A DNA stretch of 59,195 bases from an uncultured Lachnospiraceae bacterium (lineage in GTDB: Bacteria > Bacillota > Clostridia > Lachnospirales > Lachnospiraceae). Below the pieces are notes generated by a model, which worked only from the letters and a program-made list of their open reading frames with translations, did not search any database and was not told the DNA's origin. The DNA lies in the NCBI GenBank assembly GCA_902781215.1, contig CACZIO010000009.1, forward strand, positions 1-59,195. The letters run 5' to 3'. Of the stretch, positions 1-59,195 are shown in pieces (position 1 is the stretch's first letter; each line of letters starts with the position of its first letter). The position numbers and the translations under genes are program-made.

Positions 1-2
1 CT

Positions 3-134
3 GAGCATAAGCAAGCCTTAGTACATCTTGACGACGAACTCCTGAACGAGCAGAGAGGTGCAGCCGCAAGTCCGTCCCTCCTCGACAAACCCGCATTTGT
101 CAACCATTCATTTTCATCAAAGTCGAATAGGTAA
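3..134 (+). CDS. possible 3' end of an upstream gene (partial)
   Basis: One forward frame is open from the window edge to a TAA at 132-134, six bases before the next ATG, and encodes about 43 residues ending in PAFVNHSFSSKSNR. In relatives the gene before the methionine gamma-lyase family gene is often miaA. I cannot recognise MiaA or any other family in this tail, so identity is open, and the frame may be chance. Confidence 0.25.
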   Translation, partial: EHKQALVHLDDELLNEQRGAAASPSLLDKPAFVNHSFSSKSNR

Positions 135-140
135 AATCCA

Positions 141-1457
141 ATGAATCATTTAAACACGCCCCCCGTATCCCTCACCTCCCTCTACGCCTCCCTTGGCATT
201 TCCGACCAGGTCCTGCAGTTCGCGGAGCCTGTGCTGGCAGAGCTGCAGCCGCGCTTTGCGGCGATCGACGAGACAGCGGAGTACAACCAGCTCCGGGTCA
301 TCAAAGCCATGCAGGATAACCATATCGGGGAGGCCCATCTGAAGGGCACGACGGGATACGGCTATGATGACATCGGACGCGACGGTCTGGAGCGCGTCTA
401 CGCCTCCTATTTCGGAACAGAGGATGCCCTCGTAAGGCCCCAGATCAGCTGCGGCACGCACGCCCTCGCCCTGGCCCTCATGGGAAATCTCCGTCCCGGA
501 GATATTCTGGTCTCCGCGGCGGGCAAGCCCTACGACACCCTGGAGGAGGTCATCGGGATCCGGCCCTCACGCGGGTCGCTCGCGGAATACGGAATCCAAT
601 ACCGGCAGGTGGATCTGCTGGCGGACGGAAGCTTTGACTTTCCCGGGATCCGGCGCTTCCTGGAGGAAGATGCGGACCACCGGATCCGCCTGGTGACGAT
701 CCAGCGGTCCAAGGGCTATCAGACCCGCAGGACCCTGTCCGTCGGCGCGATCGGAGAGGCCATCGCCTTCATCAAGTCGATCCGGCCGGATGTGATCTGC
801 ATGACGGACAACTGCTACGGCGAGTTCGTCGAGCGGATCGAGCCCTCCCATGTCGGCGCCGATATGGTCGTCGGCTCCCTGATCAAAAATCCCGGCGGCG
901 GCCTGGCGCCGGTCGGCGGCTACATCGCCGGCACGCGCGAATGCGTGGAGAATGCCGCCGTCCGTCTCTCCTCACCGGGCCTCAGCAAAGAGGTGGGCCC
1001 CTCCCTGGAGGTCCTCCCTTCTCTCTATCAGGGCTTTTTCATGGGTCCCACTGTGACGGCCTCCGCGCTCAAGGGGGCCATCTTCGCGGCCTGCCTGTAT
1101 GAGCGGCTCGGTTTTTCCGTCCTCCCCGATGGCTCCGAATCCCGCCATGACATCATTCAGTCCATCACCTTCGGAAATCCCGAGGGGGTCATCGCCTTCT
1201 GCCAGGGGATCCAGGCGGCTTCTCCGGTCGACAGCTTTGTTGAAGCGTACCCCGCGCCCATGCCCGGCTACGACAGCGATGTCATCATGGCCGCCGGCGC
1301 CTTTGTGTCCGGATCCTCCATCGAACTGAGCGCCGACGGCCCCATCAAGCCGCCCTACGCGGTCTATTTCCAGGGCGGACTCACCTGGCCCCACGCCCGG
1401 ATGGGGATTCTGCGCACTGTCCAGAATTTCCTTGACCGGGGTCTGATAAAACTATAA
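141..1457 (+). CDS. methionine gamma-lyase family PLP protein
   Basis: 438 aa, fold type I PLP enzyme of the family once called aluminium resistance protein (PF06838-like). The stretch GSLIKNPGGG holds the probable Schiff-base lysine (K249), and CMTDNCYGEF holds an aspartate suited to contact the pyridine nitrogen. Family members are annotated as cystathionine beta-lyase or methionine gamma-lyase-like, but their true substrate is largely untested. In Clostridia this gene usually sits between the mutL-miaA region and radC, and here it lies 50 bp before radC. The ATG at 141 has no strong ribosome binding site, so translation may be coupled to an upstream frame that ends at 134. Confidence 0.9.
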   Translation: MNHLNTPPVSLTSLYASLGISDQVLQFAEPVLAELQPRFAAIDETAEYNQLRVIKAMQDNHIGEAHLKGTTGYGYDDIGRDGLERVYASYFGTEDALVRPQISCGTHALALALMGNLRPGDILVSAAGKPYDTLEEVIGIRPSRGSLAEYGIQYRQVDLLADGSFDFPGIRRFLEEDADHRIRLVTIQRSKGYQTRRTLSVGAIGEAIAFIKSIRPDVICMTDNCYGEFVERIEPSHVGADMVVGSLIKNPGGGLAPVGGYIAGTRECVENAAVRLSSPGLSKEVGPSLEVLPSLYQGFFMGPTVTASALKGAIFAACLYERLGFSVLPDGSESRHDIIQSITFGNPEGVIAFCQGIQAASPVDSFVEAYPAPMPGYDSDVIMAAGAFVSGSSIELSADGPIKPPYAVYFQGGLTWPHARMGILRTVQNFLDRGLIKL

Positions 1458-1507
1458 AATGAACTGTGTATGTCCTTTATCTGCCCGGAGAGCGGAAAGG
1501 ATTATAC

Positions 1508-2296
1508 ATGCATACGATCCAGACAAAACAGAACTGCACAGAAACTGCGGCAAAGGGGACAAAACCCCTTTCTTTCCATGCGCAGGAACTTCCCTATGAA
1601 CGTTTTCTGTCCTGCGGGGCCGGGAGCCTGACCAATGCCGAGCTCCTCGCCATCATCCTGCGGACAGGGACCAGGGAAAAAAACGCGACCCAGCTGAGCC
1701 GCGAGATCCTGGGCCATTTTGAAGAGGGTTCCGCGGACCTGTCCGCCCTCTACCGCCTGACCCTGGAGGACCTGCTGGAAATACCGGGGATCGGTGAGGT
1801 CAAGGCCGTCAAGATCCTCTCCCTCGCCGAGATCTCCAGACGGCTGGTGCGGGAGAAGGCGGCCGCCCGCATGATCTTCGATGCGCCCTCTGCCGTCGCG
1901 GACTACTATATGGAGGACCTGCGGCACAGAGAGACGGAGACGGCGGTCCTGGTCCTGCTCGACAACCGCATGGGATTTCTTGGGGACGAGATCCTCTCGT
2001 TCGGTTCCGTCAACTGCACACTTCTTTCACCGAGGGAAATCTTTCTGAGTGCTCTTCGCTGGAAGGCAGTCAACATCATGATCCTGCACAATCATCCCAG
2101 CGGCGATCCGCAGCCGAGCGAGATGGACCTGCAGATCACAGAGCGCATCAGCAGGGCGGGAGAGCTCCTCGGGATCCACCTGGTCGATCATCTGATCATC
2201 GGAGATCTCGCCTATACCAGTCTGCGCGAATACGGCGTCGTTACCTGTCACCCGCTTTCATATACGGAACAGGATCAACATGGAGATTTGTTTTGA
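1508..2296 (+). CDS. radC: RadC family JAB/MPN domain protein
   Basis: 262 aa. An N-terminal helix-hairpin-helix region (EIPGIGEVKAVKI) is followed by the RadC/JAMM metalloprotease-like domain with the HNHPSGDP signature and a downstream Asp. The cellular role of RadC remains uncertain; the historical link to DNA repair is weak. I chose ATG 1508 because GGAAAGG lies 7 bases upstream; a GTG at 1466 would add 14 residues without a good ribosome binding site. The stop TGA at 2294-2296 overlaps the TTG start of the next gene, suggesting translational coupling. In many Firmicutes radC is followed by mreBCD; here a penicillin-binding protein follows directly. Confidence 0.95.
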   Translation: MHTIQTKQNCTETAAKGTKPLSFHAQELPYERFLSCGAGSLTNAELLAIILRTGTREKNATQLSREILGHFEEGSADLSALYRLTLEDLLEIPGIGEVKAVKILSLAEISRRLVREKAAARMIFDAPSAVADYYMEDLRHRETETAVLVLLDNRMGFLGDEILSFGSVNCTLLSPREIFLSALRWKAVNIMILHNHPSGDPQPSEMDLQITERISRAGELLGIHLVDHLIIGDLAYTSLREYGVVTCHPLSYTEQDQHGDLF

Positions 2297-5241
2297 AGAA
2301 TTCAGGTAAGAAAAAACATCAGGTCAGACATCTTTCTGCCGAGTCGGTCGAGAAGAGTGGAAAACGCAGATCCTATCTGATCGCAATCTGCTTTATTTTG
2401 CTCAGTGTGCTGCTGATTTCCCGTCTCTATACGCTGCAGATCGTCAACGGAGACCGCTATCAGGAAGCTTTCCAGAGCAGGATCCGCAGGACAGTCGTCA
2501 CCAGGGCTGCCCGCGGCGCCATCCGCGACAGGAACGGACATGTCCTGGCCGAGACCAGGTCTTCCTACAATATCACCATGAACGACCTGACCGACGACTC
2601 CGCCGAAGATGACAAGGTCCTCAACGACCGGATCCGCCAGGTCATGGAGATCGTCCACGAACATGATGACGATATGCGCACCGATCTCTCCATTGAACTG
2701 ACCGGCGGCAGCTTTTTCTTTAAAGAGATGGGCCAGACAGCCAGATCCCGCTTCCTGGCGGATGTCTACGGATATGCCGATCCGGCTGACATGCCCGCCG
2801 AAAACCAGCTGAAGTCCGCAGAGGATGTCATCATGGACCTGGCGGACCGCTACGGGATCACCGGGGATATCCTGGAGAGGGAGAACCGGGACGATCTCCT
2901 GGAACTGGTGAGTGCCAGATACAATCTGGGGCTCAACTACTATCAGAAATATATCTCCACAGTCCTGGCGGAGGACGTCTCCAAATCCACCAGAGAGGAG
3001 ATCGAGGAGACCTTCAGTTCCGACGAGGACGGCGTCCAGGTCGAGGAGGAACTGGTCCGCAAATATAAGAACCCGGAGTTTTTCAGCAATATCGTCGGCT
3101 ATACCGGCGAGGCATCCACTGAATATCTGGAGGCGCATAAGGATGAGGTGGATGAGGACGGCCATCCGGTCTACCAGGAGGGCGATATTGTCGGCTATAC
3201 CGGGATCGAGGCCTCCCAGGAGGCGATCCTGCACGGGCAGAGCGGACAGGAGACCTTCAATGTCGACAATATCGGCCGTGTCACCAGGGATGCCGTGGAC
3301 TACGACGACCTGCCCGACAGCGCCCAGAGCTATGAACCGGAGGCGGGACGGGATGTCTATCTGACGATCGACCGCGACCTGCAGATCAATACCTACCGGA
3401 TCATTGAGAAAAATCTCCGCGACATCATTCTGGCCAAGCTCCGTGATTCCATCTATGACCAGGTGATCTCCGAGGATGACGACGGCAACAGCATCACCAT
3501 CCCGATCAGCAATGTCTATACCTCCTGTCTCTGCAATATCATCGATATCGCCCACTTCACCTCCGAAGAAGCGAGCGACACGGAGAAAGAGGTCGCAGAG
3601 AGTTTCGACAGCTTCCGCAAGAGCCGGAGCAGCGAGATCCTCAGTGAGATCACGGAGGGCCGCACCGTCTGGAAGGACCTCAGCACAGAGATGCAGACCT
3701 ATCAGACCCTGCTGGCCCAGGCCCTGTTCGACTACGGACTCATACCGGAAGGAGAGGAGCGCATCATATCCAATGCCGTCTACACCGCCTGGAATGACGG
3801 GACGGCCTCGCTCTATGACCTGGTCTCGGAAGCCGTGGATGAAAACTGGTTCAACACAGACAGCCGCTATCTCTCCGGAGACGATGACCGCTTTGATGCC
3901 GTCATGGGATTTTTCTCCGATGTGATCGGCGCGGAAAACGATACCCTTCATGACAGGGATATGCGCAACGCCTTCTATAAATATCTGGTCATCAATCAGG
4001 AGATCTCGGGAGACCAGGTCTGCCAGATCCTGCTCGACCAGAAGCTGGTCAAGATCAGCGACGAAGAGCGGGAGAGCTTTGAGTACGAGTGGGGAGAGAG
4101 CGCATACACCTTTATGTACAACCGGATCCGCGACATGGATCTGACGCCTGCCCAGCTCCACCTCTATCCCTCGACAGCGTCTGTCGTCGTGACAGATCCC
4201 GACAACGGGGATGTCCTGGCCATGGTGTCCTACCCCGGATTTGACTCCAACCGGATCAATGACGAGAGCTACTACAGGCAGCTCCTCAATGATCCCGCCA
4301 ATCCGCTGCTCAACTACGCGACCCAGCAGCTGACTGCCCCCGGCTCCACCTTCAAGATGGTGACTGCCTCCGCCGCCCTCGGCGAAGAGGTGATCGACCT
4401 GTCGGAAAAGGTCAACTGCAAAAAGAAATCCACCTTCACCAGAGTGAAGGAGGATCCGAATCCGCCCAAGTGCTGGATCTATCCGGGAAAGCATGGCAAG
4501 CTGAACCTGGAGGGTGCCATCGCCAACTCCTGTAATATGTTCTTCTACGAGATGGGCTACCGGCTGGGTACGGACGGAACCGATACCTACAACTCCAATT
4601 ACGGGATCGAGCGCATTCAGGAATATGCATCCCTGTACGGACTGGATGCGACCTCCGGTGTCGAGGTCAGCGAATCGGATCCGTCGCTTCTGAGCAGCGA
4701 CCCCATCCGCGGCGCGATCGGACAGGACACCAACGCTTATACCACGTCGGCGCTCGCCAAATATGTCACCTCCGTCGCCAACGGCGGGACGACCTACAGG
4801 CTGACCCTGATCGACAGGATCAAGACCGAGGACGGCGAGGAGAGCAAACACGAGAAGCATGTGGACAAGACCGTCAGCCTGCAGGAGGACCAGTGGAACG
4901 CCATTCACCGCGGCATGCGGCGCGTGGCGACCGGCTATTCCGCCTTTAACGCGCTCTGGGAGAATCCGGTCGCAGGCAAGACCGGGACCGCCCAGCAGAC
5001 CGGCATGCCGGACAATTCACTGTTTGTCGGCTATGCGCCCTACTATGAGCCCAATGCCTGGAACGCGGAGGAGATGTCACAGCGGGAGAATCTCGCCATC
5101 GCCGTCCGCATCCCCAATGGATATTCCTCCTCATACGCGGCACAGCTGGCCTCCGATGTCATCAGGGTCTTTTACAATCCGGATGATCTTGAGAACATTG
5201 TCGACAGCATCATACTGAACCAGGGTACTTCCAACGACTGA
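2293..5241 (+). CDS. mrdA: class B penicillin-binding protein 2-type transpeptidase
   Basis: 982 aa, TTG start with GGAGAT upstream, overlapping the radC stop by four bases. One N-terminal membrane segment (about residues 28-48) anchors it. A PBP dimerisation/pedestal region follows (about 55-370), then a charged, acidic insert (about 370-620), then the transpeptidase domain with S685-T-F-K688, S746-C-N748 and K896-T-G. It should cross-link peptidoglycan peptides outside the membrane, paired with the RodA polymerase encoded 29 bp downstream. It is much longer than PBP2 of model rods (about 630-720 aa) because of the insert. I infer PBP2 rather than FtsI from the rodA and mgsA context. Confidence 0.92.
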   Translation: MKNSGKKKHQVRHLSAESVEKSGKRRSYLIAICFILLSVLLISRLYTLQIVNGDRYQEAFQSRIRRTVVTRAARGAIRDRNGHVLAETRSSYNITMNDLTDDSAEDDKVLNDRIRQVMEIVHEHDDDMRTDLSIELTGGSFFFKEMGQTARSRFLADVYGYADPADMPAENQLKSAEDVIMDLADRYGITGDILERENRDDLLELVSARYNLGLNYYQKYISTVLAEDVSKSTREEIEETFSSDEDGVQVEEELVRKYKNPEFFSNIVGYTGEASTEYLEAHKDEVDEDGHPVYQEGDIVGYTGIEASQEAILHGQSGQETFNVDNIGRVTRDAVDYDDLPDSAQSYEPEAGRDVYLTIDRDLQINTYRIIEKNLRDIILAKLRDSIYDQVISEDDDGNSITIPISNVYTSCLCNIIDIAHFTSEEASDTEKEVAESFDSFRKSRSSEILSEITEGRTVWKDLSTEMQTYQTLLAQALFDYGLIPEGEERIISNAVYTAWNDGTASLYDLVSEAVDENWFNTDSRYLSGDDDRFDAVMGFFSDVIGAENDTLHDRDMRNAFYKYLVINQEISGDQVCQILLDQKLVKISDEERESFEYEWGESAYTFMYNRIRDMDLTPAQLHLYPSTASVVVTDPDNGDVLAMVSYPGFDSNRINDESYYRQLLNDPANPLLNYATQQLTAPGSTFKMVTASAALGEEVIDLSEKVNCKKKSTFTRVKEDPNPPKCWIYPGKHGKLNLEGAIANSCNMFFYEMGYRLGTDGTDTYNSNYGIERIQEYASLYGLDATSGVEVSESDPSLLSSDPIRGAIGQDTNAYTTSALAKYVTSVANGGTTYRLTLIDRIKTEDGEESKHEKHVDKTVSLQEDQWNAIHRGMRRVATGYSAFNALWENPVAGKTGTAQQTGMPDNSLFVGYAPYYEPNAWNAEEMSQRENLAIAVRIPNGYSSSYAAQLASDVIRVFYNPDDLENIVDSIILNQGTSND

Positions 5242-5270
5242 CCGGTCACACCTGCCGGGCGGGAGACAAT

Positions 5271-6368
5271 ATGTTCCGTACTTTTTCTTTTAAAAAATTT
5301 GATTATCTACTGGTCGCGCTGGTGGTCTGCCTCAATTACTGCGGACTGCTGGCCGTCCGGAGCGCAGCGCCTGAGCTCTACGGGAAACAGCAGATCGGCC
5401 TCGGCCTCGGCATTGTCCTGATGCTCCTGATCTCCGTCGTCGATTATCACTTCGTCCTGAAGTTTCACTGGGTCGCATACGCACTGAGCATTGCCCTTCT
5501 GGTCCTGGTCCTCTTCTCGGGGTCCACGGGCGGCGGCGCGCAGCGCTGGTTTTCCATTTTCGGAATCACCTTTCAGCCCTCTGAAGCGGCAAAGATTCTG
5601 TTGATTTTATTTTTTGCTGAGTTCATAATACTGTATAGAGAAAGGCTGACGACCATACCGCATCTGGCGGCATGCATCCTCCTGATCCTTCCTCCCGTAT
5701 ACCTGGTCTACAAAGAGCCCGACCTTTCGACAAGTCTCATGATGATCCTGATCTTCTGTGTCATGGTCTTTGTGGGCGGGATCCCGTGGCAGATCGTGGC
5801 CGGTGTCCTGGTCGTCGTCATTCCGTCCTTTGCCTGGATCATCCGGCAGGCCTTCATGGGGGAGAGCAGGTTTTTGTCTCCCTACCAGCAGAGCAGGATC
5901 CTGGCCTGGCTCCATCCGGAGGACTATGCGGACTCAACCGCCTATCAGACCATGAATTCCATGATGGCCATCGGTTCCGGCGGGCTCAGAGGCAAGGCGG
6001 ACGGCGAGCTCAGTTCTCTGCTCAAGAACGGCTTTATCTCTGAATCACAGACAGACTTTATCTTCACCGTGATCGGCGAGACCTTCGGTTTTATCGGCTG
6101 CTGTGCCATCGTTGTTCTGATCATGCTGATCACGGTCAGGTGTTTTCTGATCGCCGCGCGTGCCAAAGACGCGCAGGGCAGAATCATCGCGGCGGGCATG
6201 GGGGCCTGGGTCGGCCTGCAGAGCTTCCTCAACATCGGGGTTGCGACGGGACTGCTCCCCAACACCGGCATTCCGCTGCCCTTCGTCAGCTACGGTCTCA
6301 CCAGCCTAGTGTGCCTCTATGCGGGAATCGGCTTTGTTCTGAATGTCCATATGCAGGAAGCCGGCTGA
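5271..6368 (+). CDS. rodA: RodA/FtsW/SpoVE family peptidoglycan glycosyltransferase
   Basis: 365 aa polytopic SEDS protein with about ten hydrophobic segments. Family features visible are GAQRWF near residue 88, the large extracellular loop with SRILAWLHPEDYADSTAYQ, and the C-terminal LPFVSYGLTSL motif. SEDS proteins polymerise lipid II into glycan strands together with a class B PBP. The gene is 29 bp downstream of the PBP2-type gene and 46 bp before mgsA, consistent with one operon. RodA is preferred over FtsW because of these neighbours; sequence alone does not separate the two. Confidence 0.92.
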   Translation: MFRTFSFKKFDYLLVALVVCLNYCGLLAVRSAAPELYGKQQIGLGLGIVLMLLISVVDYHFVLKFHWVAYALSIALLVLVLFSGSTGGGAQRWFSIFGITFQPSEAAKILLILFFAEFIILYRERLTTIPHLAACILLILPPVYLVYKEPDLSTSLMMILIFCVMVFVGGIPWQIVAGVLVVVIPSFAWIIRQAFMGESRFLSPYQQSRILAWLHPEDYADSTAYQTMNSMMAIGSGGLRGKADGELSSLLKNGFISESQTDFIFTVIGETFGFIGCCAIVVLIMLITVRCFLIAARAKDAQGRIIAAGMGAWVGLQSFLNIGVATGLLPNTGIPLPFVSYGLTSLVCLYAGIGFVLNVHMQEAG

Positions 6369-6414
6369 GGCATGGCCTGTTCCAGACATCCAGTATTTAC
6401 ATCGGGGGAATAAT

Positions 6415-6810
6415 ATGAAAATTGCTTTGATCGCACATGATGCAAAGAAAAAACTGATGCAGAATTTTTGCATCGCATACAGAGGGATCCTGGCAAAAAA
6501 TGAAGTATGCGCGACCGGAACGACCGGACGCCTGATCGAAGAAGTCACAAATCTCCAGATCCATAAAATGCTGGCCGGACATCTGGGCGGCATGCAGCAG
6601 ATCGGGGCCCAGATCGAGCACAATGAGATCGACCTGGTCATCTTTCTGCGGGATCCGCTGACTGCAAAAAGGCATGAGCCCGATGTCAATATCGTCGTCC
6701 GGCTCTGCGACACACATAATATCCCTCTGGCCACCAATCTGGCGACAGCCGAGCTCCTGATCAAATCGCTTGACCGGGGAGATATGGAATGGAGGGAAAT
6801 CTACAAATGA
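6415..6810 (+). CDS. mgsA: methylglyoxal synthase
   Basis: 131 aa cytosolic enzyme converting dihydroxyacetone phosphate to methylglyoxal and phosphate, a bypass of lower glycolysis under phosphate limitation. Family motifs visible are IALIAHDAKKK at the N-terminus, ATGTTGRL (phosphate-binding loop), GHLGGMQQIGA, FLRDPL with the catalytic Asp, and C-terminal LATNLATAELL. ATG 6415 is chosen because GGGGGAA stands just upstream and the protein then has the usual family start and length. The stop overlaps the next start (ATGA), so the two genes are probably translationally coupled. Confidence 0.95.
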   Translation: MKIALIAHDAKKKLMQNFCIAYRGILAKNEVCATGTTGRLIEEVTNLQIHKMLAGHLGGMQQIGAQIEHNEIDLVIFLRDPLTAKRHEPDVNIVVRLCDTHNIPLATNLATAELLIKSLDRGDMEWREIYK

Positions 6811-7838
6811 TGCGCTCTTTTACTGCGCTGGCCGCCGGACTCCGTCAACTGTTTCGCACAGAGGCGGGACGGATCATCTGCATCATGACTTTGTTCTCCG
6901 TGGCTGCAGCCTCCACCGGCTGCAGCCGCGGATATATTTCTGCCTACAGCGACAATCTCAGCAGGAGCAGCTGTTCCATGACAGCCGTTTCTGCTGATTT
7001 CAGCGGATTCACTGCGCTCTATGCGGAGGATTTCGCCGTTCCCGGTGAAGGCGGAAAGGCCGAGGCGGGAGATGTCTTCGCGGCCGGTCTCTTTGACCTG
7101 CAGGATGGAAAGACGGTTGTGGAGGAGAACCTGACCAAACGTCTGTATCCCGCCAGCATCACCAAGATCATGACCGCCCTCCTGGCCGTCAAATACGGCG
7201 ATATGGATGAGATGCTCACCGCGTCCGCCCGCGTACCGGAGATGGAGTGGGAGGCCCAGAAGATCGGCATCGAGAAGGGTGACCGGATGACCATGGAGCA
7301 GGCACTGAATTACCTGCTGGTCTATTCCGCCAATGATGCCGCTGTCCTGATCGCGGAGAACATCGGGAAAGACTACGATGATTTTATCCGGATGATGAAC
7401 GAGGAAGCGGCCAGGATCGGCGCGACCAACACGCATTTTGTCAATCCCCACGGCCTGCATGATCCGGAGCATTATACAACAGCATATGATCTCTATCTGA
7501 TCTTCCGCGAATGCCTGAAATATCCGGAATTCCGCAAACTCATGCACCAGGATTACTACAGCACCATCTTTCACGACAAGGACGGCAATATGCGGGCGAT
7601 CGAGGTGCCCTCCACGGACTTCTACCTGCTGGGGACCGCCAGCGCGCCTGCGGGCATTTCCGTGGCAGGCGGCAAAACGGGGACGACCGACCAGGCGGGC
7701 AACTGCCTGATCATCCTGTCGGAAAACAGCGATGGGAGAGAGTTTATCTCCGTCATACTGGGTGCCACCGGCTATGACGAGCTCTATGTCTGCATGAACA
7801 GGCTTCTCCGCCTGGAGAGAGGTTACAGGGGCGAATGA
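6807..7838 (+). CDS. D-alanyl-D-alanine carboxypeptidase (peptidase S11)
   Basis: 343 aa from ATG 6807, which overlaps the mgsA stop and has GGAGGG nine bases upstream; ATG 6810 is equally possible. A hydrophobic N-terminal segment ends in ASTGC, so it is probably secreted or lipid-anchored. Penicillin-binding motifs are S117-I-T-K120, SAND (SxN) about 55 residues later, and K290-T-G. Low-molecular-weight PBPs of this family trim the terminal D-Ala of stem peptides. A C-terminal amphipathic anchor domain as in DacA/PBP5 is not obvious. It is the last gene of the envelope operon and is followed by a stem-loop element. Confidence 0.93.
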   Translation: MMRSFTALAAGLRQLFRTEAGRIICIMTLFSVAAASTGCSRGYISAYSDNLSRSSCSMTAVSADFSGFTALYAEDFAVPGEGGKAEAGDVFAAGLFDLQDGKTVVEENLTKRLYPASITKIMTALLAVKYGDMDEMLTASARVPEMEWEAQKIGIEKGDRMTMEQALNYLLVYSANDAAVLIAENIGKDYDDFIRMMNEEAARIGATNTHFVNPHGLHDPEHYTTAYDLYLIFRECLKYPEFRKLMHQDYYSTIFHDKDGNMRAIEVPSTDFYLLGTASAPAGISVAGGKTGTTDQAGNCLIILSENSDGREFISVILGATGYDELYVCMNRLLRLERGYRGE

Positions 7839-7856
7839 TTAACGATTTGACTGCGG

Positions 7857-8011
7857 GTTACAGTTCAGACTGCCTCGAAACTCGAGGTGTTTTTCGCGGA
7901 CTTTTCGCGAAAAACCCGAGTTAAACGGCGTTCGCCCCATTTGCGAAGCAAATTTAGCATGGGCGAACGCAAGTTACATGTTCACGCCCTCGAAAGGGCG
8001 TGAACTGTAAC
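7857..8011. repeat. MITE-like stem-loop element with 11-bp terminal inverted repeats
   Basis: GTTACAGTTCA at 7857-7867 is the exact inverse complement of TGAACTGTAAC at 8001-8011. Between them lie three hairpins: 7881-7920 (arm TTTTTCGCG / CGCGAAAAA), 7928-7970 (GCGTTCGCCCCAT / ATGGGCGAACGC, with an inner ATTTGC/GCAAAT stem), and 7973-8011 (arm TTCACGCCCT / AGGGCGTGAA). It carries no coding frame. It starts 19 bp after the carboxypeptidase stop and may double as its terminator. This looks like a dispersed palindromic repeat; no second copy was noticed in this window. Confidence 0.6.
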
Positions 8012-8052
8012 ACGTGCGGCTACCGGGGCCATGTTTATTCATACTTTCAACA

Positions 8053-8081
8053 TTGTTTTTTTCTGTCCTGTCAACTATAAT
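8053..8081 (+). promoter_or_regulatory. sigma-A type promoter for the P-loop gene
   Basis: TTGTTT at 8053-8058, a 17-bp spacer and TATAAT at 8076-8081. Transcription would start near 8089, leaving a leader of about 115 nt before the ATG at 8203. Confidence 0.65.
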
Positions 8082-8202
8082 AGAATAGCCGGAGCACCAA
8101 GTGCTTTTCGGCAGTCATTGAATGCAGCACATACCTGTTCCTGATTCGAGGGAGCGGAATGAATATGATGCTGCAAATGTTAATAATAGGAGGTTTCGTC
8201 AA

Positions 8203-8622
8203 ATGGTTCATCTGATCACCGGCAACAAAGGCAAGGGAAAGACGAAGTGGATTCTCGACAAGGCCAACACGGAAGTGAAGGCAATTCTCGGAAGCATCTG
8301 CTATCTGGACAAGAGCCCGCAGCATATGTACGAACTCAATAACCGGATTCGTCTGATCAACGTCCCTGATTACATGATTGAGAACAGTGACCAGTTCCTT
8401 GGCTTTGTCAGCGGAATTATTTCCCAGGATCATGATCTTGAACAGATGTATTTTGACAGTTTTCTGAAGGTTGCACATCTGGAAGGTGCCGACATTACCG
8501 AGCCGATCCGGAAGCTGCAGGCCATCAGTGAAAAGTTCCACGTCAATATGTTCATCAGCGTATCTCTGGATGAACATGAGATTCCGGATGAGCTCAAAGA
8601 GTTTATCTCTGTCGCGCTCTGA
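8203..8622 (+). CDS. small conserved P-loop ATP-binding protein
   Basis: 139 aa from ATG 8203, preceded by TAGGAGG with 9-nt spacing; an in-frame start at 8122 lacks a ribosome binding site. Residues 2-20 contain a Walker A motif (ITGNKGKGKT), and the chain continues as a small alpha/beta protein with SVSLD near the C-terminus. No membrane segment or signal is visible. Similar small proteins are conserved in Clostridia and sometimes labelled PilT-like, but it is far shorter than PilT and no pilus genes are near. It is monocistronic, with its own promoter and terminator. Function unknown. Confidence 0.85.
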   Translation: MVHLITGNKGKGKTKWILDKANTEVKAILGSICYLDKSPQHMYELNNRIRLINVPDYMIENSDQFLGFVSGIISQDHDLEQMYFDSFLKVAHLEGADITEPIRKLQAISEKFHVNMFISVSLDEHEIPDELKEFISVAL

Positions 8623-8644
8623 TCCGTCCGATTCATAACCGACA

Positions 8645-8682
8645 GCGGGCAGGAGCTGGTTACCCAGCTTTCCTGCCCGTTT
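8645..8682 (+). terminator. probable intrinsic terminator after the P-loop gene
   Basis: CGGGCAGGAGCTGG pairs with CCAGCTTTCCTGCCCG with one bulge around a TTAC loop, 25 bp after the stop codon. Only a weak T run (GTTTCACTT) follows. Confidence 0.6.
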
Positions 8683-8797
8683 CACTTAGGAAGTATTGCG
8701 AAATGAAGTGTGCCGACTGCGCAGTATGTTTTGTTCATTACGTGACAGTTCCTTATTGTTTTGAAGGTTGAATAATTATTTCAGCAGGTCATAAAAA

Positions 8798-10183
8798 ATG
8801 GAAGAGAACAGGTCCCGGAGGGAGGGTGCAGCGAGGCACCTGATTCATATTGATATCGGTATGGTCATATTTTTTATCATACTGGTCTATATGGTTTTCA
8901 GTGTCGCCGTCTATGTCACTTCCCGCAGAACGGATATCTACGAGGTTCGGATGGGGACGCTCTCCGAAGACACCAGCTTTCGCGGGATCGCCCTGCGGCA
9001 GGAAAAGCTGGTGGACAGCCGCTACTCCGGCCGAATCAATTATTATAATACAGAAACCGACCGCGTGCGGGCGGGCGGACTTGCCTATTCTGTGGACGCG
9101 GAGGGAGAGATCTCCGATTATGCCGATGCCGACATGGCGGCCGGTGATTACTTCACGGAGGATGACCTGCGTGCTTTCCGGGACAGGGCTGTCCGCTTTG
9201 TAGAGAACTATCAGAATGCGCGCTTCTATGCGGTCTACGATTTCAAGAGCGCCTGCGCCAGTCAGGCCCAGAAGATCAGCAACCGCTCCATCCTGGCCGG
9301 AATCCGGGATCTGGATTCCACCTCCATCCACACGGTCAAGGCAGCGGAGTCGGGGTCCATCGTCTATTCCTATGACAATTACACGGGGAAGACCTTTGGC
9401 AGCCTGACGCAGAAGGATTTCGACCCCTCCCAGTGCAAAAAGACCCAGCTGCAGAACGGGGAAAAGATCGTGCAGGGAAGCCCCGCCTACCGCGTCGTCA
9501 CGGACGAAAACTGGTCGGTCGCCATCATGGCCGACAGCAAAGAGGCCGCCGAGCAGCTCGTCGAGGAGGAATATGTCGAAGTCCGCTTCCTCAAGAACAA
9601 TACGACATCCTGGGCCTCTGTGGAGAGCCGGGAGGGAGAGGACGGACAGTGGTATGTCAATCTCCGTTTTTCCAATTCCATGGAGTCCTTCTGCACGGAC
9701 CGCTTTGTGGATATAGAGCTCCTGTCCAATGAGCAGAAGGGTCTGAAGGTTCCCAACTCCTCGATCACGGACGGCGATTTCTTCCTGGTACCCAAGGAAT
9801 ATGTCTTTGAGGGCTCAAACGGCCAGCAGGGCGTTCTGCTCCGCGTCTACACCGGCAACGGCAGCAGCGGGACCCAGTTCGTCCCTGCCGTCCCCTACAG
9901 CGAGACGAAAGACGAGTATTACCTGGATAATTCCGTTCTGCGGGATGGTGAGATCCTGCAGCACCCCGATTCCACCGAGCAGTTCACGCTGGGCAAAAAG
10001 GAAAAGCTCATCGGCGTCTACTACATCAACAAGGGCTATCCCGATTTCCGGCAGGTCACGGTCAATATGCAGAACAGCGAGTATTCCATCGTGGAGCCCA
10101 ACGAGCTCTACGGCCTTCAGGAATACGACTACGTTGTCCTGCACGCGGACTCGATCCGCCTCAACAAATACTACAAATACTAG
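8798..10183 (+). CDS. HlyD-like membrane-anchored protein of the sepF locus
   Basis: 461 aa. A short basic N-terminus is followed by one membrane helix (about residues 18-40), and the rest is extracytoplasmic. After the helix the pattern resembles HlyD-family periplasmic adaptors: a barrel-sandwich part split by a helical stretch (about 120-190) and a beta-rich C-terminal half ending in YDYVVLHADSIRL. Such genes sit upstream of yggS and sepF in many Lachnospiraceae, which suggests a link to the envelope or to division; this is inference. No ABC partner is adjacent. It lies 22 bp before yggS. The start codon lacks a strong ribosome binding site. Confidence 0.75.
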   Translation: MEENRSRREGAARHLIHIDIGMVIFFIILVYMVFSVAVYVTSRRTDIYEVRMGTLSEDTSFRGIALRQEKLVDSRYSGRINYYNTETDRVRAGGLAYSVDAEGEISDYADADMAAGDYFTEDDLRAFRDRAVRFVENYQNARFYAVYDFKSACASQAQKISNRSILAGIRDLDSTSIHTVKAAESGSIVYSYDNYTGKTFGSLTQKDFDPSQCKKTQLQNGEKIVQGSPAYRVVTDENWSVAIMADSKEAAEQLVEEEYVEVRFLKNNTTSWASVESREGEDGQWYVNLRFSNSMESFCTDRFVDIELLSNEQKGLKVPNSSITDGDFFLVPKEYVFEGSNGQQGVLLRVYTGNGSSGTQFVPAVPYSETKDEYYLDNSVLRDGEILQHPDSTEQFTLGKKEKLIGVYYINKGYPDFRQVTVNMQNSEYSIVEPNELYGLQEYDYVVLHADSIRLNKYYKY

Positions 10184-10205
10184 CATACGAAAAGGAGCAG
10201 TTTCC

Positions 10206-10904
10206 ATGTCTCTTATCTCTGAAAACATACAGTCCGTCGAGGAAAGGATCCGGGCCGCCTGTGCCAGGGCAGGCCGCAGCCGGGACGAGGTGACCCTGAT
10301 CTGCGTGACAAAGACCATGCCGGTCGAAGATCTCCGTCAGGCCTATGATGCCGGGCAGAGAAGCTTCGGGGAGAACCGGGTCCAGGAAATCAATGACAAG
10401 TTTCCGCAGCTGCCGTCGGATATCCAGTGGCATATGATCGGCCATCTGCAGCGCAACAAGGTCAAATATCTCATGGATAAGGCTGTCATGATCCACAGCG
10501 TGGACAGCGCAGCCCTGGCACAGACGATCAGTAAGGAAGCCGTCAAGGCAGGCAGGGTCATGGACATCCTGCTTGAAGTCAACGCGGCGGAGGAGGAGAG
10601 TAAATTCGGCCTCACCTGTGCGGATGTCCTGCCCCTGGTCCGAGAGATCGCGCCCCTCCCCGGTATCCACATCTGCGGTCTCATGACGGTCGCTCCCTTC
10701 ACGGATGATCCGGAAACTAACCGTGTGTTTTTTAGAAAACTCCGGGATTTATCTGTTGACATCGGTCGCGAATCCATTGATAATGTGTCTATGCACATCC
10801 TTTCCATGGGCATGACCGGTGACTTTGAGGTCGCCATTGAAGAGGGTGCCACCCATATCCGTGTGGGAACCGCCATTTTCGGAAAACGAAATTACAATAT
10901 CTGA
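10206..10904 (+). CDS. yggS: YggS/PLPBP family PLP homeostasis protein
   Basis: 232 aa single-domain TIM-barrel protein that binds pyridoxal phosphate without known enzymatic turnover and tunes cellular B6 and amino-acid pools. Signatures are ICVTKTMP (the lysine is the PLP site), SFGENRVQEI, WHMIGHLQRNK, and near the C-terminus SMGMTGDFEVAIEEG with VRVG-like THIRVGTAIFG. The start ATG 10206 follows AAAAGGAG at good spacing. Together with the following sepF it forms the pair common to Firmicutes and Actinobacteria division loci. Confidence 0.95.
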   Translation: MSLISENIQSVEERIRAACARAGRSRDEVTLICVTKTMPVEDLRQAYDAGQRSFGENRVQEINDKFPQLPSDIQWHMIGHLQRNKVKYLMDKAVMIHSVDSAALAQTISKEAVKAGRVMDILLEVNAAEEESKFGLTCADVLPLVREIAPLPGIHICGLMTVAPFTDDPETNRVFFRKLRDLSVDIGRESIDNVSMHILSMGMTGDFEVAIEEGATHIRVGTAIFGKRNYNI

Positions 10905-11031
10905 GAACCAGGATTCATCCTGTTTGCCCTTATTTCGAGGATAAACGCAACATATCCGGTGTCATCAGATAGATCACGGGTCCCCGTGCTGATCCATCCG
11001 GAGCCCGGTTTCATAGATGGAGGAATCGATT

Positions 11032-11589
11032 ATGAGTGTCATGGATAAACTCATCAATGCAATGAAGTTCAACGATGATCCCTACGAGGACGAGAACGAG
11101 ATCGAAGAGAACGATTTCTACGAAGATCCCGTCGAAGATACGAGTGAACCAGTATTTGAAAAAGAGGAAGATGAGATGGAAGATTACGAAAGCACCCAGG
11201 CAGCCAGAAATCCCCGCAAGCGCGCGGCAGACCGCGAGCCTGTTCCTGCAGCCAGATCCTCTGTCAAGCGCCAGTACTCCGAGTCCGGCATGGAGGTCTG
11301 CATCGTCAAACCCACATCTGTCAATGATGCCCGTGATGTGACCGATCTGATCCTGGCCGGTAGCACCGTCGTTCTCAATCTCGAGGGCCTGGATGTCGAT
11401 GTCGCCCAGCGCATCATCGATTTCACCTCCGGTTCCTGCTATGCCGTGCAGGGCAATGTCATGAAGATCTCCCACTATATCTTTGTCATCACTCCCCAGA
11501 GCGTTGACATCAGCGGAGATATCTCCATGCCGACCGGTGCAGACCAGGATGGAAGCTCTGCCCTCGACATGCCTTTCACAGGACGCTGA
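11032..11589 (+). CDS. sepF: cell division protein SepF
   Basis: 185 aa from ATG 11032 with GGAGG about ten bases upstream. The N-terminal MSVMDKLINAMKF forms the amphipathic membrane-binding helix, followed by an acidic, disordered linker (about residues 15-80) and the conserved SepF/DUF552 domain (about 88-165, with MEVCIVKP, VVLNLEGLD, RIIDFTSGSCYAV and ISHYIFVITP). SepF anchors FtsZ rings to the membrane. In relatives ylmH and divIVA often follow sepF; here a terminator and then lspA follow instead. Confidence 0.95.
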   Translation: MSVMDKLINAMKFNDDPYEDENEIEENDFYEDPVEDTSEPVFEKEEDEMEDYESTQAARNPRKRAADREPVPAARSSVKRQYSESGMEVCIVKPTSVNDARDVTDLILAGSTVVLNLEGLDVDVAQRIIDFTSGSCYAVQGNVMKISHYIFVITPQSVDISGDISMPTGADQDGSSALDMPFTGR

Positions 11590-11668
11590 TCTGACGGACA
11601 GCTCTCTGCAGTCCAGGCTGCATGCCCGACAGGCAGCATGGTCTCAGATCATAACAAGTCGTTCACGC

Positions 11669-11702
11669 TGCCATGGCGCAATCATACGCCATGGCACTTT
11701 TT
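11669..11702 (+). terminator. intrinsic terminator after sepF
   Basis: TGCCATGGCG (11669-11678) and CGCCATGGCA (11687-11696) form a perfect 10-bp stem, followed by CTTTTT. It separates the sepF unit from lspA. Confidence 0.8.
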
Positions 11703-11810
11703 GACGTTCAGGCAAGCGGCGTAAACCATACACGGCAGGATACCCGGAATCCCGGGATCCGGTGGGGGACTTGTTCAGGCAATCGGCAGAATCATACACG
11801 AAAGGACAAC

Positions 11811-12335
11811 ATGAATCATTCAAAATCGAACCAACATCATCCGGGCAGGAGACTTACAGCGGGCCTGCTGCTAACTATTGTGCTGATTGCTCTGGACCAG
11901 TGGACCAAGCAGCTGGCTGTGCGCGCCCTGTCTCCGGACATCCATATCCAGCTGATCCCCGGCGTCCTGGAATTCACCTACATCCAGAACCGGGGCGCCG
12001 CCTTTGGAATTCTGCAGAATGCCCGGCTGTTCTTCCTGGTCATCACCCTGGCCGCCCTGCTGGTGATCGGATACGGGCTGCTGCATATTCCCGGCAGCAG
12101 GCGGTTTCTGCCCATGCGGCTGTGCCTCTACCTGATCGCCGCAGGCGCTGTCGGCAACCTGATCGACCGCCTCTTTCTGTCCTATGTCAGGGATTTCATC
12201 TATTTTTCGCTCATTGATTTCCCGGTTTTCAATGTCGCGGATATGTACATCACCTGTTCGACCTTTGTGCTCATGCTCCTCTTCCTGTTTTATTACAAGG
12301 AAGAAGACGATTTTGGTTTCCTTAAACCACAGTAA
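11811..12335 (+). CDS. lspA: lipoprotein signal peptidase (signal peptidase II)
   Basis: 174 aa, four membrane segments. The catalytic aspartates are visible as D119 in GNLIDR and D144 in FNVADM, with the conserved QNRGAAFG loop earlier. It cleaves lipoprotein signal peptides ahead of the lipidated cysteine, in the membrane. ATG 11811 follows AAAGGA; longer in-frame starts would add a hydrophilic tail without a ribosome binding site. It lies 47 bp before the pseudouridine synthase gene, the usual lspA-rluD pairing. Confidence 0.97.
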   Translation: MNHSKSNQHHPGRRLTAGLLLTIVLIALDQWTKQLAVRALSPDIHIQLIPGVLEFTYIQNRGAAFGILQNARLFFLVITLAALLVIGYGLLHIPGSRRFLPMRLCLYLIAAGAVGNLIDRLFLSYVRDFIYFSLIDFPVFNVADMYITCSTFVLMLLFLFYYKEEDDFGFLKPQ

Positions 12336-12382
12336 AAAAGCAGACTCCGGACAATGAGACAGACAGCTCAGTCAGTGAACAA

Positions 12383-13444
12383 ATGCAGGAAACACCCATG
12401 ACCACACATATTCTTCAAGAGGGACAGGCGCCTTCTCTTACTCACTCCGGCCATTCTGACGCCCCCTGCCCGGCAGATGCCCCCCTCGAAGGGGACCGCT
12501 TTTCCTTTGTGATCGGACAGGAGAGCGCGGGAGAGCGGATCGACAAGGTGCTCGCCGACTATATGCCGGGACAGTCCAGAAGCTATCTCAAAAAACTGAT
12601 CAAGGACGGGTATGTCCGGATCCTGAATGATCCGTCCGGCTCTTCCCGGCAGGGCAGGGATCTCAAGCCCAGCACCCCTGTCGGCGGGGGTGAGACTGTC
12701 GATGTCTTTCTGCCGGTCAGCATGCTGCCTGAGATCCTGCCCGAGGACATCCCCCTGGACATTCTGTATGAGGACAGGGATGTCCTGGTGGTCAACAAGC
12801 CCAAGGGCATGGTCGTCCATCCGGCAGCAGGCCATTATACGGGAACCCTGGTCAACGCCGTCATGTATCACTGCGGCGACAGCCTCTCCGGGATCAACGG
12901 CGTCCTCCGCCCCGGGATCGTCCACCGGATCGATATGGACACGACCGGCAGCATCATCATCTGTAAAAATGACACTGCCCACCGCAGCATCGCGGATCAG
13001 CTGGCGGAACACTCCATCCGCAGGGCCTACCGGGCGATCGTCCTCGGCAATATCCGGGAGGACAGCCTGACCATTGACAAGCCCATTGGACGCGATCCCT
13101 CTGACCGCAAGCGGATGGCCGTGCGCCCGGACGGCAAGCGCGCCGTGACCCACGTACAGGTCCTGGAGCGCTTTGGCGACTACACCTACGTCGAGTGCCG
13201 GCTGGAGACGGGACGGACCCATCAGATCCGCGTCCACCTGTCCCATTGCCACCATCCCCTGCTGGGTGACGCCGTCTACGGTAGCCGGAAAAAATCTCCC
13301 TTTGCCACACAGGGGCAGTGCCTGCACGCCCGGACACTCGGCTTTATCCACCCGTCTACCGGACAGTATATTGAGACGGAAGCCCCCATGCCGGCCTACT
13401 TTGAAAAGATCCTGCAGACACTGCGGAACCGGTCAGGTGCATGA
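12383..13444 (+). CDS. rluD: RluA/RluD family 23S rRNA pseudouridine synthase
   Basis: 353 aa. An S4 RNA-binding domain (about residues 45-110, IDKVLADYMPGQSRSYLKKLI) precedes the pseudouridine synthase domain with the HRID motif; D184 is the expected catalytic aspartate (usual motif HRLD). The C-terminal TGRTHQIRVHL motif is present. It isomerises specific uridines in large-subunit rRNA or other RNA; the exact target cannot be read from sequence. An ATG five codons downstream (12398) is an alternative start. The stop codon lies within a perfect 17-bp tandem repeat. Confidence 0.93.
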   Translation: MQETPMTTHILQEGQAPSLTHSGHSDAPCPADAPLEGDRFSFVIGQESAGERIDKVLADYMPGQSRSYLKKLIKDGYVRILNDPSGSSRQGRDLKPSTPVGGGETVDVFLPVSMLPEILPEDIPLDILYEDRDVLVVNKPKGMVVHPAAGHYTGTLVNAVMYHCGDSLSGINGVLRPGIVHRIDMDTTGSIIICKNDTAHRSIADQLAEHSIRRAYRAIVLGNIREDSLTIDKPIGRDPSDRKRMAVRPDGKRAVTHVQVLERFGDYTYVECRLETGRTHQIRVHLSHCHHPLLGDAVYGSRKKSPFATQGQCLHARTLGFIHPSTGQYIETEAPMPAYFEKILQTLRNRSGA

Positions 13445-13464
13445 CCTGGTCAGGTGCATGACCT
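13431..13464. repeat. perfect 2 x 17-bp tandem repeat over the rluD stop
   Basis: GGTCAGGTGCATGACCT occurs at 13431-13447 and again at 13448-13464. The first copy contains the rluD stop codon (TGA 13442-13444). Each unit carries the short inverted repeat GGTCA/TGACC. Confidence 0.85.
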
Positions 13465-13557
13465 GCCCAGATGCAGATAACCGTCGATGATTCCCTGTTC
13501 CAATACGGTGAACAGTTACATCATATCGATCATACGGCTTGACAATTCGAAAGTGAT

Positions 13558-13586
13558 TTGATTTTTTTTTCGTGGAATAATATAAT
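13558..13586 (+). promoter_or_regulatory. probable promoter of the cytidylate-kinase-like gene
   Basis: TTGATT at 13558-13563, 17-bp spacer, TATAAT at 13581-13586, in an AT-rich stretch unlike the surrounding GC-rich DNA. Expected leader about 77 nt. Confidence 0.65.
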
Positions 13587-13669
13587 GTAAAGCAGATTTC
13601 TGAAAACAATCATTTTTCAGCATAAAATGTATTTTTCAACATGATGTGAATACAGGAGAGTAACAGGTT

Positions 13670-14314
13670 ATGAAGACGATTTTAACGATAGGCAGACAAT
13701 ATGGTTCAGGGGGTCGTGAGATTGGCCAGAAGCTTGCGGACCACTACGGGATCAAATGCTATGACAGAGACCTCGTGGCCCATGTCGCCAAGGACAGCGG
13801 CTTCTGCAAGGAGATCATCCAGCGCGAAGATGAGCGCCCGACCAGTTCCTTCCTGTACAATCTGGTCATGGATACCTATTCCTTCGGCCACGGTGCCGCA
13901 GCAGCCTTTACCGATATGCCCCTGAGCCAGAAGGTCTTTCTCGCCCAGTTTGAGACGATCAAATCCCTGGCGGAAGAGGGCCCCTGCATCTTCATCGGCC
14001 GCTGTGCCGACGAAGCTCTCTCTGAGCGCAATGATGTGATCAGCGTCTTTATCCACGCCTCCGAGGAGTTCAGGGCCGGCCGCGTCCGCAACTATCCTGA
14101 ATACAAGGACCAGGAGCAGAGCGGCAAAAAGATCACTGACTTCATAGCCAGGATCGACCGTCAGAGGCAGAGCTATTACAACTATTATGCCTCCGGCAAA
14201 TGGGGCCGGGCGGATACCTACGACATGTCCATCGATTCCTCTCTGCTGGGCATCGACGGGACCGTAAAGCTGCTCACGCAGCTCATTGATAATTTTGAAC
14301 AGAAGAACGGATAA
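13670..14314 (+). CDS. cytidylate kinase-like family protein
   Basis: 214 aa P-loop kinase of the cytidylate_kin2-type family. The N-terminal ILTIGRQYGSGGREIG corresponds to a modified Walker A loop; CIFIGRCADEAL and VSVFIHASEEFRAGRV follow as in NMP kinases. It is distinct from the housekeeping cytidylate kinase Cmk, and its true substrate is not established. It has its own promoter and a good ribosome binding site (AGGAGAG). It lies 57 bp before the NlpC/P60 gene but is functionally unrelated as far as can be seen. Confidence 0.88.
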   Translation: MKTILTIGRQYGSGGREIGQKLADHYGIKCYDRDLVAHVAKDSGFCKEIIQREDERPTSSFLYNLVMDTYSFGHGAAAAFTDMPLSQKVFLAQFETIKSLAEEGPCIFIGRCADEALSERNDVISVFIHASEEFRAGRVRNYPEYKDQEQSGKKITDFIARIDRQRQSYYNYYASGKWGRADTYDMSIDSSLLGIDGTVKLLTQLIDNFEQKNG

Positions 14315-14371
14315 ACACCCATCTACTCATCATACGCAGTGTCCACATGAACTGCGGGAGGAAACAGAGCA

Positions 14372-16408
14372 TTGAAACGAATTGAACTGTTGAAAAAGAC
14401 CGGTATTTGCTTTACTGCACTGGCCCTGTCCGCTGCAGTATCTCTGTCGTCGCCCATCATCACTGTCATGGGTGCGGAAGATACAGGCGGCAACAATTCT
14501 GCCCTGACAAGTTCGGCACCGAACTCTGGCGATGGTACCGGTGGAGAAAATGCAGAAGGCGGCGGATCCGGAAACAGCGGCGGCCAGGAATCATCCGGCG
14601 GCAGTGAGAGCGGTTCCGGCAGCGGAAACGAAGGCAGCGGTGGAACCGGCGGCAGTGATCAAGGCGGGGACAGCGGTGGTGACACCGGTTCCGGCAGCGG
14701 TGATACCGGCGGCGGCGAGACCCCGGGCGGCAGTGGTGAAGGCAGCGGTGAAGGCGGCGGTGAAGGCGGCTCCGGTTCCGGAACCGGCGAAACCGGATCC
14801 GGAACCGGCAGCGAAGGCGGTTCCCAGACCGGAGGTGAAGGCAGCTCCGGCGGTGGAACCGGGTCAGGTAGCGGGGACACCACTGATGGAGGTTCCGGCA
14901 GTACAACCGGAGGTAATTCCGGTACCGGCTCTTCCACACAGGTAGATCCTGCAACAGGGAATACCGGGGCTACCTCCGGTAATACAGCAGATACATCTTC
15001 AGGCGACGCCCAGGACGGAAACAAAACCACAGTAGAAATCACCCCGGGTTATGAGAACGGAAATAACACGACCGATCAGCCTGCGGCACAGGATCCAAAT
15101 GCTGTACAGCAGCCCAATCAGCCGGGCCTGAATGTTCCCGCATATGTACCTTATCAGCCGCAGACGCCGGTTACACCGTCCAATACCAGAAAAGCCGGGA
15201 CCCTGAAGGACCGGGAAACTGTATTGAACCCCGGCGAGGTGCCGACCGGCTATCAGCAGGCCTTAAACTACACAGGTACGAACGACCAGCTGATCGCCAA
15301 CCAGAATATCGTTTCCGGCCTCTCCATCGTGCGCGACGATTTTCGTTTCTATACGGTGGACAAGAATCTCGCATTCTCTACTGTCACGCAGGGCATCCAC
15401 GAAGAGATGAAGAGCGCATCGCGCCAGGTCGGCGTTCTTTCCGAAAATGACGCCCTCTATATCCTGAGTGAAGAGAAGGACGGCTGGCTGTACGTGGAGT
15501 CCGGTACTGTCCGCGGATTTATCAAAAACACATCGGTCCTGCGCGACAATGCCGCCCGGATCATGCTGGATGATCTGCAGCAGAAACTGAAGGAGCTTGC
15601 GGAGCTCTCCGGCGAGCCTGAACCCAGTGCCTATGAAGTGCTGACCTTTGCCAGCGAGACCATTCCGGCGGGAGAGAATTCCGCTTATTCCTACAAGCGC
15701 GCCACGACCAAATCCACAGTCGTCGACAAGCAGTATGCCGTCGCCGAGACAGACGCGCCGATCCTGGAGGAAATGTCAGAGAACGCGCGTGAGATCGGCC
15801 ACATGACGCAGGGAGACCTCTGCTATGTGCTGATGCAGACCGATGACAAATGGGCTTATGTGGAATCCGGCAATGTGCGCGGTTTTACACCCCTGGTGGA
15901 TCTGACGACCGGGAGCGCCGGCAAAAAGATCGTCCAGGAGCGCGGTGAGGCGGATATGGAGACGGCCGTCGAGTACGTTGAGCCGTCTAATAATGCCGCC
16001 CTGTACTATACACTCAACTCTGTACATGACGGCGTCGCCTACAACAACATACGTTCGGAAATCGTGGAGATCGCGGCAGAGTGCATCGGCAACCCCTATG
16101 TCTGGGGCGGCAACTCCCTGACCTACGGCGCGGACTGCTCGGGCTTTGTCAAGACCCTGTATTCCATGTTCGGATATGAGATCCCCCGCGTGGCGGACGA
16201 CCAGTCCAGGTTCGGGACCCAGATCCCGATCAGCGATGCAGCACCCGGCGACCTGATCTTTTTCGCGGAGAACGGATACGTCTACCACGTCGCCATGTAT
16301 GCAGGAGACGGCATGACGATCGAGGCCTACAGCGAAGACCGCGGCATCATCGCGACAGAGATCGGCAACCGGAATGCCGTCTGGGCAACGAGGATCATCG
16401 AAGACTGA
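14372..16408 (+). CDS. secreted NlpC/P60 endopeptidase with Gly/Ser linker and SH3b domains
   Basis: 678 aa, TTG start with GGGAGG ten bases upstream. The signal peptide covers about residues 1-35. Residues about 36-230 are low-complexity Gly/Ser/Glu/Thr, encoded by GGC/GGT-rich repeats (14520-14940). Two SH3b-like modules follow (about 315-395 and 440-515). The C-terminal NlpC/P60 domain has C589 (ADCSGF) and H639 (YHVAMY). It should cut D-gamma-Glu-diamino-acid bonds in wall peptides outside the cell. The linker probably spans the wall. No sortase motif is present, so the SH3b modules are the likely anchors. Confidence 0.93.
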   Translation: MKRIELLKKTGICFTALALSAAVSLSSPIITVMGAEDTGGNNSALTSSAPNSGDGTGGENAEGGGSGNSGGQESSGGSESGSGSGNEGSGGTGGSDQGGDSGGDTGSGSGDTGGGETPGGSGEGSGEGGGEGGSGSGTGETGSGTGSEGGSQTGGEGSSGGGTGSGSGDTTDGGSGSTTGGNSGTGSSTQVDPATGNTGATSGNTADTSSGDAQDGNKTTVEITPGYENGNNTTDQPAAQDPNAVQQPNQPGLNVPAYVPYQPQTPVTPSNTRKAGTLKDRETVLNPGEVPTGYQQALNYTGTNDQLIANQNIVSGLSIVRDDFRFYTVDKNLAFSTVTQGIHEEMKSASRQVGVLSENDALYILSEEKDGWLYVESGTVRGFIKNTSVLRDNAARIMLDDLQQKLKELAELSGEPEPSAYEVLTFASETIPAGENSAYSYKRATTKSTVVDKQYAVAETDAPILEEMSENAREIGHMTQGDLCYVLMQTDDKWAYVESGNVRGFTPLVDLTTGSAGKKIVQERGEADMETAVEYVEPSNNAALYYTLNSVHDGVAYNNIRSEIVEIAAECIGNPYVWGGNSLTYGADCSGFVKTLYSMFGYEIPRVADDQSRFGTQIPISDAAPGDLIFFAENGYVYHVAMYAGDGMTIEAYSEDRGIIATEIGNRNAVWATRIIED

Positions 16409-16516
16409 CATCAGGCCTTCAAAGGTAAACAAATCGGCTGCCTGTCGCAGTACACACATCAAAGTACATACATGGCAGTAACCCCCTTACAGTAAACAAA
16501 AATAGTCATTAAAAAA

Positions 16517-16552
16517 ACACCGGATGCTTTCCATGAGGAAGGCTTCCGGTGT
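16517..16552. terminator. bidirectional terminator between converging genes
   Basis: ACACCGG (16517-16523) and CCGGTGT (16546-16552) bracket a longer imperfect stem (GCTTTCC/GGAAGGC). A run of seven A precedes it and a T run follows, so it can act on both strands. The same TAGTCATTAAA sequence flanks the hairpin on both sides (near 16503 and 16567). Confidence 0.8.
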
Positions 16553-16669
16553 TTTCTGCGTCCATATAGTCATTAAATATTTTACCTGTCTCTGCAGTTA
16601 TTCAGAAGCAGGATTTCGGCGAAGGATTCCATAAATCCCTGAGAGAGGGGACTCTCCGGTGACCTGCAA

Positions 16670-16741
16670 TTATTCGCAAAAGGCATCTTTAACGAATAGA
16701 TGAGCAATAGATTCGGTAAAGATGCCATTAAAGATGCTCAT
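16670..16741 (-). CDS. small ORF, 23 codons, strong ribosome binding site
   Basis: ATG at 16741, preceded by AAAGGAGGGA with 6-nt spacing, TAA at 16670-16672. The peptide is MSIFNGIFTESIAHLFVKDA plus FCE, mildly amphipathic with one cysteine. It lies 117 bp downstream of the PepSY gene on the same strand and contains a long inverted repeat in its coding part. No family is recognised. The ribosome binding site is the main argument that it is translated; it could also be a gene remnant. Confidence 0.4.
   Translation of the reverse strand: MSIFNGIFTESIAHLFVKDAFCE
16682..16726 (-). terminator. stem-loop inside the small ORF, possible terminator
   Basis: GGCATCTTTA (16682-16691) and TAAAGATGCC (16717-16726) are perfect inverse complements, extended by CGAAT/ATTCG. 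On the minus strand the stem is followed by TTTTGCG, so it may terminate the PepSY transcript or respond to translation of the small ORF. Confidence 0.5.
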
Positions 16742-16858
16742 CTCGTCCCTCCTTTGCGAAAACTGTATTTTTGACTTCGTGAACGGGTTATCGGACGGGT
16801 TGTCCGGTTTTTACATGTTGCGCGTCTTCGATCGTCATCATCATCAACTTGTACGTCT

Positions 16859-17524
16859 TCAATCATCATCAACTTCTTTGGAAAAGTCGCGGATGTCACC
16901 TGTCCTGGCGTCGATCTCGTATTCATATTCTGTATTACCGCTGTAGAACTCGATCTCGTATTCCTCACCTTCGCTGTCATCATCATCGAATTTAGCGGTG
17001 GAGAACCTGACCTGGCCTTCCGTCAGTCCGGCGTGGTCGAGAGCGATCTTTTTTGCCTCATCTACGCTGAGATAACGGGGCTTCGATTCTGTCTGTGGTG
17101 CGGCAGGCGCTGCATTTCCGGTATCCTGACCGGAGGCGGTATCGGCGGCCTGCAGGTCCGTTTTCTCCTTCTGTCGGCTGTCTGTCTGCTCAGCTGCCGT
17201 CCTTGTCCCGCTGGTCTTTACCTCCTTGTCCAGGACAGAGCCGTCCTCTGCAAGGATCTCGTATTCATATTTGGCCTGGCCGGCGTGAAACTCAATATCA
17301 TAGACATATCTGCCCTTATCTCTCTCCAGATAAGTGTGCAGGCTGGAGACTTCATCCCAGGTGATATCTGCATCCAGGATCGCGAATTCCTCTGCGGCAC
17401 CCTCGCCGATCAGGTTGTTTTTACTGACGACAGATCCCGCATAGACAGTTCCGCCTCCGATACATGCAATGGTCAGGATGGCTGCGAGTCCCTTCATCGT
17501 TGAACTGCTCATTTTTATATGCAT
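16859..17524 (-). CDS. PepSY domain protein, exported
   Basis: 221 aa, ATG with AGGAGGAAAT upstream. The N-terminus (MKGLAAILTIACIGGGTVYA) is a signal peptide or membrane anchor. Two PepSY domains follow, at about residues 40-100 (ITWDEVSSL, YVYDIEFHAG, KYEYEI) and 148-216 (LSVDEAKKIALDHAG, EYEIEFYSG, YEYEIDARTG), joined by an Ala/Gln/Thr linker. PepSY domains often inhibit or chaperone extracellular peptidases. The gene lies downstream of a two-component system with a terminator between, a common arrangement in which the PepSY protein is part of the regulon or modulates the sensor. Confidence 0.85.
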   Translation of the reverse strand: MHIKMSSSTMKGLAAILTIACIGGGTVYAGSVVSKNNLIGEGAAEEFAILDADITWDEVSSLHTYLERDKGRYVYDIEFHAGQAKYEYEILAEDGSVLDKEVKTSGTRTAAEQTDSRQKEKTDLQAADTASGQDTGNAAPAAPQTESKPRYLSVDEAKKIALDHAGLTEGQVRFSTAKFDDDDSEGEEYEIEFYSGNTEYEYEIDARTGDIRDFSKEVDDD

Positions 17525-17621
17525 CCCGATTTCCTCCTGCTTTCTCTCCTGCTCTGTTCACAGAATACACACAAAAGATTAAAGAATTCTTAGAAAACAT
17601 CATTAATTTTAATTAATTGCA

Positions 17622-17661
17622 TAAAAAATGGGCAGCCTGTCTGCAGGGCTGTCCATTTTAA
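17622..17661 (-). terminator. terminator between sensor kinase and PepSY gene
   Basis: An imperfect stem AAATGG-CAGCC / GGCTG-CCATTT surrounds a CTGCAGACA loop and is followed on the minus strand by TTTTTTATG. It lies about 40 bp past the kinase stop codon. Confidence 0.75.
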
Positions 17662-17701
17662 AACAGCACAATAATATTTTTGAGCTTCTGTGCTCAATTC
17701 T

Positions 17702-19177
17702 CTAATCCACCGATTCATTTGTATCGCTTGACTCCTCCGAGACCGGAAAGTGCAGGCGGAAGGTGCTGCCCTGGCCGGGTGCACTTTCCAGTGTGACCCT
17801 TCCCCCGTGGAGATCCATGATCTTCCGGACCATGGACAGCCCGAGGCCTGCGCCGGGGATGCCCTTCGCGGAGCTTCTGGACGGGTCTGCGCGGTAGAAG
17901 CGCTCGAAGATCCTCTCCTGCTCGTCGCGGGATATGCCGGGGCCGTGATCGGTGACCGCACAGACGGCCTCCGTGGCTTTTGTCTGACGATTTATCTCCA
18001 TTCCCAGAGCAACATGGATGGCCGGAACCGGCCCGCCGTATTTTCTCGCATTGTCGAGGACATTCTGAACAGCCCGTTCGACCAGGATCAGGTTGCCCTG
18101 TATACGGATCCCATCCTCGATAGCAGTCGTCAGTTCGAGGTCAGGCCCCTTCATGATCTCCAGGTCTGCCACACAGGCCCGGATGGTCTGTGTCAGATCC
18201 ATCGGTTCCAGAGGATAATTCTCCGGTCTCATTTCCAGGCGCGTGTAGTCCAGCATGGATGTAATGAGGGCATTCATGCGCCCGGACTGTCGCCTGATCA
18301 CTTGAAGGGCGCGCCGGTATTCCTCCGGGCTCCTCTCCTGCTCCAGTGCCAGCTCGGTCTGTGCCTGGATGACCGTCATGGGTGTTCTCAGCTCGTGGGA
18401 GGCATCCGAGGTGAACTGCTGCTCTGTCGCGAAAGCGTGTTCGAGCCTGTCCAGCATTCCGTTGAAGGCGACTCCCAGGTCGAATAACTCCGTATCCAGG
18501 TCATCCAGCCGGATGCGCCGGGCCAGGTCCGTCTCCTTGGTGATGGACATGGCGGTCTGTTCGATCCTGCGGACCGGCATCAGGCCCCTTCTGGCCGTGA
18601 TCCAGCTGCCAGCGATTCCGATAATGATGAGGACCGGGAAAAAAAAGATCGCGGTATGGAAAATATCGACCAGCTGCATTTCTTCCGCGGAGAGTGATAC
18701 GACGCCCCGGAGCCAGAGATCGGTCTTGCCCTCCCCGGTCAGCTTCCGGTCATAGACGTAGTAGCGGGTGTTATCCCCGGCTCTGTAGCGGTAGACGCGG
18801 GTACCGGTAAACTCCTCCCCCTCCATTTCTCTGGAGATCGGGTTCTTGCCGTAGAGCATCCTGCCGTCCGACGTGTACAGAGCGGTCTGGACATCGTCGA
18901 TCACATCGAGATAGTCATCGTCGATCTCGAGCCATCCGTCCCCGTACTGAATATATACATTGTCCCGGTCTGTATTCTGCTGGCGCTGTGCATCGGTGAG
19001 ATAGCCGATCTTGTCAGAGTTTTCGTTGACAGAGCCCATCAGATAGCCTCTCACGGTTTTCTGCAGAATGGAGGCGCTGACGATCCGGAAGACCAGATAG
19101 GTCAACAGCACCAGGACGACCAGGATAAAGGTAAACCAGACTGCGATCCTGACTGTGATTGAGCGTCTTCGTTTCAT
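17702..19177 (-). CDS. two-component sensor histidine kinase (HAMP type)
   Basis: 491 aa. There are two membrane helices (about residues 9-30 and 168-190) around an extracytoplasmic sensor of about 135 residues, then HAMP, HisKA with H261 (DASHELRTP) and the HATPase_c domain with the N box NVLDNARKYGG, DHGPGI and GAGLGLSMV. It autophosphorylates on His and passes phosphate to the response regulator encoded 72 bp upstream. The EnvZ/OmpR-like architecture and the downstream PepSY gene suggest sensing at the envelope; the stimulus is unknown. Confidence 0.93.
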   Translation of the reverse strand: MKRRRSITVRIAVWFTFILVVLVLLTYLVFRIVSASILQKTVRGYLMGSVNENSDKIGYLTDAQRQQNTDRDNVYIQYGDGWLEIDDDYLDVIDDVQTALYTSDGRMLYGKNPISREMEGEEFTGTRVYRYRAGDNTRYYVYDRKLTGEGKTDLWLRGVVSLSAEEMQLVDIFHTAIFFFPVLIIIGIAGSWITARRGLMPVRRIEQTAMSITKETDLARRIRLDDLDTELFDLGVAFNGMLDRLEHAFATEQQFTSDASHELRTPMTVIQAQTELALEQERSPEEYRRALQVIRRQSGRMNALITSMLDYTRLEMRPENYPLEPMDLTQTIRACVADLEIMKGPDLELTTAIEDGIRIQGNLILVERAVQNVLDNARKYGGPVPAIHVALGMEINRQTKATEAVCAVTDHGPGISRDEQERIFERFYRADPSRSSAKGIPGAGLGLSMVRKIMDLHGGRVTLESAPGQGSTFRLHFPVSEESSDTNESVD

Positions 19178-19249
19178 ACTTACCTTTCATGTTGAAAAAA
19201 CACCGGTGCATGCTCGTGGCTTATCAAGGCCGCCTGTTCAGCTCATTGC

Positions 19250-19921
19250 TCATTCCGCGCGCATGACGTAGCCGACACCTCTGACCGTGTGGATCAGCTT
19301 CCGGGCCTGACCGCCGTCGATCTTTTTGCGCAGGTAACTGATATAGACATCGACGACGTTGGTCCCGCCCTCATAATCGAAGTTCCAGATGTGGTTCTCG
19401 ATCTTTTCACGGCTCAGGACGATCCCCTGGTTGTGCATCAGATAGGCCAGAAGCTGGTATTCCTTCGCGGACAGGGAGATTCTTTTTCCGCCGCGCGTGA
19501 CTTCGCGGCTTCCGATGTCCAGGGTCAGGTCATCGATTTCCAGAATGTTCCGGCTGCCGCCGTGGGCTGTGCGCGTCAGGACCCGCACGCGCGCCATCAG
19601 CTCGTCCAGCGAAAAGGGCTTGACCAGGTAGTCATTGGCACCTGAATCCAGGCCGCGCACACGGTCTTCAATGGAATCCCGGGCGGTCAGGAACAGCACC
19701 GGCGTGTGGTGTCCGCTGCTGCGGAGCCTCTGCAGAACCTGAAAGCCGTCCATGCCGGGCATCATGATATCCAGGATCGCCAGGTCGTATTCCGCCGTGC
19801 TCAGAAACAGGTCCGCATCCGTCCCGTCCATGCAGCTGTCGACACTGTAGCCCGCGTCCGTCAGTTTTGTCACCAGGATCCCGTTCAGATCCCGCTCATC
19901 CTCCGCGATCAGAATCCGCAT
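19250..19921 (-). CDS. OmpR/PhoB family response regulator
   Basis: 223 aa from ATG 19921, which has GGAGG five bases upstream; a GTG four codons earlier is unlikely. The receiver domain has acidic pocket E7-D8, phospho-acceptor D51 (LAILDIMMP) and the conserved K in YLVKPF. The C-terminal winged helix (about 130-223) is of the Trans_reg_C type. It is the cognate partner of the kinase that follows. It acts as a DNA-binding regulator in the cytoplasm; targets may include the downstream PepSY gene. Confidence 0.95.
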   Translation of the reverse strand: MRILIAEDERDLNGILVTKLTDAGYSVDSCMDGTDADLFLSTAEYDLAILDIMMPGMDGFQVLQRLRSSGHHTPVLFLTARDSIEDRVRGLDSGANDYLVKPFSLDELMARVRVLTRTAHGGSRNILEIDDLTLDIGSREVTRGGKRISLSAKEYQLLAYLMHNQGIVLSREKIENHIWNFDYEGGTNVVDVYISYLRKKIDGGQARKLIHTVRGVGYVMRAE

Positions 19922-19973
19922 ATCCACCTCCACAGAAAATACGGTAAATCACTTATATTTCATACAAATTATA

Positions 19974-20013
19974 ACAAAAAAAGCTATCACAAAAAAAGCT
20001 ATCACAAAAAAAG
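19974..20013. repeat. 15-bp tandem repeat upstream of the response regulator
   Basis: ACAAAAAAAGCTATC occurs at 19974-19988 and 19989-20003, followed by a partial third copy (ACAAAAAAAG) that merges into the terminator of the next upstream unit. Confidence 0.8.
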
Positions 20014-20034
20014 ACAGCTTCTAAAGAAACTGTC
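20006..20034 (-). terminator. strong intrinsic terminator (minus strand)
   Basis: On the minus strand the stem GACAG-T-TTCT / AGAA-G-CTGTC is followed directly by seven T. No gene is recognised upstream of it; it closes the orphan transcription unit that begins near 20398. Confidence 0.8.
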
Positions 20035-20398
20035 CCTATATGGCACGAAGCAGCCGGCCGCTATACTGCTGCACATGCTACATCGGGCGGCGGGGCTGCC
20101 TGTCCGGTAAGATCACGGTGGCTTCTCCGGCCCTGCGCCACACACACAAATGCACCCCGCAGCTGCCGATGTCTTCTCCAGGTGCCAGCGTGAAGGAAAC
20201 AAGGGACAGGCGGGGTGCATCACCGCTGTACGTGATGGAAGAACACATCCGGCAGTGGAATAAACCAGGTTTCCGAATGGATCTGAACAGCTGCCAGGTA
20301 CAGCCGCAGGAACTTATAAACAGTCATCCTATAAGATTTTTGCATAAGCCCTGCATAAATTGCCCACAATATGTGGATAAATATTAGTTCCCTAACTA
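20006..20398 (-). other. orphan transcription unit, structured RNA or small protein
   Basis: A consensus promoter and an intrinsic terminator bracket about 390 nt with no recognised gene. The unit contains a perfect 10-bp long-range stem (TGCACCCCGC 20151-20160 / GCGGGGTGCA 20210-20219). A possible 41-codon frame on the minus strand starts MQKSYRMTVYKFLRLYLAAV with only a weak ribosome binding site (AGGG). It may be a regulatory RNA, a small membrane protein gene or a decayed gene. No known RNA family is recognised. Confidence 0.35.
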
Positions 20399-20399
20399 A
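20384..20399. promoter_or_regulatory. palindromic operator-like site at a transcription start
   Basis: TTAGTTCCCTAACTAA: 6-bp arms TTAGTT/AACTAA around a 4-bp centre, placed just downstream of the -10 box of the orphan promoter. Position and form suit a dimeric repressor; the half-site resembles MarR-family operators in Firmicutes. The regulator is not identified. Confidence 0.5.
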
Positions 20400-20404
20400 C
20401 GGTT

Positions 20405-20433
20405 TATATAGCACAGACTGCTGTTATTGTCAA
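20405..20433 (-). promoter_or_regulatory. strong sigma-A type promoter (minus strand)
   Basis: On the minus strand TTGACA (20428-20433), 17-bp spacer, TATATA (20405-20410). It points away from the lysozyme gene, toward the response regulator, and drives the orphan unit. Confidence 0.7.
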
Positions 20434-20503
20434 CGGTTATAATAAAAATGCTTCCGTGAAACAATATATATACATATGCACCAAAAATGAAGGCTATTCA
20501 CAA

Positions 20504-20540
20504 TAAAAGAGAACAGGGGTTTCCCTCCTGTTCTCTTTTA
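20504..20540. terminator. bidirectional terminator after the lysozyme gene
   Basis: TAAAAGAGAACAGG (20504-20517) and CCTGTTCTCTTTTA (20527-20540) form a perfect 14-bp stem around GGTTTCCCT. A/T tracts on both sides allow function on either strand. It lies about 150 bp past the stop codon of the lysozyme gene. Confidence 0.8.
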
Positions 20541-20691
20541 TAATCATACATATTTACCGGCTCGGTTTTCCCGGCATGGATGTCTTTTACGCCGGTCCGC
20601 TTTTTATATGCGTCTTATCTTCTTTCATAGCCGGTGATCATGGTCATCACAAAGCAGCAGACCGTCGCCTATGCAAAGAATTTATGCCATT

Positions 20692-23133
20692 TCATCTCCT
20701 GTCCTCCTCAAAATGATGCTCGATCGACAGTTCTGTAGTTTCTCCCTTATGTTCCACAGAGAAGGTGATGACGTAGAGCCGCTCATCATCTTCATCCTGT
20801 TCCACAGAGACCTTCACTTGCTCCGTGATATCATCTCCGGATCCGGACTCAGCACGGAGAACATCCTCTTCCCGAAGCTGTCTGAGTAGTTTGTCCGTAT
20901 CCTCCAGATCTTTTTCCCCAAGTTCAGACAGGAAATCTTCTGCATTGTGGAGCGAGATCGACGGCTCGTCCTCATCACCGTCGGATTGCGCAGATGAGAT
21001 CACCTGATTCTCCTCGTCGTCCTCTACATCGGTGATGATCCTGATCTCCTGATCCTCATCCTTTTTCTCATCTTCATCGGATGTTTCTTCATCAGATGCT
21101 TCTTTATCAGTTGCTTCTTTACCGGATGTCTCTTTATCGGAGTTTTCCTGATCAGAGGTCATATTACTATCTTCAGCTGCCTCTCCATCTTCGGAATGAT
21201 TCTCATCTTCCTCAGACTGATCCGCCTGGTCGGAAGTCCCGCCTGCATCAGCAGTCTCATCCTTCCCGGAAGAATCCTTCTCTTCTTTTTCCGTGTCCTT
21301 GTCTGCAGAATCTTTTTCGTCCGCAGCATTGTCTTCCGTGCTGCCGCCGTCAGATTCTTCTGTTTCGTCTTCCTGATCGGATCCGGCTTCCGCGTCGTCC
21401 GCGTCAGCCTTTTCAGATCCGGACTCTGGATCGCTCTCCTTCACATCACCGCTCTCCGTGTCAGCATCGCTGTCTTCGGTATCTGCGTCGGTGTCTTCGG
21501 TGTCAGCGCCGGCGGTGTCCTCTTCTGTTTCCTGCGCCGGTTCAGCAGTCCAGACAGGGCCGGGCACCTCTTCGGCGTCCTCCTCATCTTCTGCGGCCTG
21601 CTCTTCCTGCACAGCTGCAGCCAGAGCGGGATGCTCCTCTGAGACAAGGGGATTCTCTTTGAATTCCGGAAGTGCCAGGGTCAGACCCTTCATGGAATCC
21701 CCGGGAAGGCCTGCCGGAAGACCGCCGGAGGCATCCTCATCACCGGAGGCGTCTTCATCCGCCGACATGGCAGCTGCCTGCATGGACTGCGCCGCTGCGA
21801 GGTAGTCATCCTCAGGTGTTTCCTGCGTCTCTTCCGCCTGCTCAGCCGCGCGCAGCAGCTGTTCAACAGAGGAAAGCTTTTCTTCTTCCTGCGTGTCTCC
21901 GTCTGCTTCCTCCTCCTGGACGGCAGATGCTGTCAGCAGGGAAAGGGGTGCGCCGGCGCCTTCCTCCTTCTTCTGCGCAGAACCAAGCGCGAAGAGAATG
22001 GGTGCAGAGACCGCGGGCTGTGGATCCGCTTCCTGTACGGAGGCAGAATCGGTTTCCTCCTGTGCAGCTGCCGCCTGCGCCTTATCCTCTGCGGGAGAAT
22101 TCTCAGAAGAAGCAGCAGAGGTCTCATTCTGAACTTCGCTGTCTTCCGCCATATCTTCCGCGCTTTCAGCTTCCGCGGAAGCAAGGGCCGTCTCCTCCTG
22201 CGCAGACTCTTCTGCCGCGGAGGCGATCCACACAGGCGCAAATTCCTTCATGGCGGCGGATGCCTGGACGTTGCCGTAGTCATCGAGCAGGTACCAGTCT
22301 TCGCCGTCGCGAAGAACACCGGTGATCAGACTTCCGTCCTCGCCGAAGTAGTAGCTGCGGCCGTCGATCTTTTTCCAGCCGGTGGTCATGACGCCGTCTT
22401 CGTCAAAATAATAGCGCTCACCGTCTACGGTGCGCCAGCCGCTGATGCGGTTGCCGTCATTGTCAAAGAAAAAGGTCTCATCTTCGATGGTGAGCCAGTC
22501 TGTCTGATAGGATCCGTCGCGCAAGATGTAGTGCCAAATGCCGTCGACCTGGTACCATTCGGCGGGGCGATAGGAATCCCAGAATGTTCCGCTGGCGAGA
22601 CCGCCGCGGTAGACGGAGACGCTCCCGCGGCTGGCGGGGGCTTCGAAGTGATAGCAATAGTACTGTCCGGCATTGTAGGCGCCGTCCTGCGTGTTCTCCA
22701 CAGACCGCAGGTAGGCTTCCACACCGGGATAGTGGCTGTTCAGCTCGTACTCAAGATAGGCCAGCTGACCATCGATGGTCGTATAGTCATAGCCGTTGGA
22801 CCGGCACCAGCTCTGAAGACGGCCATAGCGGCCGCCCGTCCACTGACAGAGGCCGTAGCTGCCGCCGCCTGCATTCCAGGCGTGCGGGTTAAAGGTGGAT
22901 TCACAGCGGATATTGGCCATGATCCCGCAGGCTGCCGCCTCCGTATAGCCAAGCTCCTGGGTCAGATATTCAAAAATATAATCGGCGTTCTCACCCCATG
23001 TCGCTGCTGTCGCAGTGACTGCGCCGGCACCGCCCGCCGCGAGGGTTCCCGCAAGGGTCCCGCTCACCAGCAGGCCGGCAATGCGCCGGGCCGCCTGTGT
23101 TTTACGTCCGATCCTGCATTTACTGTTTTTCAA
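20692..23133 (-). CDS. secreted phage-tail-type lysozyme with wall-binding repeats and acidic tail
   Basis: 813 aa, TTG start after AAGGGAG. The signal peptide covers about residues 1-44. A phage tail lysozyme-like domain (about 45-185) has CGIMANIRCESTFNPHAW, with a catalytic-type Glu, and GSYGLCQWTGGRYGRL. Four or five glucan/choline-binding repeats follow (about 188-290, GWRTVDGERYYFDEDG, GWKKIDGRSYYFGEDG). About 480 residues of Glu/Asp/Ala/Ser-rich, probably disordered sequence come next, then a small charged C-terminal segment of about 40 residues (VKVSVEQDEDD, YVITFSVEHKG). It probably hydrolyses glycan strands at the surface. No prophage genes are near and no LPXTG motif is visible. 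Confidence 0.85.
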   Translation of the reverse strand: MKNSKCRIGRKTQAARRIAGLLVSGTLAGTLAAGGAGAVTATAATWGENADYIFEYLTQELGYTEAAACGIMANIRCESTFNPHAWNAGGGSYGLCQWTGGRYGRLQSWCRSNGYDYTTIDGQLAYLEYELNSHYPGVEAYLRSVENTQDGAYNAGQYYCYHFEAPASRGSVSVYRGGLASGTFWDSYRPAEWYQVDGIWHYILRDGSYQTDWLTIEDETFFFDNDGNRISGWRTVDGERYYFDEDGVMTTGWKKIDGRSYYFGEDGSLITGVLRDGEDWYLLDDYGNVQASAAMKEFAPVWIASAAEESAQEETALASAEAESAEDMAEDSEVQNETSAASSENSPAEDKAQAAAAQEETDSASVQEADPQPAVSAPILFALGSAQKKEEGAGAPLSLLTASAVQEEEADGDTQEEEKLSSVEQLLRAAEQAEETQETPEDDYLAAAQSMQAAAMSADEDASGDEDASGGLPAGLPGDSMKGLTLALPEFKENPLVSEEHPALAAAVQEEQAAEDEEDAEEVPGPVWTAEPAQETEEDTAGADTEDTDADTEDSDADTESGDVKESDPESGSEKADADDAEAGSDQEDETEESDGGSTEDNAADEKDSADKDTEKEEKDSSGKDETADAGGTSDQADQSEEDENHSEDGEAAEDSNMTSDQENSDKETSGKEATDKEASDEETSDEDEKKDEDQEIRIITDVEDDEENQVISSAQSDGDEDEPSISLHNAEDFLSELGEKDLEDTDKLLRQLREEDVLRAESGSGDDITEQVKVSVEQDEDDERLYVITFSVEHKGETTELSIEHHFEEDRR

Positions 23134-23173
23134 ATAGAATCGCTCCCTTCTGCAAGGATATTACAACTATCCA

Positions 23174-23202
23174 ATTATATAGGAAACAATTCATATTTTC
23201 AA
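23174..23202 (-). promoter_or_regulatory. promoter of the lysozyme gene
   Basis: On the minus strand TTGAAA (23197-23202), 17-bp spacer, TATAAT (23174-23179), 41 bp ahead of the TTG start. The whole interval is AT-rich. Confidence 0.75.
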
Positions 23203-23299
23203 CTTAATATGTAACAAAGTTGTAATTATTTAGACATTTTTCACATCTTTCACACAATTTGATAGATGCAGACCCGTTCCGGGACACCCGATCCATCAT

Positions 23300-24856
23300 T
23301 CACCCCTGTAAAAGCACCTCCTCCAGGGTCTTTTGCAGGGCCGCCAGGTCGATCGGCTTGGCGATATGGGCATTCATCCCCGCCTCTACGGAGGCCCTGA
23401 CATCTTCTGTAAAGGCATTGGCAGACATGGCGATGACCGGGATCCTGGCCGGATAAGGTGCCTGCATGGCCCGGATCGCCCTTGTGGCCGCATAGCCGTC
23501 CATTTCCGGCATCTGGATGTCCATGAGGATGCATCGATAGGTACAGTGGGCCGATGCGGCGACGAGGTTCACCGCCTCTTTTCCGTTCACGGCCGTCTCA
23601 CAGACAAATCCCATCTGCTCCAGCAGGAGGCAGGCAATCTCACGGTTGACCTCCATATCGTCGACGACCAGGACCCGGACGCCCGCAAAGCCCTCTGTCA
23701 GCCCCTGTGGACAGAGGATCGCGCTCTCGCCGGGCTCTCCGGCCGTATTCTGTTGATCCATCTCCTGCCCCTGATGAGCCGCTGTGCGGAGGCGCAGCCG
23801 CACGGTAAAGGTCGTTCCACATCCCGGCGCAGTGTCGACGGTGATCGCGCCTCCCATGAGATCCAGGATCTTTTTTGTGATCGCCATTCCGAGCCCGGTC
23901 CCCTGGATGCCGCTGACAGTAGAACTGCGCTCCCGCTCAAAGGCTTCAAAAACATGGGCCGCAAAGCCGGGATCCATGCCGATCCCGTTGTCCCGGACCC
24001 GGATCCGGTAGAAGGCTGCGTCCCTTCTCTCTGCCGGCTCCGCGTCCGCCTGTACAGTATCCGGCGAGGCAGCGGGCTGTTCTTGTTCGAGCGTGACCGT
24101 GACCTCTCCACCTTCCGGCGTAAATTTACAGGCATTGCTGATCAGGTTGAGCATGACCCTCATCAGCCTCGCCTCATCAAAAAAGACATAGCGGTTTTGA
24201 AGATTGACCGGCTCAACCGTGTATTTGATCCCCTTCTCTTCCATCTGCAGCTCGAACAGCTCATGCACCTCGTTCAGGATCATCAGCAGGTCGCCGGGCG
24301 TCTCATGCAGCTCCATTTTGCCGCTCTCGATCCGGCTCATCTCCAGAACATCATTGATCAGATCCAGCAGGTGGCGGCCGGAGTGTTCGATCTTATCCAG
24401 GTAGGACCGCACGGCCGCCGGATCCTCTTCGTTTTTTGCCAGACCGGTGAATCCGATGATCGCGTTCATGGGCGTCCGGATATCGTGAGACATATTGGAA
24501 AGAAAAGCGGATTTTGCTTCACTGGCCGCGCGGGCTGTCTCCAGAGCCTCCTCCAGGGCGAGATTTTCACGAATACGTTTGACGACATAGACCAGGAGCC
24601 GGATGGTCAGCAATACAAAAATACTGCCGCCAAAAAGAATACTGCCGACCATGACATCGGGCTTTCCGAAAAAGCCGACCCAGATATATCCGATCAGGAA
24701 GAGCACCAGCAGGACAAAGGGCGTATACAGGATCGCCCTGCCGGCAGACAAAAGACCGGCGATCGTCCCATCCTTCAGAAAGCAGCCGTATCGATAAATA
24801 TTGTAGACCATGATCAGACTGCCGCAGGCAATCATGCAATATGTGAGAAGATTCAT
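23300..24856 (-). CDS. hybrid sensor histidine kinase with receiver domain
   Basis: 518 aa, ATG after AAGGAG. Three or four hydrophobic segments fill the first 95 residues with little extracellular part. HisKA (H124 in [13 protein letters not shown]) and HATPase_c ([32 protein letters not shown]) follow, then a C-terminal receiver with phospho-acceptor D446 ([14 protein letters not shown]) and AKPIDL. No output domain is fused and no response regulator or Hpt protein is adjacent, so the phosphorelay partner must lie elsewhere. This kinase type is common in gut Clostridia; its signal is unknown. Confidence 0.92.
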
Positions 24857-24983
24857 CCCGGAAGCTCCTTTTCATGCCGGTCAACAGGTTGTTGAGCATA
24901 TCAGTCATCATCAACCGTATCAGTCAGTGTGCTTCAAACTCCATCAGTCAGCGGCTCATTCCGCCGCCGCATCCGTCACTCCG

Positions 24984-25697
24984 TCACTTTGTAATTCGCG
25001 TCGCATTTATCTCCTCGATCCAGCGCTGCGCCCGGCTGTGGACTGTTCTTTCATCGGGCTCCAATCTGCCCGAGAGCATCTCTGTAAGAAGGATATGATA
25101 GAGTTTCCTTCTCGCAGCCGAATTCTCCAGGCCCCGCCGCGCCTGAACACGCAGGTCTCCCATTCTGTCGAGGATCTCCTCCACCCGGTCAGGCAGATTC
25201 TCTTCTGCATTTCTGCGCAGATATGCGGCCAGGGCCGGGCTTTTGCCATCGGTCGAAAAGGCAATGGTCAGGTCTCCCCTCTTCACGACAGCCGGCAGGA
25301 AGAAGGTGCACAGGGAAGGGGCGTCCGGAACATTGACCTGGATGCCCGCCTCGCGGCAAAGAGAAGCGATCCGGTGATTGCGGATCGGATCATCCGTGGA
25401 GGCGATGCAGAAGTCGACCCCGGACAGATCCTCCGGCGTGAACTTCCTTCGGAGGATCTGAAAGCTGCCGGCGGGGTCCCCTTTGCTTCCCTGGCGGCCT
25501 CGCCCGTCTTCGCTCTCTGCACACCCGGTCTTGTCTTCGCCTTCTGCTATGCAGTCCTGTCCGCCACAGTCTGTCAGGACCGTGACCCTGTCCGTGAACT
25601 GCCGGATCAGGCGGATCTTTCTCTGCGCGATCCCGCCGTAACCGACCACAAGAAATTGTTTATCATCAATGACCTGCATCAGTGGAAACACCGACAT
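24984..25697 (-). CDS. precorrin-2 dehydrogenase / sirohydrochlorin ferrochelatase domain protein
   Basis: 237 aa, CysG N-terminal/Met8-type. The Rossmann start FPLMQVIDDKQFLVVGYGGIAQRKI binds NAD; FCIASTDDPIRNHRIASLCREAGIQVNV and the following FFLPAVVKRGDLTIAFSTDGKSPALA are family signatures with the Asp used in chemistry. It oxidises precorrin-2 to sirohydrochlorin and may insert iron to make siroheme. A polar, low-complexity insert (about residues 45-80) is unusual. No other tetrapyrrole gene is in the window. It lies 18 bp downstream of mazG, probably in the same transcript. Confidence 0.88.
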   Translation of the reverse strand: MSVFPLMQVIDDKQFLVVGYGGIAQRKIRLIRQFTDRVTVLTDCGGQDCIAEGEDKTGCAESEDGRGRQGSKGDPAGSFQILRRKFTPEDLSGVDFCIASTDDPIRNHRIASLCREAGIQVNVPDAPSLCTFFLPAVVKRGDLTIAFSTDGKSPALAAYLRRNAEENLPDRVEEILDRMGDLRVQARRGLENSAARRKLYHILLTEMLSGRLEPDERTVHSRAQRWIEEINATRITK

Positions 25698-25715
25698 CCT
25701 CGTCCTTCTTTCTGT

Positions 25716-26270
25716 TTATGCCGGAGCACTTTTGTTCTCCAGTTTCCGGTTTCTGGCTGTCCCGATCAGGCTCTCGGCCTCTGTAAACGCCTCGAAGAGA
25801 TAGGGTTCCTCCCACTCGCGGCCTTTTTTCTCCGCGGCCTTGATCTGTTTCCAGCTGACAGGTATATTCTCCTTCGCGGCCGCGTCCTGCCCATCCTGCC
25901 CAAAGACATGCGGGTGGCGGCGGATCATCTTTTCATTGATGCCCCGGATCACGTCGGACAGGGAAAAAATCCCCTCCTCCTCGGCGATACTCGCGTGCAT
26001 CATGACCTGCAGGAGCAGGTCGCCGAGTTCCTCGCAGAGGCTCCTGCTGTCCCCTGTCTCCGTCAGGATATTGATGCCGCCGATCACTTCGGCGGCTTCT
26101 TCGATGCAGGCCGCCTTGAGGCTGACATGCGTCTGCGCCCTGTCCCAGGGACAGCCGTCCTCCGCGCGGAGCCTTGTTACCGTTTCATAGAGCGCCGAGA
26201 TCTCTTCGGCGGCTTTTTGTTTTTCATTATTGCTCATCGTTTTCTTGTCTCGTTTGTGGTATGGATCCAT
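25716..26270 (-). CDS. mazG: MazG family nucleotide pyrophosphohydrolase
   Basis: 184 aa, a single MazG domain. LRAEDGCPWDRAQTHVSLKAACIEEAAEVIGGI holds the EExxE-type metal ligands (quoted in two parts: LRAEDGCPWDRAQTH and EEAAEVIGGI), and CEELGDLLLQVMMHA carries the second ExxD set. It hydrolyses NTPs to NMP and PPi, probably housecleaning. The start is uncertain: ATG 26270 or ATG 26237 (MSNNEKQ); neither has a strong ribosome binding site. An inverted repeat lies between its promoter side and the HD gene. Confidence 0.9.
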   Translation of the reverse strand: MDPYHKRDKKTMSNNEKQKAAEEISALYETVTRLRAEDGCPWDRAQTHVSLKAACIEEAAEVIGGINILTETGDSRSLCEELGDLLLQVMMHASIAEEEGIFSLSDVIRGINEKMIRRHPHVFGQDGQDAAAKENIPVSWKQIKAAEKKGREWEEPYLFEAFTEAESLIGTARNRKLENKSAPA

Positions 26271-26354
26271 GTTCCTTTTTGCGAAACGGATCTGATGGAT
26301 GAAAGGTCTTATTTGACCGGCAGGCTGCCCGTCGAACAGTATGTATATGAAACA

Positions 26355-26384
26355 GGGTTAGCCCCATCTGTATGAAGCTAACCC
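26355..26384 (-). terminator. inverted repeat, possible terminator after the HD gene
   Basis: GGGTTAGC (26355-26362) and GCTAACCC (26377-26384) are perfect inverse complements. The minus-strand flank is only TGTTTCATA, so termination would be weak. Confidence 0.4.
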
Positions 26385-26418
26385 GTCGTGATATGGCTGT
26401 TTTCCGCAGGTTATCTCC

Positions 26419-27042
26419 CTACCTGCCGGTATTTTGCCGGTCTTCTGTTTCATCCCCGGACAGGATATTGCCCGCAGCGATGTTCTTCTGAATGATCCGG
26501 TCCGTGACCTGATAGAGGGTCTCGGACCCCATGCGGGTCTTGCCCTGGCGGCCGTAGACCTGGGCAGCCGTGACCCGGTGTTCGCGCCAGTCCCCGCCCC
26601 CGTTGGCATTGTTGAGCAGGAGGGGCTGGAGGTTGTCCATGGCGTGCGCGAACCTGGATTCCGCTGTCTCGCAGGCCTCGAACTCATCGAAGAGGGCGAT
26701 GAGCTGGTCCTTCTGGTCCTGCGGAAGGAGTGAATAGATCCGCTCCTTGGCCGCGTCCTCGCGGGCCTTCTGGGTCGCCAGGCCTTCGGTGTCATAGGCG
26801 TAGGTGTCGCCGGCATCGATCTCGACGATGTCGTGGATCAGGCACATGAGCATGACTCGGGTGATGTCCACCTCTTCGTTTGCATACTCGCGCAGAAGCC
26901 AGGCCATGATGGCCATGTGCCAGGCGTGCTCCGCGTCATTCTCGTTCCTCCCGTGCCCGGACAGATGCGTCTGACGGAAAATATTTTTCTCCTTATCGAT
27001 CTCCAGGGCAAAGTCGAGCTGCTGTTCCAGGCGTTCTTTCAT
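26419..27042 (-). CDS. HD domain phosphohydrolase (YfbR-like)
   Basis: 207 aa, one HD domain. The metal ligands are visible as DAEHAWHMA (His), LIHDIVEIDAGDTYAYD (His-Asp pair plus acidic residues) and a later Asp in AHAMDNLQPLLL. Relatives such as YfbR hydrolyse 5'-deoxynucleotides; this branch (HD_3 type) is widespread and often uncharacterised. It is flanked by mazG and a HAD phosphatase, so three nucleotide or phosphate hydrolases lie in a row. Confidence 0.88.
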   Translation of the reverse strand: MKERLEQQLDFALEIDKEKNIFRQTHLSGHGRNENDAEHAWHMAIMAWLLREYANEEVDITRVMLMCLIHDIVEIDAGDTYAYDTEGLATQKAREDAAKERIYSLLPQDQKDQLIALFDEFEACETAESRFAHAMDNLQPLLLNNANGGGDWREHRVTAAQVYGRQGKTRMGSETLYQVTDRIIQKNIAAGNILSGDETEDRQNTGR

Positions 27043-27111
27043 CTCAGTCTATGTCTGCCTCCGCCAGTTTTCGTAAAACCATCTGTTCCCTCAGGCCTGC
27101 ATAAAGCTGCC

Positions 27112-27894
27112 TTACACCTTTTCAAACCAGCCGTGTGCCTCACAGACGCGGTAGATCCCGTCATTGATATTGGCCGGCGCGACTTCATCTGCCGCCTCTT
27201 TGAGGGCCGGATGGCCGTTCCCCATGGCGACACTGTAAAATTCGGGGCAGAACATATCCAGGTCATTGGTATCGTCGCCGAAGACCACGACGTCCTCCGG
27301 GCTTCCTCCGGTCAGCTCCAGCATGCGGTAGATGCCGGCCCGCTTGTCGTCGTGCTGGACAATGGTGTAGTCCGGCTCGAAATTGACATAGCCCAGCTCC
27401 TCCGGGAAGGGAAGGCTTTCTCTCTGCGCCACGGTCGTCGCCGTGTAGAGCTTGTAGATGGTGTCGTAGTCAGCCGGGTCGAAGTCCGGGTCAATGATGT
27501 AGGTGGTGGGCTCGCGCCGGATGCCGACCTGGTCATAGAAGGTAAAGTCCCGCGCCCAGACCTTCTGCGAGTCCTCCATGGCAGCCAGAACCCCGATCCC
27601 GTGATCCAGGCAGTAGCGGTAGAGCCAGAGGGCTTTTTCGTAGTCAAGCGGCCGGTTCTCCACAAGCTTTTTGCCGATCACGATGCCCATGCCGCCGTTG
27701 CAGACCATGTTGTCGAAGCCGTTCTCATCAAAGAAGCCGCGGGCTTTGTAGTGGGCGCGTCCTGTATTGATGGCCACAAAATGCCCCGCTTCACGCAGTC
27801 TGTTCAGGGCCTCGCGGGCCGAGGGAACGATCAGGCCCGTGGACCGGTCTGTCAGTGTGCCGTCTATATCGAAAAAAAAGTATTTTGTATCCAT
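27112..27894 (-). CDS. Cof-type HAD family hydrolase
   Basis: 260 aa. HAD motif I is FFFDIDGTLTD (two catalytic Asp), motif II AINTGR, motif III K in the KRAGIY region and motif IV VVFGDDTNDLDMF. A large alpha/beta cap of type C2B lies between motifs II and III. Members dephosphorylate sugar phosphates, FMN or similar; the substrate cannot be inferred. It lies 35 bp downstream of the lysA-like gene on the same strand. Confidence 0.92.
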   Translation of the reverse strand: MDTKYFFFDIDGTLTDRSTGLIVPSAREALNRLREAGHFVAINTGRAHYKARGFFDENGFDNMVCNGGMGIVIGKKLVENRPLDYEKALWLYRYCLDHGIGVLAAMEDSQKVWARDFTFYDQVGIRREPTTYIIDPDFDPADYDTIYKLYTATTVAQRESLPFPEELGYVNFEPDYTIVQHDDKRAGIYRMLELTGGSPEDVVVFGDDTNDLDMFCPEFYSVAMGNGHPALKEAADEVAPANINDGIYRVCEAHGWFEKV

Positions 27895-27929
27895 TTGCTG
27901 TCAGCCTTTCCCCGCTGCGATCCGCACGA

Positions 27930-29207
27930 TCACTCGCCGAACATCCTGGCGTAGTAGGGCGTCTGGTCCAGGGTCGCGAAATAGTCCTGCGGCGTCTGGG
28001 GCCTGCGGATCTGCTGGACAGAACCGTCTGTCTTCAGCAGGAGCTCGGCGCTCCACAGGCGACCGTTGTAATTATAGCCCATGGCAAAGCCGTGCGCGCC
28101 CGCATCGTGGATAAAGAGCAGGTCTCCGCGGTCGATCTGGGGGAGTTCTCTGTCCACGGCGAACTTGTCGTTGTTCTCACACAGAGAGCCGACCACGTCA
28201 TAGGTGTGGTCGCAGATGGCGTCCTCCTTGCCCAGGACCGTGATGTGGTGGTAGGCGCCGTACATGGCGGGGCGCATGAGGTTGGCCGCGCAGGCGTCGA
28301 CGCCGATATACTCCTTGTAGATGTGCTTGGAGTGGATGGCGCGGGTCACCAGGGCCCCGTAGGGCGCCAGCATGAAGCGGCCCATCTCGGTGTAGATGGC
28401 CACATCGCCCATGCCCTCGGGAACCAGGAAGCGCTCGTATTTCTCGCGGACGCCCTCTCCGATCACGCGGATGTCATTGGGCACCTCGCTCTTGCGGTAG
28501 GGGATCCCCACACCGCCGGAGAGGTTGATGAAGGCAAAGTGGATGCCGAGTTCATTCTTGATCTCCGCGGCCAGCTTGAAGAGGCGGCCGGCCAGCTCCG
28601 GATAATAGTCGTTGGTGACCGTATTGCTGGCCAGGAAGGCGTGCAGGCCGAAGTGCTTGACGCCCTTGTCGCGCAGGATCCGGTAGCCCTCGAAGAGCTG
28701 GGCTTTGGTAAAGCCGTATTTGGAGTCTCCGGGATTGTCCATGATCCCGTTGGCCATCTGGAAGACACCGCCCGGATTGTAGCGAAGGGACATGGTCTCG
28801 GGGAACTGTCCGTCCAGGATCTTCTCCAGGAAGGGGATGTGGGTGATGTCGTCCAGATTGATGACGGCGCCCAGCTTTGCCGCGTAGGCATATTCCTCCG
28901 CGGGCGTGTCGTTGGAGGAGAACATGATTTCATGGCCCTTTGCGCCGACAGCATTGGAGAGCATCAGCTCCGCCATGGAGGAGCAGTCAAAACCGAATCC
29001 GTAGTCGCGGAAAATATCCATGATATAGGGATTGGGTGTGGCTTTGACGGCAAAATATTCACGAAAGCCGGGATTCCAGGCAAAGGCCTCTTTAACCGCC
29101 TGCGCATTATCGCGGATCCCCTTCTCATCGTAGAGATAGAAAGGGGTGGGAAACTGCTGGGCGATCTCCTCGGCTTTTTCACGGGTCACATAGGGGGTTT
29201 TGTTCAT
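27930..29207 (-). CDS. lysA: diaminopimelate decarboxylase-like PLP enzyme
   Basis: 425 aa from ATG 29207, preceded by GGAGGAAAGCAG. It is an alanine racemase-fold type III PLP decarboxylase: YFAVKATPNP carries the PLP lysine K55, FINLSGGVGIPYR the glycine loop, and SLCENND and HDAGAHGFAMGYNYNGR the substrate and dimer-interface motifs. Canonical LysA has CESGD; CENND here is a variant, so specificity for meso-diaminopimelate is likely but not certain. It would provide lysine, and its substrate is also a peptidoglycan precursor. Confidence 0.82.
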   Translation of the reverse strand: MNKTPYVTREKAEEIAQQFPTPFYLYDEKGIRDNAQAVKEAFAWNPGFREYFAVKATPNPYIMDIFRDYGFGFDCSSMAELMLSNAVGAKGHEIMFSSNDTPAEEYAYAAKLGAVINLDDITHIPFLEKILDGQFPETMSLRYNPGGVFQMANGIMDNPGDSKYGFTKAQLFEGYRILRDKGVKHFGLHAFLASNTVTNDYYPELAGRLFKLAAEIKNELGIHFAFINLSGGVGIPYRKSEVPNDIRVIGEGVREKYERFLVPEGMGDVAIYTEMGRFMLAPYGALVTRAIHSKHIYKEYIGVDACAANLMRPAMYGAYHHITVLGKEDAICDHTYDVVGSLCENNDKFAVDRELPQIDRGDLLFIHDAGAHGFAMGYNYNGRLWSAELLLKTDGSVQQIRRPQTPQDYFATLDQTPYYARMFGE

Positions 29208-29355
29208 ACTGCTTTCCTCCATGGTGCCTGCGGGCATCTTTTTTTGCATACCGGTCAAGACTGCGGGATTGCTTCGATGCCCGGAGCTTTATCACTTTAC
29301 TCAACGAAACTATTTTAAAGAGATGCAGGGCATTCGTCAACGAAAAAGAATAACG

Positions 29356-30036
29356 TCACCTCGCCAGGTTCTCGATCTGCCAGTCAATGGGCGGCAGGCC
29401 GTTCTTTTCCAGAAAGGCATTGCACTTGCTGAAGTGGCGGCAGCCGAAAAAGCCGCGGTAGGCCGACAGGGGGCTGGGATGGGGTGCCCGCAGGATCAGG
29501 TGGCGGGGATTGTGGAGAAGAGACGCCTTGGCCTGAGCGGGACTGCCCCAGAGCATGTAGACGATCGGCCTGTCCTGCTCGCTCACGGTCCGCAGAATGG
29601 CGTCGGTGAAGGTCTCCCAGCCGTGTCCGCGGTGGGAATTGGCCTCATGTGCCCGCACGGTCAGGACCGTGTTGAGCAGCAGGACGCCCTGCCTTGCCCA
29701 CTTGAGAAGATACCCGTTGTCGGGCTCATAGCAGCCCAGATCGTCGTGGAGCTCCCGGTAGATGTTCACCAGCGAGGGCGGAGCCGGGCAGCCGGGCCGG
29801 ACGGAGAAGCACATGCCGTGCGCCTGCCCCTCCCCGTGATAAGGGTCCTGGCCCAGGATCACGACACGCACACTGCCGAGCGGCGTCTCATGCAGGGCAT
29901 TGAACAGGTCGGAAGCGGGCGGATAGATGGTCCGCGTCCGGTACTCCTCCTGGACAAAGCTGAACAAATCTCTGTAGTAGGGCTTGGAAAACTCCGGCCG
30001 GAGTGCCTCCAGCCAGTCTCCGCTGATCGCTGCCAT
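29356..30036 (-). CDS. ung: uracil-DNA glycosylase
   Basis: 226 aa family 1 enzyme removing uracil from DNA. The water-activating motif GQDPYHGEGQAHGMCFSV contains D64, and the leucine loop is HPSPLSAYRGFFGCRHF with the catalytic His. Other conserved blocks are PPSLVNIYREL and LLNTVLTVRAHEANSH. Length matches the family. An array of about 23-bp repeats fills the space between this gene and pepD. Confidence 0.97.
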   Translation of the reverse strand: MAAISGDWLEALRPEFSKPYYRDLFSFVQEEYRTRTIYPPASDLFNALHETPLGSVRVVILGQDPYHGEGQAHGMCFSVRPGCPAPPSLVNIYRELHDDLGCYEPDNGYLLKWARQGVLLLNTVLTVRAHEANSHRGHGWETFTDAILRTVSEQDRPIVYMLWGSPAQAKASLLHNPRHLILRAPHPSPLSAYRGFFGCRHFSKCNAFLEKNGLPPIDWQIENLAR

Positions 30037-30057
30037 GATGTCTGCTCCCTCTCCTGC

Positions 30058-30162
30058 TTTTATTCTTGCAGAATTCCTTTTTTATTCCTGCTGAATTTCC
30101 TGTTTTTATCCCTGCAGAATTCCTACTTTTATTCCTGCTGAATTCCTGCTTTTATACCTGCA
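30058..30162. repeat. five imperfect 23-bp tandem repeats
   Basis: Units begin with TTTTAT at 30058, 30080, 30104, 30127 and 30150 (spacing 22-24 bp) and follow the consensus TTTTATTCCTGCTGAATTCC. The array occupies nearly all of the space between ung (starts at 30036, minus) and the pepD stop (30163). Confidence 0.85.
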
Positions 30163-32082
30163 TTATAACTGTTTTGCCGCGGTGTCCGCCTGTTCGCCCG
30201 GGGCGGCTGCCGCTGCGGTCTGATCCGCGGCATCCGCCTGTTCGTCCGGAGCGGCTGCGGCTGTGGTCTGATCCGGGGCGGCTGCGGCTGTATTCTGGTC
30301 CTGGGCGGCTTCCGCTGAGACCTGCGCTTCGGATGTCTCAGCCGCCTCAGCTGCCATACCTGTGTCTTCGGTTATCTCCGGTTCTTCCGCCGCTTCAGCT
30401 GTCTTCTGAGCCGCCTCAGGCCGCGCCTGCGGCGTTTCGGCGCACTCCGCGAGGATCTCCCGCACATAGCCGTAGACACGCCTGCTGGACGAAATAGAGA
30501 GCCTCTCCGCAGGTGTGTGGACGCCCTGCATGACCGGTCCGATGGAGATACAGTCGAGACCGGGGACCTTGGCCGCCAGAAGGCCGCACTCCAGGCCTCC
30601 GTGGATGACCTGGACCTCCGCCTTAACACCGGTGAGCTTTTCGTACACATCCGCGGCAAGGTCTCTGAACTGTGAGTGTTCGATCTTTTCCCAGGCGGGA
30701 TAGGCGCCCTGGAAATCGATCTTCGCGTCAAACATATCCGCCAGGCATCTGATCCGGTCGACCAGCATCTCCTTCTGGGAATTGATGCAGCTTCGGACGA
30801 GTGAATGCGTCCGGATCCCGTCCGCCATGCTCCTGACGATCCCGAGGCTGAGCGATGTCTGCGGGACGTCCGTCTGCTGCGGCAGGTACTCGATCACCCC
30901 GTTTGGCAGAGTTATCAGAAAGCGGACAAAGCGGCGGCTGTCCTTTCTGGTGAAGGCGGGCCGCAGGTCTTTTTTGGCCTTGCCGGGGCCTTCCTGTGTG
31001 ATCCACTGCGCATCGATCCGCAGGTCCGGATCCGTCGCGCTGTATTCTGCCTGCAGGGCTTCCCTGAACTCTTCCACGGTCTGACGGACAGTATCCGTGG
31101 AGATCGACCTGGTAAAAATGATCTCGGCGCCGGCATCGCGGGGTATTGCGTTGTCGCGTGTCCCGCCGTTCAAGCTGACGATCCCGTATTTTCCACAGGA
31201 TTCAAGCCTGTAGAGCAGGCGGGCCAGCACAAGATCCGCATTCGCCCTCCCCTGGCCGATCGCCACGCCGGAATGACCGCCGCGCAGGCCGCCGACAGAG
31301 AGGGACAGGACCCTGCCTTTTTTCTCCCGGCGGGTTCCGGTCAGGGTGCAGATTACCTCGACGCCGCCCGCGCAGCCGGCCGTGATGATGCCCTCATCCT
31401 CCGAATCCAGATTGATCATCCGCCGGCTCTGCAGGTCGGACAGATCTATTCCGTCCGCCCCGAGAAGACCGACCTCCTCGTCGACGGTAAAGACGCATTC
31501 AAGCGGCGGGCAGCGGAGCGAATCATCGGCCAGGAGGGCCAGCATGATGGCGACCGCGATCCCGTCGTCGCCGCCCAGCGTGGTCCCGTCGGCATGCAGC
31601 CAGTCACCGTCCTGCAGGACCGTGATGGCTTCCTTTTCCATGTCGATCGGGTTGGAAGCTTCCTTCTCGCAGACCATGTCAATATGTCCCTGCAGGGCGA
31701 CCGCAGGCAGGTCTTCACAGCCCGCGCTCCCCGGACGGCGGATGATCAGATTGCCCATCTGATCCCGGCGGTAAGACAGCCTGTGGTCCAGGGCAAACTG
31801 CTCCAGATAGTCGCTGATTGCCTCTGTGTGGAAGGACCCGTGCGGGATCGCCGCGATCTGGCGAAAATATGCAAAGACCTCGTCTGCGGAAGGAATGTCC
31901 GCCGCAGCCGCAGAGGTTTCAGCTGCAGGTGTCTCAGCCGCATCAGGCGCAGCCTGCGGAGCGGGCTCCTCCTTTTCCTTTTTTCCGGCGCTGTTCCGGC
32001 GGAGCCGGTCCGCAGTATCCTGCAGGACCGTGGGGACATTTCTGATATTACGAAATTTCGAGAGATTATCGTACCAAGCCAT
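30163..32082 (-). CDS. pepD: aminoacyl-histidine dipeptidase (M20, PepD) with low-complexity ends
   Basis: 639 aa. The M20 core (about residues 65-560) shows the metal ligands ALQGHIDMV (His/Asp), LGGDDGIAVA (bridging Asp), TVDEEVGLLG (catalytic and ligand Glu), DSEDEG and a C-terminal GVHTPAERL. It hydrolyses Xaa-His and other dipeptides in the cytosol. The core is preceded by about 65 residues (MAWYDNLSKFRNIRNVPTVL then an Ala/Glu-rich stretch) and followed by about 75 residues of Ala/Glu/Gln/Thr repeats (DQTTAAAAPDEQADAA). Usual PepD length is about 480-490, so both tails are extra. Confidence 0.9.
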   Translation of the reverse strand: MAWYDNLSKFRNIRNVPTVLQDTADRLRRNSAGKKEKEEPAPQAAPDAAETPAAETSAAAADIPSADEVFAYFRQIAAIPHGSFHTEAISDYLEQFALDHRLSYRRDQMGNLIIRRPGSAGCEDLPAVALQGHIDMVCEKEASNPIDMEKEAITVLQDGDWLHADGTTLGGDDGIAVAIMLALLADDSLRCPPLECVFTVDEEVGLLGADGIDLSDLQSRRMINLDSEDEGIITAGCAGGVEVICTLTGTRREKKGRVLSLSVGGLRGGHSGVAIGQGRANADLVLARLLYRLESCGKYGIVSLNGGTRDNAIPRDAGAEIIFTRSISTDTVRQTVEEFREALQAEYSATDPDLRIDAQWITQEGPGKAKKDLRPAFTRKDSRRFVRFLITLPNGVIEYLPQQTDVPQTSLSLGIVRSMADGIRTHSLVRSCINSQKEMLVDRIRCLADMFDAKIDFQGAYPAWEKIEHSQFRDLAADVYEKLTGVKAEVQVIHGGLECGLLAAKVPGLDCISIGPVMQGVHTPAERLSISSSRRVYGYVREILAECAETPQARPEAAQKTAEAAEEPEITEDTGMAAEAAETSEAQVSAEAAQDQNTAAAAPDQTTAAAAPDEQADAADQTAAAAAPGEQADTAAKQL

Positions 32083-32135
32083 TTTAAAATGCCTTTCATG
32101 TTTTCTAATGAGAGTTTGCCGCGCTGTTGGAGCGA

Positions 32136-32192
32136 GTCATGGGGATGTGCGTCATGGGAACGTGCGTCATGGAACATGCGTCATGGGGACGC
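32136..32192. repeat. four imperfect 15-bp tandem repeats
   Basis: GTCATGGGGATGTGC (32136), GTCATGGGAACGTGC (32151), GTCATGGAACATGC (32166) and GTCATGGGGACGC (32180) lie head to tail between hisF and pepD. Confidence 0.8.
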
Positions 32193-32233
32193 AGCAGATC
32201 AACTCCTTTCAGCTTTTTCAAAAAACCGCATGG

Positions 32234-32995
32234 TCACAGCCTCACCGGGATCCCGCAGCCATGCAGATACTCCTTGACCTCCCGGATCTCCAGCTCCTTG
32301 AAGTGAAACAGGGAGGCGGCGAGGGCGGCGTCTGCGCCGCCGACCGTGAGGGCCTCGCGGAAGTGCTCGAGTGTGCCTGCGCCGCCGGAGGCAATGACGG
32401 GAATGTCCACGGCATCGGCGATGGCCCGGGTCAGTTCGAGGTCATAGCCGTTTTTGGTGCCGTCGCCGTCCATGCTTGTGAGCAGGATCTCACCGGCGCC
32501 CAGATCACGGGCGCGGACCGCCCACTCCACGGCATCGATGCCGGTGTCGATCCGGCCGCCGCTGCGGTAGATGGTCCAGCCATCCCCCGAGGTCCGGCGT
32601 CTGGCGTCGATGGCGACGACGATGCACTGGCTGCCGAAGCGCTCAGCGCCCTCGGCGATCAGCTCCGGCCGGTTGATGGCAGCCGAATTGATGGAGATCT
32701 TGTCGGCGCCCTCGCGCAGGATGGCGCGCATGTCCTCGACGGTGCGGATCCCGCCGCCCACGGTGAAGGGGATGAAGACGCGCTCCGCCACGCGGCGGAC
32801 CATGTCCGCGACTGTGTTCCGGGCATCGCTGGTCGCGGTGATATCGAGAAAGACCAGCTCGTCCGCACCCGCTTTTGAATAGGCTTCGCCGGCCTCGACG
32901 GGGTCTCCCGCGTCGCGCAGGGAGACGAAATTGACGCCTTTGACGACCCTGCCCCGATTGACATCCAGGCAGGGAATGATTCTTTTCGTTAGCAT
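32234..32995 (-). CDS. hisF: imidazole glycerol phosphate synthase cyclase subunit
   Basis: 253 aa TIM barrel. Catalytic D11 is in [16 protein letters not shown] and the second Asp is in [14 protein letters not shown]; phosphate loops [10 protein letters not shown] and [10 protein letters not shown] are present. With HisH it converts PRFAR and ammonia to imidazole glycerol phosphate and AICAR. The partner hisH lies 119 bp upstream on the same strand. No other histidine biosynthesis gene is in the window. Confidence 0.97.
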
Positions 32996-33114
32996 ATTTT
33001 TCTCCTGAAGAAGGAAGTGATCATGTCCCGTGTTTGCATTCTGGGCCCATATGAGCGTGAAGCTTCGAGAGGCAGGACATTATCACAGGATCGCCATATT
33101 ATCCGCTGCAGTGG

Positions 33115-33720
33115 TCACAGGTCCAGGAAATTCCGAAGGATCTGCATGCCGACGCGCTCGCTCTTTTCCGGGTGGAACTGGCAGGCAAAGAGATTGCCCC
33201 GCTCGACGGCCGCGTCGATGGAGACACCGTACTCTGTCCTGCCGGCGACATCCGCGGGATCGCCGGCCTGCAGATAGAAGGAATGGACAAAATAGACAAA
33301 GCTGCCCTCCGGGATCCCGGCCAGCAGGCGGCTCTGTTTGGGAAATGTCAGGTCATTCCACCCGATCTGGGGGACCTTTCGGCCCTCTCCGCCGGGGATC
33401 CTCAGGATCCGCCCGGGCAGAATCGACAGGCCCTGCACGCCGGGACTCTCTTCGCTCTCCTCAAAAAGAAGCTGGAGGCCCAGGCAGATTCCCAGAAAGG
33501 GCTTGTCCAGTGCGACTGCCTCGCGGATGGTCTCCACGAGTTTACGCTCATGAAGCCGCTCCATGGCATCTCCAAAAGCGCCAACGCCGGGAAGGATGAT
33601 GTGGTCAGCCTGCAGGATGGTCTCCGGATCCGATGTCACCCGGACATCCCGCCCCAGATAGCGGACGGCATTCTCCACGCTCTTGATATTTCCGGCATCA
33701 TAATCTATGATCGCTACCAT
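33115..33720 (-). CDS. hisH: imidazole glycerol phosphate synthase glutamine amidotransferase subunit
   Basis: 201 aa class I glutamine amidotransferase. The nucleophile C79 lies in FLGICLGLQLLF, the catalytic His and Glu in FACQFHPEKSERVG, and the oxyanion strand is IILPGVGAFGDAM. It supplies ammonia to HisF through a tunnel. The pair is split from the rest of the histidine pathway, an arrangement seen in some Clostridia. Confidence 0.97.
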   Translation of the reverse strand: MVAIIDYDAGNIKSVENAVRYLGRDVRVTSDPETILQADHIILPGVGAFGDAMERLHERKLVETIREAVALDKPFLGICLGLQLLFEESEESPGVQGLSILPGRILRIPGGEGRKVPQIGWNDLTFPKQSRLLAGIPEGSFVYFVHSFYLQAGDPADVAGRTEYGVSIDAAVERGNLFACQFHPEKSERVGMQILRNFLDL

Positions 33721-33806
33721 TTTACTCCTCTTTTAACTCTGTTATTTCAGTCCGGGGCGAATCATGATTCACCCGCAGGACCTTCTGTCCTGTTTCTGCA
33801 GAAAAT

Positions 33807-33839
33807 GCCCGCCCCAATGCACAATCGCAGGCGGCGGGC
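33807..33839 (-). terminator. probable terminator after the second sensor kinase
   Basis: GCCCGCC (33807-33813) and GGCGGGC (33833-33839) form a GC-rich stem; on the minus strand ATTTTCT follows. It lies about 8 bp past the kinase stop. Confidence 0.6.
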
Positions 33840-33846
33840 AGTTCAC

Positions 33847-35553
33847 TCAAGTGACCGGTTCATCGTCCGTGCCGCTCCGGTCCAGCTCGAACCAGAAGGC
33901 GACGCCGTTTTCATAGTTCTCGGCGCCGTAGCCGCGATGGTGGAGGTCCATGATCGCCTTGACGATGGAAAGCCCGACACCGGAGCCTCCGTAGGCCCGT
34001 GTTCTGGCCTTGTCCACCTTGTAGAATTTTTCCCAGATATGAGGCAGTGCGTCCTCGGGAATGGGCTTACCCGTATTGAAGACGGTCACTCTCACATGCT
34101 CCTCGCGCTGGTCACAGCGGATATCGATCACCTTGCGGAGCGGCTCTCCGGGTGCCGTCTCATCTGCATATGCTTTTCCGTCGCTGACCGGGGATGGTGT
34201 CTGCGGCAGGGGTCCCTGCGGCAGGGCGGACGGCGGTTCCTCCGCGTGGTGCAGGGCATTGCTGTAGTAGTTCTGGATGACTTCCTGGATCAGGAAGGGG
34301 TCTCCCCACACATAGACGGGCTCCTCCTCGGAAAAGAGCAGGGACACACCGGCCTGGCGGGCGAGGAGGGACGCGTTTTCAAGATAATTCCGGATCATAT
34401 CGACGATGTCGAAGCGCTCCATGGAGACAGCGCCGTCGCCGAATTCCAGCTGGTTGAGCTGCAGGACCTTCTGGACGATCGTGTTCATCCGGTCGGACTC
34501 CTCCAGGATGGTCTCGAGGTAGAAGGCGCGGCTCTCCGGATCGTCGGCAATGCCGTCCTGGAGCCCCTCGGCGTAGCCGCGGACCAGGGCGATGGGTGTC
34601 TTGAGCTCATGCGTCACGTTGGAGAGGAAGTCCTGGCGCATCTCCTCCTGACGGTTGCGGCGGTCCAGGTCGCGCTGCAGGTCATTGTTGGCCGTGCGCA
34701 GGGCGGAGATCGTCTCCTCCAGCTTCTGGGACAGCTCATTCATATTTCTGCCCAGCGTATCCAGCTCCGTCCGGCTTCCTCCCCTGTACTTGGCACTGAA
34801 ATCGAGTTCTTTCATGCGGACCGAGATCTCCGTCAGCTGCCGGACGGGGTCGGTGATACGTCTGGACAGCCACCAGGCCAGGATGGTTCCGGCAATGGAA
34901 AGGATAATCGCGATATATCCGAAAAAGCGGTTGGCAGCCATGGCGCTGCCGCGTATATCCTCGAGCGGGGACCGCAGCAAAAAAAAGCTACCCTCGCCCA
35001 GGCTCCCCCACATTTCCAGGCTGTTCGAGCGCGTAAACCGATCCTGCACCACATAGATCGAATAGGGATTTTTTTTCTCCAGGACCTGGGTGATCACATA
35101 CTCATCGTCGTAGTAATCATCCTCTCCCTCCTCCAGGTCATCCGCAGGGATTCCCGGCCTGCTGTCTCTTCCCTCATCCTCCCGGAAGGGGGTCATGCCG
35201 AACAGGTTCGCGTACAGGCGGTCCTCCATGAGGGATTCATCCGCGGACCAGGCCTTGACCGTCCTGGTATTGGAATCCAGGATCAGGAGACTGACATTGC
35301 TGCGCCGCAGGGATTCCCGCAGAGTCAGGTCAAAATCATCCGTCTCGAGCAGGTCCTCCACGGAAGCGTTCTGGAGTTCCCGGTAGACGCGGATCAGGGC
35401 ATTTTTGCGCTCTGTCTTGTAATAGGGTTCCAGAAAGATGGTATTGATCAGGAGGCTCAGAAGGACGGTTCCCGTCATCATGAGGAAAAAGAGGATCCCG
35501 AACATGGAACGCAGCGAATGGAGGGGCTGCCTTGTGTTTTGTCTGTTTTCCAT
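33847..35553 (-). CDS. two-component sensor histidine kinase (HAMP type)
   Basis: 568 aa. Two membrane helices (about residues 16-38 and 205-225) enclose an extracytoplasmic domain of about 165 residues rich in acidic positions. HAMP, HisKA with H315 (SNVTHELKTPIALVRGYAEGL) and HATPase_c (NYYSNALHH, GSGVGLSIV) follow. A Pro-rich insert of about 35 residues (SALPQGPLPQTPSP) separates the N box from the G1 region, which is unusual. The kinase pairs with the response regulator encoded 160 bp upstream. The YAEGLQDGI wording after the His box recalls VanS-type kinases, but no resistance genes are near. Confidence 0.92.
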   Translation of the reverse strand: MENRQNTRQPLHSLRSMFGILFFLMMTGTVLLSLLINTIFLEPYYKTERKNALIRVYRELQNASVEDLLETDDFDLTLRESLRRSNVSLLILDSNTRTVKAWSADESLMEDRLYANLFGMTPFREDEGRDSRPGIPADDLEEGEDDYYDDEYVITQVLEKKNPYSIYVVQDRFTRSNSLEMWGSLGEGSFFLLRSPLEDIRGSAMAANRFFGYIAIILSIAGTILAWWLSRRITDPVRQLTEISVRMKELDFSAKYRGGSRTELDTLGRNMNELSQKLEETISALRTANNDLQRDLDRRNRQEEMRQDFLSNVTHELKTPIALVRGYAEGLQDGIADDPESRAFYLETILEESDRMNTIVQKVLQLNQLEFGDGAVSMERFDIVDMIRNYLENASLLARQAGVSLLFSEEEPVYVWGDPFLIQEVIQNYYSNALHHAEEPPSALPQGPLPQTPSPVSDGKAYADETAPGEPLRKVIDIRCDQREEHVRVTVFNTGKPIPEDALPHIWEKFYKVDKARTRAYGGSGVGLSIVKAIMDLHHRGYGAENYENGVAFWFELDRSGTDDEPVT

Positions 35554-35713
35554 ATCATCTAAATGCAGTCATAAGACGTCCGGCAGCCTTGCTTCACGCC
35601 GGACGCCTGTGCCGGGACACATTCATCTTTGATGAACGCGCATGTCCTGCTCCGGCATAGCGGGACAGAGACGTCGGGCCAATCTGTCCCCCCCTGTCTC
35701 TGTAAGGATCATT

Positions 35714-36388
35714 TCATGCCTCGAACTTGTAGCCGATGCCCCAGACTGTCTTGATCAGAGCAGCCTTGCTGCCCAGCTTGGAGCGGAGCTTTTTGACATG
35801 GGTGTCGATCGTGCGGGCGTCCCCGTAATAGTCATAGTTCCAGACACTGTTGAGGATCCGCTCGCGGGAAAGGGCGATGCCGTTGTTCTCCATAAAGTAC
35901 TGGAGCAGTTCGAATTCCTTGAAGCTGAGGTCGACCGCCTGTCCGTCGATCGTCACCATGTGGGCGGCCTTGTCCATCTCGATGCCGCCGGCCGACAGGT
36001 GTTTTTCCGCAGCGCTCCCCATGGTCCTGCGCAGGATGGCATTGACGCGGGCAGCCAGCGTGCGGGGGCTGAAGGGCTTGGTGACATATTCGTCGACGCC
36101 CAGGTCAAAGCCGCGCAGCTCGTCGCGCTCATCGCTCCTGGCGGTAAGCATGATGATCGGGACCTTTGAGGTCTCGCGGATCCTGGCACAGACCTGCCAT
36201 CCATCCATCTCGGGCATCATGACATCCAGGATGATCAGGGCGATATTTTCCTCATTGAAAAAGAGATCCAGGGCCTGTTTCCCGCCGGATGCCTCGAGGA
36301 CACTGTAGCCCTCGCGGATCATGTAATCCCGCAGGAGCTTCCGCATCCGCTGTTCGTCATCCACGATCAGTATTCTGGTAGCGCTCAT
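35714..36388 (-). CDS. OmpR/PhoB family response regulator
   Basis: 224 aa. The receiver has D10-D11, phospho-acceptor D55 (LIILDVMMPEMDGW) and YVTKPFSPRTL; the winged-helix output domain (about 130-224) ends in IKTVWGIGYKFEA. It is cognate to the downstream kinase. The 160-bp gap to the kinase contains GC-rich stem-loops (for example GTCCGGC/GCCGGAC near 35580-35610) that might tune expression of the kinase. Confidence 0.95.
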   Translation of the reverse strand: MSATRILIVDDEQRMRKLLRDYMIREGYSVLEASGGKQALDLFFNEENIALIILDVMMPEMDGWQVCARIRETSKVPIIMLTARSDERDELRGFDLGVDEYVTKPFSPRTLAARVNAILRRTMGSAAEKHLSAGGIEMDKAAHMVTIDGQAVDLSFKEFELLQYFMENNGIALSRERILNSVWNYDYYGDARTIDTHVKKLRSKLGSKAALIKTVWGIGYKFEA

Positions 36389-36479
36389 GCTTCTTCCTCC
36401 TGTATGACTGTGATGAAGCGGGGTCAGCCATTGTGTTTGCAGCCCCGCTTCGTTGATATGCTTTCCCGCCCCCTGGTCC

Positions 36480-38582
36480 TCACTGGTGGAAGAGGGTAAA
36501 GACGGCCACGCTCCTCTCCTTGAGCAGGAAGAGCGGGCTCTTCAAAAAGACCGCGTCCTTGTGGTAAAAGACATTGTCGTCGGCGTCGGTATAGATATTG
36601 ATGCCCCAGGACAGGCCGGCCCGGAGGGCCGGGAGGCGGATCTGCACCGGTTCCCAGTAGGCATTGATGGCCATGTAGACCACATCATCCCCGTCGGCGC
36701 CTTCCTCGCGGCCGGCAAAGAGGATGCCCAGGACCTTGTTGGCGCGGGTGATCTGGTGGTCGTCGGGATTGTAGCCGCAGGCACTGACGTCCGGCAGACC
36801 GCAGGCCGCGGGCCCCAGAGGCCTGGAGATGACGGGATGTTTTTTCCGGAATTTGATCACGTTCTTGAAAAACTGGTAAAACTCCCTGTTGAGGTGGAGA
36901 AAATCCCAGTTGAGCCAGGAGACTTCGTTGTCCTGGCAGTAGCTGTTGTTGTTCCCGTACTGGGTGTTGCCGAACTCATCTCCCGCCAGGATCATGGGCG
37001 TTCCCCGGCTGCACATGAGGACCGTGACGGCGTTGCGCATCATCTTGAAGCGGAGCCTGCGGATGACAGGGTCGTCGGTCGGCCCCTCAACCCCGCAGTT
37101 CCAGCTGCGGTTATCGTTTGCACCGTCCGCGTTGTCCCAGCCGTTGGCCTCATTGTGCTTGTGATTGTAGGTAAAGAGGTCGTAGAGGGTGAAGCCATCG
37201 TGGCAGGTGATGAAATTGACAGATGACCGGAAGCCGCGGTAATCGTCTGTGTACAGGTCCGGCGACCCCATGATCCGGGCCGCGGTCTCTTCCGCGTTCC
37301 AGTAATTGCCCTTGAGATAGTCGCGCAGCGAATCCCGGTAGCGGCCGTTCCATTCGGCCCAGCGCCCGTAGGCGGGGAAGCTTCCCACCTGATAGATGCC
37401 GCCGGCGTCCCAGGGCTCCGCGATCAGCTTGGTCTCGGCCAGGACCGGGTCCATGGAAATGGCCCGCAGAAGCGGCGGATCCCCCAGCGGGATGCCCTTC
37501 CCGCTCCTTCCCAGGATACTGGCCAGGTCAAAACGGAATCCGTCCACATGGTACTGGGTCACCCAGTGCCGCAGACAGTCGATAATAAAGCGGATCACCA
37601 CAGGGTGGTTGCAGTTGAAGGTGTTGCCGCAGCCGCTGAAATTATAATAGTCTCCGCCCGGGGTCAGCATGTAGTAGACGCTGTTGTCAACGCCCTTGAA
37701 GGACATAAAGGGCCCTGTCTTGTCCCCCTCGGCTGTATGGTTGAAGACCACGTCCAGATAGACCTCGATCCTGTTGTCCTTGAGGATCTGGATCAGGCTC
37801 TTGAGCTCATTTCCCTCCTCATTGAATTCGACCGAGGCTGTGTAGGCGGTGTTGGGCGCAAAGAAGGCGACGGTGTTGTAGCCCCAGTACTCCAGCAGGC
37901 GCTTGCCGTTGTGGTTGCGGGCGTTGATGGTCTCGTCGAACTCGAAGATCGGCATCAGCTCCACGGCCGTGATGCCCAGGCTTTTGAGGTAAGGGATCTT
38001 CTCGATGATACCGGCAAAGGTCCCGGGGTATTTCACGCCGGAGGACCTGTGGCGGGTAAAGCCGCGGACATGCAGCTCATAGATGATCGTGTCCTCCATC
38101 TTCGTGCGCGGAAAATCCGCCCGCTTCCAGACAAAGCTGTCCTTGACGACGCGGGCGTGATAGGCGCCGGAGGATTTGGCCGCCCCCCAGGCCCTCTGTC
38201 CGGTCACTGCCTTCGCATAGGGATCCAGGATCTGTTTTTTGCGGTCATAGAGCAGCCCCTTCTCCGGGTCATAGGGCCCGGAAAAGCGGTAGCAGTACTC
38301 AAAATCCTCGATTTTCAGCTGGTAGACAAAGATGGAATAAATACCGCCCGTGCGGTAGCGCTCCGGTATGCGGATGATCGCATAGGGGGCCTCTGCCTTG
38401 CGCCGGAACAGAAGCAGCTCACAGGAGGTGGCATGCTCGGAATAGATCGTAAAATTCACACCGCCGGTCAGCCTGGTGGCCCCGTTCAGAAGGCAATTGC
38501 CCGGCCGCACACGGAAACCGGAGATCTCTTCAAATTGACTGTCGGCCTTGACAAGGGTGTTGACTGCATTGAAGCGTTTCAT
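36480..38582 (-). CDS. glgX: glycogen debranching enzyme, GlgX/isoamylase type (GH13)
   Basis: 700 aa. An N-terminal CBM48 domain (about residues 18-115) precedes the GH13 barrel: DVVFNHTAEG, nucleophile D352 in DGFRFDLAS, acid/base E389 in LIAEPWD and D462 in CHDGFTLYD. It cleaves alpha-1,6 branch points in glycogen-like polymers in the cytosol. No signal peptide is visible. No other glycogen gene is in the window. The start lacks a strong ribosome binding site. Confidence 0.93.
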   Translation of the reverse strand: MKRFNAVNTLVKADSQFEEISGFRVRPGNCLLNGATRLTGGVNFTIYSEHATSCELLLFRRKAEAPYAIIRIPERYRTGGIYSIFVYQLKIEDFEYCYRFSGPYDPEKGLLYDRKKQILDPYAKAVTGQRAWGAAKSSGAYHARVVKDSFVWKRADFPRTKMEDTIIYELHVRGFTRHRSSGVKYPGTFAGIIEKIPYLKSLGITAVELMPIFEFDETINARNHNGKRLLEYWGYNTVAFFAPNTAYTASVEFNEEGNELKSLIQILKDNRIEVYLDVVFNHTAEGDKTGPFMSFKGVDNSVYYMLTPGGDYYNFSGCGNTFNCNHPVVIRFIIDCLRHWVTQYHVDGFRFDLASILGRSGKGIPLGDPPLLRAISMDPVLAETKLIAEPWDAGGIYQVGSFPAYGRWAEWNGRYRDSLRDYLKGNYWNAEETAARIMGSPDLYTDDYRGFRSSVNFITCHDGFTLYDLFTYNHKHNEANGWDNADGANDNRSWNCGVEGPTDDPVIRRLRFKMMRNAVTVLMCSRGTPMILAGDEFGNTQYGNNNSYCQDNEVSWLNWDFLHLNREFYQFFKNVIKFRKKHPVISRPLGPAACGLPDVSACGYNPDDHQITRANKVLGILFAGREEGADGDDVVYMAINAYWEPVQIRLPALRAGLSWGINIYTDADDNVFYHKDAVFLKSPLFLLKERSVAVFTLFHQ

Positions 38583-38692
38583 TTATATAAATCCAATCCG
38601 GCCCCTCTTCGCCGGGGCCTGCTGTATCTTCAAAAAATGCACAGTTAAGTCTAATATACCAGATTACAGCCGGATTTAGTAGTAAAAAATAA

Positions 38693-38722
38693 CAGAACCA
38701 CCCGCACATGCAGGTGGTTCTG
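38693..38722 (-). terminator. terminator of the decarboxylase operon
   Basis: CAGAACCACC (38693-38702) and GGTGGTTCTG (38713-38722) form a perfect 10-bp stem. On the minus strand TTATTTTTTACT follows. Confidence 0.8.
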
Positions 38723-38838
38723 AATTTATTCCCTCCAAAAGCCTTTCAGCCTCTGACAGGGTATTTTTTCTTTAAATACCTCTTTTCTTTATTTAACCCG
38801 TTCGGGCAGACAGACCATAGCACAGTCACGTTGGTCCC

Positions 38839-38885
38839 GAACCGTCCCCGTGGTCCGAGGGACCGGAGAACCGTCCCCGTGGTCC
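38839..38885. repeat. two copies of an 18-bp repeat after oadA
   Basis: GAACCGTCCCCGTGGTCC occurs at 38839-38856 and 38868-38885, with the palindrome GGTCC-GAG-GGACC between. The second copy ends one base before the oadA stop codon. The core GGGGACGGT (inverse) also appears near 48569, upstream of alaS, which suggests a dispersed repeat family. Confidence 0.8.
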
Positions 38886-38886
38886 C

Positions 38887-40308
38887 TTACGCGGGATAGG
38901 CGCCGCTTCCCTTGTCGGCCTTGGAGAGGTCGACGCCGGTCTGCTGGGCCTGGCGGTATTTGAAGAAGTCCATGGCGACCTGGGGGAACAGGGCATAGGA
39001 CAGGACATCCTCATCCTGCTGCTTCCAGAAGGCGACTTCCTTCTCGAACTGAGGGAGCTGGGGCTCGATGAGGTCGGCCGGACGGCAGGTGATGGGCTCC
39101 TGATCGCCGATGATCTTCTTGCGGATCTCGGGGTTGATCGGGCGGGTCGTGCGGCCGTAGTGTCCGCTGACCAGGTCCTTGGTCTGGGCGGAGGATACCT
39201 TGTAGCGCTCGCCCATGAGGACGTTCATGACAGCCTGTGTGCCGACGATCTGGCTGGAAGGGGTGACCAGCGGGGGCTGGCCCAGGTCTTCGCGCACGCG
39301 CGGCACTTCCTCCAGAACCTCGGTGAGGCGGTCGGAGGCACCCTGCTCGGCCAGCTGGCTCACCATGTTGGAGAGCATGCCGCCGGGAACCTGGTAGAGA
39401 AGGGTGCGGATGTTGACGCCCAGGACCTTAGTGGAGAGCAGGCCGTTTTCGAGGCACTCCTCGCGGTAGGGCGCGAAATAGTCGGCGATCTCCTTGAGGT
39501 CCGCCTGGGACAGACCGGTGTCATAGGGGGTACCCTGGAAGGCGCCGACCATGACCTCGGTCGCGGGCTGGGAGGTTCCCAGGGCGAAGGGGCTGATGGC
39601 GCAGTCGATGATGTCGACGCCCGCCTCCGCGGCCTTGAGGTAGGTCATGGAGCCGCATCCGGAGGTGTAGTGGGTGTGCAGATCGATGGGAAGGGAGGTC
39701 GCGGACTTGAGCGCGCGGACCAGCTTCTCGGCCTCGAAGGGGACGAGGAGGCCGGCCATATCCTTGATGCAGATGGAATCTGCGCCCATCGACTCGATCT
39801 CCTTGGCGATGTTCATCCAGTAGGCCTCGTCATAGGCGCTGCCGATGGTGTAGGACAGGGCAATCTGGGCGTGGCCGCCTTCCTTCTTGCAGGCCTTCAC
39901 GCTGGTCTCAAGGTTGCGCAGGTCGTTCAGGCAGTCGAAGATACGGATGATATCGATGCCGTTTGCGATGGATTTCTGGACGAAATACTCGACGACGTCG
40001 TCTGCGTAGTGGCTGTAGCCCAGCAGGTTCTGGCCGCGCAGCAGCATCTGGAGCTTGGTGTTCTTGAAGCCCTCGCGGAGCTTGCGGAGTCTTACCCACG
40101 GATCCTCCTTGAGGAAGCGGAGGCAGGAGTCAAAGGTCGCGCCGCCCCAGCACTCGACCGCGTTGTAGCCGATCTTGTCCATCTTGTCGATGATCGGCAG
40201 CATGACCTCTGTGGGCATGCGGGTCGCGATCAGGGACTGGTGCGCGTCGCGCAGGATGGTCTCATTGATTTTGACCGGCTTGGGGGTGATGTTTGTGTTT
40301 TCTGCCAT
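38887..40308 (-). CDS. oadA: oxaloacetate decarboxylase alpha-type carboxyltransferase
   Basis: 473 aa. An HMGL-like TIM barrel (about residues 12-280) with ETILRDAHQSLIATRM and the metal-binding DLHTHYTSGCG precedes the conserved carboxylase domain (about 290-460). The fused C-terminal biotin domain of classical OadA is missing; the operon encodes a separate biotin carrier. It would transfer the carboxyl of oxaloacetate (or work on pyruvate) to or from biotin. It is the last gene of the five-gene operon, 18 bp downstream of oadB. Confidence 0.92.
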   Translation of the reverse strand: MAENTNITPKPVKINETILRDAHQSLIATRMPTEVMLPIIDKMDKIGYNAVECWGGATFDSCLRFLKEDPWVRLRKLREGFKNTKLQMLLRGQNLLGYSHYADDVVEYFVQKSIANGIDIIRIFDCLNDLRNLETSVKACKKEGGHAQIALSYTIGSAYDEAYWMNIAKEIESMGADSICIKDMAGLLVPFEAEKLVRALKSATSLPIDLHTHYTSGCGSMTYLKAAEAGVDIIDCAISPFALGTSQPATEVMVGAFQGTPYDTGLSQADLKEIADYFAPYREECLENGLLSTKVLGVNIRTLLYQVPGGMLSNMVSQLAEQGASDRLTEVLEEVPRVREDLGQPPLVTPSSQIVGTQAVMNVLMGERYKVSSAQTKDLVSGHYGRTTRPINPEIRKKIIGDQEPITCRPADLIEPQLPQFEKEVAFWKQQDEDVLSYALFPQVAMDFFKYRQAQQTGVDLSKADKGSGAYPA

Positions 40309-40326
40309 TTTATTTCTCTCCTATTT

Positions 40327-41472
40327 TTATACAATTCCGAATACCGCCATGAAGACGCCCGCGACGACTGCGGTGCCGATGACGCCCGCGACGTTGGGAC
40401 CCATCGCGTGCATGAGCAGGAAGTTGGTGGGATCATATTCCGCACCGACCTTCTGGGAGACACGCGCGGCCATGGGCACGGCGGAGACGCCGGCGGAGCC
40501 GATCAGCGGATTGACCTTGCCGCCGGTCACGACGCACATGATCTTGCCGAAGAGGCAGCCCGCAGCGGTACCGAAGGAGAAAGCGATCAGGCCCAGGGCG
40601 ACGATCTTGAGGGTCGTCACGTTGAGGAAGGCCTCAGCGCTGGTCGTTGCGCCTACGGAGGTGCCCAGCAGGATGACGACAATGTACATCAGGGCATTGG
40701 AGGCAGTCTCGGTCAGCTGGCGGACGACGCCGCTCTCTCGGAAGAGGTTGCCCAGCATCAGCATACCGACCAGGGGCGCCGTGGTGGGCAGGATCATGCA
40801 GACGACGACCGTGACGACGATCGGGAACAGGATCCTCTCGAGTTTGGAGACGGGGCGGAGCTGCTCCATCTTGATCTTTCTCTCCTTGTCCGTGGTCATT
40901 GCGCGCATGATGGGCGGCTGGATGATCGGGACCAGAGACATGTAGGAGTAGGCCGCCACGGCGATGGGACCCAGGAGCTCCGTCTGGCCCAGCTTGGAGC
41001 AGAGGAAGATAGAGGTCGGGCCGTCCGCGCCGCCGATGATGGAGATGGCGGCAGCGGCCTTGCCGTTGAAGCCCAGGGCGATGGCGCCGAAATAGGCGGC
41101 GAAAATGCCGAACTGAGCTGCTGCGCCGAGCAGGAAGCTCATAGGATTGGCGATCAGGGGACCGAAGTCCGTCATGGCCCCGACGCCCATGAAGATCAGG
41201 GACGGCAGGATCGCCCATTCGTCAAGTTGGAAGAAATAGTACAGAAGTCCGCCCGGTGACCCGTCGGCAGGTCTCGCCATGATATCGGGATAGATATTGA
41301 CGAGCAGCATGCCAAACGCGATCGGGACGAGCAGAAGGGGCTCGAAGTCCTTGGCGATTGCCAGATAGAGGAAGACAAAAGCGACAAGGATCATCAGGTA
41401 GTTGCCCGGGGTCAGACTCAAAAACGCGGTCTGGTGGATAAGATTACCCAGCGTATTTACAATATATGTCAT
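40327..41472 (-). CDS. oadB: Na+-translocating decarboxylase beta subunit
   Basis: 381 aa from ATG 41472, which follows AGGAGG by 7 nt; a start at 41520 is unlikely. It is a polytopic membrane protein with about nine to eleven helices. The conserved [10 protein letters not shown] motif carries the Asp linked to Na+ transport and carboxybiotin decarboxylation, and the C-terminal [17 protein letters not shown] motif is typical. It decarboxylates carboxybiotin and exports Na+, giving a sodium motive force. Confidence 0.95.
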
Positions 41473-41597
41473 AAAAAGGCCTCCTGGTGAAATTAGGCTT
41501 TGGTGCCCTGGGAGCTGCATGGAAACTCTGCCGTCAGGACTGCAGGCTGTTTCACTGCAGATCGACAGACTGTTTCACTGCAGGTCCCTGTCTGTGA

Positions 41598-41993
41598 TCA
41601 GTCTACAGTCGCCAGAAGGGTGCCTGCCTCAACCGCATCGCCGACAGCGCAGTCGATGGACGCGATCTTGCCGTCCACGGGGGAGACCATGGGGATCTCC
41701 ATCTTCATGGCCTCGAGGATGATCACGGTGTCGCCCTTTTTGACTTCCTTGCCGACCGTAGTCTCAATCTTGAAGACCTTGCCGGCCGCGCCTGCTTCGA
41801 TCCTGTTGGCGCCGGCTGCGCCGCCTGCGGCGGGTGCTGCGGCCGCGGGAGCAGCTGCGGGAGCTGCGGGAGCGGGTGCAGCTGCGGGACGGGGCATGGT
41901 GGGCATGGAAGCCGGTGCTGCGCCGCCGGTCGTTTCCTCGACAGTCACTTCATATGCAACGCCATTCACGGTAATGGTATAGTTCTTCATCAT
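41598..41993 (-). CDS. biotin carboxyl carrier protein of the decarboxylase
   Basis: 131 aa. A short N-terminal beta part (NYTITVNGVAYEVTVEE), an Ala/Pro-rich flexible linker (about residues 24-62) and a biotinyl domain with EAMKMEI follow; K97 is the biotin site. It carries CO2 as carboxybiotin between the soluble carboxyltransferases and the membrane beta subunit. Start ATG 41993 or 41990, both after AGGAGG. The usual AP-M-PG turn ahead of the biotin hairpin is replaced by AGAAGKVFKIE, a small variation. Confidence 0.93.
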   Translation of the reverse strand: MMKNYTITVNGVAYEVTVEETTGGAAPASMPTMPRPAAAPAPAAPAAAPAAAAPAAGGAAGANRIEAGAAGKVFKIETTVGKEVKKGDTVIILEAMKMEIPMVSPVDGKIASIDCAVGDAVEAGTLLATVD

Positions 41994-42043
41994 GTACCTC
42001 CTGAGTGTACGAATGTGGGATTTTGATCAGATTAAATGCAGGA

Positions 42044-42853
42044 TCATTTCCTGCGGATGCGGCGGATATGGCGAACCACGAAGGCCTCCGGGTCTCCCGC
42101 GGGCTCAGCCTCTGCGCGGTAGGCCGCGATGGCGGCCGCGATCACGGCGACAAGGGCGCCGTCCTGGGTGCCGGCCGCAAGTGACCCCTGAGAGGGAGCT
42201 GCAGCAGCGCCGTGTGCGGCAGCGCTTTTTGCCAGGACCTCCTCCTGATCCTTTCTGGCCTCTTCTTCCGTCTTTTTCTTCTCTCTGTTCGTAAAGATAT
42301 AGCCGAAGAGGGCGATGATCAGGCTCAGCAGGATCAGGACCGCGAAGGTCGTCCCCATGCCCAGAAGGGTGTTCATGCCCGCCTGCTGGATCAGCTCGTT
42401 GAAGGAATAGTTGACATTGGTCACGAGCGATACGTAATCCGTGATGTCCTTGTTGTAGGTCGCCACCACGTCCGCGCTCTTGTTCGCGCCGGTGACCTCT
42501 ACGGTCACGATGTAGTTGCCTTCGTCATCGACCGTGATGCTCTTCTCCGCGAAGCAGTCCGCAAGTCCGTTTCCGTCCGCGTCGACGGTAAAGTCCACGG
42601 CGCCGACCTCCGCGGAAGCTGTCTCCCAGCTCTGCAGGCCGGTGTAGATCACCTCATTGGATTGCTGCTCCTCGATCAGCCCGGATTTCACGACCTCATC
42701 CATGCTCTGGATGGTCGATTCCGTCAGGCTGTAGAGGGAATTCTGGGTCTCCTCGGGGATCTCCTGCACCTCGGACGAGGCATTTCCCGCGCATGCCGTC
42801 AGCAGCGCCAGGCAGGCGATGACCGCGAACAGACCGGTCAGTTTTTTTCTCAT
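42044..42853 (-). CDS. OadG-like gamma subunit fused to an N-terminal lipoprotein domain
   Basis: 269 aa from ATG 42853 (AGGAG upstream). The N-terminus is a lipoprotein signal with the lipobox LLTAC, followed by an extracytoplasmic alpha+beta domain (about residues 22-150) of DUF3887 character. One membrane helix (about 168-190, LLGMGTTFAVLILLSLIIAL) leads to a charged cytoplasmic tail ending RHIRRIRRK. The helix plus tail matches OadG, the small subunit that ties the soluble carboxyltransferase to the beta subunit. Classical OadG is about 80 residues, so the outer domain is extra. Confidence 0.8.
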   Translation of the reverse strand: MRKKLTGLFAVIACLALLTACAGNASSEVQEIPEETQNSLYSLTESTIQSMDEVVKSGLIEEQQSNEVIYTGLQSWETASAEVGAVDFTVDADGNGLADCFAEKSITVDDEGNYIVTVEVTGANKSADVVATYNKDITDYVSLVTNVNYSFNELIQQAGMNTLLGMGTTFAVLILLSLIIALFGYIFTNREKKKTEEEARKDQEEVLAKSAAAHGAAAAPSQGSLAAGTQDGALVAVIAAAIAAYRAEAEPAGDPEAFVVRHIRRIRRK

Positions 42854-42891
42854 GTTTTTCTCCTGTTTATATGCTGGCCGCATCAGGCGGA

Positions 42892-44310
42892 TCAGATGGA
42901 TGCGTGCTTTCTGGAGGGAAGGGCCTCTCTCTTGGAGAAGAGGACCTCCACCGCGCCGATCAGATACTTGCGGATCTCGGAGGGATCCACGATCTGGTCC
43001 ACATATCCTCTGGCGGCAGCATACTCGATGCTGTTCTGCATGGCGTCATAGGCCTTGGCCGTCTCCGCGATCTCCTCCGCGGTGCCGTCACACAGGACGG
43101 GGGCAGCGTATTTGCCCTCCAGGATGCCGATGGAGGCATCGGGATAGGCCAGCGTGAGGTCGGCGCCCAGGGCTTTGGAGTTCATGACGGCATAAGCGCT
43201 TCCGCCTGCGCGTCTGGTCACGACATTGATCTTGGGAACGGTCGCGCCCGCGAACGCCGCCACAAGGCCGGCCCCCGCTGCCGCCACAGTGCCCTCCTCC
43301 TCCTTCGACACAGCGAAGCCGGAGGCATTGGTGAGGGAGATCACGGGGATCTCGAAGGCGTCGCAGAAGCGGACCATGGCGGCCGCCTTGGCGCAGCCCG
43401 CGGTCGTCAGCGCGGGGCCGAACTCCTCGGCCTTCTCCCCCTTCTCATCGAAGGCGGCGCTGCGGTTGGCAACGAACCCGACGGTCGTGCCGCCCAGGAA
43501 TGCCAGGGCCGTGAACATCTCCTTCGCGTAGTCCTTTTTCATCTCAAAGAAGATCCCGTTGTCCGCGATCTCGAACATGGCCGCGCGGGGATCCTCCACG
43601 AAGGAAGCCGCGGAGGCACAGACGCGGTTCAGGTCGTCAGCGCTGTCCGCAGCCGCCTCGTCCTCGTTGTTGGAGGGCAGCATGCCAATCAGGCAGCGGA
43701 TCTGACCCATGATCTCGTCCTGGCTGCCGACAAAGTCCACGTCGCCGGCTGCGGCCTTGGAGGCAGCGCTGGCAGTGTCATCCAGGTCTTCGCGGTTGCC
43801 CGCAAAGGCATTGGGAGAATTCACGAAGAGCTTGGCGTCATTCTCCATCAGAACAAAGTCCGTCATGGCAGGGAACAGCGCAAGACCGCCGCCGCAGGTG
43901 CCGAATACGGCTGAGATCTGCGGGATCACACCGGAGGCCTTCGCCTGCTCCGCATAGATCAGTCCGAAAGCGTCGAGTGCGTCCGCGCCCTCCTGCAGAC
44001 GGATGCCGGCGGAATCGATCATGCCGATCACGGGTGCGCCCGTGCGCATGGCCATGCGGTAGAGACCGACGATCTTCTTCGCGTGCATCTCACCAATGCT
44101 GCCGCCAAGAACGCCGGCGTCCTGGCTGTACACATAGACAAGCTTTCCGTCGATCAGTCCGTAACCGGTGATGACGCCGTCAGAGGGTTCCCCGGCGGGT
44201 GCTGTGTTGAAGTCCGTCGCCCTGGCTTTGACCAGCGCGCCGATCTCAACAAAGCTGTTTGCGTCGAGCAGAGAATGGATCCGCTGTCTCGCTTTTGAAG
44301 TACTGCTCAT
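42892..44310 (-). CDS. acyl-CoA carboxyltransferase (methylmalonyl-CoA decarboxylase alpha type)
   Basis: 472 aa from ATG 44310, preceded by GGAGG at 9-nt spacing; longer in-frame extensions cross the promoter. It is a two-crotonase-fold carboxyl transferase. MIDSAGIRLQEGADAL and FGTCGGGLALFPAMTDFVLM form the N-terminal oxyanion region, and NASGFAVSKEEEG with RRAGGSAYAVMNSKALGADL the C-terminal one. It moves carboxyl between an acyl-CoA such as methylmalonyl-CoA and biotin. At 472 residues it is a little shorter than typical MmdA. It is the first gene of the operon. Confidence 0.9.
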   Translation of the reverse strand: MSSTSKARQRIHSLLDANSFVEIGALVKARATDFNTAPAGEPSDGVITGYGLIDGKLVYVYSQDAGVLGGSIGEMHAKKIVGLYRMAMRTGAPVIGMIDSAGIRLQEGADALDAFGLIYAEQAKASGVIPQISAVFGTCGGGLALFPAMTDFVLMENDAKLFVNSPNAFAGNREDLDDTASAASKAAAGDVDFVGSQDEIMGQIRCLIGMLPSNNEDEAAADSADDLNRVCASAASFVEDPRAAMFEIADNGIFFEMKKDYAKEMFTALAFLGGTTVGFVANRSAAFDEKGEKAEEFGPALTTAGCAKAAAMVRFCDAFEIPVISLTNASGFAVSKEEEGTVAAAGAGLVAAFAGATVPKINVVTRRAGGSAYAVMNSKALGADLTLAYPDASIGILEGKYAAPVLCDGTAEEIAETAKAYDAMQNSIEYAAARGYVDQIVDPSEIRKYLIGAVEVLFSKREALPSRKHASI

Positions 44311-44370
44311 GTTTTGGACCTCCAAATCATTAATAAAAAATAAAATTGCATTTTTTCGCATGCATTTGAA

Positions 44371-44399
44371 AGTATAGCACAGCCTGCAGAAAACAGGAA
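44371..44399 (-). promoter_or_regulatory. probable promoter of the decarboxylase operon
   Basis: On the minus strand TTCCTG (44394-44399), 17-bp spacer, TATACT (44371-44376), about 60 bp ahead of the first ATG in an AT-rich leader. Confidence 0.5.
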
Positions 44400-44544
44400 C
44401 CATCAAATGCCACAAAAAACAATTATTTCACAAACTATTTTTTGCCCGAATAATTGCCGGGCCTCAGAATCCGGGTCTCGTCTGCGCGACCCGCTTTTCC
44501 TGTCGGGCCCATACCGGGCGCTTTCCGGTCCGATTCCGGAAAAC

Positions 44545-45213
44545 TCAGATATTCAGCCTGGAGGTAACTTCCTCCTCGGCCTCCTCCCTGAATTCCTCCA
44601 TGCGGGAGGAATCCGCCTCGGGCAGGTCCTCCAGGGACCTGATCCCGAAGGACCGCAGGAACTGCTCGGTGGTTCCGAACAGAAGGGGCCTTCCGGGGAC
44701 CTCCTTCCTGCCCACTTCCCGGACCAGGTCAAAGGAGACCAGGCGGTTGATGGCAAAGTCGCTGTTGACACCGCGTATGTTCTCCACCTCCATCCTGGTC
44801 ACCGGCTGACGGAAGGCGATGATGGACAGGGTCTCCATCAGGGTCGGTGTCAGCCTGGGCTTTTTGGGCTCGCTGGCGATCCGGATCAGATATTCGTAGA
44901 GCTCTGGCCTGGTCGAGAGCTGCACGGCATCCTCGTACCAGTTGAGCACCAGACCGCTCCCTGCCTGTCTGCACCGGTCTGCCAGCGCATCGGCTGCCTG
45001 GACGGCCTGGTCCCGGCTGATCGCCAGGGCACGGGCGATGCTGTCGATCGGGACAGCGTCCCCCATGGCAAAGAGGATGGCCTCCAGGGCCGCCTGGACC
45101 GTCTCGTCGTCCGGCGGCGCACTCAGTCCGGAAGTCTCCTCTGCAGTCTCCGGTTTTTCATCTGTAGCATCTGAAGCCGCAATCCCCTGCAGCCTGACCT
45201 CCACATCACCCAA
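44545..45213 (-). CDS. scpB: segregation and condensation protein B
   Basis: 222 aa. Two winged-helix domains are visible (about residues 37-115 and 118-195) with ALEAILFAMGDAVPIDSIA, the strongly conserved TPTLMETLSIIAFRQPVTR and IRGVNSDFAINRL. ScpB forms the kleisin complex with ScpA and SMC for chromosome condensation. The start is a TTG after AGAAGG. scpA, its usual neighbour, is not adjacent here. Confidence 0.93.
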   Translation of the reverse strand: MGDVEVRLQGIAASDATDEKPETAEETSGLSAPPDDETVQAALEAILFAMGDAVPIDSIARALAISRDQAVQAADALADRCRQAGSGLVLNWYEDAVQLSTRPELYEYLIRIASEPKKPRLTPTLMETLSIIAFRQPVTRMEVENIRGVNSDFAINRLVSFDLVREVGRKEVPGRPLLFGTTEQFLRSFGIRSLEDLPEADSSRMEEFREEAEEEVTSRLNI

Positions 45214-45291
45214 AATCCTTCTCTCCGTACCCGGCGCATACCCTCGCGGTGCATAAAAACTCGCGGAGCATAAGAACCGGCTGCAATGAAA

Positions 45292-45316
45292 GACCCCGGC
45301 AAAATCTGCCGGGGTC
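45292..45316 (-). terminator. terminator between rpsU and scpB
   Basis: GACCCCGGCA (45292-45301) and TGCCGGGGTC (45307-45316) form a perfect 10-bp stem; TTTCATT follows on the minus strand. A second hairpin (GGCAGG/CCTGCC near 45344-45361) lies just before it. Confidence 0.65.
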
Positions 45317-45407
45317 TCCTGAATTCCATTTTGACATTGCCGGCAGGAGCAACGCCTGCCGCTGTCCGCTGCGGATCATGCAGCGCCTTCAAACCGAACA
45401 GATCCGA

Positions 45408-45584
45408 TCAGTTGTATTTGCGCTTTCTGGCAGCTTCGGACTTCTTTTTGCGCTTGACGCTGGGCTTCTCGTAATGCTCTCTCTTACGAATCTCCTGCTG
45501 GATGCCCGCCTTGGCGCAGCTTCTCTTAAAGCGGCGCAGTGCGCTGTCCAATGTCTCATTCTCTTTGACAATTACGCTTGACAT
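45408..45584 (-). CDS. rpsU: 30S ribosomal protein S21
   Basis: 58 aa, basic: [20 protein letters not shown], then a lysine/arginine-rich end ARKRKYN. The start ATG 45584 follows GGGAGGG. S21 joins the 30S subunit near the anti-Shine-Dalgarno region and helps initiation. It has its own promoter and a structured leader. Confidence 0.97.
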
Positions 45585-45599
45585 ATACTCTACCCTCCC

Positions 45600-45652
45600 T
45601 TCAGTCCCCTCAGCATGGCACACATACGATGAATTTATGTGTCCGGACTGAA
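45600..45652 (-). promoter_or_regulatory. structured rpsU leader, nested stem-loop before the ribosome binding site
   Basis: Outer arms TTCAGTCC (45600-45607) and GGACTGAA (45645-45652) enclose inner arms ACACATA (45620-45626) and TATGTGT (45636-45642). On the mRNA the outer arm ends right beside the GGGAGGG ribosome binding site, a position suited to translational control. No known leader family is recognised. Confidence 0.5.
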
Positions 45653-45732
45653 CAGGTTATTTATCATGATTTCGTCAGGGGTCTTGTTGTTTTTCCGATT
45701 TTTAAAAAAGCCCTGAAAAAACATGCAAAACT

Positions 45733-45760
45733 ATTATAGCACAGAATGTTCCCTCGTCAA
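45733..45760 (-). promoter_or_regulatory. promoter of rpsU
   Basis: On the minus strand TTGACG (45755-45760), 16-bp spacer, TATAAT (45733-45738). The leader is about 140 nt. Confidence 0.75.
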
Positions 45761-45770
45761 GCACTAATTA

Positions 45771-45839
45771 AATTACTTGAGCATGCCGCGGAGGACTTCC
45801 GGTGCCTTCTCGATCGCCGCAGGGATACCAGCGGGATTT
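45771..45839 (-). pseudogene. detached second copy of the alaS 3' end
   Basis: 69 bp that repeat the last 69 bp of alaS with its stop (45862-45930), 91 bp apart. Both copies encode NPAGIPAAIEKAPEVLRGML plus K and a stop. I count four base differences and all are synonymous. The copy has no start codon of its own and lies between the alaS stop and the rpsU promoter. A GCGGGATTT/AAATCCCGC palindrome joins the two copies. Confidence 0.85.
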
Positions 45840-45863
45840 GAAAATCCCGCTGACCGCAGGTAA

Positions 45864-48536
<2,673 letters not shown>

Positions 48537-48586
48537 TATAAAGGAAACCTCATATATACAGTGCGTCAAGGGGACGGTAGTGTTTG

Positions 48587-48647
48587 GCTGTCAAATGTCC
48601 TCAAAGCGTTCCGAGCAGGCTCGAACGCTTTGAGTCCGCTTGACAGC
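48587..48647. other. long nested stem-loop between glyS and alaS
   Basis: GCTGTCAA (48587-48594) pairs with TTGACAGC (48640-48647); inside, CTCAAAGCGTT (48600-48610) pairs with AACGCTTTGAG (48624-48634), extended by CGAGC/GCTCG. It begins eight bases after the glyS stop. A T run follows only on the plus strand (TTGTTTTTC), so it is not a standard terminator for glyS. It may be a processing site or a palindromic repeat. Confidence 0.55.
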
Positions 48648-48654
48648 TTGTTTT

Positions 48655-50043
48655 TCAGAACTCGAACTTGTCCAGGAACCAGGCGTCAAGCTGGTCGATC
48701 GGGACGCGGACCTGCTCCATGGAATCGCGCATGCGGATGGTGACGGCCTTGTCCTGAGCGGACTCGAAGTCGTAGGTCAGGCAGAAGGGGGTGCCGATCT
48801 CATCCTGTCTGCGGTAGCGCTTGCCGATGTTGCCGCGGTCGTCGAACTCGCAGTTGTAGTGTCTGGAGAGCTTTTTGTAGATCTCGAAGGCCTCGTCGCT
48901 GAGCTTCTTGGACAGGGGCAGGACACCGATCTTGACAGGTGCCAGCGCGGGATGGAAGCGCATGACGGTGCGCTTGTCTCCGCCCTCCAGTTCCTCCTCG
49001 TCGTAGGCTGCGCAGAGGAAAGCCAGGGTGACGCGGTCGGCGCCCAGCGAAGGCTCGACAACGTAGGGGATGTAACGGGTCTTCTTCTGGTCGTCAAAGT
49101 AGGTCAGGTCCTCGCCGGAGGTGTTCTGGTGCTGGGTCAGGTCGTAGTCGGTGCGGTCCGCAATGCCCCAGAGCTCGCCCCAGCCGAAGGGGAAGAGGAA
49201 CTCGATGTCCGTGGTCGCCTTGGAATAGAAGGAAAGCTCCTCGGGATCATGGTCGCGCATGCGGGTCTCCTCGGGTTTGAGGCCCAGGGTCATGAGCCAG
49301 TTCCAGCAGAAGTCCTTCCAGTACTTGAACCACTCGAGGTCGGTGTCGGGCTCGCAGAAGAACTCAAGCTCCATCTGCTCGAACTCACGGGTGCGGAAGG
49401 TGAAGTTTCCGGGCGTGATCTCATTGCGGAAGGACTTGCCGATCTGGCAGATGCCGAAGGGGATCTTCTTGCGGGAGGTGCGCTGGACATTCTTGAAGTT
49501 GACGAAAATGCCCTGCGCGGTCTCGGGACGCAGGTAGACCGTCGCGGTGGAATCCTCTGTGACGCCCTGGAAGGTCTTGAACATGAGGTTGAACTGGCGG
49601 ATATCGGTCCAGTGGAACTTGCCGCAGGTGGGGCAGGGAACGCTGAACTTGTTGATGAAGCTCATCATCTCATCGGAGGTCCAGCCGTCGACGCTGCCGT
49701 CCAGGGTCATCTCCTTCTCCGCCGCGTAGCCCTCGATCAGCTGGTCAGCGCGGAAGCGGGCGCCGCAGGCCTTGCAGTCCATGAGGGGATCGGAAAAGCC
49801 GGCCAGATGTCCGCTGGCGACCCAGGTCTTGGGATTCATAAGGATGGCACAGTCGACGCCGACGTTCTCGGGGGTCTCCGTGACGAACTTCTGCCACCAG
49901 GCCTTCTTGACGTTGTTCTTGAGCTCGACGCCCAGGTTGCCGTAATCCCAGGTGTTGGCCAGGCCGCCGTAGATCTGGGAACCGGGATAAATGAATCCTC
50001 TGTTGTTGCACAGCGCAACGATCTTTTCCATTGTCTTTTCCAT
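48655..50043 (-). CDS. glyS: glycyl-tRNA synthetase (homodimeric type)
   Basis: 462 aa class II synthetase of the alpha2 type. Visible blocks are [20 protein letters not shown] at the N-terminus, the ECMTSF-like zinc region as CKACGARF and CPTCGKFHW, motif 2 [19 protein letters not shown] and motif 3 [13 protein letters not shown]. The C-terminal anticodon-binding domain covers about residues 360-455. AGGAG lies upstream. It has its own promoter within the end of the recO region and a leader of about 190 nt without a T-box motif. Confidence 0.97.
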
Positions 50044-50238
50044 ACTTGGTACTGCTCCTTTTGTCGTAATTCTGTATTTCCTCTCCGGAACGCGGAGGAT
50101 GCAAACGTCCCGTCACCGGACATACCGGCGCTTTTGGCCGTGTGATGCCCGGGCTCTTTGAACCCTCTGCCCCCCGGATTCCGGTCAGGAATGATTGCCT
50201 CTCATTTGACCGACCTTTGTTTTGGTCACTAAACCGTT

Positions 50239-50267
50239 ATTATAGAATATGCAAGGATGAATTTCAA
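50239..50267 (-). promoter_or_regulatory. promoter of glyS
   Basis: On the minus strand TTGAAA (50262-50267), 17-bp spacer, TATAAT (50239-50244), just downstream of the recO stop. The leader to the glyS ATG is about 190 nt and contains several short hairpins. Confidence 0.75.
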
Positions 50268-50278
50268 TATAATTTCCA

Positions 50279-50935
50279 TCACATCATCAGGGTCCGCAGG
50301 ATCTCCAGGCTCTCGAACCGGTGGTGAAGGCTGCGTTCCATCGATACCTCCGCAATATGTTCCAGCTCCGCCAGGACAGAATCGCTGACCGCAAAGGTGT
50401 AGAGGTTTTTGAGCGGGGCCTCCGCGATATGGGTTACGGCCTGCATGGCAGCGGGCGAAAAACCGTCCGCTTCCTGCGGCATGAGAAACTCCCCCTCGAT
50501 CCGGAGGGTCCGGATCTCGAAGACGGCCCTGATCAGCCTCGCGGGAATGCGGCCCGACTCCAGGGCGCGCAGAGACTGAAAGGCCAGCAGTAGAAGTGCC
50601 GCCTCATCATTGTTCTCTCGGGTGATATAGCGCAGGACCTCCGCAAAATAGGAGGCATAACAGGTCGCCTCCATGTCGCTGCGGATCTTTTCAAAAAAGG
50701 TCTGTATCTTCGCCTCGACCAGGACATTGGAATTACGTCCTTCCCTGATCCGGTAGGTCCCGAAACAGAACGGCAGGGACGCCGCCATCACAGGACTTCC
50801 CGGGCGGCGTGCCCCGCGGGCGAAGCACGCGATCCGCCCGCGTTCCCGCGTCAGCAGAACGACCCTGCGGTCATATTCCCCGACCGGCGTGCTCGACAGG
50901 ACCAGCGCCGTCAGGTCCGTTAAGTTTTCGTTCAT
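50279..50935 (-). CDS. recO: DNA repair protein RecO
   Basis: 218 aa. The N-terminal OB fold (about residues 5-80, TALVLSSTPVGEYDRRVVLLT, GRIACFARGARRP) is followed by a helical domain. The four-cysteine zinc knuckle seen in some RecO proteins is absent and the C-terminus is short, compared with about 240-250 aa usual. RecO loads RecA onto SSB-coated DNA in the RecFOR pathway. The era-recO-glyS order supports the call. Confidence 0.9.
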   Translation of the reverse strand: MNENLTDLTALVLSSTPVGEYDRRVVLLTRERGRIACFARGARRPGSPVMAASLPFCFGTYRIREGRNSNVLVEAKIQTFFEKIRSDMEATCYASYFAEVLRYITRENNDEAALLLLAFQSLRALESGRIPARLIRAVFEIRTLRIEGEFLMPQEADGFSPAAMQAVTHIAEAPLKNLYTFAVSDSVLAELEHIAEVSMERSLHHRFESLEILRTLMM

Positions 50936-51075
50936 ATCACTATGGATCTCCCTGTACGCAGGGAAGCCGCGCCGGAAGCTTCGTGCGTCCGTAAAAGGAT
51001 TCTGGGCAGTTCCGGCCCCGTTCTTGATTGCCAGTTACCTTCAGCCGCCTCCGGCTCCCCGACTCTCAGGCATCC

Positions 51076-52017
51076 TCAGAGCTTGCGGGCATCGTAGCCG
51101 AAGGACCGCATCTGGGTGTCGTCGTCCTTCCAGTCCTTACGGACCTTGACCCAGAGCTTGAGGTTGACCTGGCACTGGAGCATGTTCTCGATATCGCGGC
51201 GGGCATCCGTGCCGATCCGGCGCAGCATCTCGCCGCCCTTGCCGATCACGATCCTCTTGTGGCCCTCCCGCTCGCAGATGATGGAGGCATCGATGTCACA
51301 GATATCCCCTTTTCCTTTCCGTGACCTGGTCTTCATGGATTCGATGGTGACGGCGATGCCGTGGGGAACCTCCTCCTGGAGCAGGCGGAGGGCCTTCTCG
51401 CGGACGATTTCCGCGGCGATCTCGCGCTCGGTCTGGGTCGTCACCATGTCCTCCTCGTAGAAGGGCTCGCCCTCCGGCAGCAGGCGGAAGATCTCCTCCA
51501 TCAGGTGGTCGACGCCGTCGCCCGTGCGGGCGCTGACCGGAATGATCTCGTGGAAATCACCGGCGTGGGCGTAGAGGTCGATGACAGGCAGGATCTCGGC
51601 CTTTTTGACCTTGTCGATCTTGTTGATCACAACAATGACCGGCGTCTTCACCTCCTGCAGGAGCCCGATGATGGCCTGATCCTCCTCTGTCAGCTTCTGG
51701 CGGGGCTCCACCAGCCAGAGGACCACGTCCACCTCCTTGAGCGTCCCCTTGGCGGCCTTAACCATGTATTCGCCGAGCCTGGTGCGGCTCTCATGGATGC
51801 CGGGCGTATCCAGAAAGACGATCTGTCCCTGATCTCCGGTGTAGATTGTGCGGATCTGGTTCCGGGTCGTCTGTGGTTTATAGGATGTGATCGCGATCTT
51901 CTGGCCGATCATGCGGTTCATCAGGGTCGATTTGCCGACATTGGGACGGCCGATGATCGTCGCGAAACCGGCTTTCTTGGCCGCCGGCCCTGTGCCCGCT
52001 GTTTCGTTCTGCTGCAT
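51076..52017 (-). CDS. era: GTPase Era
   Basis: 313 aa. The GTPase domain has G1 G23-RPNVGKS (23-30), G3 DTPG and G4 NKID; the C-terminal KH domain contains RIVIGKGGEMLRRIG. Era binds 16S rRNA near its 3' end and acts in 30S assembly. The gene is followed after 140 bp by recO, the usual order. Confidence 0.98.
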   Translation of the reverse strand: MQQNETAGTGPAAKKAGFATIIGRPNVGKSTLMNRMIGQKIAITSYKPQTTRNQIRTIYTGDQGQIVFLDTPGIHESRTRLGEYMVKAAKGTLKEVDVVLWLVEPRQKLTEEDQAIIGLLQEVKTPVIVVINKIDKVKKAEILPVIDLYAHAGDFHEIIPVSARTGDGVDHLMEEIFRLLPEGEPFYEEDMVTTQTEREIAAEIVREKALRLLQEEVPHGIAVTIESMKTRSRKGKGDICDIDASIICEREGHKRIVIGKGGEMLRRIGTDARRDIENMLQCQVNLKLWVKVRKDWKDDDTQMRSFGYDARKL

Positions 52018-52146
52018 ATATGTCTTTTTCCTTTCCGGTTTATCTTTTTATTCTGTTTGGATCTCAATACTGTGACGCTCTGCTCATAACAGTGTTCCGT
52101 TCCCCGGGCACTGCCGTGGGCACCCCCGCTGATTTCAGCGGGTGTC

Positions 52147-53871
52147 TTAGTCCCTGTCGTCGATGATCCTGATCCTGCCCTGGCCATAGGGATCCGCATA
52201 GGCTTCCCCGATCTTCCCCTCCAGGTCTTCCCTGAGATAGTCGATCAGGACCTGGCTGTCCAGCAGACCGCCCTGGATTTTTTTGGCGTTTGCAAAGGCT
52301 GTCTGGCCGTCGCCCTTTTCCAGGAGTACATACTCGGATCCTGCCACGGTATAAGTCTTCTGAGGATCCAGCTGCTCGTCCCCGACCCTGACGTTTCTGA
52401 CCCTGCGTTCCCCCTCGATCCCGGTGAGCAGCTTGGCACTGTCAGTTTTACAGCCGCTGCTGATCCTGGTGTCGATCTCATAGGTCAGGCCGGAGACATG
52501 CAGGAAGCCTCCGAATTCATCCGGAAGAGCATGGGCGCCCCACTCCAGGGCATCCAGGATCTGCTGGCCGGTCGCCTCGATCACACAGGTCTTGTTCTGG
52601 AAGGGAAGCGTTGTGAGCACATCTCCATTTGTGATCTTCCCTGCGGGCAGATTCTGTCGGATCCCTCCGCCGTTGACGATGCCGATCTGTGCCCCGGTCC
52701 GGACACGCACAGCATCCGCGGCCAGGTCTCCGAGATTGGTCTCCGCCCGCCTGACTACGCGTACAGGGCTTCCGTCGCTGTTTTTTTCCACGGGGTCATC
52801 GATCGTCAGAAGGACCGCTGATTCCGCGATCTCTTGGCCCAGCTCCTGCTGCAGCTCAGCGATCTCTTCGCTGACCCTGTCTCCGACCCTGTTCCGGATC
52901 CCCAGAAGCTCCGGCGCACTGACCGTATTGGGCCATGACCAGATGTTGGTGTCGACAATGCCGTCCTCCGCGGAGATGTGGCTGTAACCGATGGCCTGCA
53001 GCTTGGTCCCGCACGCGGACCTGACGACCTCTTTGCCGTCTTTATTCTTCATGACGACCTGATCCAGGTCGTGGCTGTGGCCGTCCAGGAAGACATCGAT
53101 TCCGTTTGTATGGGAGATCACATCCGCGTAGTTCCAGGGATGGCAGACCTCTTCGTTGCCCAGATGGCCCATGGCATAGACATAGTCCGCCCCGGCTGCC
53201 CTCGCGTCGTCGACGGCCTTCTGCACGGCCGTGTACAGGGCCTCTCCTGTCTCATCTTCCTGAAAACTGTAAATATATTCTCCCTTTTCATTCTGGAAAT
53301 AAGACGGTGTGGAGTTCGTGATGGTTTTGGGCGTCGTGACCCCGACAAAGGCAATCTTTTTTCCGCAGGCTTCCTTGATCAGATAGGACGGAAAAACGGT
53401 CTTTCCTTCTTTCGTGAAATTGCAGCTGATGTAGGGATATTCCGCTTTTTCAGCCAGTTCCAGGAAGCGGTCCATGCCGTAATCGAATTCATGGTTGCCC
53501 GGAATAGCGGCGTCATAGTGGAGATCATTCATGAGCTCGACCATGTCCTCGCCCTTGCTGATCGTCCCGATCGCCTCGCCCTGGATGGCGTCACCGTCGT
53601 CCACCAGGATGGTGGTGTAGCCCTGCGCCTCCAGTGTATCGCGCACCTGCTGCAGGCCCGCCAGGCCGAAACCCCTGTCGATCCCGCAGTGGATATCGCT
53701 GGTGTAAAGGATCATGATGTCGCCGTTTTTTTCGGCCGCCGGCGTCTCCGTCCCGGCCTGCTCCGAAGCAAAGGCTGTTCCCGCCAGGCTCAGCACCAAG
53801 GCCATCACAGCCAGCAGAGAGGTCAGAAGGCGGATGGTTCTGCTTCCCGTTCTGTTCTTTTCTGATTTCAT
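52147..53871 (-). CDS. secreted bifunctional metallophosphatase / 5'-nucleotidase
   Basis: 574 aa, preceded by AGGAGGAG. The signal peptide (about residues 1-36) ends near AFA. The metallophosphoesterase domain shows YTSDIHCG, VDDGDAIQG, GNHEFDYG and a later GHSHD; the 5'-nucleotidase C-terminal domain (about 365-550) has NGGGIRQNLPAG and PFQN. It should hydrolyse nucleotides outside the cell for nucleoside and phosphate uptake. No LPXTG anchor or membrane tail is visible, so it is released or loosely bound. Confidence 0.93.
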   Translation of the reverse strand: MKSEKNRTGSRTIRLLTSLLAVMALVLSLAGTAFASEQAGTETPAAEKNGDIMILYTSDIHCGIDRGFGLAGLQQVRDTLEAQGYTTILVDDGDAIQGEAIGTISKGEDMVELMNDLHYDAAIPGNHEFDYGMDRFLELAEKAEYPYISCNFTKEGKTVFPSYLIKEACGKKIAFVGVTTPKTITNSTPSYFQNEKGEYIYSFQEDETGEALYTAVQKAVDDARAAGADYVYAMGHLGNEEVCHPWNYADVISHTNGIDVFLDGHSHDLDQVVMKNKDGKEVVRSACGTKLQAIGYSHISAEDGIVDTNIWSWPNTVSAPELLGIRNRVGDRVSEEIAELQQELGQEIAESAVLLTIDDPVEKNSDGSPVRVVRRAETNLGDLAADAVRVRTGAQIGIVNGGGIRQNLPAGKITNGDVLTTLPFQNKTCVIEATGQQILDALEWGAHALPDEFGGFLHVSGLTYEIDTRISSGCKTDSAKLLTGIEGERRVRNVRVGDEQLDPQKTYTVAGSEYVLLEKGDGQTAFANAKKIQGGLLDSQVLIDYLREDLEGKIGEAYADPYGQGRIRIIDDRD

Positions 53872-54064
53872 CTGTCTCCTCCTTAGGATTATTCCATTTA
53901 CATTTGGGTTTTAATGAACAATGATGTTTATAGCTGAATAAAAAAGATCCTTAAAGCATTTTCCTGATATAACCTGCGGCCTGTTCCTGTTTCCGGATGC
54001 CGGTAACAGAACACAACCGGCTGTCGAGAAATCTATGCCGGCCTTCCCGGGTAAAGGGTCCAGG

Positions 54065-57000
54065 TCAGACCAGCCGGCGGATCTCGCCAAAGAGCCCGCT
54101 GTTGTCGCGGAGCTTTGCATCGCTCCCCACGACGCAGAGGCAGCCGTCGTCCATGACGGCGTCGACGTAGTCTGCCAGGGCGCGGATCTTTTCGGGGGTG
54201 CAGTCGAGCACCTCGTCGCGCTCCTGCTGGATCTGTTCGTCCGAGAGCCCCGTGAGGAAGGCGGACAGGGAATATCTGCCGAAGACAAAGGGCGTCATGG
54301 GCTGGTCGAGGTCGCTGACGGCGCCGATGATATATTTGGTCATGGTCCGCTCATCCGCGTCGAATCCGCGCAGGAAATCCCCGGTCTTCGCGAAGATATC
54401 CAGGGTCTGCTTGAGGTGGGGGTCGCGGTAGGACACCAGATAGGCATTGCCGTCCCGGTTGAAGCCGCTCATGCAGCCGTAGGCGCCGCCCTCGACGCGT
54501 ACCCGGTTCCACAGATATTCATAGCCCAGAAGGACCCGCAGGACCCGGAAGGCGCCGGTGGCCGGCCGGCCGGGAGACAGATACCTGCCCGCCCGGCAGA
54601 CGAACTGGACCTGACCGGCCGTCGTGAGACCCTCGTTTTTCCTGGTGAGAACGGGCGTAAAGCGCTCTACCGCCGCGGCGTTTCCCCCGGGCGCGTGGAG
54701 CTGCGCCGCCAGTTCAGAGACAGAGGTCAGGATCTCCTCCATGTCCTCTTCACAGGCAGTGCAGTCAAAGGTCAGATTGTCGCGCCGGAAAATGGCTGCC
54801 GCCATCTCCTGCAGTAGGTCACAGAGATCCTGCACGGGCGCCGGATCGCTTTCCCGGTCGCCGAGCTTGCCGCACACCTCGTCCAGCTTGTCATAGGCGC
54901 CCAGGCCCGTGACCAGGTCCATGATGGCGCCGGGCTCCGTCAAATAGGAAAGTGCGCGCTGCAGGGCGGTCGCGTGTCCGGCGGATGCCATGCCGGCCCG
55001 CATGCCGGCCCGCTCCTCCTCCAGGACCTCCAGGATCCTGTCGGGCATCCGGTAATCCGTTGTCATCAGGATCTCGCGGACCAGGGCGAGCGCAGCGGCC
55101 AGGTTTTTGTGCAGGGTCCGGACCGAGACCTCAAAGGTCATCCGGTAGTCCCGGGTGCCCGAGGAAGCGCCGTGCTCAGCGGGGCGCACATCGGCGCCGT
55201 ACCAGTTGTAGCCGCTCACGACGGCTCCGATCCCGCCTGTCGAGATATTGATCTCGTGGCCCAGGTCGGCATAGTCGTATTTTTCCGTATTGAGCACACT
55301 GAAGAGGGTCCGGAAGATCCCCAGGTGGCGGATGTATTTTTCAGGGAGATCCCGGATGTCGAACAGGAAGGTCAGGTAGTCGATCCTGTTGGTGGACAGC
55401 GGGTGGGTAACAGCCGTGAAATACGGGCTGCCTGAAGTCTTTCCTGCGTCTCCTCTGCCGGGAGCCCCGGAATCATTGTGACTTCCTTCTCCGTTCAGCC
55501 CGGCGCCGGCGGCAGGTGGGGTCTTTCCTTTCCCGTTCAGCCCGGCACCGGCGGCAAGCGGGATCCGCCTGACCAGGCTGACCGGTCTGACCGCCTTTCG
55601 GGACAGGTCCTCCCTGGAGAGCATGGGGATCCTGCGGATATTTTCCTCCGGGTCAGGCGTCTGCTGCCAGGTCCGAAGGGCTGCCAGGTCATCCACGATC
55701 TGCTGCCGCTCCTCTTTCGTGCACCCTTCGGCAAAGGCCTGCATCCGCTGCCGCATCTCCTCGTCCAGCCGGTCGGAGAGCCCCGGTTCGGGCTCCAGGA
55801 CGACGACGGCGCAGTGGGGATTGTCCAGAAGGCAGGTCCGGATCATATCTTCAAAGAACCCGCTCTTTGCCTTTTCGCGCAGGACGTCAAAGTATTCGCC
55901 GATCTGCAGGCCGATGAAGGGTTTATCATCATCGTAGAGCCAGGAATCCAGGGCATTGAGTCCGTAGACCAGGCCCTTGGGATAGGATCCGAAATCCGCC
56001 TCTCGATAGCGGAATTCATAGTAGTTGATCCCGGCCTCCAGGGCGCGGGGACTGATGCCCTCGTCCGCGATCTTGTTCAGGGTTTCGCGGATGACCTGCA
56101 CAAACTCATCTTTTCTGGCAGGATCCGCGTATTTGGCCACAATGGAATAGCTGGGCTGGCGGATCCCGGATTCAAACATGGTGTAGATATCCTCTCCGAG
56201 ACCGCGGTCGCGCAGGGCCTTGCGGACGGGTGCTCCCTCCGCGTCACAGAGGGCGTAGTTGAGGATCTTGAGGGCCATGTTGCTGCCCGCGTCCAGGCTG
56301 TCCGGCAGAACCGCCAGGTTCCAGGACAGGAAGGACTTGCCCGCCGGTTCTTCCTCGGGCAGGATCGAGTAGGCGCAGCGCGACTCCACCGGCTGCGAAA
56401 AGGCCGGCTCGAGCGGGATCGAGGAGTCGATGTCCAGCCTGTCGAAGTGCGACAGGTAGGCCTGGTCCAGCCAGGTCAGACGCTCCGCCATGTCCATGTC
56501 GCCGTAGAGATAGATATAGCTGTTGGAGGGATGGTAGTAGCGGCGGTGGAAGTCCAGATAAGCCTCATAGGTCAGGTCCGGGATGTTGACCGGATCGCCG
56601 CCCGATTCGTGGACATAGGGGGTGTGGGGATAGAGGACCGCGTTGATCTGCCTGCCCAGGATATCCTCCGGGGAGGACAGGGCTCCCTTCATCTCGTTGT
56701 AGACGACGCCGTTGACGGTGATCTCGCTGTCCGCGCTCTCCGCCTCGTAGTGCCAGCCCTCCTGGCGGAAGATATTCCGCTCCCGGTAGATGTTGGGATA
56801 AAAGACGGCGTCCAGATAGACATGCATGAGGTTTTTGAAGTCCTGCTCGTTGCAGCTGGCCACCGGATAGACCGTCTTGTCCGGATAGGTCATGGCGTTC
56901 AGAAAGGTATTGAGGGACCCCTTGACCAGTTCGATAAAGGGATCCTTGACCGGGAAGTTTTTTGAACCGCACAGGACCGTGTGCTCAATGATATGGGCGA

Positions 57001-57226
57001 CACCCGTGGAATCCTCCGGGGGTGTCCTGAATGCAATGTAAAAGACCTTGTTGCTGTCCTCCCGGGGCAGCAGCGCCACCCTGGCGCCGGTCTTTTTGTG
57101 GCGCAGCAGCCAGCTGTCGCTGTCAATATCCGACAGGCGCTCATGCGAGAGGACCTCATAGGCCTCCAGCCTTCCCATCTCTTCTTCCGTGATCTGTGCA
57201 CTAAAAAAACCTGTGCCATTCGACAT
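54065..57226 (-). CDS. M16C family metalloprotease (presequence protease-like)
   Basis: 1053 aa from ATG 57226 with AGGAGAG upstream. The inverted zinc motif is H78-I-I-E81-H82 with the distal Glu in NVVYNEMKGALSSP-type sequence (GVVYNEMKGA). Four M16 half-domains are expected; the C-terminal half has RVRVEGGAYGCMSGF as in PreP/Cym1. It degrades unstructured peptides in the cytosol. The linker between halves carries a 14-residue in-frame duplication (AAGAGLNGKGKTPP / AAGAGLNGEG). It is 138 bp downstream of the double-glycine SH3b gene, so a role in peptide turnover near that system is conceivable but unsupported. Confidence 0.92.
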   Translation of the reverse strand: MSNGTGFFSAQITEEEMGRLEAYEVLSHERLSDIDSDSWLLRHKKTGARVALLPREDSNKVFYIAFRTPPEDSTGVAHIIEHTVLCGSKNFPVKDPFIELVKGSLNTFLNAMTYPDKTVYPVASCNEQDFKNLMHVYLDAVFYPNIYRERNIFRQEGWHYEAESADSEITVNGVVYNEMKGALSSPEDILGRQINAVLYPHTPYVHESGGDPVNIPDLTYEAYLDFHRRYYHPSNSYIYLYGDMDMAERLTWLDQAYLSHFDRLDIDSSIPLEPAFSQPVESRCAYSILPEEEPAGKSFLSWNLAVLPDSLDAGSNMALKILNYALCDAEGAPVRKALRDRGLGEDIYTMFESGIRQPSYSIVAKYADPARKDEFVQVIRETLNKIADEGISPRALEAGINYYEFRYREADFGSYPKGLVYGLNALDSWLYDDDKPFIGLQIGEYFDVLREKAKSGFFEDMIRTCLLDNPHCAVVVLEPEPGLSDRLDEEMRQRMQAFAEGCTKEERQQIVDDLAALRTWQQTPDPEENIRRIPMLSREDLSRKAVRPVSLVRRIPLAAGAGLNGKGKTPPAAGAGLNGEGSHNDSGAPGRGDAGKTSGSPYFTAVTHPLSTNRIDYLTFLFDIRDLPEKYIRHLGIFRTLFSVLNTEKYDYADLGHEINISTGGIGAVVSGYNWYGADVRPAEHGASSGTRDYRMTFEVSVRTLHKNLAAALALVREILMTTDYRMPDRILEVLEEERAGMRAGMASAGHATALQRALSYLTEPGAIMDLVTGLGAYDKLDEVCGKLGDRESDPAPVQDLCDLLQEMAAAIFRRDNLTFDCTACEEDMEEILTSVSELAAQLHAPGGNAAAVERFTPVLTRKNEGLTTAGQVQFVCRAGRYLSPGRPATGAFRVLRVLLGYEYLWNRVRVEGGAYGCMSGFNRDGNAYLVSYRDPHLKQTLDIFAKTGDFLRGFDADERTMTKYIIGAVSDLDQPMTPFVFGRYSLSAFLTGLSDEQIQQERDEVLDCTPEKIRALADYVDAVMDDGCLCVVGSDAKLRDNSGLFGEIRRLV

Positions 57227-57365
57227 AGATTGAAACTCTCCTTCTGTTCTTATTTTCTTTCCGGCGGCACACGCTCTGCGCCCGCCGTCATGCAGGGCGG
57301 GTGATCTTACCATTCTGTAAAAAATACCGGCATTTAACGCAGGCCGGTCCCGCCGCCACAGATCC

Positions 57366-57677
57366 TTATTGAATATACCGGCTGTTGACCCAGCCGCTGA
57401 TCTTGAGCCCGGGCGCATATACCCAGACATGGTTGACAACCTTGGGATCGGGGCTGACATTGACGCTGCCGACGACCTCGACCTGGTCTCCGTTGACAAG
57501 GCGGCCGATGATATATTCATCTCTGGTGACGGGCTGACTGCGGACGGCAAGCCAGCCGTCTCCATCCAGGCCTGTCACGGTCATGGTCCTGCCGCGTTCC
57601 GAATTGACGATCTGCTGGACGCCGCCGGCGGCCTTTTCAAGTTCGTCCAGCGGGATTTCTCTGAATGTTCCTGTCAT
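57366..57677 (-). CDS. double-glycine leader peptide fused to an SH3b domain
   Basis: 103 aa from ATG 57677, whose AAGGAG site overlaps the stop codon of the exporter gene upstream. Residues 1-19 read MTGTFREIPLDELEKAAGG, a typical leader for C39 peptidase exporters, with cleavage expected after G18-G19. The remaining 84 residues contain no cysteine and form an SH3b-like domain (GWLAVRSQPV, IIGRLVNGDQVEVVG, HVWVYAPGLKISGWVNSRYI). SH3b domains bind wall peptides or other ligands. Inference: this is the secreted substrate of the adjacent exporter. Typical RiPP precursors have a short core instead of a folded domain. Confidence 0.8.
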   Translation of the reverse strand: MTGTFREIPLDELEKAAGGVQQIVNSERGRTMTVTGLDGDGWLAVRSQPVTRDEYIIGRLVNGDQVEVVGSVNVSPDPKVVNHVWVYAPGLKISGWVNSRYIQ

Positions 57678-57687
57678 AATAATCTCC

Positions 57688-59195
57688 TTATTCACTGGTG
57701 ATCAGCTGACTGTACAGGCCGCCGCGCGCGTAGAGCTCCTCGTGGGTGCCCCGCTCCACGACCACGCCCTTGTTGAGGACGATGATCTCGTCACAGTCAC
57801 GGATGGTGGACAGGCGGTGGGCGACGACGATGCAGGTGATGCCCCGGTCGCTGATGGCCTTGACCGCCTCGTACTCCGTCCGGGCATCGAGGGCGCTGGT
57901 CGCCTCGTCCAGAATGATGATAGAGGGATCCTGGGCCAGGACCCTGGCGATCTCCAGGCGCTGGCGCTGGCCGCCGGACAGGTCCTTGCCGTTTTCCGTG
58001 ATCCTGCCGTTATAGCCGCCCGGCCTTTGCATGATATCGTCGTGGATCTGGGCGTCGCGGGCCGCCAGAATGACTTCAAAATCCTCGATCGTGTCATCCC
58101 ACATGCGGATGTTGTTGGCGATGGTGTCCTCAAACAGGACGATGTCCTGGTCCACGACCGCAACCGAGCCCGTAAAGACACTCCTGGGAATGTCTCCGAT
58201 GGGCTTGCCGTCAAAGAGGATCTCGCCGCTCCAGGGCTTGTAGAGGCCGCAGATGAGCTTGCTGATGGTCGACTTGCCGCAGCCGCTGCTGCCCACGATG
58301 GCGACCCGGCTTCCCGGCTTCAGGGTCATGGAGAAGTCCCGGACCACAGGGTCCGACAGGCGGGAATAGCCAAAGGTGACATCCCGCAGTTCCACCTGTC
58401 CGGAAAGTTTGGAGTAATCGATGTCGTCCCGGACGGCCTCGCTCCGGACATAGGGATCATCCGGATATTCCATGACGTCCTCGACGCGCTCCATCTCTGT
58501 GCGCATCTCCTGGATGGTCTGCCCCGCGCCGATCAGAGTCGTGACCGGCCCCATGAAGGAATTGAGAAAGCCCTGGAAGACCGTGATCATACCGATGGTG
58601 AAACTGCCTTTCATGGCAAAGAGGACCCCCAGGAAGAGGACGGTGTAATTGGCGGCCGTGCTGATGAAACCTGGCAGGATCCCGAAGCGCATATTCATTT
58701 CAAAAAATTTGACGTTCTGCGTATTGACCGATGCCTGGTAGCCGGACCACTTGCGGAAAAATCCGTTCTCCGCGCCGGAGGATTTGATGGTCTCCGACAT
58801 GCTGATGCCGGCCAGCGTCGCGGAGGCCAGCTTGCCCGCGTCCCGCATCTGGACGCGCATGATGTTGACCCGCTTCGCGGACATATATCTGGCAAACAGG
58901 AGATTGAAAAAGCTCGACGCCAGGCCGACCAGGGTCAGGACCGGGCTGTAGCGGACCATGAGTACCAGATAAAAGACCATCATGATGCTGTTAAGGGCCA
59001 GCGGCGCCACAGTCTGGACCAGGGTTCCGGCAATGGTGGCATTGGTATCCTGCCGCTGCAGGATATCGCCCGCCATGCGCTGTGAGAAGAAATCCATGGG
59101 AAGGCGCAGGACCTTCCACATGTAGGTCGTGTTGCCGATGACCGCCATCTTGCCGTTGATCCGCAGCGAATAGATGGTCTGGGCCCAGGTGACGA
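57688..59195 (-). CDS. NHLM-type peptidase/ABC exporter (5' end outside window)
   Basis: About 500 C-terminal residues are present; the gene continues beyond the window edge. An ABC exporter membrane domain with several helices precedes the ATPase: Walker A GSSGCGKST, signature LSGGQRQRLEIARVL, Walker B IIILDEATSAL and H-loop AHRLS. The ATPase wording (VDQDIVLFEDTIANNIRMWD, PGGYNGRITENG) matches the NHLM bacteriocin-system ABC proteins, which carry an N-terminal C39 peptidase; that part is not visible here. It would cleave double-glycine leaders and export the mature part. Confidence 0.88.
   Translation of the reverse strand, partial: VTWAQTIYSLRINGKMAVIGNTTYMWKVLRLPMDFFSQRMAGDILQRQDTNATIAGTLVQTVAPLALNSIMMVFYLVLMVRYSPVLTLVGLASSFFNLLFARYMSAKRVNIMRVQMRDAGKLASATLAGISMSETIKSSGAENGFFRKWSGYQASVNTQNVKFFEMNMRFGILPGFISTAANYTVLFLGVLFAMKGSFTIGMITVFQGFLNSFMGPVTTLIGAGQTIQEMRTEMERVEDVMEYPDDPYVRSEAVRDDIDYSKLSGQVELRDVTFGYSRLSDPVVRDFSMTLKPGSRVAIVGSSGCGKSTISKLICGLYKPWSGEILFDGKPIGDIPRSVFTGSVAVVDQDIVLFEDTIANNIRMWDDTIEDFEVILAARDAQIHDDIMQRPGGYNGRITENGKDLSGGQRQRLEIARVLAQDPSIIILDEATSALDARTEYEAVKAISDRGITCIVVAHRLSTIRDCDEIIVLNKGVVVERGTHEELYARGGLYSQLITSE

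Follow-up and report, generated by a model that had tools for sequence, protein, structure and literature searches.

A double-glycine-leader SH3b gene directly behind an NHLM-type ABC exporter in a Lachnospiraceae genome encodes a probable exporter cargo

The present study analyzes one end of a 59,195 b stretch of DNA (the window), which is the entire contig C9 of a Lachnospiraceae assembly that totals 3.33 Mb over 132 contigs. On the minus strand at 57366..57677 (stop codon 57366-57368) lies a gene for a 103-aa protein consisting of a 19-residue double-glycine (GG) leader (57621..57677; MTGTFREIPLDELEKAAGG), with predicted C39 cleavage after G19, and a mature 84-residue SH3-fold domain of SH3_3 type (57369..57620; VQQIV...SRYIQ), assigned from a Pfam match below cut-off, AlphaFold2, and Foldseek. 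Ahead of it on the same strand is the C-terminal part of an NHLM-type ABC1 (peptidase/permease/ATPase) exporter gene (57688..59195; ORF 57688-59193), with 501 open codons. The exporter stop codon TAA occupies 57690-57688 and the SH3b start codon ATG 57677-57675, leaving a gap of 10 nt, and a minus-strand, Shine-Dalgarno-like AAGGAG at 57684..57689, 6 nt ahead of the ATG, shares two bases with the exporter stop codon. An earlier note on this DNA had described a 19-residue GG leader fused to an 84-residue SH3b domain in a gene directly behind the exporter, with a ribosome binding site overlapping the exporter stop, and both observations held. Downstream of the SH3b gene comes one for an M16C/PreP-like protease; no immunity gene was recognized between the two, and a promoter and terminator scan around the SH3b gene found nothing.

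Because the window is a whole contig, the exporter gene is truncated at the contig boundary. The window ORF matched positions 211-709 of TIGR03796 (NHLM_micro_ABC1) with 635.2 bits and the end of contig C1 matched positions 1-200 with 251.8 bits, the gene being scored as two pieces on two contigs against a cut-off of 853.3 bits; whole TIGR03796 genes above that cut-off were present in 31/62 genomes of the genus. When the whole genome was searched for the C39 family, a single match exceeded the cut-off, namely the exporter N-terminal C39 part at the extreme end of C1 (L012 10191-10856; TIGR03796, and PF03412 with 116.9 bits). The match to positions 1-200 on C1 and 211-709 on C9 makes it likely that both ends belong to one gene. 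No overlap between the C1 and C9 contig ends was found; from their sequences we infer the joint, the two ends being most likely two parts of one exporter gene. The C39 part was closest to LahT (6MPZ, Lachnospiraceae C6A11; E=1.9e-63), followed by PCAT1 at 5e-18, and in the alignment to LahT/PCAT1 the ECGA, DHFVV, and NDPA segments, with their Cys, His, and Asp, were kept, the Asp presumably being catalytic. Cys and His are given as the catalytic residues of C39 domains in the accessible portion of PMC6959990.

Other members of the cassette were also on C1, upstream of the C39 part. An NHLM ABC2 permease of 741 aa (L012 5572-7797) scored 721.4 bits with TIGR03797, for which the cut-off is 709.4 and a relative (L059) fell slightly below at 696.6 bits. 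A small HlyD-like ORF of 143 aa (L012 9695-10126) showed weak similarity to TIGR03794, with 26 bits over the first 46/421 positions and below the cut-off of 156.2; the corresponding ORFs of two relatives scored 27.1 and 31.9 bits, and in 3/3 ORFs checked the match was confined to the N-terminal part. Such a small gene was present at 42/45 exporter loci, mostly at 138-180 aa (range 85-232), and this short ORF occupies the place expected for the 421-position NHLM HlyD. A Xan_ur_permease gene in opposite orientation likewise lies upstream of the C39 part on C1, and inspection by eye of the C1 ORFs at 120000-130857 (10.9 kb) and of the next genes of the window showed no modifying enzyme. Of the components that the earlier note had suggested looking for beyond the window, the C39 domain, whose absence it had named as refuting, and the second permease were thus present; the HlyD-like protein was there as a small ORF that does not reach the family cut-off, and modifying enzymes were not seen in the 10.9 kb. 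This last result lends no support to the earlier suggestion that the SH3b protein carries something produced further upstream. An assignment of the SH3b gene as a RiPP precursor was rejected, as there was no match to an NHLP or Nif11 leader and no modifying enzyme was seen nearby.

The leader carries I(-12), E(-8), L(-7), A(-4), and G(-2)G(-1). The PCAT leader consensus is L-12xxxE-8L-7xxxxGG in the available text of PMC6959990, and LahT, according to the accessible part of PMC6363468, tolerates varied sequence after GG and needs L-7, L-12, and a suitable residue at -4. Set against PCAT substrate criteria of L-12, L-7, a hydrophobic -4 residue, and GG, the leader agrees throughout, with I-12, L-7, A-4, and GG. 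In alignment A1 of 20 GG-SH3b proteins, position -12 was M, L, I, or V in 20/20, with L(-7) and GG each also in 20/20; this alignment leaves out multi-SH3b proteins with Sec-like N-termini (L004, L036 of 255 aa, L038, L054), near-identical copies (L032, L047), a false match to an ABC ATPase (L040), and a frame with a stop (L053). The leader scored 28.9 bits with the leader model, in which it is itself included. These features are consistent with a substrate that would be cleaved by the C39 domain after G19 and exported.

The 103-aa protein matched PF08239 (SH3_3) at E=2.3e-5 with 24.9 bits, under the Pfam cut-off of 27, while its paralogues in the same genome scored 30.1 bits (C61) and 12.6 bits (C12), and 15/20 family members had an SH3_3 match at E<=0.01. 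NCBIfam gave no match for the protein at E<=0.1. AlphaFold2 predicted residues about 30-102 as six strands in an SH3-like beta fold with pLDDT around 90, as against pLDDT below 50 for the leader and first 26 residues, which bears out the folded SH3 domain proposed earlier. The best 50 structures listed by Foldseek were mostly SH3 domains (best E 0.05, none at or below 0.001) but also took in larger chains such as a B. subtilis YrvJ complex at rank 1, Src-type kinases, FUT8, and NlpC2. Among the nearest solved chains were an autolytic lysozyme (E 0.014) and a cell wall hydrolase (E 0.61). SH3_3 domains are found in cell-wall hydrolases and in Sec-type surface proteins, and related genomes have proteins with the same SH3b subtype in two to five copies behind Sec-like N-termini; the present protein differs in having a single SH3b domain, no catalytic domain, and a GG leader in place of the Sec signal. 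With less confidence than for export, we suggest that the domain may bind wall material or peptidoglycan.

Patterns of recurrence were examined within the genus and beyond it. There were 13/61 genomes, counting the source genome and its relatives, that matched the 103-aa protein at E<=0.01, all of the same genus and with some multi-SH3b or false matches among them. TIGR03796 gave 45 matches in 35/62 genomes of the genus, and inspection of all 45 loci showed a GG-SH3b gene no more than 1 kb from the cassette at 11, in 11 species. The distance was 10 nt in the source genome and 227, 178, 306, 87, 55, 87, 860, 12, 130, and 159 nt in the others, where it was taken from first-start ORFs and where the 860-nt case is on the opposite strand. 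Recurrence of the pairing in related species suggests that the pump secretes small domains, beyond peptide antibiotics. The other 34/45 exporter loci, some of them cut by contig ends, had no GG-SH3b gene within 1 kb. The association of such genes with C39 exporters asked about in the earlier note does recur; most GG-SH3b genes are unlinked.

This distribution also bears on an alternative in which the protein would serve as a secreted signal or assist the exporter itself, as a small extracellular SH3 domain binding the mini-HlyD protein or a receptor. Linkage to the cassette at 11/45 loci would suit such a role, as would the restriction of the mini-HlyD match to the beginning of TIGR03794 (three proteins checked) and the presence of partner-switch type regulators beside some cassettes, but the 34/45 loci with no linked gene (contig ends included) and the scattering of GG-SH3b paralogues are unlike an obligate accessory, and we regard this explanation as unlikely.

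A second set of 34 GG-SH3b or SH3b loci came from a named genome collection by means of patterns that lie in the SH3b domain rather than the leader; it partly overlaps the loci of the genus search, so the two sets are not independent. Its records mostly have Lachnospiraceae titles, with many RUG and UBA assemblies and one isolate scaffold, FE2018. An exporter was found in the flanks examined at 0/34 of these loci, many of which are on contigs that end nearby. All single-SH3b proteins whose N-terminus was visible had a GG leader (17/17 loci), as opposed to 0/15 loci by eye for proteins with two to five SH3b copies, in which the N-terminus looks like a Sec signal; the two remaining loci were cut or had no open ORF. 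The earlier note had held that SH3b homologues lacking the GG leader and unlinked to exporters would refute it, and this is in part the case, for the multi-SH3b proteins (15/34 loci), whereas single-SH3b relatives keep the leader and are themselves mostly unlinked to an exporter. Outside the genus, GG-SH3b genes occurred in 4 genomes (G095, G166, G311, G458) among 396 others of the family. In a draw of 392 genomes from the order, the families of 365 of which are unlisted, there were 7 matches at E<=1e-8, namely the source genome and six of the same family in which the match begins after the leader. A phage origin of the SH3b protein was considered and rejected, the scan of a viral contig collection having yielded no relative.

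Leaders and exporters occurred together across genomes. Leader model A2 matched at E<=0.05 in 31/62 genomes of the genus, comprising 29/35 genomes with an exporter and 2/27 without (Fisher p=1.2e-9, treating genomes as independent and ignoring relatedness), and one of the two exporter-less matches sits inside a 490-aa frame and is probably false. Six of the 35 exporter genomes had no leader match at this threshold; in two of these (G084, G085) a GG-SH3b gene with a weaker leader lies beside the exporter. In a family sample of 397 genomes from 334 genera, 15 had a leader match at E<=0.001, and an exporter at E<=1e-120 was present in 14/15 of these compared with 61/382 leader-negative genomes (Fisher 3e-10, again with relatedness ignored and with incomplete genomes able to hide an exporter). 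Counting only NHLM-like exporters (at least 690 bits, or cut) the figures were 13/15 and 28/382, and excluding the source genome, which is in the model, they were 13/14 and 61/382. The exception is G095, which has GG-SH3b genes and no exporter match; one of these genes has the same contig start position as the gene at locus L214, whose first 75 residues equal those of one from another species, so that transfer or contamination is possible.

It could be argued that the protein is cytoplasmic, its leader being what is left of a decayed signal or matching only by chance. SH3-fold domains are found inside cells as well, and G095 has such genes with no exporter match, yet GG and L-7 are kept in 20/20 aligned proteins, leader matches summed to 106 in the 35 exporter genomes against 3 in the 27 without, and leader dN was below leader dS in 12/16 close pairs, with leader dS = 0 in the other four. 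We consider this explanation extremely improbable. The close pairs were drawn from the GG-SH3b genes of nine relatives, in which 16/36 pairs with dS of 0.11-0.48 had whole-gene dN/dS of 0.03-0.26; the gene in the window, for which there was no close enough relative, is outside this set. Such values indicate conservation over the full length of the protein in the relatives, which would not be expected of a rapidly evolving toxin core. That the combination of leader and SH3b domain is more than chance appears confirmed, in terms of sequence comparison, by its presence in many species and by purifying selection on the genes of the nine relatives.

The conservation is relevant to the proposal, made earlier, of a bacteriocin that docks on peptidoglycan, here in the walls of competing bacteria, with killing or inhibition as the result. 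NHLM and PCAT exporters are known for natural products and antimicrobial peptides (accessible part of PMC2887384) and SH3b domains direct lysins such as lysostaphin to walls (PMC6461655, likewise in part), but Pfam and NCBIfam matched no catalytic domain in the 84-residue mature part. Nor does the setting fit, with the protease gene next to it, no recognized immunity gene adjoining, purifying selection in relatives, and several dispersed copies per genome (three clear ones in the source genome), and for these reasons the proposal is unsupported. A precedent is available from Treponema denticola, a member of another phylum. Its proteins with a bacteriocin-type signal domain are encoded beside bacteriocin-type ABC transporter genes and are secreted, and in the accessible text of PMC11879956 killing was not seen. 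They differ in that, according to the same portion of that source, their mature parts resemble a beta-barrel region of another protein and not SH3. We judge a killing role to be improbable. Nor does the protein fit a class II bacteriocin, being an 84-residue SH3 domain with no neighboring immunity gene recognized.

The explanation that we prefer, with a probability of about 0.68, is that the exporter encoded directly ahead of it cleaves and exports the 103-aa protein as one of several cargos, and that the product is retained as a non-catalytic, probably wall-associated protein. The C39 domain would dock on the leader via I-12, L-7, and A-4 and cut after Gly19, and the transporter would then move the 84-residue SH3b domain out of the cell, probably unfolded or loosely folded. 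The domain would fold outside and stay at the cell surface, and the same exporter would serve GG-SH3b proteins, a zinc-ribbon protein, and other GG proteins. As to biological role, a surface coat, adhesion factor, or shield is suggested more weakly than export, as opposed to a killing bacteriocin. A wall or adhesion role is the likeliest of the functions proposed earlier for the SH3b protein, and a role in immunity is unsupported.

There were several other candidate cargos. The source genome has three clear GG-SH3b genes (C9, C12, C61) and one diverged (C54), a zinc-ribbon GG protein and another GG protein on C1, and on C87 two longer GG proteins flanking a radical SAM gene. In the latter region (L271 5283-7680) the gene is of radical SAM/SPASM type and one of the longer GG proteins matches a fulvocin-related family below cut-off. 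The loci gathered contained 98 distinct GG-leader proteins, a sample whose class mix is biased because the leader model was built mostly from SH3b leaders, and 34 of them scored at least 49 bits with the SH3b profile. A second SH3-like family, recognized by eye and starting ITPIWVKVTASSLNCRYTPNG, had no significant Pfam name; also present were proteins judged by eye to be zinc ribbons, short peptides resembling RiPPs, and one CW_7 protein. This last (L079, G018:C86) is 83 aa long and joins a wall-binding CW_7 domain (E=1.2e-17) to a GG leader; the combination was found in 1/62 genomes, matches at E<=0.001 in 12 others being in other frames. One locus in the same genus (L158, G066:C354) resembles a RiPP cluster, since an exporter of this type is accompanied there by 14 short GG ORFs and by a radical SAM gene, and another (L195, G024:C21) has 16 small GG-leader proteins by the leader model in 8 kb, several zinc-finger-like by eye.

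A broader explanation is conceivable, although we hold it only tentatively and at somewhat less than even odds: in this Lachnospiraceae lineage the RiPP-type C39 exporter may have become a general means of secreting small folded modules (SH3b, the second SH3-like family, CW_7, and zinc ribbons), whose sole signal would be a GG leader some 13-25 residues long. Wall-binding modules would coat or mask the wall, for example by shielding ligands needed by foreign lysins or bacteriocins, and the route would replace Sec-exported repeat proteins bearing the same domain.

The component parts are of known kinds, and the novel aspect is that an SH3b cargo is repeatedly paired with an NHLM-type exporter. 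NHLM/NHLP export (TIGR03794/03796/03797; PMC2887384, in its accessible part) shares the C39-ABC1 and ABC2 families, the GG leader, and cargo genes that lie near the cassette together with scattered paralogues. It differs in that its cargos combine a modifiable core with a leader of nitrile-hydratase or Nif11 type, as opposed to SH3b with a 19-aa leader and no modifying enzyme seen beside the gene, and in a HlyD model of 421 positions against the mostly 138-180 aa (85-232) HlyD-like proteins here. LahT/PCAT1 (6MPZ; 4RY2, 6V9Z) are alike in C39 domain, at 1.9e-63 to LahT, and in leader consensus, but the tested substrates of LahT are RiPP precursors. The PCAT1 cargo CtA, with 66 residues after a 24-residue leader, is similar in size to SH3b, whereas the available text of PMC6959990 calls its cargo region flexible and makes no mention of an SH3 fold. 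Given this 66-residue cargo and the secreted GG-signal proteins of T. denticola, SH3b export would be no new category. A GG-leader SH3b cargo, or SH3b as a recurrent cargo of an NHLM-type exporter, was not seen among the open-licence PMC papers listed by the literature searches, and the accessible part of PMC13289728 mentions neither SH3 nor NHLP. NHLM and PCAT loci have been mined for peptide antibiotics, and the linked cargo here is a conserved non-catalytic SH3 domain. If it is exported, the range of C39 exporter cargos widens, GG-leader hits should be treated with caution as not always bacteriocins, and gut Firmicutes would offer a group of small surface proteins amenable to testing.

Several minor patterns were seen at individual loci. 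GG-SH3b genes adjoin, by eye, an hrcA-like gene in L055 (G027:C189), L061, and L057, which we take to encode a heat-shock repressor, and contig C189 of G027 has three near-identical GG-SH3b copies. The GG-SH3b ORFs of L214 and L215, from records of two differently named organisms (UBA3720 and RUG710), are of equal length with the first 75 residues identical, which suggests gene transfer or contamination, judging from the sequences. G166 has one exporter match at E<=1e-120 and 15 leader matches, and its GG-SH3 paralogues (C13, C76, C88, C90, C92-C94) are at or near contig ends, as if these repeats had broken the assembly; some of the 15 hits may be one gene seen twice. Genes of partner-switch type, for SpoIIE-type phosphatase, HATPase, and STAS proteins, adjoin cassettes or GG genes at L059 6813-9392, L162 4805-5558, and L270 6375-6674.
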